Shown here piece by piece: positions 1-64,000 of a stretch of DNA of 64,000 nucleotides. Below the pieces are notes generated by a model. It had not been told where the DNA came from. It saw only the letters and a program-made list of their open reading frames with translations, and searched no databases. How positions within the stretch are numbered: position 1 is the first letter of the stretch; every line of letters begins with the position of its first letter. Position numbers and translations under genes: made by a program. This DNA comes from Psococerastis gibbosa (lineage: Eukaryota; Arthropoda; Insecta; Psocodea; Psocidae), in the NCBI GenBank assembly GCA_963971405.1, contig OZ020486.1, positions 33,131,419 through 33,195,418 of the forward strand, in the 5' to 3' direction.

Positions 1-62
1 GTGCCTCAAATTAAGAAACAGACTCACTTCCCGTGCCAAGCTGGCGGGGTTGCTTAAAAGTA
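1..62 (+). repeat. F4 repeat fragment
   Basis: The first 60 bases match 58673-58734 with scattered substitutions: both carry a block reading cctcaa, then cagactcact, then ggcggg/gacagg and tcgcttaaa. This is a truncated copy of the working family F4, cut by the window edge. F4 has no recognised coding content and may be the 3' end of a retroelement. Confidence 0.6.
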
Positions 63-1350
63 TTAGTATAAACGCTGAAAGCCGGCGTTGGAAAACAAAA
101 AACCCACAAATAAGTACCGAATGTATGAATAGGTACAGTTAAATACTCTACACAACAGTTACCGACCCCTTTAGAGAAAATGAAATTGAAAAAGTGATTG
201 GCAATGAATCAAAACAATTAATAATATATTATCATTATTCATGGTATGTAGCAATCAAAACTCGGGATTTAACTCTTTATCACCCAAGTATCCCTTTAAA
301 ACAATCATCAACGACCCATCAAAGCGTAAGCGCGGAACGGAGAGAGGCAGGGCCGAGGGAGACAAGGGGGATGGAAAATTAGGACATTCAAACGACGAGG
401 CGGTTTTAACCAAGAGTATTTATTTTTCATTCCAGTTAAAGCAATACATTTAATAACGGCATCACGAGCACTTGAAACGCGCACCATTGTAATTCCCGGT
501 TTTCCGGGATCCATTGTTCCACAGCCCTTTTTGGCGGGAATGAGTTTTCCTTCAAAATTTTCGCGCCTTTCGCCGTCTTAAGATATGATGGATGAGAAAA
601 GTACGGAGAGCACATTGTTGCTCCTTCTAAGTTTCATATCTCTTTTCTTCCCCCCCGGGCCATCATCTCTTGTCGCCCACGCGCACTATTTCAATGCATG
701 GTTTCCCCCGATGTTTTCCCTCTCCTCTTTGAAACTCCATCCCCTTATGACAGAGTCATAACTCACTACTCTATGACAAGTGTCATGTTTGGACGACATA
801 GTCCACGTGCCGCTTTTTATCTTGTCTCACGATGAAACTGTTCCGGTTAATATAATCATTAGTAAGTATACGAAAAGTGTTCAGCACCTAAGTACCTAAC
901 TCCCTTTTTTCGTACCAAATGTCCGAACTAGAAGTATACACGAGAAAATATATAGTAGCTAGGCTAACTGTATATGACCTGGCGTCAGCATGCATTTTTG
1001 TTTGGTTTTAGTTGATTGATTTAGAACGTACCCCAAATAATTTATGTACGTAGGAAACCGTTAAAAAGAACACAGAGTGGATGGAGGATTATCAGCAGAA
1101 TTGAGTACAAACAAATTCATACAAAAATAACTGCAGTGAATGCCATTTATTATTTAAATTCTTAACCACAATTTGTTGTTATCACAGCTACTACAAGGTT
1201 AACAGCAATATTAGGTGTTCCACTAATCCGCGAAGTAATGAAATGTTTATCGTGTGTTAATGTTAATCAAGTGAAGTAACAGATATTCGGAAAATTGCAG
1301 CAGCTAAAAACTAATAAGCTGTTTATAACAAAACACGCTCTTTTGCACTG
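63..1350. other. Unassigned non-coding stretch
   Basis: No recognisable gene or repeat family was found. Open frames are under 70 codons and have no family signature. Composition is AT-rich, with a pyrimidine-rich patch near 620-730. Confidence 0.5.
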
Positions 1351-1645
1351 TTTAAGACCCGGCACACACGGACGATTTGACACGCGCGAGTTGCCGACGT
1401 CCTTTTTCATTGTATAGCAAATGGGCATGTGAATGGTTCGTGTAAACTCACAGAGTCTGCTTCAGAAGATTTCTATGATCTGGCATGCCTAGAAGAAACC
1501 CGTCCACCTGCGTGCGGTCGGCTTCACGCCAGCTCCAGAAATCGACAATAACTTGACTTTGGGGTTTTCTAACTAGCTATTGCTTACATCGGAAATGAAC
1601 GCCGCCCGCGCCGGCAACTCGCGAGTGCGGAATCGTCCGTGTGGA
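1351..1645. mobile_element. MITE with ~35-bp inverted ends, copy 1
   Basis: The left end contains cacacggacgatt (1365-1377) followed by a cgcgagttgccg-type block. The right end is its reverse complement, ggcaactcgcgag followed by aatcgtccgtgtg (1614-1643), giving arms of about 35 bp with a few mismatches. An inner, weaker inverted repeat around 1450-1550 includes cacagagtctgcttcaga. A second copy with the same outer end type and the same inner motif lies at 35155-35558. There is no open frame, so it is a non-autonomous DNA transposon. The superfamily is not assigned because no clear target duplication is visible. Confidence 0.7.
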
Positions 1646-2299
1646 AAGCTAACGATTCAATTCCTCTAATACCAGATACCTCAAGCATGCAGTCGGTACA
1701 AGCCTATTTCGTTTTCTTAAGACACTGGAGGGGGAAAACCTTACAAGTGCATCAAATTATCTTTCACAGGAAATATCGATCGTAGAGCCATAAAAATGCC
1801 AATTCCCTCCGAAGCAATGTTCCTGGCATTAGCATTGGGCAAGATAGCAGTAGCCAGTAATAGGCTTACACGCCCAAAAAATAGTATACTATTAAAAGTA
1901 GTCGTAATGTAGGTACTATACATGTCAAGCATTAAAAACAAAAAGTCCATTTATTGGAAAACTTACGAAATGTCTTTAAAGGGAAACTTTAGTTATACTT
2001 GGAAACTCGTCACAAGATCATCCGTGGAAGTTGGCTGCTGCGAAAGATTTACACATGCGAGAAGTTAGGAAGATGCCTTCTTTAAGCATCACGTAACTGG
2101 GTTTAATGGAATTAAGCAACTACTTAGCGAAGGAAGAGCTTTCTAAATAAATCTGCAGATAAGTTATTCCAACCCACGAGCCAGAGCATTAATTATTTAC
2201 AGCACAAAGTCCAAGCGTAGTAACAGCCCAACTTGTACTGCGGTGTACGCCTTAATGTTAAGAGGAACTTCTTTTCTTCTGAGGTCACAATCTCAACGA
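1646..2299. other. Unassigned non-coding stretch
   Basis: AT-rich sequence with no protein family, tRNA-like box pair or repeated block that I could match to another part of the window. Confidence 0.5.
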
Positions 2300-2560
2300 T
2301 GGGTTGGCAGCAACTCCCTGCATATTGTCCTTCAGTTCTCTCGGTCCTGCGTCTTCCTCTTCAGCTCTTCAGCTACGTTCGAGCTCCTGCGTCCTCCTTC
2401 AGTCAATCTATGGATTCCTTCTTCGGCCGCCCTATTAGTTGCTTCCACTATGCCCTCAATGATGGTGTGTACCAGATTTTTGTGTCTTAATAAATGCTCT
2501 ATCCATTTCGCTCTTAACGGAACTGCCCACTCACTACAAGGAAATGTCTTAGGTTTCAAC
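2300..2560 (-). pseudogene. Decayed non-LTR reverse transcriptase C-terminus (LINE-F)
   Basis: On the minus strand one frame reads LRHKNLVHTIIEGIVE, then a short degraded stretch, then ELKRKTQDREN. It stops at a TGA where the family usually has tryptophan, and continues in frame as RTICRELLPTHR. The order 'LRH.. L..TI.EG..EG ... L..KAQDRE.WR' is typical of the post-RT tail of insect non-LTR elements encoding an endonuclease-reverse transcriptase. The RT core and endonuclease are absent, so this is a 5'-truncated dead copy. The 138-codon plus-strand frame over 2243-2659 is its shadow. Confidence 0.65.
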
Positions 2561-2660
2561 TTTTACGGCGCCCAATATAGCAACGCTAATCTGGGGGTAG
2601 CTGTCAACGCAGCAGGCGTAGAACGTTCTCACATGGCATGTATTCAAAGCTTTGGTTAGT

Positions 2661-3250
2661 GTTTCCCCATATCGCAGCCCACGTTAGTACAGACGTAAGC
2701 AAACAAATGGATACAACATTTCACACAAAAGAAGCGTAGCGTACAAGGGTTGTTAGAGTTGTATTCTCCTAGTATTTCCTAGAATGCCTATAGTAGTATT
2801 TCCTTGTATTCCCCCTTAATCTCCTACTACGTAAGATACGATTATGCCGATATTCTTCAAAGCAAAGTGACTCAGAAAGTGTTCCAGAGCTGTATACTTC
2901 AACGCATATGGAGCTTCAATATAAATATTGCCAACTACACCAATAAACCAACTATACACTATTATATTTTATTTTATTATTATTATTTTATTATATTATT
3001 TATATTATTATTATTAAATATTTTATTATTATTTTATATTGACTATAAGGTGATGAGCAACTGAAATGGATAGAATAGTACAAATGATGCATTACTACAA
3101 CTCACATTAGTTAATTTCGTCTTATATTTTCCCATTTCGGCCCCCCCCCCCCATAATATGCGCCACTGTTACTATGCTAAGCTGGTTGTATTTATAGTTT
3201 TTACCCAAGAATCAGTGGCAATGGGAGAACCTGACGCAGTAGTTTGGTAT
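2661..3250. repeat. Non-coding, AT-rich low-complexity tract at 2958-3042
   Basis: About 85 bases of imperfect TTA/TTTA repeats occupy 2958-3042, followed by a 12-base C run at 3141-3152. The rest of the stretch shows nothing recognisable. The open frame over 2804-3064 is only translated low-complexity sequence. Confidence 0.8.
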
Positions 3251-3325
3251 TCCTTTTCAGAGCAGCAGTCTCTAAGGTCCAAATTGCCATGATGATCTTC
3301 GATTTAGATTGAAAAGGAGAAGAAA
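3251..3325 (+). pseudogene. LINE-A reverse transcriptase 3' tail, short copy
   Basis: The block cagagcagcagtct, then aaggtccaaattgccatgat, then gatcttcga matches the better-preserved tails at 52665-52912 and 53625-53890. There it encodes the terminal 'LFRAAV.K.QIAMMIANLR' of a non-LTR RT. Only the last ~25 codons remain. The purine-rich end (gaaaaggagaagaa) is the family's usual 3' terminus. Confidence 0.7.
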
Positions 3326-5346
3326 CCCAAGAAGATTACATTGTACATAATATGCAGGAGCCAGGAGGGAATTATTAACAATTTATGCCCCATGATTGGT
3401 TATCTGGTGTTATTACAAATACGAATGGAAGTATTGAATAGGTAATGATCGTTCACGAAAGAACAATAGAAGGAACCAAAATATATGACCCTACATGAAA
3501 AATTTCAGCAGTAGATAATATAAGGCTGCCACTCCCACCATTAAATCATTAAATTTCAACCACAAAAGAAGGAGCAGCAACAGCACAGAAGTCAATCAAT
3601 CCGCCTGTAAAATGAAGAAAATGAAAGAAACTCTCTAGCCTATTCCTTTATTTTTTCATTTTCTAGTGTAAAAAGGAAGTATATAGAAGAGGAGCGGAGT
3701 TGATAAAAAAACGCGGACTTTATATTATTTTCTCTTCTTTCTACAGATGGAATTCTAAACTTGATCCCGCCTTGTGCTAGAAACATGGAGTTTTCAAAAT
3801 TACCTCGTGCGAGGGAAAAAGGCCGAGGTTTCCCCTCAACACTTACCGGGCAGGCTGCAAAAATCCCCAAGATTTCCGTTTCCACAATGCCGACCTTTCG
3901 TCATAATGCTACATTTCCATTAAAGCAGTGTAAAATTTTCTAAAGGGAGTTCCTCACGTCAGTTGATTCGAATCTTCTGTGATTTTATGTGATTTACTGC
4001 ACCTGAAGCCCGTATAGGCCTCGTAGTCGTTGTTGTGAATGGTTGTAATCATGGCACTGGTTACGAAATAAAGAAGATTTTGATTCTGATTCTGTACATA
4101 TAGTATACAGAGTATACTCCACGCAGCATACACGAACTTATAATCAATGGTTGACTCACCTGACTTAGAATGTAGCCCCCCCCCCAGTTAGAATTTTTTC
4201 CTCGCTTTTTTGCCATGCAACAAACAAGCAAATTATATTCTGGTATAGAGTATAGACGAATCTTTTCGTTGTTTTAGGACTGCGTAGGTACCGACTGCAG
4301 AGCTCTGCTTAGCCTAAAAGCCTTATCCCATGTTGCTATAAACACTGCTAAGCACCATCTAAAATTAGGTACAAAAAAAGCGCTAGGATGAGTTCAAGAA
4401 AGTGTACAAACAACCCTTTACACCGTCATTAATAACTTTACGCGTCAAAATTGTCCACGCCACTGAACATACCGCATACGCATGTAAGCGTTCCAGTACG
4501 GGTTTGCTGCGTTAGCTTCAATTCAGAGATAAGAATGATGGATTTTCTTATCGTCTATTGGTTAATGAGACAGGGGGCGTGGTTTATTTATGAACAGTGG
4601 CCTATACCAATCAGATGTGAGTATTGAGGTCACAGTCGTTATTTTTACCTTTCAGGCATCGAGTAACGAGGAAGGCCTCGAAAATCTACTTCTTACAATC
4701 ACTGACGGCTGATATTGGGTGCGCAACTGCGCATGCCCAATAAATAGCTAAGTACTACAAAACATGGTCTACCCGACCACGTTACAAAGACATTTCGTAA
4801 GTCTTGTTCTTTTTTTTTAATACTCTCCCACTTTAAATCTAATTATTGCATAATCCACAATTCATTGCCAATAAGACAAGTGTGCAATGTAATGATTCTT
4901 ATCTTGAATTTTACAAATATGCTTTTTCTACATTTCAAGAAGTAAGACTAACGAATGTCTTCGTAACGTCGTCGAGATATAACTGTTTTTTTTTTGTTGC
5001 GACAGGATAAGCAAAAAATGAAGTTACAGCCGAATTAACTATACATGTACAATATCTATTCGTACTTCCTGTTTGTTGCGTTATAAAAGTTTATTTTATT
5101 TATTTTATAGCCAAACCTTTTAAACTAGACGAAATTGAAATATTTCGTTACGTCTTTTTGTCATTGGAGCTTTTAGCCAATTGTAAGCAAACTTGGCAAA
5201 GTTAATAAATATAGGAGGAGAGTGATCGTCCGGTCGCCATAGGTCAGTAGCGACAAGGTATCACAGCCTGCCATAGGGCAGTAGCAAAATAGCGAAGAGC
5301 ATTCATAATGCGTCGTAATGGGAAATAAAGTAGAGGCTAGTGCTAA
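3326..5346. other. Unassigned stretch; possible retroelement 3' end at 4050-4095
   Basis: Mostly nothing recognisable. Around 4065-4095 an AATAAA signal is followed by repeated ttgattctgattctg, the kind of short tandem tail found at LINE 3' ends, but no coding remnant precedes it. At about 5233-5290 a short block (gccatag..cagtagc) occurs twice. A 9-base C run is at 4176-4184. No gene is supported. Confidence 0.4.
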
Positions 5347-5738
5347 CTAAGGCGCCCATTCCATTGACCGGCTAGGGCTATTTCCAAAAACAGTGACGTG
5401 GTAGCAGACATTCAAGACTTAGGTTGCGTTTCCATCGATCTCGCATTGCAGAATGCAAATGACATTAACGGAAATTAGAATTTTTCTTTTTATAGAAATC
5501 TATTAAAATGTTTGTACTTAACATATCCCATGACGCCATTTTTTAATTTTAGTTTGTTTGTTTGTGATTTTACTGTATAATCATTGATCAATTTTAACTA
5601 TGGCATAGAGGAAAATAAACATTTCCGTCAATTCTGCAATGCGAGGTCGGTGGAAACGCCACCCAAGTCTTGAATGTCTGCTACCACGTCACTGTTTTTG
5701 GAAATAGCCCTAGCCAGTCAATGGAATGGGCGCCTTAG
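5347..5738. mobile_element. Nested hairpin MITE, copy 1 (392 bp)
   Basis: Outer arms start with ctaaggcgcccattccatt and end with its near-exact complement (aatggaatgggcgccttag). The outer arms continue through cagtgacgtggtagcagaca on both sides. Inside each arm a second inverted end begins (rough form ttaggttgcgtttcc / ggaaacgccacccaa), followed by tcgcattgcagaatgc or its complement. The core is a unique AT-rich segment. So one hairpin MITE sits inside another. The same two-layer structure is at 51308-51705 in the opposite orientation, and a simpler single-layer relative is at 18461-18652. No coding capacity. Confidence 0.85.
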
Positions 5739-5961
5739 GTCAAAACCTTTTAAAGCTGGACATGAATATCCCTTGCCCTTATCCGCCCATAGATCTGCCC
5801 TTGCGATATTTGTAGTTACTGCTTGTTTGCTTTTGTCATACCATAGCACTTTAACTACTTATACAATCGCTGTAATAATAAATTTTACTTGAACATTTTT
5901 CACCAACAAAAATGCTACAACTACAACCATAGTTTGGAGAGTCTTGATAATGAATACTGGA
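5739..5961. other. Unassigned short spacer
   Basis: No feature recognised between the hairpin MITE and the 137-bp array. Confidence 0.4.
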
Positions 5962-6055
5962 CGGCATGTTCCAATGCATGGCGGCGCCGTGCCGTATTCC
6001 TTACCGAGACTTTTGTAGCTATCGTAGGATCTACCCTAAGGTGAGGTCTGAGCAT
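5962..6055 (+). repeat. Left flank of tandem array, also dispersed
   Basis: The segment ccaatgcatggcgg followed by gccgtgc and ttcctta recurs at 60618-60680 with a few changes, without the array. The array therefore appears to belong to a dispersed repeat and is not a purely local expansion. Confidence 0.6.
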
Positions 6056-6975
6056 TGCATTGTCTACATACATTGGCCTGGTTTTACCGGCCTATACCAA
6101 AGCATTATTAATCCATTGGATTCAACCTTCAGGCAGATGTCCATCACTGAGACATGATCCAACAGTTTATTGCGCTCTCCAGATAAAGAAAATGCATTGT
6201 CTGCATTCATTTGCCTGGTTTTACCGGCCTATACCAAAGCATTCTTAATCCGTTGAATTCAACCTTCAGGCAGATGTCCATCACTGAGACATGATCCAAC
6301 AGATTATTGCGCTCTCCAGATAAAGAAAATGCATTGTCTGCATTCATTTGCCTGGTTTTACCGGCCTATACCAAAGCATTCTTAATGCGTTGGATTCAAC
6401 CTTCAGGCAGATGTCCATAACTGAGACATGATGCAACAGATTATTGCGCTCTCCAGATAAAGAAAATGCATTGTCTGCATTAATTTGCCTGGTTTTACCG
6501 GCCTATACCAAAGCATTATTAATCTGTTGGATTCAACCTTCACGTAGATTTCCATCACTTAGACATGATGCAACAGATTATTGCGCTCTCCAGATAAAGA
6601 AAATGCATTGTCTGCATTAATTTGCCTGGTTTTACCGGCCTATACCAAAGGATTGTTAATCCGTTGGATTCAACCTTCAGGCAGATTTCCATCACTTAGA
6701 CATGATCCAAAAGTTTATTGCGCTCTCCAGATAAAGAAAATGCATTGTTAATCCGTTGGATTCAACATTCAGGCAGATTTCCATCACTTAGACATGATCC
6801 AACAGTTTATTGCGCTCTCCAGATAAAGAAAATGCATTGTCTGCATTCATTTGCCTGGTTTTACCAGCCTATACCAAAGCATTGTTAATCCGTCGGATTA
6901 AACCTTCAGGCACGTTTCCGTCACATGGACATGATCCAACAGTACCTATATCTCTCCAGATAAAGAAAATTATAA
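6056..6975 (+). repeat. Tandem array, 137-bp unit, ~6.7 copies
   Basis: The marker cctggttttaccggcc occurs at 6077, 6214, 6351, 6488 and 6625, exactly 137 bases apart, and again (ccagcc variant) at 6854. The gap 6625-6854 is 229 bases, which is two units minus 45 bases: one unit lost the marker segment through a join between tgcattgt and taatcc. Each unit also carries gacatgatccaaca and ctccagataaagaaaatgca. The last unit decays near 6975. Open frames inside are translated repeats. Confidence 0.95.
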
Positions 6976-8557
6976 CAAAGGTTCGGAAGAATTCGACAGA
7001 GCAACGAATTCTTGTTGCTGACCACAACATCACAAAATGAGTAGTGGTCATGACTCATGAGGGAGTATCCTCGACCTGTGCTCAGGCCTAGACTCTTATT
7101 GAGCTGTCGTACCACGCAACTCAGGAATTCTTCGGGATAATATCAACGAACGCAGCCAGAGAACCTTTCACAAGAGAAAAAAAAAAGTATCTGACACGTT
7201 TAAAACTTTTTTAATTATCAAATAATCAACCGCAAATAAATGTAGCTGCGATAGAGAGCAATTCATCAAGCGTTGATAAAAATATCATCGATGACTTGAT
7301 TATAAATTTTAAATTTATCTTGAAAGACATGCAGTTCCCGTCCGGCATGATCAATATTCATGCAGGTACGAACCTCGGGGCGCTGGATGAGAGCACCATT
7401 CAATGAGATTGTATTTAAGAGAGAAATTAAGTAGTGGCGGAGAACTGGTTGATTGGCCTAATGACAGTCATTTGGAGTGCATGCAAAACCTGGAGTGGCC
7501 CAGTCGTCTCCCCAGGCATCAGGTTCGGCAACCCTGGATCGGCCGGTTCAGCTCATGGATACTGCTACTTTCATAATACGGCTTCTTGGCATCATTGCGA
7601 AAAAAACGTAATATTTGATAGGGAGTGTGTAGCACCCGAAGAGGGGGCGGGGGTAGATATCTTGTGTGCTGATACTAATTTGATTTTTGACACTAAATTC
7701 AAAACAAAAAATATGTAATTTCCCCCCAGTATTCTACATTATATTGGTTCCATGGGTTACGAGGACTATGACAATTATGAAGGCTTCAGAGGAAGTTGAC
7801 CGTAAATATTCGCCACCCCTGAATTTCTCCAAAATAGTTAGTTTCTAGATTTACGATATTTACGTATATTTATTTCAATTCATAAGTTTAAAAGAATTGG
7901 TCTATCCAAGCATTGTACTTGTATAGGCGCTTTATACACCATATCCTAAGGAATGTTTAATTTTTGGCTTTATAATTTTTCCATGAATTTACAACTTCGG
8001 TAAGTAGGCTACGTGACAGTGGTAGCAATAAGATAAAAATACGATAGATAATGCAGGTTATTTTGTAGGTTAACTATACTACTAATAATTAATAATCTTG
8101 CTAATCTAGGGCCCAGGTAAAACAGAAAATTGATTTTTTTTCGACTGTCACGTACAAATTATGTACAACACTTTCAGCGGTGTGTTACATGTCCAGATCT
8201 GTTTTTCGTTTTGTAATGTACAGAAGCCGTTGGCTAAGCATTGAGAGATAAAATACGATTTTAATGCTTCTCCCTTTGACAAATTTGCACATAACTCGCA
8301 CGGGGGTTATTTCATTTGTCCCATAACACTACTGTGGCTTATTTTGAGCGATGCAACGCATTAGCTGGGTATGCATTTCAGTAATGGTATAAAGCTCGTT
8401 TTTCGTTATTACCGGAAAATGCGAAAGAGAATATGTCACTCGTTACATTAATTTCACGAGCCATGAATAATCTATAGCCGGTCATTTAAGGATATTCTGC
8501 TCGGCAGTGTTACTGTCCACCTACATACATTTGGCACAGAACATAAGCTGTAACAAT
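6976..8557. other. Unassigned non-coding stretch
   Basis: A frame of 94 codons at 7434-7718 has no recognised domain and no second copy here. The remainder is AT-rich with no matched repeats. Confidence 0.45.
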
Positions 8558-8580
8558 TTTAACACTCTGCAGACGGGAAA

Positions 8581-8694
8581 ATGCTCCATCCCATTCGGAC
8601 TAGGCGATGTTCATTGGGCATAGTCATATCTCCATTCTCCAATGCATTAGATTTGCAAATTTTTTAATTATTTTTTGTTCTTATTGTCCCATAG
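8581..8694 (+). repeat. Internal direct repeat, unit 1
   Basis: First of two direct copies inside the TTAA-flanked element; the second is 8781-8882. They share the start, the ggactaggcg block and the end ttattgtcccatag. The first is about 12 bases longer because of small insertions. Confidence 0.85.
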
Positions 8695-8780
8695 TAATTT
8701 TTACTAAATTTCAGTATATATTTCATTAAATTAATTAAGGTTATAAAGGGATGAACAGGAAGCAAGTATTAGTATAAGAA

Positions 8781-8882
8781 ATGCTCCATCCTATTCGGAC
8801 TAGGCGGTGTCCAATGGACACTCATATCTCCAATGCATTAGATTTCCAAATGTAATTATTTTTTGTTCTTATTGTCCCATAG
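8781..8882 (+). repeat. Internal direct repeat, unit 2
   Basis: Second direct copy, with the perfect palindrome gtgtccaatggacac where unit 1 has a degraded version. Confidence 0.85.
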
Positions 8883-9194
8883 ACCATTAGAATAGGCATT
8901 TGGTACAGCTTAGTTCAAAGATAATTCATAAGAAAAACATATGCTTCCTCTTTAATACAAATTACGCGTGTTCTTTTTATAATGGGTGCCCAATGGACAA
9001 GGTGGATAAGGTGCGACATTGTGTACAGCCTAAAATAGAAGGATGAAGTTTAATTTTTGTTCATTAAATCAAAATTTAACAAAATTTAAGAAAATTCGTA
9101 AAGACCCAGCCCTCAGAGGCGAATGATTAAAAAGTTATAAATACTTGAAATCGGAAAAATGTCCATTGCACACCGCCCGTCCGCAGAGTGTTAA

Positions 9195-10111
9195 ACACAG
9201 CAGCATTATTTTTTAACTTGCAGTATTAGCACCATATCTACAAATGTTGCATTCAACGTGCATTACAATGCTTGAATAGGGAATTGGAAAGCAAGATTAT
9301 GGGCATTTTGCATGCAGCATGTGATAATACAATAGGTACTTAACGAAAAGCATAAAACTACTATTATATGTATTGTACTCAGATAAACGTTCATATAAAC
9401 CCATGTATGTTTATTTATCACATTTAATCGCAACATTCAGGTTTCATAAAATTTGCGTACACATTATTTGACTATATGATAAACAATGTGTGTCTCCATA
9501 CAATAAGTACATTTTGATAAAAATTATGAGAATATTTTTTTATAGCAGCGCGTTAGTTACTTGATCACAGGAGTGGGGGAGGGAGGGGAGGGGCTAAGGT
9601 GTTATGCTTGTTAGATTTTTTTACTATGGTAACGACCCTTAACAACCTGCAAGGCGAGGAATATTTCTGGGTCAAATATAATAATAATAATAATAATAAT
9701 ATGTGTATTGAAAACAATTTTACATTTACACTGATCAGCAGTAGCCACAACAGCTACATAGCTGAAAGAGAATCAACGTACATTTATCACTCAAAATTAA
9801 AAATTAAAAATAGAAATAAATAAAATAAAATACAGGATCACATGATAAATTACTAGAATTTCATATTTTTCATTTAAATAAAATAAATAAATAAGGGGTT
9901 TATGAGGACAGGAGGAACTCCACGTTTTCTACTGCACACAGCCAGACTCTAACTTGACTGGCGAAAGTTCTGGGCTTCATGTCAGGGTCAAAAAAGAAGG
10001 GCAGAAGTTATACAGTATGTGCGGGTATTCGCTTATTTATATGTTCACCCCCAAATTAATCGAGACTAATTTAATCATATTCAGCAAAATTAAGTACTAA
10101 TTATGTAATTA
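9195..10111. other. Unassigned stretch with (ATA)n
   Basis: An (ATA)n microsatellite occupies about 9677-9701. It is preceded by a G-rich patch (9570-9597). Nothing else recognised. Confidence 0.5.
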
Positions 10112-10344
10112 CAAAGGCTTTCACGCCGCCGAAGTCAAAGATGAACCTGTAGAATCAGGGCTGATGGGCGATGGTAGATCGAAAAGCATACTTCGAAACG
10201 ATTCGTCAACACCTGCGGTCGACATCTAATTCAGTGGTACTATACTACATGGACTTATAAGAATGTATCTCGGAGACTCCCTGCCCGCAGACGCCTGGAA
10301 GTACGCTTTCAGACCACGATGGCACAGTTAATCAGCCCGGATTA
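10112..10344 (-). repeat. P-family palindromic repeat, copy 1
   Basis: The left part (caaaggctttcacg, then gtagaatcagggctgatggg) and the right part (atcagcccggatta) are partly inverted relative to each other. The middle, read on the minus strand, gives agatgtcgaccgcagg and gttgacgaatcg, matching the centre of the 22708-22894 copy. The conserved core bases are mutated here. No protein frame. Confidence 0.7.
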
Positions 10345-12952
10345 TATAGGTTTATTAAAACACTAAATATTTTACAACTAGAGAATAAATAATATAACAA
10401 AGACAAATAATGAACAGCTCGGCGCTTAATAGTGAAATGTTCGAAGATGAGTATCATACAGTATGAGGACATGAACGACAAGCCCGACAAAAAACCTACA
10501 CAGCCTGGAAGACGAAAGGTCTACAAAAGCTAAACCTATTTTTAACTCTTTTTCCACACTAGTCCATGTCCACGCAGAAGTAATTGAAGTGCGTGTTTAC
10601 TGAGAGGTATAAATGAGTCCGCAGAGGGGAGAGGGGTGGAAGGATGCAGACACAGCGCGCTGGAACGAAAAAGAGGGGGGGGGGGGCAGAGGTAGAGGCA
10701 ATTATAGAGAATGAAGGGAGATGAATGGGCCGCGCGTTACAAATCAGCACAGCGCCAACCCGAAAACTTTGCCTCGAATTGTCCGCCACCGACCCCCCGG
10801 CCCCCCGCAGCTGGCCTACTCATTTTATCTCGCAGTGGACAATGCTCGACGTTTGTCTCTATATTTCGCTTATATTCCACTGCTGATTAGGGCTTACTGC
10901 TGACGTGCTGAAATGGGGTAGGTCTACATCACTGCTCTCCCCAAGTTTGCGGTCACTGCTGCTTTACAGAAGTTAGGGGGTGAAAACGATTCTGATTATA
11001 GTAAGGGTTGTCTGGAAGCTCGTATTGCATTGTTTTTTGTATTTTGTTCAGAGATAGTTTACAATGTGAAAGCCATACAGTTGTTAAAATACCTCATTTT
11101 CAGTGATATTTTAATGTTTATCATGCATTGACATAACAAAAACCTTTTTGTAATATGTTCTGCATGTTGATAAGAAGAGTTTTCGTAATATTTTGTTAAC
11201 TAGAAATGGTCGTGTATTTTGGACAAAATTAATTAATTAATGTGGTCAGACGAAAAATTAATAAAAAAAATCCATATTTTCCCTCAAGGCTGCCTACTTC
11301 CCCTACAATATATACTATAAAATTGGTTAAATGTACTTTATTGTGGTTTTGAAGTTCATAGCTCAAGTGAGAAAATGTATATTTCCTGCGAAATATTATA
11401 TTACTTATGAATTTCTCATCTGACTCTTTCTTATCCTATGGCTGAGGAATCAGAAATGATTTAATTTCGTCACAAAATACACGAACAGTACTTGTTTACA
11501 ACATACGATTTTTTTTTCGTATTTCTCATCAGTTCCATAATGTCTCCAGCAAGGTTTCCGCCTTATATAAAATAGTATTAGTATGAAATAGAAATAATAT
11601 AACAAAATATAAAAAAAAGGTGTTGCAAATACGGAACTGAACAAGGTTAATAATAACTCCTGGCTAAAGAATGGCGTGGAGGTGCAAACTCATAAGCTGA
11701 ATACAGAAGTTAGTAATGGAAAATTACAAATAAAAAGCTTCGTAATGCAATAGTTAACAAGGTCGGTTGTATTGCTAATACGTTAGGTATAGCCTACCTA
11801 ACTTTCTTTCAACTACGTGTAGAGTGGAAAAATGTTACAATAATTTTGACGAAAAGCCCTAATTTGTGTCCTACTTTTTCGTTCCCTTTAAATAATTCAA
11901 GGCTAATTTCAAAGCCTTGGGGCTAAGTGCTTTATCGAATTTCTTGGAAACTAGGAACACTACCTGGAAGCCTACTTTGTTCCACATGCTGCAAAGTTTT
12001 CGGAAATGCTTTCTTTCTCTTTTTGACTTAACATCCTAAGTTCAATCGATCTTGTCATAATTACTAATCATAACTTCAATTTCAACCGCAGCTACATACT
12101 TTATCTTTACACATAGGTGTGACTTGACAAAACAAAAAATATGCAGAGAGTTGCTGACAACCAATGGTTGAAATTGTGTCCTCAGAAAAGGAAGCCTTTG
12201 AAGGTTGAGGGGGTGCTTGAACCACTAAGCGCCATACAAGTCAGCGCCAATGTCTTTAGAGCTATGGTCGTAGCTAGCTGTTGTTGTGGGGGCTTTCAGG
12301 CAAACTGCGGCCAACAAACTTTTAAGGCGTGCCCCCCGATGATTTTGACATAGAAATCACACATAAAATGAATGGTAAAATGGACCCAATATGTAGAATT
12401 CCCGGAGAGCGATCGATTCTATTAAGAATTTTTTATGGCAATCTCCAAATGGTAAACTACTTAAATATTGATTGATTTCGTGTGGAAATTTCCAGAAATA
12501 AACAGACGCAAAATCAATGATATTAACCTACTTTTAACGCTATTACAATGATTACTAATAGCGTTCCACAGCAGCAGATAACAGTGTTGTCGATATGTAG
12601 ATGATATATCAGTATTTTCGTATTGATTCCCTTCTTTGTCTTCACATGCCTCCATTGTCCATTTGGATGCCTTTGTTGGGGGTGATGAATAATTCAGGTC
12701 CGGATGATATGGGGTGGTTTACGGCGTAAGCTCCATAGAAAACAACATTGCCTACCGGCTATCATTATATCCTACATAATCGAACATTGATCACTTTATT
12801 TTGGTCTCGAGTACGTGATACAAAAGCCATGTTCAATACTTCCATTAATAAGGTAGTTACGTTGAATTACATAATTAGTGAAACCTGTTGTTTTATGTAC
12901 ATAGGTAGACTCGCATCCGAACTTGGTGAAGCTCTGCTTACCCATGTTACAT
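10345..12952. other. Unassigned non-coding stretch
   Basis: A 12-base G run lies at 10675-10686. The rest is AT-rich, with short frames up to 76 codons and no signature. I see no repeat shared with other parts of the window. Confidence 0.45.
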
Positions 12953-13160
12953 TGTGTCAATGGTAAGCTTGTCTCAGTTTGTCCATTGTCGCTTGAAATA
13001 GGTGGAGGTAGACATGGAAGAAGAGTACCAATAACCATAATTTCGTGGGAATCAATATCAACGATCCAAAATCCATGGAATCGTTGAAATTGGGCAAAGG
13101 ACCAAAGGGTTAAGTTAAGTAGACCGACGTCCACAAAAAGCCCTTCAGGACATTATAAAA
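12953..13160 (+). repeat. S3 dispersed repeat, copy 1
   Basis: Contains tcaatggtaagcttgtctca, ttgtccattgtcgcttg, aaatccatgg and ggaccaa in the same order as copies at 16141-16364, 58847-59068 and (minus strand) 56309-56470. Its 3' end approaches cttcaggacatta, where other copies have an (ATT)n tail. The length and microsatellite tail suit a SINE or a LINE 3' end. I cannot find tRNA boxes. Confidence 0.75.
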
Positions 13161-13656
13161 ATGAAAATGAAATACGTAGGTATGCGTTATTTCACTTTCC
13201 CCCCCCCCCCCCATTTTCCGTTTGCTATTAGTATTTAAGGGAAGTGGGGGAATAAATTCCATAAAATATCCCAAGTTAGGCCTAGCTCAATTAATCAGGT
13301 TAGATAGTCGGGCGGTGCTGTAATGTTTCTAAACTTTCAGCGGAATAATTTAAAATTATTGGTGGTGATCCCAACGCGCCTTTTTGGCACCAGTTTAGTA
13401 AAATTTGTAATGTTTTTTTTAAATAAATACACGCATTATTATTATTATTATTATTACTAAGTTTTTTTTGCTAACACAGACGTGAAATAGAAAACATGTT
13501 GCATCATCTACAGCGTTTACTGTGCGAGCCCTCGACAAGTTGATTAACTTGGGGGCCCACAGGTTATTTGTATTATAAGGGTATAATTGTTAATTTATAA
13601 ATATATTCCTTCGGCGCAGGGGAGTACCGGCCGGAGAAGAAGAAAAAAAAAAGATT
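13161..13656. repeat. Non-coding with C run and (ATT)n
   Basis: A 14-base C run lies at 13199-13212 and (ATT)n at about 13435-13456. The remainder is unassigned. Confidence 0.7.
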
Positions 13657-13800
13657 GAGATAACATATAACAAATACGGAGAGAGATTAAACAAAGTACT
13701 TATACCAAAGATATTTAATGAACTTCCTCCACAAATAAAATTTAAACAGATGGGTGAGTTAAAAGCGGGTATAAAAAGATGGCTGGTCAATGGGAGTTAA
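13657..13800 (+). pseudogene. LINE-D reverse transcriptase C-terminus, copy 1
   Basis: An uninterrupted 47-codon frame reads EITYNKYGERLNKVLIPKIF, then NELPPQIKFKQMGELKAGIK, then RWLVNGS and a stop at 13798. The pattern 'YG.R...... .FN.LP ... ...K..IK.WL' is the C-terminal tail of non-LTR retroelement RTs. An (ATA)n tail follows directly, as expected for a 3' end. A diverged relative is at 14085-14236. The catalytic RT domain is absent. The preceding bases are a purine tract. Confidence 0.6.
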
Positions 13801-14084
13801 TAATAATAATAATAAAAACTGACATTAAAATAACATGTTAAAATCAAAACAAAAATAAAATAAAATAAACATTATAAATAAATAACAAAAATAAATGATT
13901 AAGCCTTGTTTAGCAGCACTGTATGAGTCTTTTGTCCCAAATAAGCGCTAGCTTGGGGATGCGGGATGGTATTATTATGTATTGTATTTTTGTAATATAT
14001 GCTCCTTGTCCAGGGAATACTGGACAAGGAAAAGAAAGAAAGAAAGAAAGAAGAGAAATAAAGACACATTGAGACAAAATATTC
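13801..14084. repeat. Spacer with (ATA)n and (AAAG)n
   Basis: (ATA)n follows the stop at 13800 and an (AAAG)n tract lies at 14032-14055. A short inverted repeat, ccttgtccag / ctggacaagg, sits just before the (AAAG)n. Confidence 0.7.
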
Positions 14085-14236
14085 CTATGACACATAATAA
14101 GTACGGCAGACGCCTCAATGAAACAGTTTTACCAGAGATATTTAACAAATTGCCATTTAAACTAAAAGAATTGAACAAAATAGGGAAAATAAAAAAATAT
14201 ATAAAAAAATACTTAATTTCAAATGCAGACTATTAG
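14085..14236 (+). pseudogene. LINE-D reverse transcriptase C-terminus, copy 2
   Basis: The frame reads MTHNKYGRRLNETVLPEIFN, then KLPFKLKELNKIGKIKKYIK, then KYLISNADY and stop. It aligns without gaps over the shared NKYG.RLN....P.IFN.LP block with the frame at 13657-13800, but is clearly diverged. It is in the same orientation, about 430 bases downstream, and is followed by an AT-rich tract with (TA)n at 14276-14297. Two diverged tails in tandem suggest two separate insertions or one old duplication. Confidence 0.55.
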
Positions 14237-14747
14237 CCATTTTATTATACATATAATTTTACATAAATATTTTTATATTATATATATATATATATAAATT
14301 TTATTATATATATAACAATATCATCCTTCAGAGTTCAGAAGGATCTCATTCATTGCCAGAAGGCTAGAGTGAGTACTCTATAATGGCTTATTATTATTAA
14401 TTATATTTTATATCTTGCAGTGCCACTGTACTAAGATCGCTCGATAAGCGGAAGCTTGAGCGTGATAATGTTAATTAATAACAATAAAGAAAAGGAAAAA
14501 ACGGTTTAATCTGTTGTATGGGAAACGTGCAAATTAATTGAAATGCGTAAACGTATACTGTATTCAAAGGGAAACTTTACATTACTAACTTCAAAACTAT
14601 AATACTCAAGCTGCAAGAAGTAAAAAATGTGCAAATTATTCTAAATAGTTTCAATGGGCCTATTTGACATTTTAAAAAAATTGAATGGTTCATTCATTCC
14701 TTTAGAAATTTCTAACGAAAATTACTTACAATCCTTTATAGCCGTTT
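14237..14747. repeat. AT-rich stretch with (TA)n
   Basis: (TA)n runs at about 14276-14297 and further TATA-rich sequence to 14325. Nothing else recognised. Confidence 0.7.
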
Positions 14748-14820
14748 CAGAGTAGCAGTCTCCAAGGTCCCAATTGCCATGATGATCGCCAATCATTGAT
14801 AAAAGAGGCATTTTAAGAAG
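14748..14820 (+). pseudogene. LINE-A reverse transcriptase 3' tail, short copy
   Basis: Matches the tail block: cagagtagcagtctccaagg, then caattgccatgatgatcg, then caatc and gataaaagaggcatttta followed by agaagaa. This is the last ~25 codons of the LINE-A RT with its purine-rich end. Confidence 0.75.
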
Positions 14821-15580
14821 AATAATAGTAGCCGTTACAGTACCATAAAACCTTAAACAATTGTTACTACTCGTATAAGCATCATCCGAGGGCAGAACGC
14901 ACGAGTAAAATAAAGTACTTGAAAATCTTGCCTTTTAGCAATACGGCACGCAGAAATTTATCTCCAGAACTTCGCAAGGAAAACCTTTTCATTTATTCAG
15001 CAAAAAGGGAAAGTTGCCGGATTCCTTAGAGGGTAAACTGCAAGCAAGGGGGCGCGTGAGCTGGGGGTGCGTGACCATGGGGTATTCGATTATGCATGTG
15101 CTTTCACTACGAACCCATACCGCAGATTTATAACCCCCTCCCACTGATAGCCTATATCAACTAATATGACAAAGGGGGCAACTGCTTCCTAGATCCACTT
15201 TCATGCCCATATGATCGACTGCTCCCCACAAAACTTGCAAATTACCGTTTCATGCTAAAATCAGGGCATGTAAAAAGTTTAAGAATTTTTTAATGGCAAT
15301 GGAGAGAGTATGAGATTGCGTGCAGTATATAAATAATTTAGAAGGAAAGTTATAACCTTTGAGGGAAATTTTTATAGGTATACAGCGTATTAAAAATACT
15401 ACGCTACTCTACCTAACAGAAGGTTCGCTGCTCTGTATGTACCGTACTTATATCATAGATAGTCTGTAGCCAAATACTAACAGAATTTAATTGGTCACCG
15501 ATCCGGTAAGAATTATTTCTTTTCACTTGGTTATGATTAGGTGCCGCAACTGGGAAATCTGGCTTATCGTCTGTGAGGCC
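14821..15580. other. Unassigned non-coding stretch
   Basis: No gene or matched repeat recognised. Confidence 0.45.
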
Positions 15581-15592
15581 TAGTTCCACCAT

Positions 15593-15661
15593 CGCTGAAA
15601 AGTATCGGTAAGTAACACTGATTCCGATTCATGGTGGTGTACGACCGATACTTTTCAGTCG
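15593..15661. repeat. Short inverted repeat
   Basis: ctgaaaagtatcggt (15595-15609) is repeated in perfect inversion as accgatacttttcag (15644-15658), with a 34-base loop. Outside it, agttccacc on the left and ggaaccacc on the right suggest a weaker extension. It may be a small MITE of about 100 bp. Confidence 0.7.
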
Positions 15662-15867
15662 ATATGTATGGGAACCACCCTTAGTCGATCTTTGTTCATA
15701 TGCCTTCAGTCTATATAATATATTCAGCATAGAGATAGAATGCTCGCTATAGCAGCCTTAACACGACCAAAAGTTGTCAAATTTCTTTATACAAGTACTG
15801 AATTCAAACCAAAGAAACTAACTAAAAATATATAATATATTTATGAATTGTAGTGTTGCCAAATTGC

Positions 15868-15999
15868 TCACAACTCATAGAGACGTGTCGTAACTCAACA
15901 CGGGTACTAACCTACAGAGGCGACTGAAGAGGTCAATCGGAGACATTCATTAAATTGATTGTATGCGATTATCCTTAAAAAAAAAAAAAAAAAAAACTA
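15868..15999 (+). mobile_element. S2 SINE, 5'-truncated, poly(A)-tailed
   Basis: The block gagacgtgtcgtaactcaac, then gaggcgactgaagaggtcaa, then ttgtatgcgattatcctt leads into a run of about 20 A. It matches the minus-strand copies at 26254-26420 and 45296-45481, which begin with poly(T). The tRNA-like head is missing here. Confidence 0.8.
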
Positions 16000-16140
16000 A
16001 TTGCTGTTCAGTGTCGCGACAATTTATACATTCCACCAATTTAGAAAAGCCAATTAAAACTAACCCTTTCATTGCAAATTAATTTATTATCACCCTTACC
16101 CTAATGTTGACTCGTACTTGGTTAAGTCATGCCCTTTTCA

Positions 16141-16364
16141 TTGCGTCAATGGTAAGCTTGTCTCAGCTTGTCCACTATCGCTTGTAGTCGGTGTAGGTTG
16201 ACATCGAGGACGTATGCCAGTTTGCCAGTTGCCAAAAATTCATACGGAAACAATACAAATCATGTCCGAAATCCATGGGGTCGTTGGCATTGGAAAAGGA
16301 CCAATGGGCCTAGGTCCATAAAAAGTACTTCAGGTCATTATTATTATTATTATTATTATTATTA
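16141..16364 (+). repeat. S3 dispersed repeat, copy 2
   Basis: Best-preserved plus copy: gtcaatggtaagcttgtctc at the start, then gtagtcggtgtaggttgaca, gtccgaaatccatggggtcg, ggaccaatgggcc, and a terminal (ATT)n of about 27 bases (16337-16363). The tail supports a target-primed retroelement. The 75-codon frame over it is a translated repeat. Confidence 0.8.
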
Positions 16365-17408
16365 CCCTACTGTAAGCCCCGGTGTGGCGGTGTGAAGTAA
16401 GCAAGGTTGTCATGTTTGAGCGGCAGAAGGTATGGACATTCGTAAGAGTATTTTCAACCTTTTGGCGTTGATCTAAGATGCTTGCAAACACCGGAATTTA
16501 CAGAGTGATCAGTCAAATTTCCAACATCAAAAAGGGCATTTTAAAGTAATTTAAACAACAATTATTGCCCTATCGAGTTGATAGTGTTAAAAAATAATAC
16601 CCGTCCCTTTGTGAGCTAACGAGGTCTCAGGCATTCAACAGAAAGATGGGCTTTAAGAGGGCCGGATTGAGTGCCGTGTTTTATGGAAATTACTTCAATT
16701 TTTAATTTCCCTTATACTAATTGAATACCATGTTAATTATGCTTTTCAGATGGCAAATGAGCGCTCGCTCTTTGTAGAAGCTTTAGACTTTGAAAGACAC
16801 TTTTCGTTATGTCTCACTGCGTTTTCTATGCCCCAAGGAATAAAAGGAATACCGCGCGAAAGGGTTATGAAAGTCTCCTACTACAGCTGCTACTGATGGA
16901 TAAAAGAACTAAATTGTTTCAGTTGAGGAATTCTTAAATTAACGAATTTTATTCGAGGATTTGACATACTGTAGCTCGAAAATTTTGCAAAACTTCTGGC
17001 AGTTCTTTTAGCTACCTGTTGGGACGGGTGTCTATTGGACTGTGGCTAGCGACGTCAACCCGTCTTCTTAGGTTGCTTGCATGACTCGTACTCGGTTGAC
17101 ATTGGCAACCCCTGGATGAACTCAAAATAGATTTTTTATTTAATTTAACAGTTCGGTCTGTACAATAAGTAGAGGACGATTTATTGTACTAGAGGAATCA
17201 CGGCGTTAGCGTCAGACTGGCGGGAGAGTACAAAAAATGGGAAGAAGGAAGAGAAACGAGGAAGAAGAAGTACTACGAGGAATAGTTTTGGTGCCGGGGT
17301 TTCTCCGTGGAACTAATAGGCGACTGAAATTTACCCAATTATCAAATTAATGGAAAATCATAAAAACAAAATGAAAAACCTCTTAAAACCACATTATTAA
17401 TTAAAATC
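16365..17408. other. Unassigned non-coding stretch
   Basis: Nothing recognised. A purine-rich patch (gaagaaggaagagaaac) sits near 17240-17275. Confidence 0.45.
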
Positions 17409-17498
17409 GCACTACTTGGAGGGGTTTACAACCGCACGGTCTTCCTCTGTGAATGTTAGAAAACGACCGTGCCGTCGTAAACAGCTCCTAGTAGTGAG
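17409..17498. repeat. Inverted repeat, ~33-bp arms
   Basis: gcactacttggagg...tttacaaccgcacggtc (17409-17441) is mirrored by gaccgtgccgtcgtaaac...ctcctagtagtg (17465-17498) with a few mismatches and a 23-base loop. It would fold into a hairpin: a small MITE or transcribed hairpin of unknown type. Confidence 0.75.
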
Positions 17499-18460
17499 AG
17501 GTTACCTAATAATGAGTTTGTTTAGATCGTGCAACAAGGGTGCATCATGCGAATGTAAAATAAATTAACGACTATAATAGGTTGGTTGGAAGATTGGGCA
17601 GATTGCTACACATTTCAGAACATACTGGTTTTAGTTTAAGGTTTACCACGGTTGATATCTGAATCTGTTACTGAATGCCAGTGTTTCTAGCAGTTGCTAT
17701 AATTATAAAAATTTATGGGCAAAGGAAGAAAAATTAATGTCACAGGCCAAAACATCCCAATCTTGCCAGTCGCAGATTAATATGTATTATATAGGTAATA
17801 CATATTGTAGTCCAGTTAAATAAGTGATGTAAAACACGATGCATCAACAATAGTTGTCGGGAGTGAATGAACAGGTAAAAAGATGAGAAAAGAAAAATGA
17901 ACAAGTATAAAATACTCCCAATTAGCAGTGGCAAAACAAACCAATCAGTACAATATAAAAAATAGGACCCAATAAAATTCAGTTACATTAATATACCATC
18001 TAAAAGAGTCACACCCGATTTCGCAATAGATTTAAGATATCAATTAAGTGTTCCAAAAATAAAACTGAACTGGTCAAGTAGCTTCAACTGATCATTTAAG
18101 GTAATCCTCACGCAGACCACCTAAACAGGCCCCGAAATAAAACACATGCATATCTAATCCAGGAGACTATTAAATTCATGAAAAGGATTGAAGAGCCGCT
18201 TAATTGAATCTTTAGAGGTAATTAAAATATATTAATTATTTTGACGATGGCATATGATTTGAGATGCCTTAAAGCACATTTAATTTAAAGGAAACTTCGA
18301 CTAATGCTAACATATGCATGTATCTACTGATTTTAAATAATATTAAGGGCATAATTGAATATTAAACTAAAACCGAAAATAGGGCACAAAAAACACAGGA
18401 CACTGTGGAACCCACCATCCATACCTTTTCGGGGCACCGGAGGAGGTTGCCTCTTAAGCC
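17499..18460. other. Unassigned AT-rich stretch
   Basis: No repeat or protein signature. TAATTA-type motifs near 18190-18290 could be chance in AT-rich DNA. Confidence 0.4.
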
Positions 18461-18652
18461 TTAGGCGGCAATTCCACCGGCCTCGTTTTTCATAATGCAC
18501 GTGACATTGACGTGGCAGATATCACTAATAAGTCTCTACCTAATCTACATAATAGTCTCCTTAAAATATGGCAGAGACTTGTTAATGATGTCTGCTACCA
18601 CGTCAATGTCACGTGCATTATGAAAAACGAGGTCGGTGGAATTGCCACCTAA
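18461..18652. mobile_element. Hairpin MITE, single-layer relative
   Basis: The left arm ttaggcggcaattccaccgg runs through cctcgtttttcataatgcac and gtgacattgacgtgg. The right arm is its complement, ending ggtggaattgccacctaa, with about 80 bp of paired arms around a short centre. The end sequence (GGCGG..TTCCACCG.CCTC) and the gacgtgg.agcaga block identify the same family as 5347-5738 and 51308-51705, but without the inner MITE. Confidence 0.85.
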
Positions 18653-18778
18653 GTCAATTAAATGTTAAAAAAGCAAGCAGTCGTAGACTGCAGGAAAGAG
18701 AAACAAAATTCTTAGGTACCTCCTAAATCAATATTACAATCAAGCAAAGTAACTCAAGATAGATCATTTTCCTTATCG

Positions 18779-18935
18779 TTGGCTTCGGTGGCAACGTGGT
18801 TGTGGGCTCACGTGTGCGAGTCATTACACAACATGAGATTGGAGATACGAGTACTTCGTAACCCAACACAGAGGAGTCAATCTGAAGTCAATCTGACACA
18901 ACCATTAAATTATTTTGGTGTGGGACTCCTTAAGT
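18779..18935 (+). mobile_element. S2 SINE, decayed copy
   Basis: Begins ttggcttcggtggcaacgtg, a tRNA A-box-like start. It continues gtgcgagtcattacacaaca, gattggagatacgag (B-box position) and cgtaacccaacacagaggag, and has lost the poly(A). Many substitutions relative to 26254-26420. Confidence 0.65.
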
Positions 18936-19550
18936 AACGCTATCAGACGTATCGGGAACCCGCCCTAAGTAACATAATATGGGTACTCATAGCTGGTGAG
19001 TAATTATATTTTTCACCGGAAGGCAAAGTACCCTAAATACCAGACTCCTCATATTCTTTAGACAAAAAAGGCACACGTTTCCATGATTGCACGGAGACTG
19101 GTAATAGGCCGACTACCGTACGTATGAATGAGATTGTTTTTGCAGTCGTTAGGTTGGTACACTGGGTATTAGCTGGAAGCAATGGCTTCGCCGACACAGG
19201 AGTGGAATCCATTAAATAGCTACCTAAAAAGACAAATGTGCCTGCTGGGAGATTAAACTACGTCAGTTCAGTAGGTAATTTTAATTTTTAGAGTAATTTC
19301 TTAATATACTGTATTTTGCTCCAGGAGATATTTACTAGAGATCATAGGTTTGCCTGGGGATTGTGTGTAATTAAATACAGGACTAGCTTATATGCAGTTC
19401 TGGGAGAGGTATTCTTATGCCTTATGATGGTATTTAACCAAAATCGGGTGTTTTTAATAATTTTTTATGGGTTAGCGAGTGTTCTGATGTATTTGAAAAT
19501 ATGCCCAAGTTTCACAAAGTCACCCCGGAGAATACAATTAAAACTTTACA
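18936..19550. other. Unassigned non-coding stretch
   Basis: A frame of 85 codons from 19316 has no recognised domain. No repeat match. Confidence 0.4.
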
Positions 19551-19793
19551 CAGGCTTTCACGGCCGGAGTTAGAGAATGAAGCAGTAGAATCCGGGTTGA
19601 TGGGCCGTGGTCAATCTGAAAGCGTACTTCCTAACTTTTCGCCAACATCTGCAGTTGTTACTAAACCTTCCTTATATAATCTTAGACGTCTACGTGATAC
19701 CACAGAAAATGCTGCCGCAGATGCTGACAAAACGTTTGCAAGTACGCTTTCAGATCGACTAAAGTCCATCAACCCGGATTCTACTGCTTCAAT
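19551..19793 (+). repeat. P-family palindromic repeat, copy 2
   Basis: caggctttcacggccgga, gtagaatccgggttgatggg and gtggtcaatctgaaagc open the copy. The close is ctttcagatcgact, then catcaacccggattctactg. Two degenerate centre motifs occur in opposite orientations (gccaacatctgcagttg and tgccgcagatgctgac), so this copy is a head-to-head pair. It lies inside a 133-codon frame (19501-19902), which is therefore an accident of repeat sequence. Confidence 0.75.
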
Positions 19794-20203
19794 ACCTCAC
19801 CCCAGATACACTTATAAACAAGGACACAGCGCAGAGGATATTAATTATATATCTTCTTGTATTACAGAACCCTTGATCATCACCCCCAACCCAGCTCTTT
19901 AGATAAAATTTACCCTACATTTTAAGGTTATTTTTCATGAAACCCCGGGCACAGAGGTAAATTTCGCTGAGCGGGTATTCGCAATACAAGGGGATGTATG
20001 TCCGGAAATTAACTCTTTGCCAGCCGGCCATTCTATTTCCCGCGTTTTTAATTACCTTCGCCGTCATCGAAAGCGTATACGATTTTGATGAAGTCATTTT
20101 TATTTCTCATTCAAGTGCGGAAATAAAAATCTAAGAACACAAACTTTCACGAACATTTTTTTTACGATGACTTTAACAAAAGTATATTTTCAATATTTGT
20201 TAT
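19794..20203. other. Unassigned non-coding stretch
   Basis: No feature recognised beyond sequence flanking the R1 repeat. Confidence 0.4.
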
Positions 20204-21045
20204 TGCTTTCCAATTTATACGTAGTATAAGGAAAGCTTTGTGATGGTCGAAATTTTCGATTTCGAGATTTCAACGGATTTACACGTTTTGAGGTGTCAGG
20301 AACCCAAAAAAGTGGTTTTTACGAAATGTCTGTCAGTCGCTCTGTCTGTCTGTCTGTTCATCGATTTCCGGGCAAACTACTCGGTGGATTTGAATGAAAT
20401 TTGGCATATAGGTTCACAAAAATCATGTCTCGGGATAATTTTATTTTTATTTTGGGCTAACTCAATTTGAGGGGGTTTTATTCTCAAAAAACTCCAAAAA
20501 AACGTCTAAAAAAATTATTTCTCAAAAACGGCTCCAACGATTTCTTTTAAATTCACATATATTCTAGTCGTTATTAATGTTGATAAAATGCAGGGGGCGC
20601 TTGCCCCTTGATAGTTTGCTTGCTTCTGGGGGTAAAAAAATAAAAATAACTTAATTTTAATGAAAAATGACTATAAAATAATTTTTCTGCGAAACCTTTC
20701 TATCGATGATTTCTAACTTCAGGCATATTTTAGGTGTTAAATTGAGTAACGAAACCGGACAGTTTGCTTTCCAAAAAAACTATTGGGTTTTGTGCAAAAA
20801 AATTTTTTTTTTTAAAAATGAAATAAAATTCGGGCTCAAATGCATTGCGTGCCCTGCCATTATTGCTGTGTGGTAATGTGTTGGTCTGACCTATCTAGAA
20901 TTTACGTCACCTTCAGTGGACCCCCCCCCCCCCGTGATATCCGAAATTTAACCATAAGAAAATTATTTAGCATGAAATTAATCATTTTCTCTCTCTACTA
21001 AAAATAAATTGGAAAGCATGTTCGAGTAAACTCGGACCGGTTCTT
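20204..21045 (+). repeat. R1 dispersed repeat, copy A, with (CTGT)n
   Basis: It opens with tgctttccaatttat (20204-20218), whose perfect inverse ataaattggaaagca lies at 21004-21018. About 27 more bases (ttcgagtaaactcgg, accggttctt) are shared with copy B beyond that inverse. A short (CTGT)n tract is at about 20330-20359 and a 13-base C run at 20921-20933. Copy B (48151-48966) is the same sequence in reverse, with high identity throughout. The frames over it are broken and have no conserved coding signal. Transposon class is unknown. Confidence 0.85.
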
Positions 21046-22511
21046 ATACTTTTTAGCCAGTTTTGTGCGGAAAAAACTCTTTATCTAATGTTTGCCTCAC
21101 CTTTTTCTTTAATTGTATTATACTTTATTAGGTACAATAAGGACCAACATCTGGCGTATGCGCGTATCATGGAATCCACAAGACATAACGCATTTCAGAT
21201 AATAGTCAAGGCCGTACCAGGAAATTGTGAGAAGCGGGGGATGTTTCCGACTTTCAGTAGATAGTACAATACTCTTCTGAAGCGTAGTAAAATTATAGCC
21301 TATGTATTTTTGATTAATTAGGAGTGAAACACCCCACGCTGCGCACGCGGCATTAAGGGGAAAGAGGAAGAAGAAGGTGTGAAACAGTGGGGTTTTAAGT
21401 ATTTCGACAGTAGTAAGGTTAGGTCTAACAGACAGATTATATATAATATAACTGCTAAAAGGGGAAATGTTTGATGGAATAGGCGCGAAATAGTGAAGTT
21501 TTACGTATTTTGATTCCAGTAACATTTAGATAGTACCGACAGAGCGGAAATCAGGAATGGAAGAAAATTCGGCCTGAAATTGGAGGTTTACACAATTCTA
21601 CACTCCATGACTTATTGAAATTACTCGAAATAGGGGGTTCGGTCACCCCCGGGAGAAATTTCTTTAAAATGCTCAATTGTGAGGTTTTCTGCATTTTGAC
21701 AGAAACATATTTTCAGTCTGACAAACAGGGCTGACATAAGAATATAGGAGCAGTAAATTAGTTCTGGGCACATGACCTTGCTGTCTTAATATTGATTTTG
21801 ACTGTATTGAGCTTATGGCAAGAACCACCCACGTAGAATAGGAAGTGTTACGTGGAACGGAGGATTGTGTAGGCAAACATTGCACTTCACATAAAACCTA
21901 TCACTTGGCAGGTAAACTATAGCCGCCCATGGCCAAAAAAATAATTTTCTGCAATAAACTAGCGTAAAAAAACTCAGGAGCGTTTCTACGGACCCACCCC
22001 CACTGGTTATATTACGCAATATTATTGCAAATTCTGAAATCTATGGTCCAATTCCTACGGTTTTCTTTTGTTGCCCACAGAAGTTTCAGAAAAGTACGTT
22101 TTGTTTGAAATCCCTCCAACTAGACCTCTTGTCGACGTTTTGTTTAAAAAAAAACCGATGGTACTTGACGTTATTTCCTATACGCCGGAAGTATTGTATG
22201 TGTATCGAAAATATGGCGGGAGATATAAATCGGATATAGCGTGCCTGCTCTTCCATTTTTCGAATTTTATTTCAAACATCAATCCCAAACATTTTCGATA
22301 CCAGCCCCTTTTTCCAATTATTCGCATCGCTTTGCCTTCAACGGTCTAGGGACATTATTAAAATGCCTCGCCATGTAGCTTGTTCTGCTACCTCATCACT
22401 AGTATCACATGGAAAGCTATGCACAGTATACTGTCATTTAACCCGCACATATTGATGTCTACAACCCAAAGCTAATGAATGAATGAATTAATTAATAACG
22501 ACTTTATTGCA
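21046..22511. other. Unassigned; weak local repetition at 21375-21708
   Basis: A ~40-base block of the form gtgaa..gttttacgtatttt.gaca/ttcc occurs imperfectly at about 21375, 21484 and 21675. A 135-codon minus frame (21118-21525) spans part of it and has no recognised domain. No gene is supported. Confidence 0.35.
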
Positions 22512-22673
22512 ACAATACTGTTGGACAATTTTTGAAAATATATTTTAATACATGAGTAGGTTTATTATACATACTAACATACATACATTTAAAGCACATA
22601 TGAATGGCTACAACCCTGTTATTAAGCTATTGGACCATTATTGAAAATTTTAATACATGAGTAGGTTTATTAT
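22512..22673 (+). repeat. Local duplication, ~60-bp units
   Basis: The block (c)tgtt..., ttggac.att.ttgaaaat, then taatacatgagtaggtttat occurs at about 22512-22570 and again at 22614-22673, separated by 43 bases. The second half is nearly identical. Confidence 0.75.
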
Positions 22674-22707
22674 AAAAACAAATATAATGTACATCTTAAC
22701 ATCATTT

Positions 22708-22924
22708 GAAGAACCAGTAGAATCCGGGCTGATGGGCCGTGGTCGAATTGAAGGAGGCTACGGAGCCACCGAGGTACAACCTTAGAAGTCTACGCAGCGC
22801 CACTGAAGATGTCGACCGCAGATGTTGACGAAACGTTTGGAAGTTCACTTTCAATTCGACCACGGCCCATCAGCCCGGATTCTACTGGTTCTTCATTTGA
22901 CTCCGGCCGTGAAAGCCTTTGCAG
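22708..22924 (+). repeat. P-family palindromic repeat with hammerhead-like core
   Basis: Perfect 45-base inverted arms: 22708-22752 (gaagaaccagtagaatccgg ... tcgaattgaa) and 22850-22894. Between them, 22803-22834 reads CTGAAGA, a stem gtcgac / gttgac (one G-U pair) and GAAAC. That matches the CUGANGA - stem II - GAAA layout of hammerhead ribozymes, which are known in Penelope-like retroelement terminal repeats. The final closing pairs of stems I and III are not convincing, so a working ribozyme is not established. No reverse transcriptase or GIY-YIG remnant is present. Confidence 0.7.
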
Positions 22925-24150
22925 TTACTTAACATCATTGTTTTATTTTTTTTTAAATCTAGTAATAGGAATGGGAAAATAAAATATTTTTTTTTGCATT
23001 TATTTGAATTTAGCGCGAAAACAGTAAAAAACCCGGTCACGTGATTTCATGTCAACTGTGACACCATAATCCAGTGGAAGGGCGAAAATCAGCTGTTTTG
23101 AGTAAAAAATTAATAGGTCTAATAAATTAAAAAATTAAACACTTCCACTGGATGTCCCGATATTTTTTCGCCTTTGGTATTAAGAATAGAATACATAATA
23201 TGAGCAATCAACAGACACCGAAAGCACTTACAATAAAGAACTCGTACAACAAAAGTTGAGTCAATTGCAATCCAATAGTCAGATGTAAAAAATTTAATTA
23301 AAAAAAAGTAAAACCTCCAACATTCAGGCTCCAGACCTACAAATACGCCAGATTTAAAGCCAAATTAAACCTGGTGTAAGGAAAATTGACGCGAAAAATT
23401 CCATAATGTAAGCATTGGCGCCTAAAAAAATTCCTCAGGGAGGAAATTATTGTTTAGGCCGACATAAATCGGAACTTTACACTGTAATAAGGTTCAAGAA
23501 GGTTCGAGAACTATAATCGAATTGCCCTCGTGCCTTCCCATCATTACCATAAATTATAAAGTTCTCCTAAGCATCGATCGGATTTACTTTTTGCTACTTC
23601 CTCCATTAATGACGGCTCAACCTCAATGGATCCCTCTGCGATATTGACCAGTTGCGTACTAACCCAAAACTTTGGATTATTCAAACATAATTGATTGAAT
23701 GTCATTTAGCAGAAACAAGTTGGAGGCAAAGTGGAGAAAGTGTAGCTGCGGTTAGGTTGGGAGAGGGACGGGGGGGGGGGGGGAAGATTGATGAACACGT
23801 ATAAGCTGGAATAAGCATGTTGACTTTTGCTGTCGAAAAGGCGGGATAAGCTGTCTAGAGCGTGTGAGCCTCCGCGCTAAAAATGACGCTGCTACTGATA
23901 TTTAAACTTTACGTTTTGTTACTGCTACCTTATGCTGTTTGCGACTGATTTGATGGAGAAACCTTGATATGAGAATTTAATGTTCAACTGCTTACACGGT
24001 GTATACTTACCCGGGAAGGAGCAGAGAAATTTCATGAAAGAACGGTTGCATAACGATTCATTTGCGCAATAAAGAAACAACTCAAGGAAACTATAGAAGA
24101 TGCTTGCTGCGGAAAACAGTGGGAATCACTCGTAAACCAGCCCGTACCAC
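22925..24150. other. Unassigned non-coding stretch
   Basis: A 14-base G run lies at 23770-23783. No gene or shared repeat seen. Confidence 0.45.
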
Positions 24151-24420
24151 GTGATATACCGAGGCCTGATGCAGTCACAATTCAGAAAATTCAGACTTAC
24201 TACTGGGCACAATTATTTACAAGCACACCTTCACCGGATCGAGGTTGTAGGCTCCAACACCTGTCTTCTTAGCAATTCAGGGAGAATGGACGGTCTATAC
24301 ACCTACAGGATTGCGCAGCCCTCTCCAACTACCAGGACAAAACCCCCATGCATCTTTACTGGGAGGCTCGTCGGCGAATGGCAGGGATGCCAAGGACTGG
24401 CATTGGATAAAGTAAAGTAA
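24151..24420 (+). pseudogene. LINE-B reverse transcriptase C-terminus, frameshifted
   Basis: The first frame gives QFRKFRLTTGHNYLQAHLHR, then IEVVGSNTC..., matching the 'RFRLLTGHDYL..HL.RIG......C' block of insect non-LTR polyproteins. After a frame change, 24354-24410 reads LYWEARRRMAGMPRTGIG and stop, a characteristic terminal peptide. The cysteine/histidine knuckle between them is degraded. A (TAAAG)n-like tail follows (ataaagtaaagtaa), suggesting the native 3' end. 5'-truncated and dead. Confidence 0.75.
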
Positions 24421-26006
24421 GTAATAACGATTAATTTGCGCAGTATATTCTTGCACAGGTCGGATATATTCCAACTTTTTCTACACATGAATTTCTACAT
24501 TTCTTGATAGATGTTATCTTAGATATAAGGTCAGCTGAATAATTAACATATCGCTGCTGGTTATGCAAAACCGCGTAAGTGACATTTTATCGAAATCGAG
24601 GTTATACATTGATTTGATAAATTTTTAAAGTCCGCATCGTCTTACAAGCTAAACATAATAAAAAACATTTAACACAACAGAAAGCTAAAAACATTACCAC
24701 CTATCGGAAGGCGCAATTGAACGAGCAAAAACGTTTCCTCTCTCCTGCAAAAGTAGAGGTAAAGTTTTGCATAGTTAGCGATGATATGAGTATTACTAAG
24801 TATGAGCCTGATACTGAACTAATACAAAAATAAACCAAATATTAATATGTTGAAATTAAAATGTATTATTGTCTTTTCGAGGTACTGGGAGCCTCACCAG
24901 TACCTCGACAAGACAAGTGGGAGGAAGGGAATAGTACGGTTTGGATGTGTGTATTTCCAAAACGTACGACCTTGCTAAATACTTAAATGAAGACTCAATG
25001 GAAATTACTGCAGATGAAAATAACCCATGCAGCACAAGACTTCTAGTGCCTAAACACGAATCAATAACAAATAAGGGATCGCAACTAATGGAGACAGTGA
25101 ATTCTTAAGGCATCGGAGGAAGAGGAGGGGGTTCAAAAGCAGCGTTTTCAGCAGAAATAATTCAGCAACAAGGCGAACACAGGAACTCCATCTGGAAGTA
25201 AATGCCCCCTTCTTTCCATTTTTGCTCCAGCCACCCGGAGATAAAAAGTCAAATAGAGCACAAAGAGACATGAAAACACTGGGGTAAAGGTGAGGGGGGA
25301 ATGGAGTACCGGGGGGAAACAAGTGAAAAGAAAATGGAGCAGCAAGTGTCAGCAGTCAGAAAATGGCTCGAGGGCTTCGTGGCAGGAGAAGGAGAGGATT
25401 TTTAAGTGGAGAAACGTGACGTGGCACCAGCTAATCCTTGTCGCTGATTGAAGGACTTGCAATACGTCACCCTTTTTAACACTTGCACCCATTTCCTGTA
25501 TTTTTTTTATATTTTGTACAAAGATTATTCGTTTATTCGCGAAGACTCCTTTATTTTCTTATAATTAGAACAGGTTCCGCTTACATTAGTGCTCAGTGGA
25601 GGAGGATATAGCAACAATCCGATTAGCTGTAGGCTGGAATGTGCGTGATTTCCGGCAACCAGAAAGGGGCGGGATTTTTTTTTAGCGATGTTTAGTAGGC
25701 TTTCAACTATGTGGTGACAGTTTTCATGAAAGCCTGAAGGAAGTATATTCCACGAGTATGTGCCGGTTTTATAAAGTCCGCTGTTTTCATGCTTTTGGTG
25801 GGTATCAGCATTGAAATTAATTAATTGATATTATGATAAGTGCGGCAACTTAAATTAATTAAAAAAAAGTTAAGCTGGCCGTTGTAATTGGCCACCCCTG
25901 CCTCACCCAAAAATAGGTTGGTTTAAAATATTTATTATTTAAATTTAATACTATTTAATACTAAGTTATCAATATTTGGTCTCGTTAATTTAAAAATAAC
26001 TATTCC
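24421..26006. other. Unassigned non-coding stretch
   Basis: Between 24870 and 24925, ggtactgg.agcctcacc and cagtacctcga form a small inverted repeat. Minus-strand frames of 90 and 65 codons at 25050-25345 are hydrophobic, proline-rich translations of a purine-rich strand, with no family match. Confidence 0.4.
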
Positions 26007-26178
26007 CATGGCCTTGCCCAGGGGGGTGGTCCATGGGGTCCGGACCCCCCCCCCCCAGAAATAAATTTTTGTATGTAAACCTGTATGGTTTGAAGAATTT
26101 TTCCATTAATTCATTAATAACTTAGGTTAAAAAAAATTTGGACCCCCCCCCCGAAATCAAAACCTGGGCACGGCCTTG
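26007..26178. mobile_element. hAT-like MITE (172 bp) with 8-bp target duplication
   Basis: The left end catggccttgcccagg and right end cctgggcacggccttg are inverted repeats (14 of 16). The flanks actattcc (25999-26006) and aatattcc (26179-26186) differ at one base, an 8-bp target duplication typical of hAT elements. The interior holds two long C runs (26045-26056 and 26143-26152). A sister copy is at 49975-50145. No coding sequence. Confidence 0.8.
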
Positions 26179-26253
26179 AATATTCCATACATAGTACTGG
26201 GACCCATGAGGATTTCGTTAGTCCCCGTTTAGGGGCTTTTCAAACTACTATTG

Positions 26254-26420
26254 TTTTTTTTTTAATTTTTAGAAAAAGATTATTCGCATGAAAACAATTC
26301 AATGAATTTCAGTCGCCTCTGTAGGTAATACCTGTGTTGAGTTACAACCGTTCACCGATCGCATGATGTGTAGAGACTCGCACAAGTACGAACAAGCTAC
26401 CACTATGCCATCGAAGTCCG
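26254..26420 (-). mobile_element. S2 SINE, near full length
   Basis: Poly(T) (26254-26270, interrupted) marks the 3' end on the minus strand. Reading minus, the head ggacttcgatggcatagtgg gives a tRNA A-box-like block. A B-box-like cgatcggtgaacg follows, then the unique body (cacaggtattacctacagag, gcgactgaaattcattgaa) and the A-rich end. Internal RNA polymerase III promoter by family analogy. Confidence 0.75.
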
Positions 26421-27561
26421 AAATGTATCCAGCAATCGAGTTCACGGAAAACATATGTCAAAAAATTAAAAATACCTTATAATATGGTGTATAAAATAGT
26501 CATCTACAACTTATAGAGGCCAAATTTTTATAACTTAAGTATTTAATTTAATGAAACAAATAAATCAACCTATCCAGGGGTGGCCTAGCTATGTCAGCTT
26601 TTTCTTAATGTGTTGCTTTTATTATCGTAGGCGCGACGGTGGTTGAATGGTTGATTGATATACAACTAATTTTCAAAAAAAGATAAGGAGGAGGTTTGCG
26701 CCGTAAAAATGCCAATTCGAAAAAGCCTCAAAGCCGTTCTTCACTGAAGGAAATAATATACCCCATCTACACATGTTTAAATGCGCTCACACTAGAAAAC
26801 TCCAGTCCCATAGAGAATAATATTTCTCACAAGGTAAATGATTTACATACAGTCTAATTAAACCGCACAAGACATAAGATAAACATGCATTCATAAATGT
26901 TCTCCGCATCAATATAAATTGGATACAATCATTGTGGCCACTCTGATCCAGTTCTAATAATGGAAGAAAAACCCGAGTGGCGGCGTTTGAAGAGTTGATG
27001 AGAAGCTTTCCAGACCAATGAAGGGCAAGGTCTTCTAAAGATAAGGAAATGAGATCAAGTGAGGCTGGAGTCTGCGGTTTATGCCTGGAAGGCATGAATT
27101 GTAAGTTGCCTATGACGAGCTAACAACTGGAGCCTCTGCAGCAGGTTTTTTGTCAGTTGCGAGGAGCGGACGGTCAGTGAACTGGTGCAGGAAACTGTGT
27201 GACATTCCAGGACGCTAATGATGGATCCAGGTCCTTAAGGCATCAAGCCTACGCGCGAAGGAACCAGATTTGCAACGGTGGGGATTACAGCTATTCTGAC
27301 TATCCAAAGTACCTGCTGCAACACGTCCAGGATCGGTACCAGGCAAGCGCAATGATTCTTGAGTCTTGGGTGGTAGTCTCAGAAACAATGAACTGACAGT
27401 TTTATAAAAAGGTTCATGTTTCTACCAGTTCGTAATCTTTTAAATGTTTACTGAAAGTACCGTACGATAGGTTTACTGGTGTCGGAATTGCTAATTTTCT
27501 TTTGTCAATTTAAAATAAGTGGGGGCTCTAGATGTACGACTGTAGGGACGGCCAGCCGGAC
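26421..27561. other. Unassigned; GC-richer patch at 27118-27400
   Basis: 27118-27400 is less AT-rich than its surroundings and holds a 65-codon frame (27199-27396) with no family resemblance. Nothing else recognised. An exon cannot be excluded but is not supported. Confidence 0.35.
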
Positions 27562-27699
27562 GGATTAGAAACCGGCCTTCGCGAGTTGGGCGTCCGCAGA
27601 TGGAGGAACGTCGAACAAAACCACGATGACTGGAGAAGTGTTGTCGAGCTCATCAAGGGCTGTGGAGCCGGAAGAAGCATAAGACGATGTAGGCTCTAG
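27562..27699 (+). pseudogene. LINE-C reverse transcriptase C-terminus
   Basis: An open frame reads GLETGLRELGVRRWRNVEQN, then HDDWRSVVELIKGCGAGRSI, then RRCRL and stop at 27697. The pattern 'LR.LGVR.WR......R..WR.VV...K' is the familiar terminal region of RTE/BovB-like endonuclease-reverse transcriptases. Only the last ~45 codons remain. A more decayed copy is at 42775-42905. Confidence 0.7.
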
Positions 27700-28579
27700 A
27701 TATCTAGAGAAAATAGTGCACGCGGCCTTGAAAATTAGAACGCTTTTCCGTAGAAATTGACATATTGACTAACTCCCAGAGAGGTTGAGTGGCAGTTCTT
27801 AAGAATCATTAGTTAATCGAGTAATTATGTTTTTAATCAAATATGTGTTTTTAACGCCTTCCAGACAAGAATTCATAACCTTGAAGAAGCGTCGTTCACG
27901 TGACTCATCAAGACTGTCAATATCGGAGAAAATGCAGTAACTACTACAGAGTCTGAATAAGTGCTAAATAAGAAAGAAAAGAAGAGAGATTAGCAATGAG
28001 AAGTCATAGCTGGTTCTTGCCAACCAGGCGTAGTTGTGTAGTACTAATTTTAAAATTAAATTAATTTTAATATAGGAATAAAAATTACAAAACATAAATT
28101 ATCGCAGCAAACGCTTCAGTCCAATAGTCCAGTGAAAGATTAACCCAATTTAACTGCTTTACTAAGTATCTCTATTTTTATTGGAAGATTATACAGAATT
28201 CCCAACAGTTAGAAGCGCTATTCTGGGATTAATTACTAATTTCTGGATGGTCTTAGACTCATGGGGAAACCTTTTTATATGTATGTAACCTAAAATATCC
28301 GTAGGCAAGGATGGCCTTTGATAATGATGCAATACTCGTATGTAATTTGTCATTAACCAAACTAACCGTTCTCAGAAAGGCTTAATTGTTCATAGTCAGA
28401 ACTTCACTGCCAGCGGCGGTGTTGTGTACTTTAATCGCCCAGAATTAGAAGGCAAAGTTGAAGCTTGGCACTTACAAATTCTGTTCACTAAGTTAAACAT
28501 AATTGAAGGCTACCTACTGTACTCAATTGAGCCCAAGAGAATTATTGGCAGGTGATTTGTAATTTTGAAAGCAATCCTA
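27700..28579. other. Unassigned non-coding stretch
   Basis: No feature recognised. Confidence 0.45.
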
Positions 28580-29945
28580 TTAACCCAGGGTAGATATTTT
28601 TTTTTAAAACATTAAATTATAGTAGAATGAAACTCATTGGAAATGGAAGATAATATGACAGACATTAAAGGAAAAATAAATTACGGGCGATCCGAGTTCG
28701 GGAGGCAGGTAAGGGTGGTTTTTAAAGGTGAAATACGGTACATCTCCATTTCCGGCAAAACTACAAGTTCTATGGAAACACTTCAAATAGCAAAAAGGTA
28801 GATAATAAGAAGATGTACAACTTTAGTGATTACACTTTTTTCACATAACCTCAAATATTATGAGAAAAATGCCAAAAACCAGGGTTTTGGTTTTTTATTT
28901 TTAACTTTCACAGAATAAAAATTTTTTACGTGAAAATCGGAGAAGACTTACTTTTGTATGCTATAAATACATTGCAATTTTTTTATATTTAAAATATTAA
29001 TTTTTTCCAACTAATTTTGACTATGTATGGAAAAAGCACCCTCATTTTCAATCGAAAAATCTCACGTCAAAATGTCAATTTGTTTAAAAAATTAGGTGAG
29101 GTTTTTGTTCGTTGAAATCTCTACTTTTCGAAGGTATAAAGAACAATATACAATACTGTGCAAAATTTTCTTTAAAAATGCAAAAAACCAAATCGAAAAA
29201 TGATGTCTCTAATATGTATAACATAGTCCGGTCAATTTAGTTTATCTAAGCCCTATATTTATATCTGTGTCAATCAGCTCTAAAATAAAAATAATAATAT
29301 TTTCGTTCTTAAATAGTATGTTTAACGTTACATAACCTATAAAAATAAAATCGAATGACATTTTAGTACAATATTAGATGCGAGTTATTGTAATTTTGGA
29401 TGACTAAATTGACCGGACTATATTTTAAATATTAAAGACGTCATTTTTCGATTTGGTTTTTTTCATTTTTTAAGAAAATTTTGCACAGCAGTGTATATTG
29501 TTCTTTATACCATCGGAAAGTAGAGATTTCAACGAACAAAAACCTCACGTAAGATTTTAAAAAATTACAGTGTATTTAGAACATACATAAGTAAGTTTTC
29601 CCCAATTTTCACGAAAATGTTTCTTTTTTTTTATGAAAGTTAAAAATGAAAAACCAAAACCCTGGTTTTTGGCATTTTTTTCATAAAATTTGAGGTTTTA
29701 TGAAAAAAGCGTAATTACTAAAGTTGTACATCTTCTTATTATCTACCTTTTTGCTATTTGACGTTTTCCCATAGAACTTGTGGTTTTGTCGGAAATGTAG
29801 ATGTACCGTATTTCACCCTTAAAAACTACCCCTACCTGCCTCCCGAACTTATTTTGTCATATTATCTTCCATTTCCAATGGGTTTCATTCTACTATAATT
29901 TAATGTTTTTTTTTCACCATTTTTCATGGGATTACCCTAGGTTAT
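28580..29945. mobile_element. Foldback element, ~1.37 kb, long inverted arms
   Basis: The left arm (28580-29242) and right arm (29402-29945) are inverted copies with perhaps 85-90% identity. Paired landmarks are ttaacccagggta / taccctaggttat at the outer ends, taaattatagtagaatgaaa and its complement, gaaatacggtacatct and its complement, ctttcacagaataaa-type bases, and tagtccggtcaatttagt / actaaattgaccggacta at the loop. The spacer is about 159 bp. The left arm is ~120 bp longer through indels. Nothing codes for protein. The left TTAA and right ATAA could be a decayed TTAA target, but this is weak. Confidence 0.9.
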
Positions 29946-30421
29946 ATGTTTTAAACGCAACAGTAAACCTGGGATGTGGTTTTGACACTGGAAATTAAAA
30001 TTTTTGATTTCATAAGATCCCTAATAAACGCCATTTAATCTCGAAAAAGGCCAGTAATTAAAAACCAGTTTTAAAAATAAATAAATGCAACACAGAAATA
30101 TGGTGCAGAACTCACATTTACAAAATATTTACTATTTTTCGAGGTTTTAACCCCCCCCCCCTTTATGGTAGGCCTGGTTTATTGGATTCCTTGATGGACC
30201 ACTTGAGGCTTCCTTTTTGCAGAACACTGGGCTAGTACTGCAAAAGTGTAAGGCAAAGACAGGAGGAGAGCTGATAATAGCATTGCACATGGCAAATAAA
30301 TCAACATTCCAGTATTCCACGCCAAGAATCTTAACTTGCTGCAGGTACAAACTACGGCACATTCATCTCAAGTCAAAATGTGCTGAAATAGCAACACGGC
30401 TAGCCGCAACTTAATAGTCAA
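29946..30421. other. Unassigned non-coding stretch
   Basis: An 11-base C run lies at 30151-30161. Otherwise nothing. Confidence 0.45.
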
Positions 30422-30441
30422 GGGACGTAACTTTACGTCCC
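30422..30441. repeat. Perfect short hairpin
   Basis: gggacgtaa / ttacgtccc with a 2-base loop. Twenty bases, perfectly self-complementary. Function unknown. Confidence 0.85.
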
Positions 30442-33400
30442 AGTGCCGAGAAGTCCACACATACACTGACATGATATGGGTGTCAAGTCTGGGGTTGGTT
30501 TGCAAAGCGAACAGAGGGATGAAAGCGAGCTGGATGTGAGGAAAGGGATGAAACCAGGGAGAAGCGGGGGGAGGGGGTAAGGGGCTAGGGCAGAGAGTGG
30601 GGAGAGGATTGTCCCCCATCAATCAAAAACGATGTTGCCTCACGGTCGCCCTCTTTCATGCGACTGACCCCCATCATATTCATATGTCCGTCGTGTTTAC
30701 ACTTTGCCAGCCATGTGGGGAGAGGAAGAAGTGTCCCTCATTTATTTTTCACGTTTTTTGGGGCGCCGAAAATGGCTGAGAGTCAGCGTTGCACGGATTG
30801 CAGCGTTGCACGGATTTTTTTTAGCAGTATGAGATAATTCAAGTCAAAGCATTTTCTGAAACTGAACAGGTTACGATTTTGTGGGTACATCGTATGTATA
30901 AATACATAAGGTGACAATTCGTCCCGTTCTGGCAGTAGCGTAAATAACTTTTGCTGCGATTTTAACAGCAGTAAAGCTTATAATTTACAGAGGAAGACAT
31001 ATTCATGTTACCGTACCAGATGCATTTAATTCTCAACTTTTTATTTCGGTGGGGGGAGGGGGCTGCAGCCGAATAAGCCCCCCTTTCCAGCGGTCTTGAT
31101 GGAATGGGAAGAAAAAAGTTTGTAGTATAAATAATAAAATAATAATGGAAAACGTACCAGCCGCTGTCTGGTTTTGTTGGTACATAGTGCATTCTGCTGC
31201 CACTGGTGAAGAGCAGGATTGGCGAGAAAGATAATTTTTAGTTTTAAATGAGATGAAATTCCTAATTTCATAATTACAGTCAACATGAATAACAATTTGA
31301 TATTTAATATTTTTATTAATTACGTAGTTTTCTAAATTATCTTATTATTTTTGGGAACTGAAGTGCGCCCCCAGCAATGCTGCCCCCCCCCCCCCCCCCC
31401 CCCCGCGCCGCGGTGGTTGCGGGGGTGTTATTTAAGCCACTGCGTTCGGGCGTTCAATGCTGGAATGATCGTAGATTCTCAATTACAAAAATGGTATTTC
31501 AATACAAAATACAGCGCAAGCTACATCAATAGCACACAAAATAGGATGATAACCAGCAGCACATAAGATAAAGCAGGATTTTGAATTTACTTACGGCATT
31601 TTCCTACTATGAAATACTATATAAGACTCTTCCCGCTTTCTTCGAAACTTCCGTTTACTTATATACGCGTAGAAAGCATAGATTCTTACCTGCAGAGAAA
31701 CAAAAATAAATAATTATTATTTATATTTATATAGTACCTATATATATATATATACCTGGGCGGTAGGTAAATTTTTGTAATGTGTTCTCTACTACTCTAT
31801 CTACTTACTGCAAGCAGACAAAAAAAATGCAGTAAAAAATTTGATGACTAAGTTTTGAATGAACTGGTTTAATTATTCATTTGCATACGGCAAAGGGGTG
31901 TTTCCTGGGGTCTTAGGTAATATCTTTTCTATTATTTTATTTCTATAATTTCAAAATGTAAGCATGGGTTGAGTTGCATATCAAATGACAGCTCTTTTTA
32001 AGACCTTTACTGTTAAACAAAATAAAGAAAATGTGCAAATGGCTATTGCAAACAGTTAATTAATCAAGAATGTTAAGGCGCAGGTTCAAAAATTGAATTT
32101 TTAATGAATGACTTATAGTAAGTTATTTTAAGCGTTTTCTTCAAAAATAAAATGTATTTAAAAAAGCGACTCTCCAGTGAAAGCCCATTTCCCGGCTCGA
32201 TGAAATAGCTTTCAAGAAATAAGCCGAGAAATAATTTTGTGTCACACTCTGCGTATACGCAACACGTGTAGTACTTAACCGAAAAGACGACGTCTAACAT
32301 AAGCTGACTCTTCAATGGAAGCTGCGGAGACCATAATTTCACATTAAGAAAGGAAAAGAGGAAAAGAAAATTTAAATGATTTACGAGACAGGCGGAGGAG
32401 AGACGGCATGTGACAAATATGTGGTAGAACCTAGTCTATTCCATCCGCATAAATTGGGCGCGGACGGCAAATGAAAATTGTAGAAATAAATAACTTGCGC
32501 GTTGACGGGGCTCTTTTGCTTTTCCAGGGCCCGTCTTTTTCGGGTCACATCGCTCATCATGTATCGTTCGTCACTTGAGTTATTGCTTGTGTCTTTCCCG
32601 CACCCCATTCGTCTTCTATAACACTTTTTATCGAGTTTTCTGGTGATGAAAGTTTATGAACTAGCGAAACGTCATCTGTTTTATTGTTCTTGTATGGTCT
32701 CAGCCACTCGAGTTGGTTGCCAGCTATCTTCAAGCCCTCATCATCAGGCACTTCGTTGACCTGCGGCTATTGCTTTGGATGTTCATTATCCTTTGCTCCA
32801 GGAACTCCTACCATGATCGCCCTCTTTAGTTTTCTTCAATGTCAATGGTGGCCATCGCTATGATACCGGGACGTCTGCCAATAGGAATAATCGGCTGGCA
32901 TGACAACAGCTCATAATAATCATGCATTCTTCTATGCTTCGTAGTCATCATTAGTTACTCAAGTATCGAGCACCCACAGTAACTTCAAGCAGGATGTGGA
33001 TGGCTTCTTCACTTTCCACTTAACATCCATACAAAAGAATCAGCCCCTCTCATCTAAACAAATATTTATGGTATCCAGATGAAGAAAAAAGACTCAGCGA
33101 TGATCGTGCAGTTTGAAAATTTATTGAATAAGAAAGAGTTAGCCCAACCATGACCGTACCTGCGAAAAAATGAACATGAGTCGATCGAATCAGGACATGT
33201 GAACCATGCAGCTACAAAAAGTGACAAACACACCGACTATCGAGTTCAATGAAGAAAAAATTTAAAGTCTTGCCGGGAATGTGAAAGACGACACTGGATG
33301 AGAGAACAAAAAGTAGAATTACAGATGTGCAAGTAAATTGAAAGAGTGAGCTGGGCAAATCCAAGACAAGTATAATAGATTGATTGATAAATTGATTAAA

Positions 33401-33606
33401 ATCTGTCTTCTTTCTAAAATTACAGTTTTTTCGTAGCAGTAACAGTTGCCATGCCGCTGGCTAGCAGGATGTAAATAGGGGAACCGCCATAATTTGGTTT
33501 GAGGATGGGTTGGGTGTCCATTCATTTTTGTACAAAAACATTGACTCGAGTATTGACAGAGGAAAGAGACTGCTGGTCTCAGCCCACCAAACATGCTGCA
33601 GGAGAA
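30442..33606. other. Unassigned; C run and (TA)n
   Basis: Includes a duplicated cagcgttgcacggatt (30784-30818), the longest C run of the window (22 bases, 31383-31404) and (TA)n near 31739-31755. Minus-strand frames at 32073-32751 have no recognised domain. No gene is supported. Confidence 0.45.
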
Positions 33607-33706
33607 GACGACAGCTTGAATCTTACAGTCCCGAAGATCTTCAAGGACGTCACAAGAGAGACGACACGTCAAATCTCACTGTCCCGAAGATATTAAACGA
33701 CGTCAC
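33607..33706 (+). repeat. Tandem pair of 47-bp units
   Basis: 33607-33653 and 33660-33706 share gacgac, gtcccgaagat, and acgacgtcac-type endings with few differences, at a spacing of 53 bases. Open frames over both strands run through it, without family resemblance. Confidence 0.75.
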
Positions 33707-34371
33707 GAGGCCAAAACATTGTTTAAATAGTTTCGTTGTCATTTGATGCATTTTGAGCTTGTAAGAAAGCAATAATGGCTTTTTCATAGGTTTACTTCCA
33801 TGAAATATTCAGTTAAACAAAAATTTAAAATTTGCAGAATTTGGAGTACCTAATTTTCCACGGTCCGGATCCTCTTATTCGCGTCAATAATTCATGATTT
33901 CAAATGGAAAACTATCGATATTAGCGTATCGTCCGGAATTTCACTGAATAAACAAATAGACCACAATTAAAAATAATAGTACGGTACAATATACAGTATA
34001 CCCATGTTTACCGTTTCCAGCATGAATTCATCATTGAGGTAGAAAACCAGGGAATTAAAGTTTCAACAACGGTCTGAAACGTTATGCGGTTTTTCCAACC
34101 AATACACCTAATTTAAATTCACAACGACTTGAAATAAATATCAGAACAAAATCCCCACTGAAAATTGCTGGTGGAAACTGGTGGGTTTCACTAGAAGAAA
34201 AAAAAAATGCGACTGACTTTTATTTCCAGCACTCTTACATTCATACTGTATGAATCATACACTTATGAAACGCTACAAGACATACCACAGATTCTTGGAA
34301 GGAAAACCAAAATACGTCATTAAGAAACAAGGAAGACTAAAGGCCCCCCATGAGGACCAGCCCATTAAATA
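33707..34371. other. Unassigned non-coding stretch
   Basis: No feature recognised. Confidence 0.45.
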
Positions 34372-34556
34372 TTGACTTTTTTGGTTCTATTACCAAGCCA
34401 ACCTAGCGGAGTTATATAAACCCCTCTCTTACACTCAACTAGGAAGGCCGGGGACCGCCCGCTTTACATGCCCTCCGAAGCATGGCCTGAAAATGTAGCA
34501 AGTGTGGAATTCAAACCAACAACCTTTCGGGTGTAAGTCGGAGCCTGTACCACTAC
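34372..34556 (-). mobile_element. S1 tRNA-headed SINE
   Basis: Read on the minus strand it starts with cagagtagtggtacaggctc (A-box region) and continues cacccgaaaggttgttgg and tttgaattcc (B-box). The body follows (ccatgcttcggagggcatg; ccggccttcctagttgagtg) and it ends at accaaaaaagtc. It matches 55708-55935 on the plus strand and 39545-39718 on the minus strand. Confidence 0.8.
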
Positions 34557-35154
34557 TCTGTATGTCCTGACTTAAAGTGCTCCAAAGAAGAAGAAATATA
34601 ACGTTTTTCAGTGGAGGGACTTACTGTACAGTATTTACTGAATGAGTAGATCACCTTGGTGTGAGTGGATTTCACCAATGACCACAAGTACAAAGCAGAA
34701 AAAATATTTCTAGGCCGAGGGATGTTATACAATAGTGCTGAAATTAAATCATTTTGAATAATTATTAAAGAATTTTGTCTTTTTACACTATTAAGCATTA
34801 TAGGGGTTTCTCAAAGTAACAATGACACCCCCGCACACTCGTCTTGAATGAAAAATGATTTAATTATTGGCCGGAGATCGCACTCAATTATTCATAGCAC
34901 ATGTTGATAAACATGCTCCTGAGAAACTGGGCATCCTGTGAAGACCGCTCAATACACCGGATAACTCATGTGCAGGTAATTAATACTAAGAGGTGACTGA
35001 CTGCTCGCCCGTTGAAAACCTCGTTCCCCCAACGGGTTTGTAGCCATTTGAAAGGAAAATTAACTACTCCAATGGTGTCCAGTTTTTCTGAAAATTAGTT
35101 GCGAGTTAGATAGTAAGGCGTAGTAAGCACACCTGTCTAGGTCGGGTTAGGCTC
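34557..35154. other. Unassigned non-coding stretch
   Basis: An 81-codon minus frame (34553-34798) has no signature. No matched repeat. Confidence 0.4.
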
Positions 35155-35558
35155 AAGCCCAGTACACACGACCATTCGAAGCCGCTCGAGAACATTGTCA
35201 GTAATTTGGAGCAAGATCGGTTAGCGCAGTGGTCGGCAAACGTCGTAGCCAAAGAGCCAAATATCAACATTTCAAAAATTTAAAAAAAATTGGGAGCCTA
35301 ATCTGCTTGTTTATTAAACTTTTATTACACCAAAGCCAAAGAGCCACATGTGGCTCACTTTACCGTTAGAATTCACTAATGCTAATCCACAGAGTCTACT
35401 TCAGACGATTTCTGACGCTAGTGCCGTTAGTGCGCAATTTTCCGGATTTTCCGAAAACCATGCACGGGCGCCAGCTGAGCGGCAGAAATCTTTAGAAGTA
35501 GACTTTGTGGATTTGCTACAATGACAAATTTTCTATTCGCTCATATGTACCGGGCCTT
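35155..35558. mobile_element. MITE copy 2, carrying an hAT fragment
   Basis: The left end aagcccagtacacacgacca pairs with the right end (complement aaggcccggtacatatgagc). The inner arms aatccacagagtctacttca and its complement (tagaagtagactttgtggat) flank a short GC-richer centre. The ends and the cacagagtct.cttcaga motif match the element at 1351-1645. Between the left outer arm and the inner arm an hAT-like piece is inserted (35227-35357). Confidence 0.7.
35227..35357 (+). mobile_element. hAT-like non-autonomous fragment, 3'-truncated
   Basis: Starts cagtggtcggcaaac, a terminal sequence typical of hAT elements, then carries agccaaagagcca twice and the palindrome gagccacatgtggctc. The expected inverted right end (gtttgccgaccactg) is missing. 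Flanks cggttagc and ccgttaga agree at 6 of 8 bases, so a decayed 8-bp duplication is possible. Confidence 0.6.
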
Positions 35559-37165
35559 AATGGAGAGGACGCTGCGTATTGTAATACACCTTTTGTCCCT
35601 CTCAAAGTATGAAATGAAAATGAGGAAGCTGCCACTAACCGAAATGGACAACTTTCGTATAGAAATCCAAAATGGCGGGCGTCGCTTGCTGTGATTGGTT
35701 GGGACCCGTGGTTCGGACAATTATTTTCCTAATAAGAAATTTGTCCATTATAAGAAAAATACATTATTTAATAATTCAGGCAACGCACAATAGCAATATA
35801 CTTCGTATGGAAGGACACAATTTTAATTAAAGAGTACAATACAGGTAAATTACGCAGAATACATTGTACCTATATTTCGCATAAATTAAGTAGAGCAATT
35901 ATATATATAATTTAAAGAAATATCTGTCTCTATAATAAACTATTCGATATATTAAGAAATATACAATACCTACATAATAAAATTAACTATTGAAATACAC
36001 CCTTTCAAAGATATCCAGATCTTCAGATTTTAGTTGTAGAAGTTTAGTACAAAATTACTAATTTTGCTTTTCCGATACAAGCGCTAATAGTTCCAGTAAG
36101 GGTCAGTAATAGCTATCATTAGCAACATGGCCTGGACGTGATAGGTCAATTTGTCAAGCAACAAAAAAAATTTTCAGGGCCAGCTAGTGGTGTAAGCCTC
36201 GCAGTATTGTGTCTTTTCTGTTTATAAATATTATACAAAGCAATAAACCTCCGTAGCTGTAAGCCTGAAGTACAGTACAGTAGGTAGGTACCTTTTTCTC
36301 ATCCCTGCACGAAGTTCATGGCATCTTTACTCGGAAAACTTCCAAATTATTAAATATTAAACCTCCTGTGCATAATTGTACAATACAGGATTATAAGTAG
36401 GCTCCAGTAGATTCGGAGGTTTTTTGTTTTTCTATTTATTTTAGGTTATCTGTACTTAATAGAACAATGAAAGCAAGCTTATTCAACAACAGCACAAACA
36501 TTAGAAGGCAGTTTCGCACTCAAATTTTATTTGTAAAGTTACAACAGCTGACGGGTTGAGCCTACCTCAGCACTGGAAGAAAATTCTATACCAAGGTAGG
36601 TACAGGGTACACAATTTTAGGCAAATAACTAATATTCTAACACAAAATTGTTCAGCTTAGGTTTTATGCACAATATGTAAGCTATTACATGTATGTATAT
36701 GTAAGCTAGTACATGAATGAAAATAGCAACTTGCAAGCAACCAAAATTTAGCTTCTAAAGAGCGACAAAAGGGTTCGCAATGATGGATTTTTCTATGCAA
36801 TTTTAATTCTCCAAAGGTAGGATAGTCTACCAAAGGATGGTCAAAGAGGTTACTAGAAACGTATTTATAATTTAAGCCTAAGCAACAAATATTGGTATAT
36901 GGAAGACAAGTGATAAATATAAAAGAAGTGACAAGATGGCAAACTACAAATATTTCACAAAGATGGAAGGAGTACATGACAAGCCAATATCGTCCCAAGC
37001 GTGTCCCCAGCAAAATAACTATGTCGACAAACAAGATTTGCTGCTGCAACGGTCAAACTGTTTAAGACAGCAAAGAGAGAATGGCGAAATTTGTTATCTA
37101 AATATAATGTCATCCTTCATCTATAGATACCTGGAGTTCTATTTGTTGACGTGTTCGTATGTACG
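35559..37165. other. Unassigned AT-rich stretch
   Basis: Frames at 36657-37187 on both strands (130 and 83 codons) have no family signature. No repeats matched. Confidence 0.4.
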
Positions 37166-37260
37166 TCGGTCCAATCCTGGTTCATGAGGGTTTCGATTCC
37201 CGGTGATTTCTGAGAAATATTTTCCCTGTAAAGTTATACAAATGTATTGTAGTAGTAGCT
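37166..37260 (+). repeat. tRNA-like B-box fragment, possible SINE
   Basis: gggtttcgattcccgg (37188-37203) fits a polymerase III B-box. The downstream ttttccctgtaaagtt..ac.aatgtattgt recurs at 41205-41235. The A-box side is poor, so this may be a SINE remnant only. Confidence 0.4.
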
Positions 37261-37291
37261 AGAGTTTTATATATAAGACTTATGAGAGATA

Positions 37292-37405
37292 GGACATTCG
37301 AGCGAGCCAAAAATATTTCCTGACTCCTGGGGCCACGTGGTTTGTGTTTTCAATGGCTCCAGAAGGTCCAGAATTCTAAAATATTTCTGGCGCGCTCGAT
37401 TGTCC
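37292..37405. repeat. Inverted repeat, 27-bp arms
   Basis: ggacattcgagcgagcc plus aaaaatattt (37292-37318) is mirrored by aaatatttctggcgcgctcg plus attgtcc (37379-37405) with three mismatches. A third weak relative (gggcaattcgctcacgcc) follows at 37443. Possible small MITE. Confidence 0.7.
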
Positions 37406-37782
37406 CACCTCTCTATACCTAGATACCAACTTGCTGAAGAAATGGGCAATTCGCTCACGCCAAGGATATTCTTTTTATTTTCTGGCGTCCCGACTTGTTT
37501 GCCCAATCAGAGCATGCCTTGGACACATGAAAACAAAAAGAAATACCGTTGTGGCTGCAAGGCGTGCTCAAATTGACTGATAGACGTGTCAATTGGCAGA
37601 AGCTCTGACTGGTTAAAGATGTGGCAGGTGGGACCAGAAATTAAAAAGATATCCACAGCAGAAGCAACAAAACAACTCTTCTAGATATGAACTCTAATAC
37701 AAACTATTCTTGACAGCCTCTCATTTATGAATACAATTACAAAGGTCTTCATGACACATGGGGCAGAAGAGTCTGGACGACC

Positions 37783-37915
37783 CCAAAGTGTACTTCCAAA
37801 CGTTCGCTGTTGAACTGTGGTCGACATCTTCTGTGGCACTACACAGATATCGAATACTACATCTCAAAGGCTCAGTAGTCATATCGACCACTTTTAGCCC
37901 TGGTTCTTCTGTTCC
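37783..37915 (-). repeat. P-family repeat fragment, copy 4
   Basis: Read on the minus strand: gtgccacagaagatgtcgac, cacag, then gcgaacgtttggaagtacac. This is the centre of the P family, with the CTGAAGA and GAAAC core bases changed to CAGAAGA and GAACG. A degraded outer arm (gaagaaccagggct on minus) lies to its right on the plus map. Confidence 0.6.
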
Positions 37916-39544
37916 AACATGTAGCCCACTTTTATCCACAAATGAAAGAAAATGACCTAGAGCAGCCTCAGTAACGTAATTATGCCGCAAGCCAAGAGAA
38001 ATGATTTTTTAGCGGAAAATTTCCTAGAAGACAAATCGCATCATTGGCTAGATTTATATAAAATGTAGTTCAACCTTGCAAAATTGTAACTTATAGGAAA
38101 TCAAACACTCAATATTGGTGAAAGATTAATATTGCATTTTCACGAACCTTTGGTAATAAAAATGCTAAGTACATAAGCACAAGTCAGCAGGTTTTAGAGT
38201 TTTTCAAAAAGTTGTGTTCTTTGCCAGCACAAAGAATGATCGACGAGTCAGCATTCAGCAATTCAACATGCAAAACTCTAATTCGATTTCAAATTTGACG
38301 GAGGGAAAGATAAAAATATATCTCGAAAATATGCATAATACAGCTGCAGTTAGCTTCGTGATAAGAGGGGAAATATTTTTATCATTTTTTTTCTATTAAT
38401 GGTATAGTCTTCCTATGCATGAAAGGTTATTTTCAACCTGCAATAGACATATTTTATGGAGCAATGCCTAACATGATTTTGAAAAGATTTAAAATGGCGT
38501 GTTGGATACGGTGACAAAAATTGTAGATTAACATTTTTATGAATAGAATGAACAGAGATCTTCACATTTCCTTTCTCAGTTTCTCTGTCATTTGCAGTCT
38601 CATAGTCAGGGGCCCCAACCCGGAGAGGGGGCATTACCCCCCTGGTCAACTCTTGTAAGAGCATGATGCGAATTCATAAAATAGTGAAAACTGTAAATAA
38701 ATTCAATCACAAAAGAAACAGAATTGCTATCAAAGAGATCTCCAAAATGTTGAATATTTTCCCTACTCCAAATAATTGGAATGTTTAGTGGAATTGTTCA
38801 GAACTATCTACCCAACTTTGAGTCTTTGCCCAACTACCCGAAAGTGGACAGGTACCGTAACAGTAAATAGCGTCGATTATAAGAAACAACAATAACAAAA
38901 AACATTTTAGGTAACAAAAACAATGGAAAATACTTAATAATAATAAAATACTAATACTAATAATAAGCTTCCTACTATACTACTATTGTACAACTCAACC
39001 TACAACAGTAGAACAATTTGCCCGAACAATGAGTCCCAGGCAGAGAGCTGAAATTCATTTTCTGAAAGCAGACTTATCAGTTTTATTCCCCTGAGCAACG
39101 TATATTTCCAATACGAAAGCGAATTTTTACGGTGTAATGCAGGGGAAGATTCCTGCAGGTGTAAAACATTTTGATGGCATCTGGTATAAAAACAGCGTAG
39201 GTTTTCCCTGTGTTTTATTACCCGTTACATCCCCGTTCTATAAAGAAGAGGTATATTATAAGGTGAAAAATATAGCTTCAAAATTATTGTTTAATAATGC
39301 TATACTGTGAACCATGCTTGAATTGAAAATAAATGAAAGGTGGAATTTTTGAATAATTTACAGGTTTACAATTCCAAAATTATTGAGGTTATGGGAATAG
39401 CTAATTACGACAAAATTAAGCATGATGGAAAGGGCTGTACTGTGCGAAAAATATTTAGGCTAACTTACTGAGGATACCGTATTAACTGCCAAATCTTTTA
39501 TCTACGAGCGACAACTGCGACACACGGGAAGAAAGAAAAATAAA
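37916..39544. other. Unassigned non-coding stretch
   Basis: No gene or matched repeat. TAATAA-rich low-complexity DNA near 38935-38970. Confidence 0.45.
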
Positions 39545-39718
39545 TATATAATGACTTTTTCTTCTATTACTAAGCTAACTTAACGAAGTTAGGGCTATTA
39601 CTATGTCTTTTGAATTCAACTAGGATAACCCGGAACCGCGAGCTTTCCATACCCAGCGAAGAAAATGCAGAAACAACAGCCTTTGGAGTGAAAGTCACTA
39701 CTCAACATGTCCTGACAA
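39545..39718 (-). mobile_element. S1 tRNA-headed SINE, decayed
   Basis: Order of landmarks on the plus strand: gactttttcttctattacta, agctaacttaacgaagttag, aattcaactagga, ttccatacccagcgaag, cctttggagtgaaag, catgtcctgac. These are the S1 body in reverse, collinear with 34372-34556. Confidence 0.7.
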
Positions 39719-40439
39719 CACAACAAAAAACTGTCACAACCGGCTAGCTGTATGGCTATCAACAGTGCATACAATGAAGCAGCAAAAAGTTTTTTCCTAA
39801 TTTAAGCGGGTGGTTCTCGCCGTAAGCCCTATATATTCAAAATCAAGTTATTAAGATGGCCAGAGACACAAGGGCATGTGCACAGAAGTTACTGCGCCTG
39901 AATTCTGTTGTTTATAATTTTTCCGCTACTTCGTTTTTTATGTTGCAACCCTACAAACGGAAAACATTCCCCTTCTCATTTCCTTTCACACTTCCCTCTA
40001 CGTTTGCCCACTGTCGGTAACACTTACCTTACGGTTAGCCACGATCTATCCTTTTTTATTATCGCTGGTCATTAATTAGTCAACTCATTAACAAAACGGT
40101 AATAGGATTGTAAGTTACAATAAGTGGCTTCTTATTGTCATGGGAATGACTACTTTCCTTCGTTACCACTCTTTCAGCTTTTATTCAAAAGTCTAATGGG
40201 TTGCAATAAGAGGTCTCAGCACTTACAGTATGAATTTAATGGAGTGAAAAAGAATTGCAGTCCCTCTTCTCCTTCATATTCTCTGCTTCCAAAACTAATA
40301 AGACTGAGTTTTTCTTGCAGACTCGCGCGTCTCTTTCAGTTTTGTTTACAAACAGGCATCGTTAAATAGGGTCAGCTAAAGCGTCATACCAGGAGTCTAG
40401 TATGTTTTCTTATAAAAAGAGAACTACTGCAGTATCATA
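39719..40439. other. Unassigned non-coding stretch
   Basis: An 81-codon frame at 40124-40369 has no recognised domain. Confidence 0.4.
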
Positions 40440-40738
40440 AACGGCAGCCGGCCGCCATACCAAGTTGAATCCAGCGGACCAGAGCAGGTTCAAAGCTGCA
40501 GATAACTTGGTCGTGTGCACAGTGCCGGTAGGGAAACATGGTAGGACTTGTCCTGGTCACCTCCGAACTAATCGTGTGACTTCACTGTCTTTCCCAAGTG
40601 GTTCGGAATCCACTATAATCAGGAGGTCTACTGTCCTATGGGCTGGCGTAGGACAGTCAAGTCGGGGTCGCTCTATGGGCCCAAATATGAGGCCTAAGTC
40701 GTTATTAACCGGACTAACACTACTACTACTACTATCAT
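40440..40738 (+). repeat. F4 dispersed repeat, copy with (CTA)n tail
   Basis: aacttggtcgtgtgcacagt, gggaaacatggtaggac, cctggtcacctccga, aatcgtgtgacttcac and caagtggttcggaatccact all recur in order at 58440-58630. The copy ends at a (CTA)n tract (about 40718-40734), the type of tail left by retroelements. A 113-codon frame (40465-40806) covers it but breaks in the other copy, so coding is not supported. Confidence 0.75.
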
Positions 40739-42774
40739 ACACGGCTCACATTATAGTGGGTAGAATATTCTTATATGCTTATTTCTCCTCTATGAAAGCA
40801 AAGTAAAACAAATACAAAATCTCAAGACAGTGCAATACAAACACAACTCCACCACTGAAACAAATTATTAACAGTAACCACAGCATCCTACGATATCCTA
40901 TATCTCCTATATATATTTGTAGCTAGCGGCACTCGTAGCAGGAAATAAAGTAATACACTTTATACACCGGTGTTATTATGTTAATACTCTTGGGTCCATT
41001 TTATGTTCTCAATGGGGGGAGGGGGAGCGGATCAATAGACATGTGAGCGACGGCTATTTTTACAGTATTTGCACAACCCCTAATTGCGTTTACTTTCCCC
41101 CACTGACGAGTAGTAGATTGTTTACAGCTGAAAATCAACCCCCGCAACCTTTATTGTGGAAATCTCCAAAATGCAAATGTTGAACTCAAATGAGATTTTT
41201 TCCCTGTAAAGTTTTACTATGCATTGTGCTGACATTTCAGTTGCTTAATGTGTAAACAATCACAGTACCTTACCTCATACAAAATTGTTTGCAATTTTAT
41301 TAGGCGTTTGACTTCAAGCAATGTCGCTGTGTTGGACTTCTACTACAATACAACAGAAATTTATTAATATTAAATTATCATTTTTCACAAAAATCCCTTT
41401 CACTATTTTAATAAATAAATAAAAAAATTATTATTAAATCAAACGACAACATTTACAATATTAAAAATGGTTATAATTGAACTCTGGACACATAAGGACT
41501 AAAATTTCACATATTCACATATTGTACAATTTGAAGTGTAGATGTGTGTTACAAGTACGTACAGTATCCTAATAATTACAGTACATGTCAGGGCTGTTGG
41601 AGCTTAACAACGTGTAGTGGTACATGTACCAGTCACTAAATGTAACAGATAGGTGTTTCAAAACTAAATAAAAGTACACTGTGTACTTAGTACTTGAATC
41701 AATTACGAAAAATGCGCATGGGAGATGTTTTCATTATAAAGAGAATGCTACAGACTCGTGTAATTAGCAAAATGTTGGATGCGTACATGAAAAGCAAACT
41801 AGGCCGGGAAAAGCGGAAAAGCATACCGAGAGCTGAGGAAAATTACAAAAGCACGTGTGGAAAACGATTATTTTTAAGTGGCTTTAAAGCCTGTCATGCG
41901 ATTTTACAAAGACAAGCAATTTAATTTGAGCTTTATGCTGTTGTCAATGTTCTTACGTTATTAATAGCACTGTAAATGAGCGTAATATATCTGTTCTAAC
42001 CACCTTCACTCCCTCCTATTCTACTTGTTGGAAGAGGGCATGAATAAAAGGGTATAATTTTCCAGGGCAAAGGGTGAACTGAGGAGGAGGGGGGTGAACA
42101 AGATTTATGGGGCGAAGAGATAATAGAGCGGCCCGATTGCCCTAGCTTACGGTAACGCATGTCCCATATCCGAAAACTGGGACCAGATACTAGATAGTCT
42201 GGAATCAGAGAGTCCCCCATGCATCAGAGCTAGGATAAGGAATCTGGGACATGAGTTATATGCCAGGCTTGTTTCTGATACTAGCTAGCTCGGTTCATCA
42301 GCCGCATATGTCATAGTACATATAGATAAGCTATCAGGGCTCTGTTTTCGCTGGCTATGGGTTGGAGTAGTCGTCGTATTGGTATGGACTACCCTGTTAT
42401 TTAGTCGTTGAGCTGATGAACGGAGCATAAAGTGAATGAATGGAACATCCTTCTACAAAAAAGACAAAAGTTACATTGACTATAGTTTGCGCCAAGTGCC
42501 AACGTCGAATAATATTCTGTTGGACGTCTGATTGACCAATCACACGGGTCTACAAGACAATTAGACATCTTGTGCGCATGCATAGACATATGATCAACCC
42601 AGTAACAGCGTTTTACTTTTTCTAACTGAGTTTCTATATACACTTCAATGTAATATAAGATATTGTACAATAGCTCCATGACTATGACTCAAAAATCAAA
42701 ATGGATTTTTACTCATTCTGTCCCACGTCTTCCCACTAAGAAGGGTTCCAAGCCGTAATACGCCACGAAACCAC
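40739..42774. other. Unassigned non-coding stretch
   Basis: No gene or matched repeat. A (TA)n patch lies near 40908-40918. The 76-codon frame at 41694-41924 is basic but has no family signature. Confidence 0.4.
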
Positions 42775-42905
42775 TGTGCTGGTAGGACGAATTAGGAACC
42801 AACCTCAGTGGTGTATAGATGATGGAGTGTCATGCAAAACCGAGATGACTGGAGGGCTTGTCGAGCAGTCCAAAACACATCAAGGGCTGTAGAGCCACCT
42901 GAAGA
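42775..42905 (+). pseudogene. LINE-C reverse transcriptase tail, decayed copy
   Basis: DNA match to 27600-27690: gatggagtgtcatg.caaaac, cgagatgactgga, tgtcgagcagtc, acatcaagggctgtagagcc and tgaagaagc occur in the same order, with frameshifting indels and stops. Confidence 0.6.
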
Positions 42906-44477
42906 AGCAGTCGCCATTATAACTTGAATTTTCCTGGAGATTCAAACCAACAGGGAACGGAGCCCATAATGCTGGTGTTTTCGTTTGGCGTATGTTCCCA
43001 TAAACAAATGGATGTTGTTAATAAAAAATTCTTTTAATTTAGACAAATTAGTAGGGTACGTTTTTGGATCTCTTGCAGTTTCCCAAATAAAAATTTCAAC
43101 CGCGCGTTGAGAGCTCTTATTTGAATTTCATGGTTATTACAAGAGTTTACAGTTGAAGACTCCCACTCTCCCTCCCTCTGCCGAAGTGTCAAAAGGCTGC
43201 CCGGAAATTTGGACAGGAAGAGAGTTGACTTTGCTTTAGTCAAGTTTGCTATCCATTGTCAACGATTTGTATACTGTTCCTTACATTTTCGCAGAGTTCC
43301 CGGAAGCGGTCAACTTTACGTTACTCTCCAGCCTGTCTTCAGTGCTGAAACGTTACATGTTTCCAGTATTTAATTCTGGGAAATTTGTATATTACGTTAT
43401 CTAGCCCATATAAGTTCCCCAAAATAGTGATAAAAAGAAAAAGCTAGGGTGGAGGGGGAACACTGCAAGCATAAGACACAAAATGACCTGTGAGTGTACA
43501 AAAAAATACGCCATTTTTTAATTAGCGAAATGTGAACATAAAATATTGAAACTGTTAATAAAAATTATTCAGTGACAAGCAGCACAAATCCAGGAGATAT
43601 TCCATTCAAAACAGAGATAACCTGTTTTGTTTTTTTTTAAACAAAAATACAAATTTCATGGTAAAATGAGTAGAACCAAAGGTAATGAAATGGAAGGTAT
43701 GGGACACTGCAGGTGTTACTACAGGTAGCCCTTCGATTGCAGAATCGCTTATTCCCCCCCCCCCCCCCCCACTCACTGTAACTTTTTTCATTCTTTATTT
43801 TGGCGCAATTTTGAAGGTTTTTGAAAGGTTAGCTCGGTCTTTAACTTTAAGACTGTTTTCTCCACTTCGGCATTGAAAGTTTGCTGCTGACTATTCACTA
43901 GATTGCTACATTTATTATGGCGACTGACAATGTTTACGATCGCCTGTTACAACAACTCTAAGAACGACACATTCGACATAAGCATCCAATAAGTTAACTG
44001 GCAGATTCCGAGTTGACGTCGAGACCATGTCGTAATTGACCGTAGAAGAGGGCGCTCATGCAATAACTTTAAGAATGGCTGAGTAAGATGTATCAACAAA
44101 GCCCAAGGCTGCGGCACACTTAGGGGGAGGGGGCGGCTAGGAGAAGAAGAGGTTGACGTGCATGTTGAAGGCTTCGTTGAGGCAAGAAGAGCGGAATTTC
44201 TATTTCCAAATGGATTCCACGAGCACAAAAGGAAAACTAGCGGCAAAACCGAAATGTTAATTTCGAAAACATCAAAACCCCATTTAGAAGCGTCATATGC
44301 GCTTGGAATGTATGGTTCCTGCGAGTAAGCTGTCAACAGTACGGCTGCTTATCTCTATGAATTTCAAATACCTGACACATTAAGCTATTTCAATTTGCGA
44401 CTGGGCGACAGAGCACACAATCCAATTCTATCGTTTTTTATGCATAAATAATAGCGTTTATTTATTACTATTCCTGT
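42906..44477. other. Unassigned; C run at 43754-43770
   Basis: Contains a 17-base C run. The 129-codon minus frame at 43947-44336 has no recognised domain. No matched repeat. Confidence 0.4.
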
Positions 44478-44610
44478 CGACGGTTAAGAAACGGAAACTT
44501 CGGTCATGCGAATAGTAATGAAAAACATCGCCTTCCCCATGTTATAATCCAAGGGAAGATAAAAGGACTGAGGGGTTCCCGTAAAAGAGGAACAGAATAA
44601 AAAAAAAAAA

Positions 44611-44620
44611 ACTGTGGCAG
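44611..44620. repeat. 10-bp target-site duplication, left
   Basis: actgtggcag, repeated exactly at 44859-44868 on the other side of the LINE-E insert. Confidence 0.85.
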
Positions 44621-44858
44621 TTAGTTAGTTTACGTGTCCGGGCCATCAGGACACGTTCCGCCAGAAAATTGCGGCCTGGATGGCCTTGTCAGTTCCCTGG
44701 TCCAAGTCCCCTTGCGTGACAGGGCAGCTCATCCTTGGACAGATCAGAAGATGCCGATCGTCCTGCAGGGCTCCGCAGTCGCACATGGGGTTATCAGAAA
44801 GTCCCCAACGCACGAGATTGCTACGGCACCGTGTCACTCCCACCCTCAACCTATTGAG
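44621..44858 (-). mobile_element. LINE-E, 5'-truncated insertion (L2/CR1-like tail)
   Basis: On the minus strand the frame reads SLNRLRVGVTRCRSNLVRWG, then LSDNPMCDCGALQDDRHLLI, then CPRMSCPVTQGDLDQGTDKA, then IQAAIFWRNVS and stop. It shows the CxC...H..C zinc-knuckle-like motif and the 'D...GT..AI..A.FW' ending of non-LTR RTs. The insert ends in taaactaactaa, a short tandem tail. Only the last ~75 codons were copied. The frame has no internal stop, so the insertion may be fairly young. Confidence 0.85.
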
Positions 44859-44868
44859 ACTGTGGCAG
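44859..44868. repeat. 10-bp target-site duplication, right
   Basis: Second copy of actgtggcag; restores the LINE-A reading LRQ.F when joined to the left flank. Confidence 0.85.
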
Positions 44869-45295
44869 TGCTTTGGTGGGAGCAGGACTTCCCTTTTCAG
44901 AGCAGTAGTCACCACGGCTCAAATTGCCATGATGATCGTCAATCTTCGCGAGACAAAGTAGAAGAAGAACCACTATATCTATCATCAAACAACTACCATA
45001 TCATACTAAAAAACATATTCATGTGAACGCTGTCCAAGGAAGGTTTCATATTCTCAAAATTGTTAATAATGTCATTATTAGTGGCGACAGAGTAGTTTCA
45101 TAAAGTGTAAAATTTGCTGTTATAATTTTATCGCCAAAAGTAAGCTAAGTACCTACTAATTGTCATGATAGGATTTGTTACATTTTTTGGTCATTGTAGA
45201 ATGAAATCTTTACGGCGACGATGATGATATGTACCCCTTCTAGAGGAAAATTCAAATAATCAGGCTTACAACAGAGAGTTGGTAGGGAGCTGGAC

Positions 45296-45481
45296 TTTTT
45301 TTTTTTTTTTTTTTGAAAAAGATTAATCGCATACAAACAATTTAATGAATGTATCCGATTGACCTCTTCAGTCGCCTCTTTAGGTTAGTACCTGTGTTGA
45401 GCTACGACACGTCTCCGATCGCATGGCGTGTAAAGACTCACATAAGTGCAAGCACGTTACCACCTGGCCATCGAAGTCGAA
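45296..45481 (-). mobile_element. S2 SINE, full-length copy
   Basis: Poly(T) (19 bases) at 45296-45314 is the poly(A) tail of a minus-strand SINE. On the minus strand the head is cttcgatggccaggtggtaa (A-box TGGCCAGGTGG) and gcgatcggagacgtgtcg lies at B-box distance. The body caacacaggtactaacctaa, gaggcgactgaagaggtcaa and ttaaattgtttgtatgcg follows. Best template for the family in this window. Confidence 0.8.
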
Positions 45482-45540
45482 GTTTGAACCGGAAGGTATT
45501 GTAGAAGGTTCGAAATTCGGCAAAAGGAAAAATTGGATTA

Positions 45541-45660
45541 GGTCAGCCAACCTTACTTTCAGTGGTAAGGAAACGTGACTTGCGGCATGATTATGCTGAT
45601 CACATCATCTCAAATAGAGCAGTGGCCAAGAAAAAGGAACTTCAGGCCTGAAATTCTGAT
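45541..45660 (+). repeat. F6 dispersed repeat, copy 1
   Basis: gtcagccaacctta, ggaaacgtgacttgcggcat, tgctgatcacatcat and ctcaaatagagcagtgg match 49950-50240 in order. Unknown type. Confidence 0.6.
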
Positions 45661-48150
45661 GAGTGATCGCGCTTTTTCAACAACGAACAGACCCTGAACG
45701 AAGGAACCCAGTATTTTACAATGACCAGCCGACCACGTTATTACAGCTAATAAATCTTGCATTTTAACTAGCAACAATTAAACTATGAATTTCCATAACA
45801 AAAAGTAAACGGGAATCTACAAAAGACCGGAACCTTGTTAGAAAGTATCAAGAAAGTACGAAAGCTCAGAACATAAAAGATTAATTACTTTAAATGATTC
45901 ATAGTGTGCAAGGGAACAAACAGACGCCATCTATTACAACTACAGTCAATTCTTCAAAGACCGGAAGCTCGGCGAAACAGCTGCAGTTGTGACCTACATA
46001 CTAATGTGGATTCTAAGTAGAGAATAACAAGGAATGGAAGGGATGAAACCTTGGGGGCGGCGGGGGCTGGTATTCAAAGGGTAGAAGGTCTGCCAGACGG
46101 CGACGGAGTTGGAATAAAACTAAGGCTGGCTAAGAAGCAGTTCATATTAGGGAGTGGGAATGCAGACAGGAATATTGAGAGAAATGTTGCGCTATATTTT
46201 GGAGACAAATCCTAAGCAGTGTCTTCGAGATTTCAAATGGCAAATGCTGCTTAAGATGGTTTAATGATAATCGATAGAATTATCAATAGGTAGAGAGTTT
46301 ATTATTTCAAAGACGAAAATATTGTCTTTTCCCATTTGAATATTGGGGGAATTTTAACCCTTTCTGTCCACTCATGCGACTATACCATGATAAATATTCA
46401 GCTCAACTGTTAGACCCTCATTCAAAATTAATCCAAGTTACAAATCCAAGACAAGATTTGAGGAGGCTGTTTACAAACATGGCCAACTCCAAGTTTTAGA
46501 ATTTTTCAGGAGAGCGGATTTTCTGTTGAAAATTGCATTAAGTTTATAGCTAACCCCAGACTTCTCAGCGCTTCTGTGCGCAATCTGGCTGCTTTTGTCA
46601 CTTTATTTTACAACGTGCAGGTGGACATTACAATTTTCTGCAAGGTCGGATCAAAACCCGATTTTGTGAAAAAATGGAGTTGGCCACAGTTGTAACTAAG
46701 CTCCTCATTTATTGTTACTGTTACTTTATTTTGATACTTCCTACTATATAATATAATCGTATACCAATAAAAATTTATCAATTCAGCCTGTTTTCGGGCG
46801 TCTTACAACAAAACCCTTATTCAACGACGACTTTCAAAATAAAGAAGAGGCAACAGTCAAAGCGAAGAGAGAAATAAACGAAAAAAAGGTCACCGAAACA
46901 GTAACTCTTTCTGGTAATTCGATCTGCAGCCACGTGGAGCTCTGCTAAGCCGTTCGTGAGAGTCAGCACGCGCAGCCTGCTGTCGATCGTTATCTTTGGC
47001 GCGCCCAGAGTTAACGGGGATTTTACAATCTCGCACTATATCGGGCAAGGGGTGACTGTCTGCTCAACAAAGGGCTATTTCCACATTGCGTGATATCTTC
47101 ATCCCTCTTTTTTCGCAATGAAATTAAGTAAGGTGAGCAATGTTATGGCTTTCGAGTGGTGTTCAGTAGCCATGCATGAGCCATTAAACACAAGGACAGC
47201 GTAATTTCTTTCACCTTCGAAGGCAGCAAATCACAAAGGCAGACGTTTTCATTATCTGCATACAAAACATACACTGCTCTAATATTATATTTTATACATC
47301 TATAGTATGAGCCAATTTGCTATACACTTACGAATGTGTTCACTTGTTTACTTGAGTCCTTGACACATAAAAAAAGTTCCATTATGCTATTCCATTCTGT
47401 GCAAAGCTTTCATCCACTACCCAAAGAAAAAACGTTCTGTGTTCTGCGGTGAAAGAACATTTCAGAATACAATTCATTTAACTCCCTCAGCAGGCTTAGA
47501 TTTTTTACCCTTATTCAGAGATTCAAACTCTTGCACCTGCCCCCTCCCCCTGGAACAATTATAGCTACGCCCATGATAATACCTGACTAACATAGAGCCC
47601 TACTTCAATAATAACTTATTTTGAGGTATACACAAAATATTTTTAGAATGCAAAGTGCTACTCTAATGTTATGTTTATATTTTTATTCGCACAAAAAGTT
47701 AACGCAATAGAATAGAAGGCGCCAAACCATAAGCTAAGTGAGTCTGATACCGATGAAATGTCAAAGGAAATAGCAACAGTGACTGAGTTTCTTGGGCTCA
47801 AACATAAATAAACGAAAATGTTCAATCCAGCAGCAGCCCTATTATGGCAATTGGGGATTAACATAATACCAAGATATATTCATTGGTTTTAAACAAATGA
47901 ATGCAAAATGCGCGGGAAATTCAAATTGATAAATTAATCTTCAGCTATATTTTTGGTGAGTTTTCAATTTTTTTCTCCCTTAGATGTAAACACATTAATT
48001 ACAATTCTTATTATATTTCAAAGTTCTACCTGTACATGTTTTCTGGTATTTCCTTCAATTATAAAACAATGCAGCCATTCCCTTGTATTAATTTGAATGT
48101 CCCACTCATATTTTTACACCGTCACGTGACACCTTACTAATGCGGTATTA
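45661..48150. other. Unassigned; GC-richer patch at 46915-47070
   Basis: 46915-47070 is richer in G+C with several CpG, including ggcgcgcc. It could be regulatory, but there is no transcript evidence. The rest is AT-rich with no matched repeats. Confidence 0.4.
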
Positions 48151-48966
48151 AAGAACCGGTCCGAGTTTATTCGAACATGCTTTCCAATTTATCAATTAGT
48201 GGATAGAGAAAATGAGAACTTTCATGGTAAATAATTTTCCTACAGTTAAATTTCAGACATCTCGGGGGCGGGGGGGTTGTCCACCTGACGTCACTGGAGG
48301 TGAAGTAAATTCTAGATAGGTCAGACATTACATTACATAACCACACAGTGATAATGGCAGGGCATGCAATGCATTTCAGCGTGAGTTTTCATTTTTTCAA
48401 AAATATTTTTTTTGCACAAACCAAATAGTTTTTTGGGAAAGCAACCTGTCCGGTTTCGTTGCTCAATTTAACACCTAAAACATGCCTGAAGGTAGAAATC
48501 ATCATTATTTTTTTAGTCATTTTTCATTAAAATTTAGTTATTTTAATTCTTTTACCCCCAGAACAAAACTACCAAGGGGCAAGCGACCCTCCACATTTTG
48601 TTTACATAAATGACGACTGCAATATATGTGTATTTAAAAGAAAGGAGTTTTTGAGAATTAAACTCCCCCAAATGGAGTTAGCCCAAAATAAAAAAAAAAT
48701 GGTCCCGAGGAATGATTTTTGTGAACCTACATGCTAAATTTCATCGAAATCGGCCGAGTAGTATGCCCGGAAATAGATGAACAGACAGACAGACATACAT
48801 ACAGACAGACATACAGACAGACAGGCAGAGCGACAGACAGACATTATGTAAAAACCACTTGTTTGGGTTCCTGGGACCTCAAAACGTGTAATTCCGTTGA
48901 AATCTCGGAATCGGACATTTCGACCATCACAAAGCCTTCCTTATACTACGTATAAATTGGAAAGCA
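48151..48966 (-). repeat. R1 dispersed repeat, copy B, with (ACAG)n
   Basis: Reverse of 20204-21045. tgctttccaatttat is at 48178-48192 and ataaattggaaagca at 48952-48966. The flank aagaaccggtccgagtttat before 48178 is shared with copy A's right flank. The tetranucleotide tract is 48779-48843, about twice the length of copy A's. There is an indel of tens of bases in the middle. No intact reading frame. Confidence 0.85.
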
Positions 48967-49871
48967 AAAATAACCCCCGGTATTATGTTAATCACAAATC
49001 GCCATAATAGGGCTGCGGGCAGGGCTGACAACAGAACGGGCGCAGAAAGTTTCGGCGCACTTGATCTGGCAATGCTTAAGAGCTTAATTATGGCTGTAAT
49101 TAGCTTATGACGAGAACCGTCAAGCTATATCTCAGTCACCATTTTCGCCGCTTCATTGTTTACGCCGCAGATACCCTTTTTACTCGCCTGTTTAAACGGC
49201 GGGTGAATTCGATTTTCATGCAATTACCAGTAGTTGGCATGGATGCACGTACGGTTGCCTGCCTGCTCGAAACGCAAACCTACAAATCATTGAAATCAAT
49301 TATTCGGGACTACAAAGATCACAAAATGTGTGTTCAGTATTAATATGAGGTGGGAGGGCTAGTGGAGTAGATTAGAGTAGAGTCGACCATCCTCGCGGCC
49401 ATAACTGTTCGAATATCTGTTGTAATTCCAGTGATTATCTGGCTGAGTCTACGTGTTTCCTTCCATTCCGAATCTAGATCGAACACGCAGCCATCTTATG
49501 AGGAACGTGCGTGCATTTCTGGAATTCTCCGGCACTTCCAGCCCATACTGCAGTTTCACACAAAGAACTTATCACCTACAGTTGAATGCTTAACTTTTTT
49601 TGATAAATTCTGAATAAGTGTCTTTTTTTGTCCTCACTGGTTACTCCACCACTTATAATTTTTCTTCTTCTTCTTCCCCCTGCCCCGTGGGGGGGTTTGC
49701 ACCGAACCCATTTCCTGAACTCGCCCCTGTCGGACGTTAACACCTTGAGCTCGGCCACTGTTCTCCCTCTTGCTCCGGCGCCTTTTTCAATAAATGCAAA
49801 AGTAGGCGTAGAACATTTTTGACCTAAAACGTGTTTTTAATTCTTTTTGGAAGTGCAAGGGCATTAAGGAA
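48967..49871. other. Unassigned; palindromic TAATTA site
   Basis: 49081-49105 reads agcttaatta, tggctg, taattagct: an inverted pair of homeodomain-type TAATTA cores in a patch (49000-49330) that is less repetitive than its surroundings. Could be a conserved regulatory element, but there is no comparative evidence here. Confidence 0.3.
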
Positions 49872-49930
49872 TAGTCTAATTGGTAGAGACGAAGAAAAGG
49901 AAGGTTGAGGTTCTCGACTAGATATTAAAA
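49872..49930 (+). repeat. S5 tRNA-like SINE head
   Basis: aatagtctaattggtagaga (A-box) is followed at tRNA spacing by gaggttctcgactaga (B-box-like). It matches 53464-53530 (aatagtccagttgatagaga ... gaagttcgagacg). No further body identified. Confidence 0.55.
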
Positions 49931-49949
49931 AAATCTTCCGCATGACCTG

Positions 49950-50240
49950 GGTCACCCCAACCCTAATGGGTAACCAAGGCCGTAACCAGGATTTTTTTTT
50001 TCGGGGGGTTCAGAAATGTAATTGGATATTACATAGTGGTTTTTATTTTTCCTCTCAAAATCCGATTCTATCTAGTATCAAGCCATTTCATTTCGGGGGG
50101 GGGGGGGGTTGAACCCCCATGAACCCCCCTACGGCTACGGCCTTGTGGGTAACTTATCATCATCCGTATGGAAAACGCGGCGCGGGGCATGTTGCTAACC
50201 ACAGCATCCCAAATAGAGCCGTGGTAATAGAGAGCATTCA
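49950..50240 (+). repeat. F6 dispersed repeat, copy 2, split by hAT MITE
   Basis: gtcaccccaaccctaatggg lies left of the MITE. ggaaaacgcggcgcggggca, tgctaaccacagcatccc and aaatagagccgtgg lie to its right. Together they are collinear with 45541-45660. The join point is the 8-bp duplication tgggtaac. Confidence 0.65.
49975..50145. mobile_element. hAT-like MITE (171 bp) with perfect 8-bp target duplication
   Basis: The left end caaggccgtaacc and right end ggctacggccttg are inverted with one mismatch. The flanks are tgggtaac at 49967-49974 and 50146-50153, identical. An 8-bp duplication and these ends fit hAT. The interior holds a 14-base G run and ggttgaacccccatgaaccc. Same family as 26007-26178. 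Confidence 0.9.
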
Positions 50241-50730
50241 CCATCAGTCTTCAGACCTAGACCCTCATTGGGTTGTCGCACACGCCGTTGAAGGGCATTC
50301 ATGAAGAGTATCAAATATTGTGATAATTTGTAAAGTGCAGTATTTTCATTAGCATTTGTTGAATTAAACAACATGATATATACACAGTTATACTGAGGAT
50401 ATTCGCATTGACATTAGTTCCTGTAGTTGGTATATGCTTCAGGCTACATAAATGGAATACAGGTTATTACAATAAAATACAATTTCGGTTATAACGAAGA
50501 GGTTACCTCTTCAACCAATGTTAATTTAATGTCAGTGTTATATACACCATATAATACTACAATGTATTATTACAATTTAATTAAACAGAAAAAATACCCG
50601 GATGATAAAACAAAACAAATTTTGAAATTGATTGACTTGATTGTATAATTTAACATAAATATTTGTTTATTTATTTAAATTTGTTTCTATAGAAAATACC
50701 TTATATGAAATGAAAAACGTCTTCATATTA
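50241..50730. other. Unassigned AT-rich stretch
   Basis: A 73-codon frame at 50427-50648 has no recognised domain. Confidence 0.4.
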
Positions 50731-50770
50731 GGCGACCTTTAGCCCCGAAGGGCTGCTCTACCAGCTAACC
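50731..50770 (-). repeat. tRNA 5'-half-like fragment
   Basis: On the minus strand: ggttagctggtagagcagcc, then cttcggggctaaaggtcgcc. The first part is a near-consensus tRNA D-arm/A-box. The second half does not form an anticodon arm or T-arm with a B-box, so it is a tRNA-derived fragment or SINE head, not a tRNA gene. Confidence 0.5.
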
Positions 50771-51307
50771 TATTATAAGCAATTCTATTGAAAAATCTCT
50801 AGAAACAAAATAACTTGAATCATTTCCCATTAGCCAGTAGCTGTGTATTGTCATATTGAGATTGTCATAGCCCTCAACCTGAAACCAAAATCTACCTCAA
50901 ATAATTCTACAGTCCTTTCAGTTAGGCGACACACATTGCGCTGCAACCGAATTTCCTTTCCGAAATTCAAAAAAAAAAAACGGCAAGAGTTAATTTTAGG
51001 AACTGCGGCAGTGTCATTAACTGTGAAACCTAATAAAAACCCAGTAACGACTCGTGCCCTGTTTCCCTACAGACCGACATATTTGCATTTTTTATGGGAA
51101 AATCTAACTTCCCCTTATTCGCCCTCATTCAACAACTAGGGGTCGGTGGCTTCGTAAAATTTCCATAACCTGCTGTGGCACGTCTCTCAGTAGTCAGTCA
51201 TCACATCTTTACCCTACTCTTTCCCTTTTCTAATACAAGTGTGTCTAGTTTAGAAGCCGTCTGCAGAAAAGCCTAGAACAGTAAGTAATTAGACGCAGTA
51301 TTAGCGG
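50771..51307. other. Unassigned non-coding stretch
   Basis: A 98-codon frame at 50843-51139 has no recognised domain. No repeat match. Confidence 0.4.
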
Positions 51308-51705
51308 TAAGGCGGGGATTCCACCGACCTCTAAGTGCAAAATACACATACGGTGACGTGGTAGCAGATATCATTAATAAAGGCGGGGTTTCCTTCGACC
51401 TCTCATTGCAGAATGCAAATGACACTGACGGAAATTTTTGTTTTACTCTATGCCATAGTTAAAATTGATCAATGATCATAGAGTAAAATCACAAACAAAC
51501 TAAAATTAAAAAAATTGCGTCATGGGATATGTTAAGTACAAACATTTTAATAGATTTCTATAAAAAGAAAAATTCAAATTTCCGACAATATCATTTGCAT
51601 TCTGCAATGAGAGGTCGGTGGAAACCCTGCCTAAGTCTTGAATGTCTGCTAACACGTCACCGTATGTGTATTTTGTACTTAGAGGTCGGTGGAAACCGCG
51701 CCTTA
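51308..51705. mobile_element. Nested hairpin MITE, copy 2 (398 bp)
   Basis: Outer arms of about 60 bp: taaggcgg, gattccaccgacctctaagt, gcaaaatacacatacggtga, cgtggtagcaga; mirrored at the right end. An inner inverted pair starts aaggcggggtttccttcgac at 51380 and ends ggtggaaaccctgcctaa near 51634, with the same GGCGGGGTTTCC..CGACCTC end type. The unique core is the reverse of that in 5347-5738. The inner element thus sits in the centre of the outer one in both copies. Confidence 0.9.
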
Positions 51706-52664
51706 GAATAAAAAAAAGTGGTCCCCGTCAAGATCCAAACATCAACACCTTACTTTGAAATTGTCCTCCAGAGCTTTGAAGTTGCAAAGCGTAAGAGTTC
51801 ACCTCTTCCGAAAAATAAACAAAATCGCTTGTTCAAATAAAAGGGGTAGCATTTATTGGTAAATAGTTTAACACCGACCTTTCCACACACGTAGTAAGCA
51901 CGAGCTGGAGCCAGTAACTATGTAAGCAATATAAGGGGCTTGAGAAATTATTGTTAAATAAATACTGCATCTCTCCCTTTTAAGCACACTCGTACATGCT
52001 CAATTTACCTGCTTTAAATTTTAAGGATAGCAGATGTTTAAGTATAATATTTTCCCCATCTTCAGATTCGGGTTATTAAGAGTAAGATACACAGATAAAG
52101 TAGGGACTAAGCCAAACTTAGCAGCAAGAGATGGGATTTGTAAGTGCTGAGCAAGCAAAAGAGATCGTTAACGGAATTAAAGATTAGCCTAGTTGTCCCA
52201 GGTCCCATTTACAGTAGGATTCTTGGGAACGGAAGAGTGGAAGGTCTGAAATAGTTTTCAGATTAAATATTTAAACAGCTCAGAGTGTATGGAATATTTG
52301 CAGGAATAAGGAATACTCCGTTATTATGGGAAAGGATATTTACATAAATAAAACTGAATATTCAAAATGTTGTAAACCATAGGACGCGTTCAAGGCACCT
52401 TTGATATATCATAACCTATCTTATCTTCAACAGGTACTGAAAAATCTAGATGCCTTCTGCTGCCGTCATGAAGTACTTACCTGAATAAAATTTGTAAATG
52501 TCTAATCATTTTGTTGTAGGCTACTACACAAGATAATTAATTAATGTTAAAGTTAGCCTACTCTGCTACTACCCGCTTTTATTGTCTGAAAATGCAGCTT
52601 GATGATGTAGAATACGGTAAATATAATACTTGATATATGTTAATGGAATATTGATGCAGAAGCC
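51706..52664. other. Unassigned non-coding stretch
   Basis: No feature recognised. Confidence 0.45.
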
Positions 52665-52912
52665 GAAGTGTAGCTGACGGTTAAGAAACAGAAACTAACA
52701 CACTTTGGCCATATAATGAGGAACAAAATATATCGCATTCTGCATGAAAGATAGAAGGACTGAAGGCCCCCAAAAGAAGAAAAATTCCTGCTTGTGGCGG
52801 TGGTTTGGCAAGAACACGACTTCGCTTTTGAAAGCAATAGTTTCCAAAGTCCAAATTGGTCCAAATTGCCATGATGATCTTCGATAGAAGAGGTATTTAA
52901 AAAGGGAGAAGG
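52665..52912 (+). pseudogene. LINE-A reverse transcriptase C-terminus
   Basis: One frame reads LTVKKQKLTHFGHIMRNKIY then RILHER and a stop. Later frames give fragments of the 'EEK.W....WF....F ... F..V.. .QIAMMI' tail, down to aaattgccatgatgatcttc and gatagaagaggtatttaaa. 'FGH.MRN..YR.L' is a conserved block of this insect non-LTR family. A 10-base duplication (ccaaattggtccaaattg) and several frameshifts make it dead. Confidence 0.8.
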
Positions 52913-53463
52913 CAATAATAAAGACAATAAATAAAAATATAAAAGAATTCAGCATTTTAGGCTAAAAAGCATTAAACAGCAAGTGGGTTGTAGGTACCCA
53001 AATGGTGCAAAGTAATTTCCCGCCTAAAATGCTAAACAAATTTCCGAAGTGTCTAGTCCAAATACTGCTGGAGAAGATTAAGATAATTCAGAGATAATTT
53101 GAATTGTGGGGGATAATTAGTTGCAAATTTTGGAAAGAATTTCTGTTTTACGATGGTCCTTTTTAATTAAAATCGTAAATTGGAAAAAGCTGGTGTGATT
53201 TAGTTTAATAAATACGGTAACTTCTGTAAATGAGAAATCTTGAAAATTATTGCTTTCTGATCATAATTTCTTCTCTTCTCATTATCTTTTCACTAAAACA
53301 ATTAAAAGAACTTCCATAATTTAGTAACCCTCATAATGTATCAGGTACAATTTATTCAAATCCTAATCTCACATGAATCATGAATTGGTCATAAGAACTA
53401 AATAAACTTATTTTTCACCTTTTTTCGCAATTTTTTACCTTAACTACAATAGGTATCACTGAC
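52913..53463. other. Unassigned non-coding stretch
   Basis: No feature recognised. Confidence 0.45.
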
Positions 53464-53530
53464 AATAGTCCAGTTGATAGAGACCTAGACTTTGAAACGG
53501 AAGATCGAAGTTCGAGACGCGACACAAAAG
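53464..53530 (+). repeat. S5 tRNA-like SINE head
   Basis: aatagtccagttgatagaga (A-box) and gatcgaagttcgagacg (B-box) lie about 35 bases apart, as in tRNA genes, but there is no acceptor stem. A LINE-A tail starts about 95 bases downstream in the same orientation, so the two may form one tRNA-LINE composite SINE. Confidence 0.6.
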
Positions 53531-53599
53531 AAAAATCAAGCTGTGGATAGCAAATTTGAAACATTTGAAATACGGATATATGGAGAGATCGTGTTCCTA

Positions 53600-53890
53600 A
53601 TGCTGAAGTCCAGAGGAGATAGGATAAAGAAGCCGAGTTGCTTCTGACGGTTAAGAAACGGAAACTAACATAATTCGGCCATGTGATGAGGAACTAAATG
53701 TATCGCCTTCTGCATGTCGTATTCCAAGGTAAGAGGGAAGAACTTCCGGCAAAAGAAGAACATCCTGGTTGAAAAACCTGAGGCAGTGGTTTGACAAGAG
53801 CACGACTTCTTTCTTCAGAGCAGCAGTCTTCAAGGTTTAAATCATGCCATGATCATCGCCAAACTTCGATAGAAGAGGCACCTAATGAAG
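53600..53890 (+). pseudogene. LINE-A reverse transcriptase C-terminus
   Basis: Frame: LLTVKKRKLT, stop, FGHVMRN, stop, MYRLLHVVFQGKR. Shifted frames follow for the remainder, with ggcagtggtttgacaagagc, cagagcagcagtcttcaagg and gccatgatcatcgccaa. It ends with gatagaagaggcacctaatg and a GAA-rich tail. At least two nonsense changes and one frameshift. Confidence 0.8.
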
Positions 53891-53892
53891 AA

Positions 53893-53955
53893 GAAGTAGC
53901 GCAGACATTCACCCGAAAGGTCTCAGGTTCGAATCCCAAGCATGGTACAATACAA
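53893..53955 (+). repeat. S1-type tRNA-like head
   Basis: gtagcgcagacattcacccg, aaaggtctcag, gttcgaatccc: A-box remnant and a consensus B-box (GGTTCGAATCC). It shares 'cacccgaaaggt' with the S1 SINE at 55708-55935, then diverges into an A-rich end. Confidence 0.6.
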
Positions 53956-55707
53956 TTAATAAAAAAAAATAAATAGGTAAAAAAGGTGGTCCCGATAAGA
54001 GAAGTCTTTCAATGCGCTCTCAAAACATACCGGATAATCACTTTGACATTTGCATCTCAATTGTAATGCTGTCAACAAGCCACTCACTAACAACATCTCT
54101 AATTTGCTCTTCTTGCATCCTGAGATTCAGGCTCCCACCCAGTTCTTCACATCTCTTCGCCCTCTAGCCATTGCACCAACCTGTACCTACCACTTAGATA
54201 CATATGGCCTCATTTTTCGCTGGACAAGATTGCTAGTTAGGTATATAAAAATTTGCATTCGAGGCGTAATCTTGGGTCAGTGGGAACGTTGTCATTATCA
54301 CTGTGAAATTAGTTAGGACTCCAAGATGACTTGGTATACGATTAAGTTCATAATGGAACAGATTCAGTGGAACAATTAGGCACCCCATTGAGTGTCCCAT
54401 GTAAAGCGACCTGAGAATTTTTCTTTTTGAGAGGCGTAACGCAGGTGCGGCGTAGGTCTCCCGCGGTTTTGCATATCTTCCGCCCCATTCAATACCTATG
54501 TTATATCGTTTGCTATTATTTATAGGGATACAGCTATCAGCCCGAAAAATCCAATGAGAACAATGATTTTCTATTTTGGATGGACGCAGTTTCTTTTCCG
54601 CTCTTTGGGGAGTTTAGTTCCAGTGCGAATGAAGCGATTTTAAATCATGCCCCCAACTGCGTTCGGCTACCAAAGATTTTAAATATTAGAATTGATATAG
54701 TGGCCCAATACTCAGCTTATGGACGTTAGTGAACGATAAAAGCACAGAATTCCAAATGTTTTGTAAACAAAGGAGACCTGGTCATTATTGACTGAAGCAA
54801 TCACTTCCTCGTGCTAAAGCTACCAAGATAGGAAAATGATCTAATAAAAATTCCGTCAAATACCAATAGTAGTAAATTTGCATTTTCCAACCTGAAATAG
54901 TATTACTCGATGAAGCGCATTTAACTGATCTATGTTGAAGAATAGTCGTATATCAGTCGGGTAAATAGACTGTTAGTTCGAAAGCTTGCCTATTTATTAC
55001 CAATTGTTTTAACGTGACCATTCTCACATCTTTGCGGTTTAGGATTTAACTGATTCCGTCATAATTAACGAGGCATCTAATGTTTACAAAATATTTGGAA
55101 ATCTCTGCCTTAAGCCACCAAATGACGTTGCAGCATAGTCTAGTGACATCATTATAGCCTGCAGAGACAGAATGGCTAGGGGTAACTTCCCAAGGCGCAT
55201 ATTAAACTGCGCAGAGCAATTGCGCATGAAAGCAGATTGGCCAACTTTTGGAAAGTACTCTTGCCAGGTTGTTTAAGCTTCAAATGAGTTGGCCTATTTG
55301 CTATTTAATACAATCGTACTTGTTTTACTAGGAAGTGAAGTGAGTCCAGAACAAGTAATATTAAAAACCTAAACTTAAGCTGTCAGCAATCTAATTTCAA
55401 AAGCTCACTCGTTTCTATTCCATTCATAAACCTTAAAGCCCACCTTTATAACTCCCTCTATTTCTTTAAGCAGATAAAAGATAGAGTCAAGCAGGTTTTG
55501 CCAAGTCAGCTAACTTGAATTAATGCAAAAAAAGGAAGAACTGGCGGTTAGATAAAAGAATCTGCGGCTCAACATCCCTCCAATTATTATTTTTTCCCCG
55601 AAGCCCCAACTTGTTGGCACTCGAGTGGAAAATTACTAATTTGCTGTTATCTTTGAAACAAAGAGAGAGAAGGTCCATCTGCTCTTAACTTTTCCACATT
55701 CTCATGC
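53956..55707. other. Unassigned non-coding stretch
   Basis: No gene, domain or matched repeat recognised. Confidence 0.45.
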
Positions 55708-55935
55708 TCTAAGCACAAGACATGTAGCGTAGTGGTACGGACTCTGACTTTCACCCGAAAGGTTATTGTTTCGAGTCCCACACTGGCTACATTTTCTGGC
55801 CATGCTTCGGAGGGCATGTCAAGTATGTGGTCCCGGGCCTTCCTAGTTGACTGTAAGAGAGGGCTTATAGCCCTAAGTCCGCTAGGTTGGCTTAGTAATA
55901 GAAACAATAAAAAGTCCTTATTTATTTATTTAAGC
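55708..55935 (+). mobile_element. S1 tRNA-headed SINE, full-length
   Basis: Head gacatgtagcgtagtggtac (A-box), ctttcacccgaaaggttatt, gtttcgagtccc (B-box at tRNA spacing). The body ccatgcttcggagggcatgt, ccgggccttcctagttgact and ccgctaggttggcttagtaa follows, then the end aacaataaaaagtcc and an (ATTT)n tail. Same family as the minus-strand copies at 34372 and 39545. The tail type suggests mobilisation by a LINE that uses tandem tails and not poly(A). Confidence 0.85.
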
Positions 55936-56308
55936 TCTTACTCTAAGTCCCACTGTTGATCTAGATATTTTGGATGAAACGACTGATCTCTACGGTCCCT
56001 ACTTACAATACTCTCTAGCCCTAGCCCAATGCTTATCATGTAGTTGCACAATAATTCGTTCATTCCTTTGATTTGTAAAAATCTTTAAAATTATGCATTT
56101 TGAACTTTTTAACTTATTCAAAGAGAAAACACGCTTGGGCTGAGATAGTCATAGTCATTCAAAGAAATTAATTTAATTGGGACTCGATTCCCTGTCATAT
56201 ATACCGCTATACACGATGCGCCCAGAAGAAATTACCTACCGAACCGTGCCTAAAAGATTGAAAAAACAATTTTTTATTTTTTTTAAATAATTTCATGAAA
56301 TACTTGTT
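55936..56308. other. Unassigned non-coding stretch
   Basis: Nothing recognised. Confidence 0.45.
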
Positions 56309-56470
56309 ATGGACCCAGGCCTACTAATAGTGGCCCACAGGTCCCTTGTCCAATGCCAACGACCCCGTGGATTTCGGACATTATTTGTATTGCTTGAAAT
56401 TTTGGCCATTAGCAAACTTGTATGCGTCCTCGATGTCAACCTACACCGACTCCAAGCGATAGTGAACAAT
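56309..56470 (-). repeat. S3 dispersed repeat, minus-strand copy
   Basis: On the plus map: atggacccaggcctac, ccttgtccaatgccaacgac, cccgtggatttcggaca, gcgtcctcgatgtcaaccta and caccgactccaagcgatagt are the complement of the S3 landmarks at 16141-16364 in reverse order. The open frame through it reflects the repeat. Confidence 0.75.
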
Positions 56471-57439
56471 TGTATTTATTTTAATAAAATATTGGGGCCA
56501 ATTTTATCTAATTAGGCTAAAATAAATATATAGTAATAAAATTAATAAAATATAATAATTTAATCTGTTATAGAGAAATAAAACCTTCGTTTTGTGTACC
56601 CCTTCATCAGATATACATGCGTGATCTGTTAAATAAATAAAAATCACTAAAATAGAACATAATAATCTTGAACTTTAAACCCTGGACGGTATGATACAAC
56701 AATATAAGCAATATATCCACTCCACTGCATAGAGAGTCGTAATTAACATTATCAGCCTTAAGCACAATGTTTAATAATTACTCCGTAGTGGATCGCTTTC
56801 CGACGACAACGTATATAACTTACCAAATCGTTGAATTGATGAGGAAATCAATATGTTTAGCTTACCTGAAATAAGAAACAAAACTGTTAAAGGTGAAATT
56901 AATGGGAAACATGTTTTCAAAGATCAATGAAGTGTAAAGGAATCACGGTTTTGTGAAGGCAATGGCTGTCAGGCCTGTAACAAAAGACGGGACATAATTT
57001 CTCGGAAATATTTACATCAGAATGAAGCCCGGAATAATTGGAGCTATAAAGGAGAAAGGATAGGGTTACGGCTTGTTTTTAAAAAAATCGTTTAAACGGA
57101 ACGGTCAGTTCGCTCCTCAATATTCCATGCGGAATTTTTTTAGTTAAATAACTACTATAATAATATGGATAAGATACTAAAAAAATGACACGAGAAATAG
57201 ACGTAGACGAAAACCAATTATTTAGAAGACTTCAGGCCCAATCGAAATCCCCACCAATTTCTTTCTTCAAATGGCTATGATATTTTTTATAACTCTATAA
57301 TGAATATTTACTGTGAAATTCGACTTCCCACAAGAAACAAGTGACGTTGGTTTCCCGGGGAAAGGTGAAGGGCCCGATTGGGCTTTGAGGAAGCGAAACT
57401 TAGGACTCTTAGGAGATCAAGCCAGGGCTTAGGAGACTG
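56471..57439. other. Unassigned AT-rich stretch
   Basis: TA-rich low-complexity sequence at 56515-56570. No gene or repeat match. Confidence 0.45.
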
Positions 57440-57800
57440 CGATTTGCTTAAGCGGCGTCCAGACTTAGCCACATTGGCCGTTGGCATTGGACCGCGGCAA
57501 AGCCAACGCGGCCAATGTGATCTGTGGGCCTCCCGTCCACAGAGAGCGTTGGCATTCAGCGGCAAAATGTTCACCAAGAAGGATGTACACTGAAACTGAA
57601 TCTGGATGCCGCGTGAAGCCAACGGTTGGCACGTCCATACTACCCGTTCTCGCCGGCTTCTTGATGGAGACCGACACTTTGCCTATTTTCTGCAGCAAAC
57701 CGTTGGCTCAGTGGCACATGCCAACGGCCGCGTCCACATTGTATTGGCTTTGCCGCGTTGGCAATGCCGGCGGCAAACTGCAAAGGTGTGAACTCCGCTT
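57440..57800. mobile_element. GC-rich palindromic element
   Basis: ggcattgg, gcggcaaagccaa and caatgtg on the left (57481-57522) are mirrored by cacattg, ttggctttgccgc and caatgcc on the right (57734-57771). The motif gttggc / gccaac recurs several times inside (gccaacggttggcac, ccgttggctcagtggcacat). Overlapping frames on both strands (up to 116 codons) arise from this palindrome and carry no domain. Composition stands out as CpG-rich in AT-rich DNA. Probably a MITE; ends not fixed. Confidence 0.65.
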
Positions 57801-58439
57801 TGGAGTCCTATTTTTTTATCATTCCTCATGATAAATGGTATTCGTAAGCTGTTGCCGCAAGGGATTCGTTAATTACGTAAGTTTCGTTTCTGCTGAAATC
57901 CCATGTCATATTTCCCAAGTCTAAAAAGAGATCAAATAAGGTAACATATTCCTGGCAGAGAACACCTCTCATTTTTGAGCTTCAAATATCCACGAGTGTC
58001 ATTAGTAGAGAAACGTGACAAAAAACCAGCCTCTTTTCTCGAAAAAAAAAGGTTCATTAAAATGGGAATGATTGCAAGCAACCACCACACCTTGCCCTGC
58101 ATTAACTAAGTCTTCTTTCGGAGTGGAGGAAGGGGGGGGGGGAAATCTCCAGAGGTGCTGTCGTTAGCATCAAGTAGGGGGAGGGGGAGGGAGAACCGTC
58201 AACCATCCGCCCCTCTCCCCGACCTATCGTAATTCAGCACAGTTATTACATCCGATCGACTCATTTAACTTCCTCGAAAGGGATGTTGAAGTTTTACTTC
58301 ACTTTAAATATTAAGCTTTCTTTTCCGCCACTCGTAACAACATCTTGAGTTATCGTGCTGTTCTTCCGAATCTTCATCTCATGATGACTCCTGTACTTTC
58401 CGAACCAGCCAACGGCCTTAGCATGTTGTATCCATGAGA
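57801..58439. other. Unassigned; G run at 58132-58142
   Basis: Contains an 11-base G run and a G-rich patch to 58195. From 58362 a segment (ttcttccgaatcttc ... cctgtactttccgaac) recurs at 59068-59096. Confidence 0.45.
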
Positions 58440-58735
58440 GCAGAGCGTGTTTCAAACTGCGGCAACTTGGTAGTGTGCACAGCGTCGGCAGGGGAACATG
58501 GTGGGACATGATTAAGCGCTGAGACTATGCGTGCGTGTCGAGTCCTGGTCACCTCCGACTTAATCGTGTGACTTTACCATGATTCCCAAGTGGTTCGGAA
58601 TCTACTATAATCTGGAGCTCCACCCTATCAACAAATTCCCCTTCCCCCGAGGTGAAATAGTCTGCCCTTAGGGTACCTCAAGTTAACAAACAGACTCACT
58701 CCCCCCGCCAGGCTGACAGGGTCGCTTAAAGCAGA
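58440..58735 (+). repeat. F4 dispersed repeat, long copy
   Basis: The left two thirds match 40485-40640 (aacttggtagtgtgcacagc, ggggaacatggtgggaca, cctggtcacctccga, caagtggttcggaatctac). The right third (58673-58734) matches the first 60 bases of the window. The family therefore extends at least 300 bp. Confidence 0.75.
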
Positions 58736-58756
58736 AATGCTAGAAAAAACTTTCCA

Positions 58757-58840
58757 AACCTTGAAAACTAGCGGCTTGAAAACCACACACTATTACAACT
58801 GTATTAGAAAAAAATTACGTCGTCACTGGTTTTCTATAAA
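58757..58840 (+). repeat. Direct repeat flanking an S3 copy, left
   Basis: cttgaaaactagcggcttga, aaccacacactattacaact, and cgtcgtcactggtttt match 59093-59177. About 85 bases, the same orientation on both sides of the S3 copy. Confidence 0.8.
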
Positions 58841-58846
58841 ATGGAC

Positions 58847-59068
58847 AATTTCTTGCTTGTCCATTAACACTTGTAGTCGGTGTAGCTTGACATCGAGGAC
58901 ATATACCAGTTTGCCAATGGCCAAAAGTTGATACGGAAACACTATAAATAATGTCCGAAATCCATGGGTTCGTTGTCATCGGGCAAGGGACCAATGGGCC
59001 ATTATATGTAGGTAGGCCTAAGTTTATAAAGAGTCCTCAAGGCCATTATTATCATTGTGATGTTTCTT
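58847..59068 (+). repeat. S3 dispersed repeat, copy 4
   Basis: cttgtccattaacacttgta, gtcggtgtagcttgacatcg, gtccgaaatccatgggttcg, gggaccaatgggcc and an (ATT)n-like end attattatca. It carries a short extra piece (ttatatgtaggtagg) absent from 16141-16364. Confidence 0.8.
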
Positions 59069-59092
59069 CCAAATCTTCCTGTACTTTCCGAA

Positions 59093-59177
59093 CTTTGAAA
59101 ACTAGTGACTTGACAACCACGCACTGTTACAACTGCTGTGTATTAGAACAAAAGTTTCGTCGTCACTGGTTTTTTAA
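59093..59177 (+). repeat. Direct repeat flanking an S3 copy, right
   Basis: ctttgaaaactagtgacttg, acaaccacgcactgttacaa, and cgtcgtcactggtttttt, followed by (AAAGT)n. Pairs with 58757-58840. Confidence 0.8.
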
Positions 59178-59566
59178 AGTAAAGTAAAGTAAAAATGTAT
59201 TCCTCCAAAACATTACAGAATATTTCCATTGACCCCAATTTTCAATGCAACGACAATACAATACAATATATGCATGACTGCTTGATAGGCCATCCACCCT
59301 GTGTAATGAGAAACTCGTGTCTGCACGGATGGAAGGCATATCAAGCAGGACAGAGAAATGTATATATCAATGATAATTGAAAAGAGTTGCGGAGAGCCCC
59401 CCACTATAAGAACTCTTGTCAAAGTGGAGGGCTAGAGCAACGTTTGTAAAGGTATCTGTGCAATTAAAAAAAAGTGTACATATGTATATTTATTTATTTG
59501 TTACAAATTGAATGAAAAATGCAATTATTTAGATCGCACAGGTATCATCAATACGATACGATACTA
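59178..59566. other. Unassigned non-coding stretch
   Basis: An (AAAGT)n tract opens the stretch at 59177-59192. Inverted short segments near 59285-59410 only. No gene. Confidence 0.4.
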
Positions 59567-59626
59567 GGGTTAGTAGAAGAAGGTTAGTAAAGGTTAGTAA
59601 AAAAGGTTAGTAAAAAAGATTAGTAA
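59567..59626 (+). repeat. Minisatellite (GGTTAGTAAAAA)n
   Basis: Five copies of ggttagta with variable A spacers (10-14 bases per unit). Not the TTAGG insect telomere repeat in exact form. Confidence 0.85.
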
Positions 59627-60617
59627 TATAGAATTATATACTTAGTAGAATGAGGAATAAAGGAGAAAAATATAGTATATGTTATAAATATGTAAAAATG
59701 AAAGTATAGCAGTTATACTATTAGAGGGAGTATATTTTAAAAGAGTATATTTTAAAATAGACAATTTGTTCTCCGCATGCGGGTACAAACTGTACGACAT
59801 CTTCTTCCAGCTCTACAGCCTTTTATAGGGCTTTGGCCAGCTCGATAGTACTTCTTCAGTATTTTCTGTTTGGGACGATACTCCTCCATCTATACTCTAG
59901 GAGGTTCGCTTCGTTAACGTTCGACGTTCCTATAGTTCTGCCATGCTTGATTTGTACATTTCTTCGGCATGCTGACAATACGCCTCTCTCCGTTTTCGAA
60001 CAGTGGTCCATGGATTTTTCTACAAACTGTACGCAAGTGATATTTTTGTTAACCTATAGATGTTGACATGTAAGTAAAATGCAATAGTAGTTAGATAACG
60101 AATTGAAATGAAACCAAAAAAATCATTAGGTATCCGAAAAAGCAGCTAAGTGACCCATAATCATGTGCTGGAAAAGCACTTTCAATTTATTACGTGAATA
60201 ACCCAGCTACGTTCCGCCCCTACCTATGTAAAAAGATAAAACATGGAATAAAATACCAGGGGATTCCACATGGAACGCTGCCCCGTTCAATTGATTAAGT
60301 TGGTAACACTGAAACTACCAGTATATTACTAGCAACCGGGGAAGTACTAATCACCTAGCGCTCGTTTCGTCCAGGGGTGGCCATATTTATTTCACCTTCC
60401 TGTCAAGTCTACCTTCCAACTGCTTATTCCCGAAGGTATAATATTCTTGTTTGGTGCACAATATTTCCTGGCTCCCCCCCCCCCCCCAGTTGGCTTTGGT
60501 TTAATATAGTCCTAGAATGAGATGAAGTGATCATTATTAATTGTTTTTATGATTTCCTACAAGTCTAAGGTCGCGCCCCTCATCACTTGAAAAAATAGGA
60601 AAGGACCACCACTAACT
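59627..60617. other. Unassigned; C run at 60474-60487
   Basis: A 14-base C run. A 77-codon frame at 59833-60066 has no recognised domain. Confidence 0.45.
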
Positions 60618-60680
60618 ACCAATGCATGGCGGGGCCGTGCAGTCTTCCTAACTTTCAAGCTATGATGAGGATCGCTCTTA
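60618..60680 (+). repeat. Copy of the array-flanking repeat
   Basis: ccaatgcatggcggggccgt, gcagtcttccta, and agctat match 5975-6024, the left flank of the 137-bp array, but no array follows. Confidence 0.6.
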
Positions 60681-62024
60681 TACGAAATAGCCAAAATCAA
60701 TGAAAATTATATACACTATACTATACACTTTATCATGCTGTATTTTAAAAGGGTGTGTTCGAAATCAGCACAATGTGAATGATATTCAAACTGTCAGTTA
60801 CCAAATTGGAATAACCATTGACATGAAGGCTGCTGAGTGCTGACGTCAACACCCCTGGCAATTTGGTAAATACCATTTAGTTTGCCACACACTGTATCAT
60901 ATATAACCTGTAAAGTCCCCTTTAAAACAGTGCTGCCATCAATCGTTTACTTTTTAGCTATCCGCTATCCACACTCATGCAAAATGTAAAAAAAACACAA
61001 GTGACAGTGTGTTCAAAGATTCAGCACAGTGACAAGCACAGACGAGCCCCATGAGATGCCGAGAGCCCGGAAATTGTTCCGTGAATAAATAAAGTTGGCC
61101 TTACAACCCGAGACAAAGAATTTTGCAAAAGATACCGACAAAAGAGAACACTACCGAGTAATAAATAATACAAAGTGCGCAACGCCAAAGCTAGTTCTAC
61201 AGCCGGCGTTTAAATAATACAATACAATAATACATTAAATTTATATTTCCATAAAAAGTTAGGTTATACAGTAATATTAATATAATTATGCTGCAGGGAT
61301 CAGCCCGTGTGCAGCTTAAATTTGGAAAAAAAAATAATAATAATATCGTCTCCATTAGCAGCGTAGTTAGGGCCAATGGCCCTTTCTTACACTAAACTGC
61401 AGTCGTCCATTAAAGATTAAAAAGGTAGCTGCTGAAGACTTTTCCCACGGTTAACCACCATATTCAATTTTATATGAATTTAATAAGTTGCAGAGGTAAA
61501 ATAGGAGAAGGAGCAGGGGGGGGGGGAGGGTAGGTACGGAGCGTTCCAGCGGTGAAGTCAGATTTTTATTTCGATTTGTTCGTTGGAGTCAGCAATGTGT
61601 ATTATTTCCCGCAGAACAGCCAGGAATTTTCTTACACGACGTCCTTTTCTGAATGGAAACACTTTTACAGATGTGCAAATGATAAATCACTGTAATCGGT
61701 ATAAATTCAGTGGGGTTTCCAGGCTAGAGAAAGAAAGTCTTAATATCATTATGTTAGTTTTCAAAGTAGCTGAGCTTCGGAGTAATGCTCTGACGTCTCA
61801 GGGGTGAAGTAGTAAAAATCCATAATCTCCACCTCCTCGTGGTGAAGATGGAAGCGCGTAGTAGCGACTGAAGAGACAAGGGACCGAATCGAGCCGTGAT
61901 AAGCAAAAAACACAGTCTTTTCTGAACAAGGGTTCTGGGGTTGGCGCCCAAGGCGGAGGAACTCAATGAAGAGTTAATGGCGTAAGGATGCAGAAAGCAA
62001 CGGGTAACCACTGCATTACAATTC
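60681..62024. other. Unassigned; G run at 61516-61526
   Basis: An 11-base G run and AT-rich DNA. Frames at 61583-61807 (plus) and 61754-62068 (minus) have no recognised domain. Confidence 0.4.
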
Positions 62025-62103
62025 CCTAGTATAGTCATCATGACTAAAATTGCCATGATAATCGTCAATCCTCGATAGAAGATGCATTTGAAGAAGGAGA
62101 ATA
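62025..62103 (+). pseudogene. LINE-A reverse transcriptase 3' tail, decayed
   Basis: ctaaaattgccatgataatc, gtcaatcctcgatagaagat, gcatttgaagaaggagaa match the terminal block and GAA-rich end of the LINE-A family. Only ~20 codons remain. Confidence 0.65.
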
Positions 62104-62269
62104 AGTTACAGTAATGTATTTATCTTTATATTTGGGCTGGGGTACCAATCCATTTTGCAATTCTTTCCGCGAGCTTCTGAAAGTACATAAAAGATAAGGC
62201 AGCACAGCAGCTGTAGCAGGCACGTTCATAACAAAAATTAGAGGATATAGAAAAACTGGACTTGACGGG
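62104..62269. other. Unassigned short spacer
   Basis: Nothing recognised. Confidence 0.4.
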
Positions 62270-62335
62270 ATTCGAACCCAAGATCACAAGAACAGTTGAT
62301 GTATATCCTCTACTTATATGCTCGTATTGACATGA
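62270..62335 (-). repeat. tRNA-like SINE head on minus strand
   Basis: On the minus strand, gggttcgaatcccgtcaag is a perfect B-box context. atataagtagaggatataca upstream is a weak A-box at plausible spacing. No acceptor stem closes, so not a tRNA gene. Confidence 0.55.
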
Positions 62336-62344
62336 TTCGTAATT

Positions 62345-62395
62345 CGATCCGGGCTTGTGGTCGAGCGGTTAAGACGACGCCCCGTTTATGCGGTT
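62345..62395 (+). repeat. tRNA-like 5' fragment on plus strand
   Basis: gcttgtggtcgagcggttaa, gacgacgcccc matches the D-arm of serine/leucine-type tRNAs (TGGTCGAGCGGTTAAG). No T-arm or B-box follows. It lies head-to-head with the minus-strand tRNA-like element. Confidence 0.5.
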
Positions 62396-63550
62396 AGTGT
62401 TATATACTCCATATAATACTGCACATATATAAGGCACATTCATACTTTATAATGGACAATTTATGTATATAGAGTTTTATGTAAAACTGACAGCTGACAG
62501 CTGATACTATACTAAACTACTGGCTATAGGTTATAGTTGTAGAATAGTACATTATTTAACTGTTACTGCCTGTATGTACCTAGGTACAAGAAATCAAAGT
62601 AGATATAAAACCAACACAACAAATTACAAGACACAAGAAAATAGTAGGCAAAACAAAGTATGCAGCCGCATAAACACTTAGAAAACACTCCCAAAAACCC
62701 CAAGGGCAAAAAACTCTTAAGAACATCCTTCAAAAATCTCTGAGAAAACCGCAGGAAAAAACGAGAAGGAGAGAGTTGACATAAAGCTCTTTTTTTTTCA
62801 TGAAAATTTTACACAAAAACATCTCACTAGAATATTTACTAAAGAATAAAGCATAAATACAGGGGACTTGCGGGCGTGCTTTGGAATGTGGATGGTGCAG
62901 ATCTGTCGAAATTGATTTACAATGGCTTGTAACATCTGCCCCCCAAAATATTTCATCCGTTTTTTCATTTTTTTTTTCTTCCTCACACCTCCCTCTCTAC
63001 CTCCATTATTACTGCTCCCCATCCTCCTAAGCCCAGTCTCATTTTCGTATAATAATAATTGTAAGGATGGAAAATGAGTTGTGGCACCTTTATAACTTTA
63101 CGCTTAATCGGATTTATCTATTCTATTTTTGTGTCTTTGTCGAGCATGGCGTCATCAAGTTTGCCCCCCTGGAATTAACCTTTCAGGACTTTTTAGCAAT
63201 GGTACTGATGCCGCCAACGGCCTTACCAAGTACCATACCGGAAGTTCTTAAAAACAAGAGACAGAAGAATTTTAACCGATTTCGTTATAATTAGAGCTCA
63301 GTTTAAAGGGATGAGTCAGTCGTTCCCACCAATTTTTTTTTTAATTTTTGGTGGCACCTGCTACGTCTATTCCACCAAATTAACTAAGAATACCCCACCT
63401 GAAATTAAAAAAAAATATTTGTCGTTGGAAGAAACTGTCCCATCACTCCCATATAGAACTCCACGTCTTGTAGTTTTATTTGTTGTATCCAAATCAAATT
63501 CAAATATATTTACCAATTTTTCAACAATACAGGTTTACATGATAAATAGA
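62396..63550. other. Unassigned non-coding stretch
   Basis: A 75-codon frame at 63067-63294 and an 80-codon frame at 63311-63553 have no recognised domain. No repeats matched. Confidence 0.4.
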
Positions 63551-63578
63551 TAGAATAGATAGATAGATAGATAGATAA
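63551..63578 (+). repeat. (GATA)n microsatellite
   Basis: tagatagaatagatagatag and further units, with one interruption. Confidence 0.9.
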
Positions 63579-64000
63579 AAAAACCGTGTATTTCTCGATA
63601 AAAATATATGGACATAAAATTACAGGCTGTGCCCCCTCAAGCCGAAGCGTGGGAGGGTGGCACATCAAACCTAACATAAGTAATAAAGTAAATATTAACA
63701 AATTCTATATAACAATAGCGGACTATTGTCCTTGTTATGCTATGGCTATAACAAGTTTCTATTAATTTTTTTAAAATTTACAAATACGAAGCAGACTATG
63801 GTCCTTGCTAATGCTAATGCAATTCATTCATAAAAATAGATAAATAAAAATAAAAAATAAATAAAATACAATAAAATTAAATTTAAATTAGCTAAATTAA
63901 ATTAAATTTAAAATTTACGAGGAATTAACCAGCCCAACTGTGTTTCCGCATACTAGTGCGGATGCAGTGTTTTAATTAATTAAAAATTATAGTATAAATA
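63579..64000. other. Unassigned AT-rich end of window
   Basis: A ~25-base block (gcggactattgtccttg / gcagactatggtccttg) occurs at 63718 and 63792. The last 170 bases are TAAA-rich low-complexity DNA. Confidence 0.5.

Follow-up and report, generated by a model that had tools for sequence, protein, structure and literature searches.

Palindromic dwarf insertions of a Penelope-like element in Psococerastis gibbosa: a probable record of two-ended priming of reverse transcription

Introduction

No explanation has yet been agreed for the inverted repeats of Penelope elements or for their optional tail. Minimal type I hammerheads are reportedly present in Penelope-like elements (PLEs), an observation credited to Cervera and de la Pena in 2014 and to Lunse et al. 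in 2017.

The closest described system is the Poseidon PLE of Anolis carolinensis, PAc. According to the part of the PAc report covered here, reverse transcription begins inside the ORF at two adjacent sites (+111-118) and the stretch between these sites forms the genomic tail; in vitro, both target strands are cut and extended and no difference in start site was seen from one strand to the other (PMC11167929). The same part of the report states that hammerhead cleavage of PAc needs the protein and depends on C3/G8, that insertion in vitro proceeds without cleavage and that cleavage was not detected in Anolis RNA-seq reads (PMC11167929). For the Penelope of Adineta vaga, self-priming on an antisense template was favoured and tests between models were called for, as far as the source was covered (PMC3846280). 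Minimal PLE hammerheads usually have a helix III without non-conserved nucleotides and may cleave as dimers, according to the covered part of a review (PMC7761336).

The locus examined here is a short palindrome in the window, by which is meant the whole stretch of 64,000 nt that was analysed. Measured against the covered part of the PAc report (PMC11167929), its family has a homologous ORF N-terminus, a putative internal start of reverse transcription, a tail in the range of 30-40 nt, AT-rich targets and a hammerhead-like motif that overlaps the start codon and has the unpaired base in common with PAc. It differs in that its genomic insertions show one start site per end whereas PAc showed no strand difference in vitro, and in that its cut triplet would be GUU and not GUC. 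Likenesses to the A. vaga element, again from the covered part of that paper (PMC3846280), are an inverted pLTR, a tail (31 bp in A. vaga) on one of the pLTRs, a pLTR reaching into the ORF, target-site duplications (8-10 bp where present in A. vaga) and a TCACT initiator. Copy number is low in A. vaga, whereas the window family has mass-produced dwarf copies whose centres vary, something that self-priming leaves unexplained. The CUGANGA / GAAAC core and a helix III reduced to the conserved nucleotides are shared with the minimal PLE hammerheads, for which, in the covered sources, tandem or dimeric use is described; by its layout the window core is a candidate for such use.

Results

The element in the window and its relatives

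A sequence-only reading of the window had described a palindrome at 22708..22924 with perfect 45-bp inverted arms. The palindrome exists, the arms aligning at 22702-22752 / 22850-22900 over 51 nt with 96% identity, and 46/46 positions are identical when the window copy is compared with its own reverse complement. The element itself extends wider, to 22707-22928, and is bounded at both sides by a 12-nt duplication, CTTAACATCATT. Perfect arms were also correct, but they are not a defined or fixed terminal repeat because the centres vary in 75/75 parsed copies. The parts of the window copy are as follows; reference positions are those of the yardstick to which all copies were aligned.

22695..22706, unstranded: left target-site duplication CTTAACATCATT, repeated at 22928-22939
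22707..22752, minus strand: left cDNA, the antisense arm, which begins at RT start site 1 (reference 0 to -45)
22753..22756, unstranded: 4-nt junction joining both cDNAs; the inner-end pair is distinct in 75/75 parsed copies
22757..22928, plus strand: right cDNA in sense orientation (reference -138 to +33)
22763..22828, plus strand: C-terminal reading frame of an upstream tandem PLE ORF (EPPRYNLRSLRSATEDVDRRC*); the L151 and L152 ORFs end in the same frame, which is also in L063
22800-22802 / 22838-22840, plus strand: stem I of the hammerhead-like core, CCA/UGG
22803..22837, plus strand: minimal hammerhead-like core, CUGAAGA-U-GUC...GAC-GAAAC-GUU, with the predicted cut between 22837 and 22838
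22809..22928, plus strand: beginning of the PLE ORF, 40 codons from the ATG (MSTADVDETFGSSLSIRPRPISPDSTGSSFDSGRESLCSY)
22895..22896, plus strand: putative RT start site 1 (+87/+88 from the ATG), placed from insertion ends
22896..22928, plus strand: 33-nt tail from site 1 to site 2, site 2 being at +120
22928..22939, unstranded: right target-site duplication CTTAACATCATT, its first C common to the element end

Just left of the insertion (window 22542-22686), a 40-nt A+T-rich stretch is repeated directly at a distance of 105 nt.

In the 409 Mb of genome searched, a 30-nt piece of the tail was matched 2,885 times when 3 mismatches were allowed, and its reversed control not once. At least 40 near-full-length relatives of the window copy, 90-100% identical to it, were found among 2,405 first-look candidates. 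The window palindrome is one among thousands of tiny dead Penelope-type copies. The relatives already noted at 10.1, 19.6 and 37.8 kb were confirmed, with 76-84% identity across the best stretches:

10101..10353, minus strand: older relative, tail aligned at one end and none seen at the other
19549..19790, minus strand: older relative, tail aligned at one end (to +26) and none seen at the other
37785..37854, minus strand: older, decayed relative, core alone aligned, with a tail-like end nearby by eye

Full-length relatives

Searching the genome with MSTADVDETFGSSLSIRPRPISPDSTGSSFDSGRESLCSY gave 150 scored matches among 11,558 first-look candidates, at least two of which sit in open frames of 909 and 910 aa (loci L151 and L152; 881 and 882 aa when counted from the ATG). 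The RVT_1 domain was found on both ORFs (E=9.4e-12 in L151, E=1.6e-11 in L152). The GIY-YIG profile PF01541 gave no score on these intact ORFs, at E<=0.001 for L151 and at E<=10 for L152 and the C-terminus of L151. The L151 C-terminus did align to 15/20 fetched loci that PF01541 had found, and the ORF contains GVYRIPC and YIGTTKR, presumably the GIY-YIG motif. The N-terminus of the ORF is 49% identical (39/79) to that of PAc, and direct pLTRs with 99.45% identity flank the L151 ORF. Together, the reverse transcriptase domain, the homology of the L151 C-terminus to loci found by PF01541, the direct pLTRs of L151 and the PAc-like N-terminus place the window family among the PLEs, probably as an EN-containing (Penelope/Poseidon) type. 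The Penelope traits observed are direct pLTRs (L151), inverted arms with a tail at one end and target-site duplication. The suggestion made from the window alone, of a Penelope derivative, is therefore upheld; of the RT and GIY-YIG domains to be looked for in full-length copies, the first was found directly, and a link to the second comes through the homologous loci and not from the Pfam profile.

Just downstream of the full-length PLE, at L151:5577-5652, there is a long near-perfect hairpin of 33% G+C, possibly a MITE-like insertion. It gave the strongest Rfam matches among five PLE loci (mir-392/mir-548, under the gathering scores).

Inner ends of the cDNAs

End statistics were taken from the first 91 exact tail matches among those listed of the 2,885 (<=3 mismatches). 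They were used in positional order, came from contigs C1 and C2 (90 loci, L041-L070 and L091-L150) and were aligned to the yardstick. This sample was preferred to an alignment of 40 copies picked by similarity to the window copy, as the latter is biased to the window copy's length. A left arm was found in 75/91 copies and 16/91 had none in the fetched span, which for 13 of the 16 was the 700 nt upstream of the tail pattern. The right arm is long in five of these 16 (-213 to -721), where a left arm of great length could fall outside the 700 nt.

Among the inner ends lying within -160..-8, 38/141 fall at -147..-138 (right 23/77, left 15/64), and the right cDNA of the window copy ends here as well. 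The sequence at this pile-up is TCACTCGC, and TATAAA begins 33 nt upstream of its A (L063), suggesting a putative transcription start with a TATAAA promoter. The simplest reading of the pile-up is run-off at the 5' end of the mRNA. Some copies run beyond the putative start (right 12/91, left 8/75), as is expected of read-through transcripts.

Five inner ends at -242 (L057, L060, L097, L113) lie upstream of the putative start in a CAA-rich stretch and may be a second start or a parse artefact. In L060, the left arm passes the putative start into the end of the upstream ORF and the centre holds a rearranged piece of that region.

A second, weaker excess is present at -57/-58, with 10/103 internal ends (binomial P=4.8e-6), the count varying with the parse from 8 right and 7 left ends when looser to 6 right and 4 left when stricter. 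For any 2-nt window the probability in uniform simulations is 5.5e-4, and the next separate window, -19/-18, has 6 ends. Position -57 is the first base past the hammerhead cut predicted by analogy with PAc; the pile-up had been seen prior to computing the predicted cut position. Genome-wide counts for three 24-nt windows across the predicted cut were 2,686, 2,407 and 2,739, the third window omitting variable positions and differing in CpG content. The first step drops 279, as expected from ends at -60..-57, though windows of such unequal make-up are not strictly comparable. Hammerhead cleavage is the preferred explanation of the pile-up over pausing of the reverse transcriptase at a stem, because the pile-up, by eye, does not lie beside the edge of stem II. 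The excess is not explained by cDNA ends annealing to each other through the palindrome AAACGTTT, since the copies that end in it have varied partner ends.

The hammerhead-like core

The layout of a hammerhead catalytic core had been recognised between the arms, and CTGAAGA...GAAAC is indeed found at 22803-22834. A loose hammerhead pattern matched twice in the window against 0.65 expected and at least twice in 14/100 shuffles; since the bare pattern is not significant, the argument from the motif alone was dropped. The second match, at window 42271-42301 on the minus strand, was taken as chance. The proposed Rfam search gave no hammerhead and no Rfam family reached its gathering score in the window. 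Rfam matches in the 901 nt surrounding the element, taken to E=10, included no hammerhead either. The Rfam search of five other PLE loci gave none, and the genome search with RF00163 gave no match (73 scored among 48,463 first-look candidates).

The sequence-only reading had seen a weak point in the base before CTGA, which did not clearly pair. The difficulty vanishes if the cut is set right after GAAAC-GUU, as in Anolis, for the A before CUGA then pairs with the U after the cut. Stem I would have the three pairs CCA/UGG with positions 4-6 unpaired, stem II would be GUC/GAC, and one unpaired base separates CUGAAGA from stem II. The PAc core has the same layout and the unpaired base, with CCU/AGG (also three pairs) as stem I and GCC/GGC as stem II. 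Hammerhead-like cores were found too in L073 and L075-L077, loci found by GIY-YIG. Their stem I reaches six pairs at most (L073 and L075, GUUAGU/ACUGAU), their stem II is of GGU/ACC type and their unpaired base is T, C or A; one stem I pair is broken in each of L076 and L077 (two breaks among five copies). Both stems make their first three pairs in the window family, in L151, in PAc and in 3/5 copies of L073/L075-L077. In this hand-placed comparison of eight sequences, stems built from differing bases across families give modest support for hammerhead pairing. On paper, the core of L073/L075-L077, in which stem I is longer and a 4-nt loop precedes the cut triplet, would be a stronger ribozyme candidate than the window core.

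Within the window family the core hardly varies. It is coding in two frames, as it closes the upstream ORF (..TEDVDRRC*) and opens the next (MSTADVDET), and its conservation is thus by itself no proof of a ribozyme. The core may then have arisen by chance where two reading frames overlap and have no function as a ribozyme, a reading that accounts for both peptides and agrees with the lack of an Rfam match, the unpaired base before stem II and a stem I of three pairs only. Against it stand the same layout and unpaired base in PAc, whose cleavage depends on C3/G8, the recurrence of the layout in L073 and L075-L077 with differently built stems, and the pile-up of cDNA ends at the predicted cut. 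Coincidence is therefore judged possible but the less likely answer. The core fits a minimal PLE hammerhead, and by this analogy it is plausibly a ribozyme.

Outer ends, tail and target sites

Counted from the ATG, the outer end lies at +87 on the left and at +120 on the right, with the 33-nt tail between these positions. This right-end tail is homologous to the Anolis PLE tail, which spans two RT start sites. The outer left end falls within -1..+8 of site 1 in 67/75 copies and at site 2 in 0/75; the remaining 8/75 left arms begin elsewhere, at -4 to -57. Independent choice of the site would give about half of the tailed ends a tailed partner, and 0/75 was observed. Genome-wide, the ratio between tails adjoining an arm (2,264; 30 nt, 2 mismatches) and arm ends (4,531; 21 nt, 1 mismatch) is 0.50, the two patterns differing in length and in the mismatches allowed.

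Because an exact tail was required of the 91 copies, that sample cannot show tail-less insertions. These do exist, L151 ending at site 1 without a tail or an inverted arm. Among the first 100 arm ends listed there were 24 inverted pairs, 18 with one exact tail, none with two and six with no exact tail; the last six may be tail-less. Six of the 18 one-tail pairs (C1 3.0-3.7 Mb, spacing 210 or 214 nt) are probably duplicates. Several palindromic copies spread along C1 ~2.99-3.74 Mb have the same distance between their arms (214 or 210 nt), and the region looks like a segmental duplication cluster.

Target-site duplications of at least 7 nt were found in 61/75 parsed copies and of at least 11 nt in 44/75. 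With shuffled partners (200 shuffles) the means were 3.0 and 0.6 and the maxima 8 and 3, respectively. The lengths found are 7-15 nt, mostly 11-14, and the 44 duplications of at least 11 nt are 72% A+T compared with ~62% in the window.

Centres and arm depth

The inner-end pairs are all different, 75 distinct in 75 parsed copies, and so the copies appear to have inserted independently rather than to descend from a single palindrome. The arms meet within 25 nt in 64 copies; the other 11/75, with arms more than 25 nt apart, were left out of the comparison of depth. Of these 64 adjacent pairs, 25 have a left arm deeper by at least 10 nt and another 25 have a right arm deeper by as much. In the 51 copies whose arms overlap by at least 30 nt, the same stretch is copied twice; 181 positions differ, and 24 differences from the majority are common to both arms. 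Shuffled partners (200) gave a mean of 4.5 and a maximum of 12. The excess of shared variants implies that the templates were often the same or closely related source copies, or that one arm later converted the other.

These observations bear on snap-back self-priming, in which a single cDNA or antisense template folds back and copies itself to give inverted arms. Head-to-head palindromes would be produced in this way, and private variants common to both arms of a copy (24 versus 4.5 expected) would follow. An arm made by folding back cannot, however, hold bases absent from its template arm, and left-deeper copies being as common as right-deeper ones speaks against such an origin. Nor would snap-back be expected to place the tail on the right side only, or to leave the folded-back arm 33 nt short, at site 1, in 67/75 copies. 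Snap-back is thus improbable.

Still less probable, and close to dismissal, is a non-LTR retrozyme, a hammerhead-bounded unit spreading through circular RNA. The short unit, the type I hammerhead-like core and the duplications are what a retrozyme would have, but only one core per dwarf copy is present in the 40 aligned, so the tandem hammerheads that should bound the unit are absent; the outer ends lie at RT start sites, many inner ends lie at the putative mRNA start and the unit belongs to a coding PLE. A DNA transposon of MITE or fold-back kind, bounded by 45-bp inverted repeats and likewise short, palindromic and present in thousands of copies, can hardly be considered, given that arm length differs per copy, the duplications range over 7-15 nt instead of being fixed, one end carries an extra 33-nt tail, and the element's sequence is the start of a PLE ORF.

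Discussion

The palindromes are likely to be dwarf, dead-on-arrival insertions of an EN-containing PLE made by double target-primed reverse transcription on two RNAs. The template would be the 5' end of the PLE mRNA. The PLE enzyme would cut AT-rich DNA with a stagger of ~11-14 nt, and both target strands would prime reverse transcription at internal sites within the first 120 nt of the ORF, site 1 (+87) being used on one strand and site 2 (+120) on the other. One start site per strand would leave the 33-nt tail at one end and not at both. Each cDNA would head for the 5' end of its RNA, halting at the mRNA start, at a hammerhead-cleaved 5' end or earlier. Joining of the two cDNAs end to end would give a head-to-head palindrome with a centre differing in each copy. 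Two separately primed cDNAs would allow the deeper arm on either side together with a left end 33 nt short.

The thousands of short insertions form a natural record, as each copy keeps both starts, both stops and the join. What is new is that this genomic record argues for priming at both ends, each insertion receiving one tail. In the part of the PLE literature that was covered, no earlier statement of a one-site-per-strand rule or of run-off at a hammerhead site was found.

A wider reading, in which integration of Penelope is obligately two-ended, is offered tentatively and with rather less confidence than the double priming itself. A dimeric RNP would carry two RNAs, and a hammerhead formed between them would cleave part of the templates in vivo. 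One RNP subunit would start at site 1 and the other at site 2, giving the tail and the inverted pLTR, and cDNAs that ran off at the cleavage site would keep a trace of cleavage in vivo. The family may thereby offer an in vivo readout of hammerhead cleavage. The self-complementary ACGU beside GAA could be a contact that pairs both RNAs.
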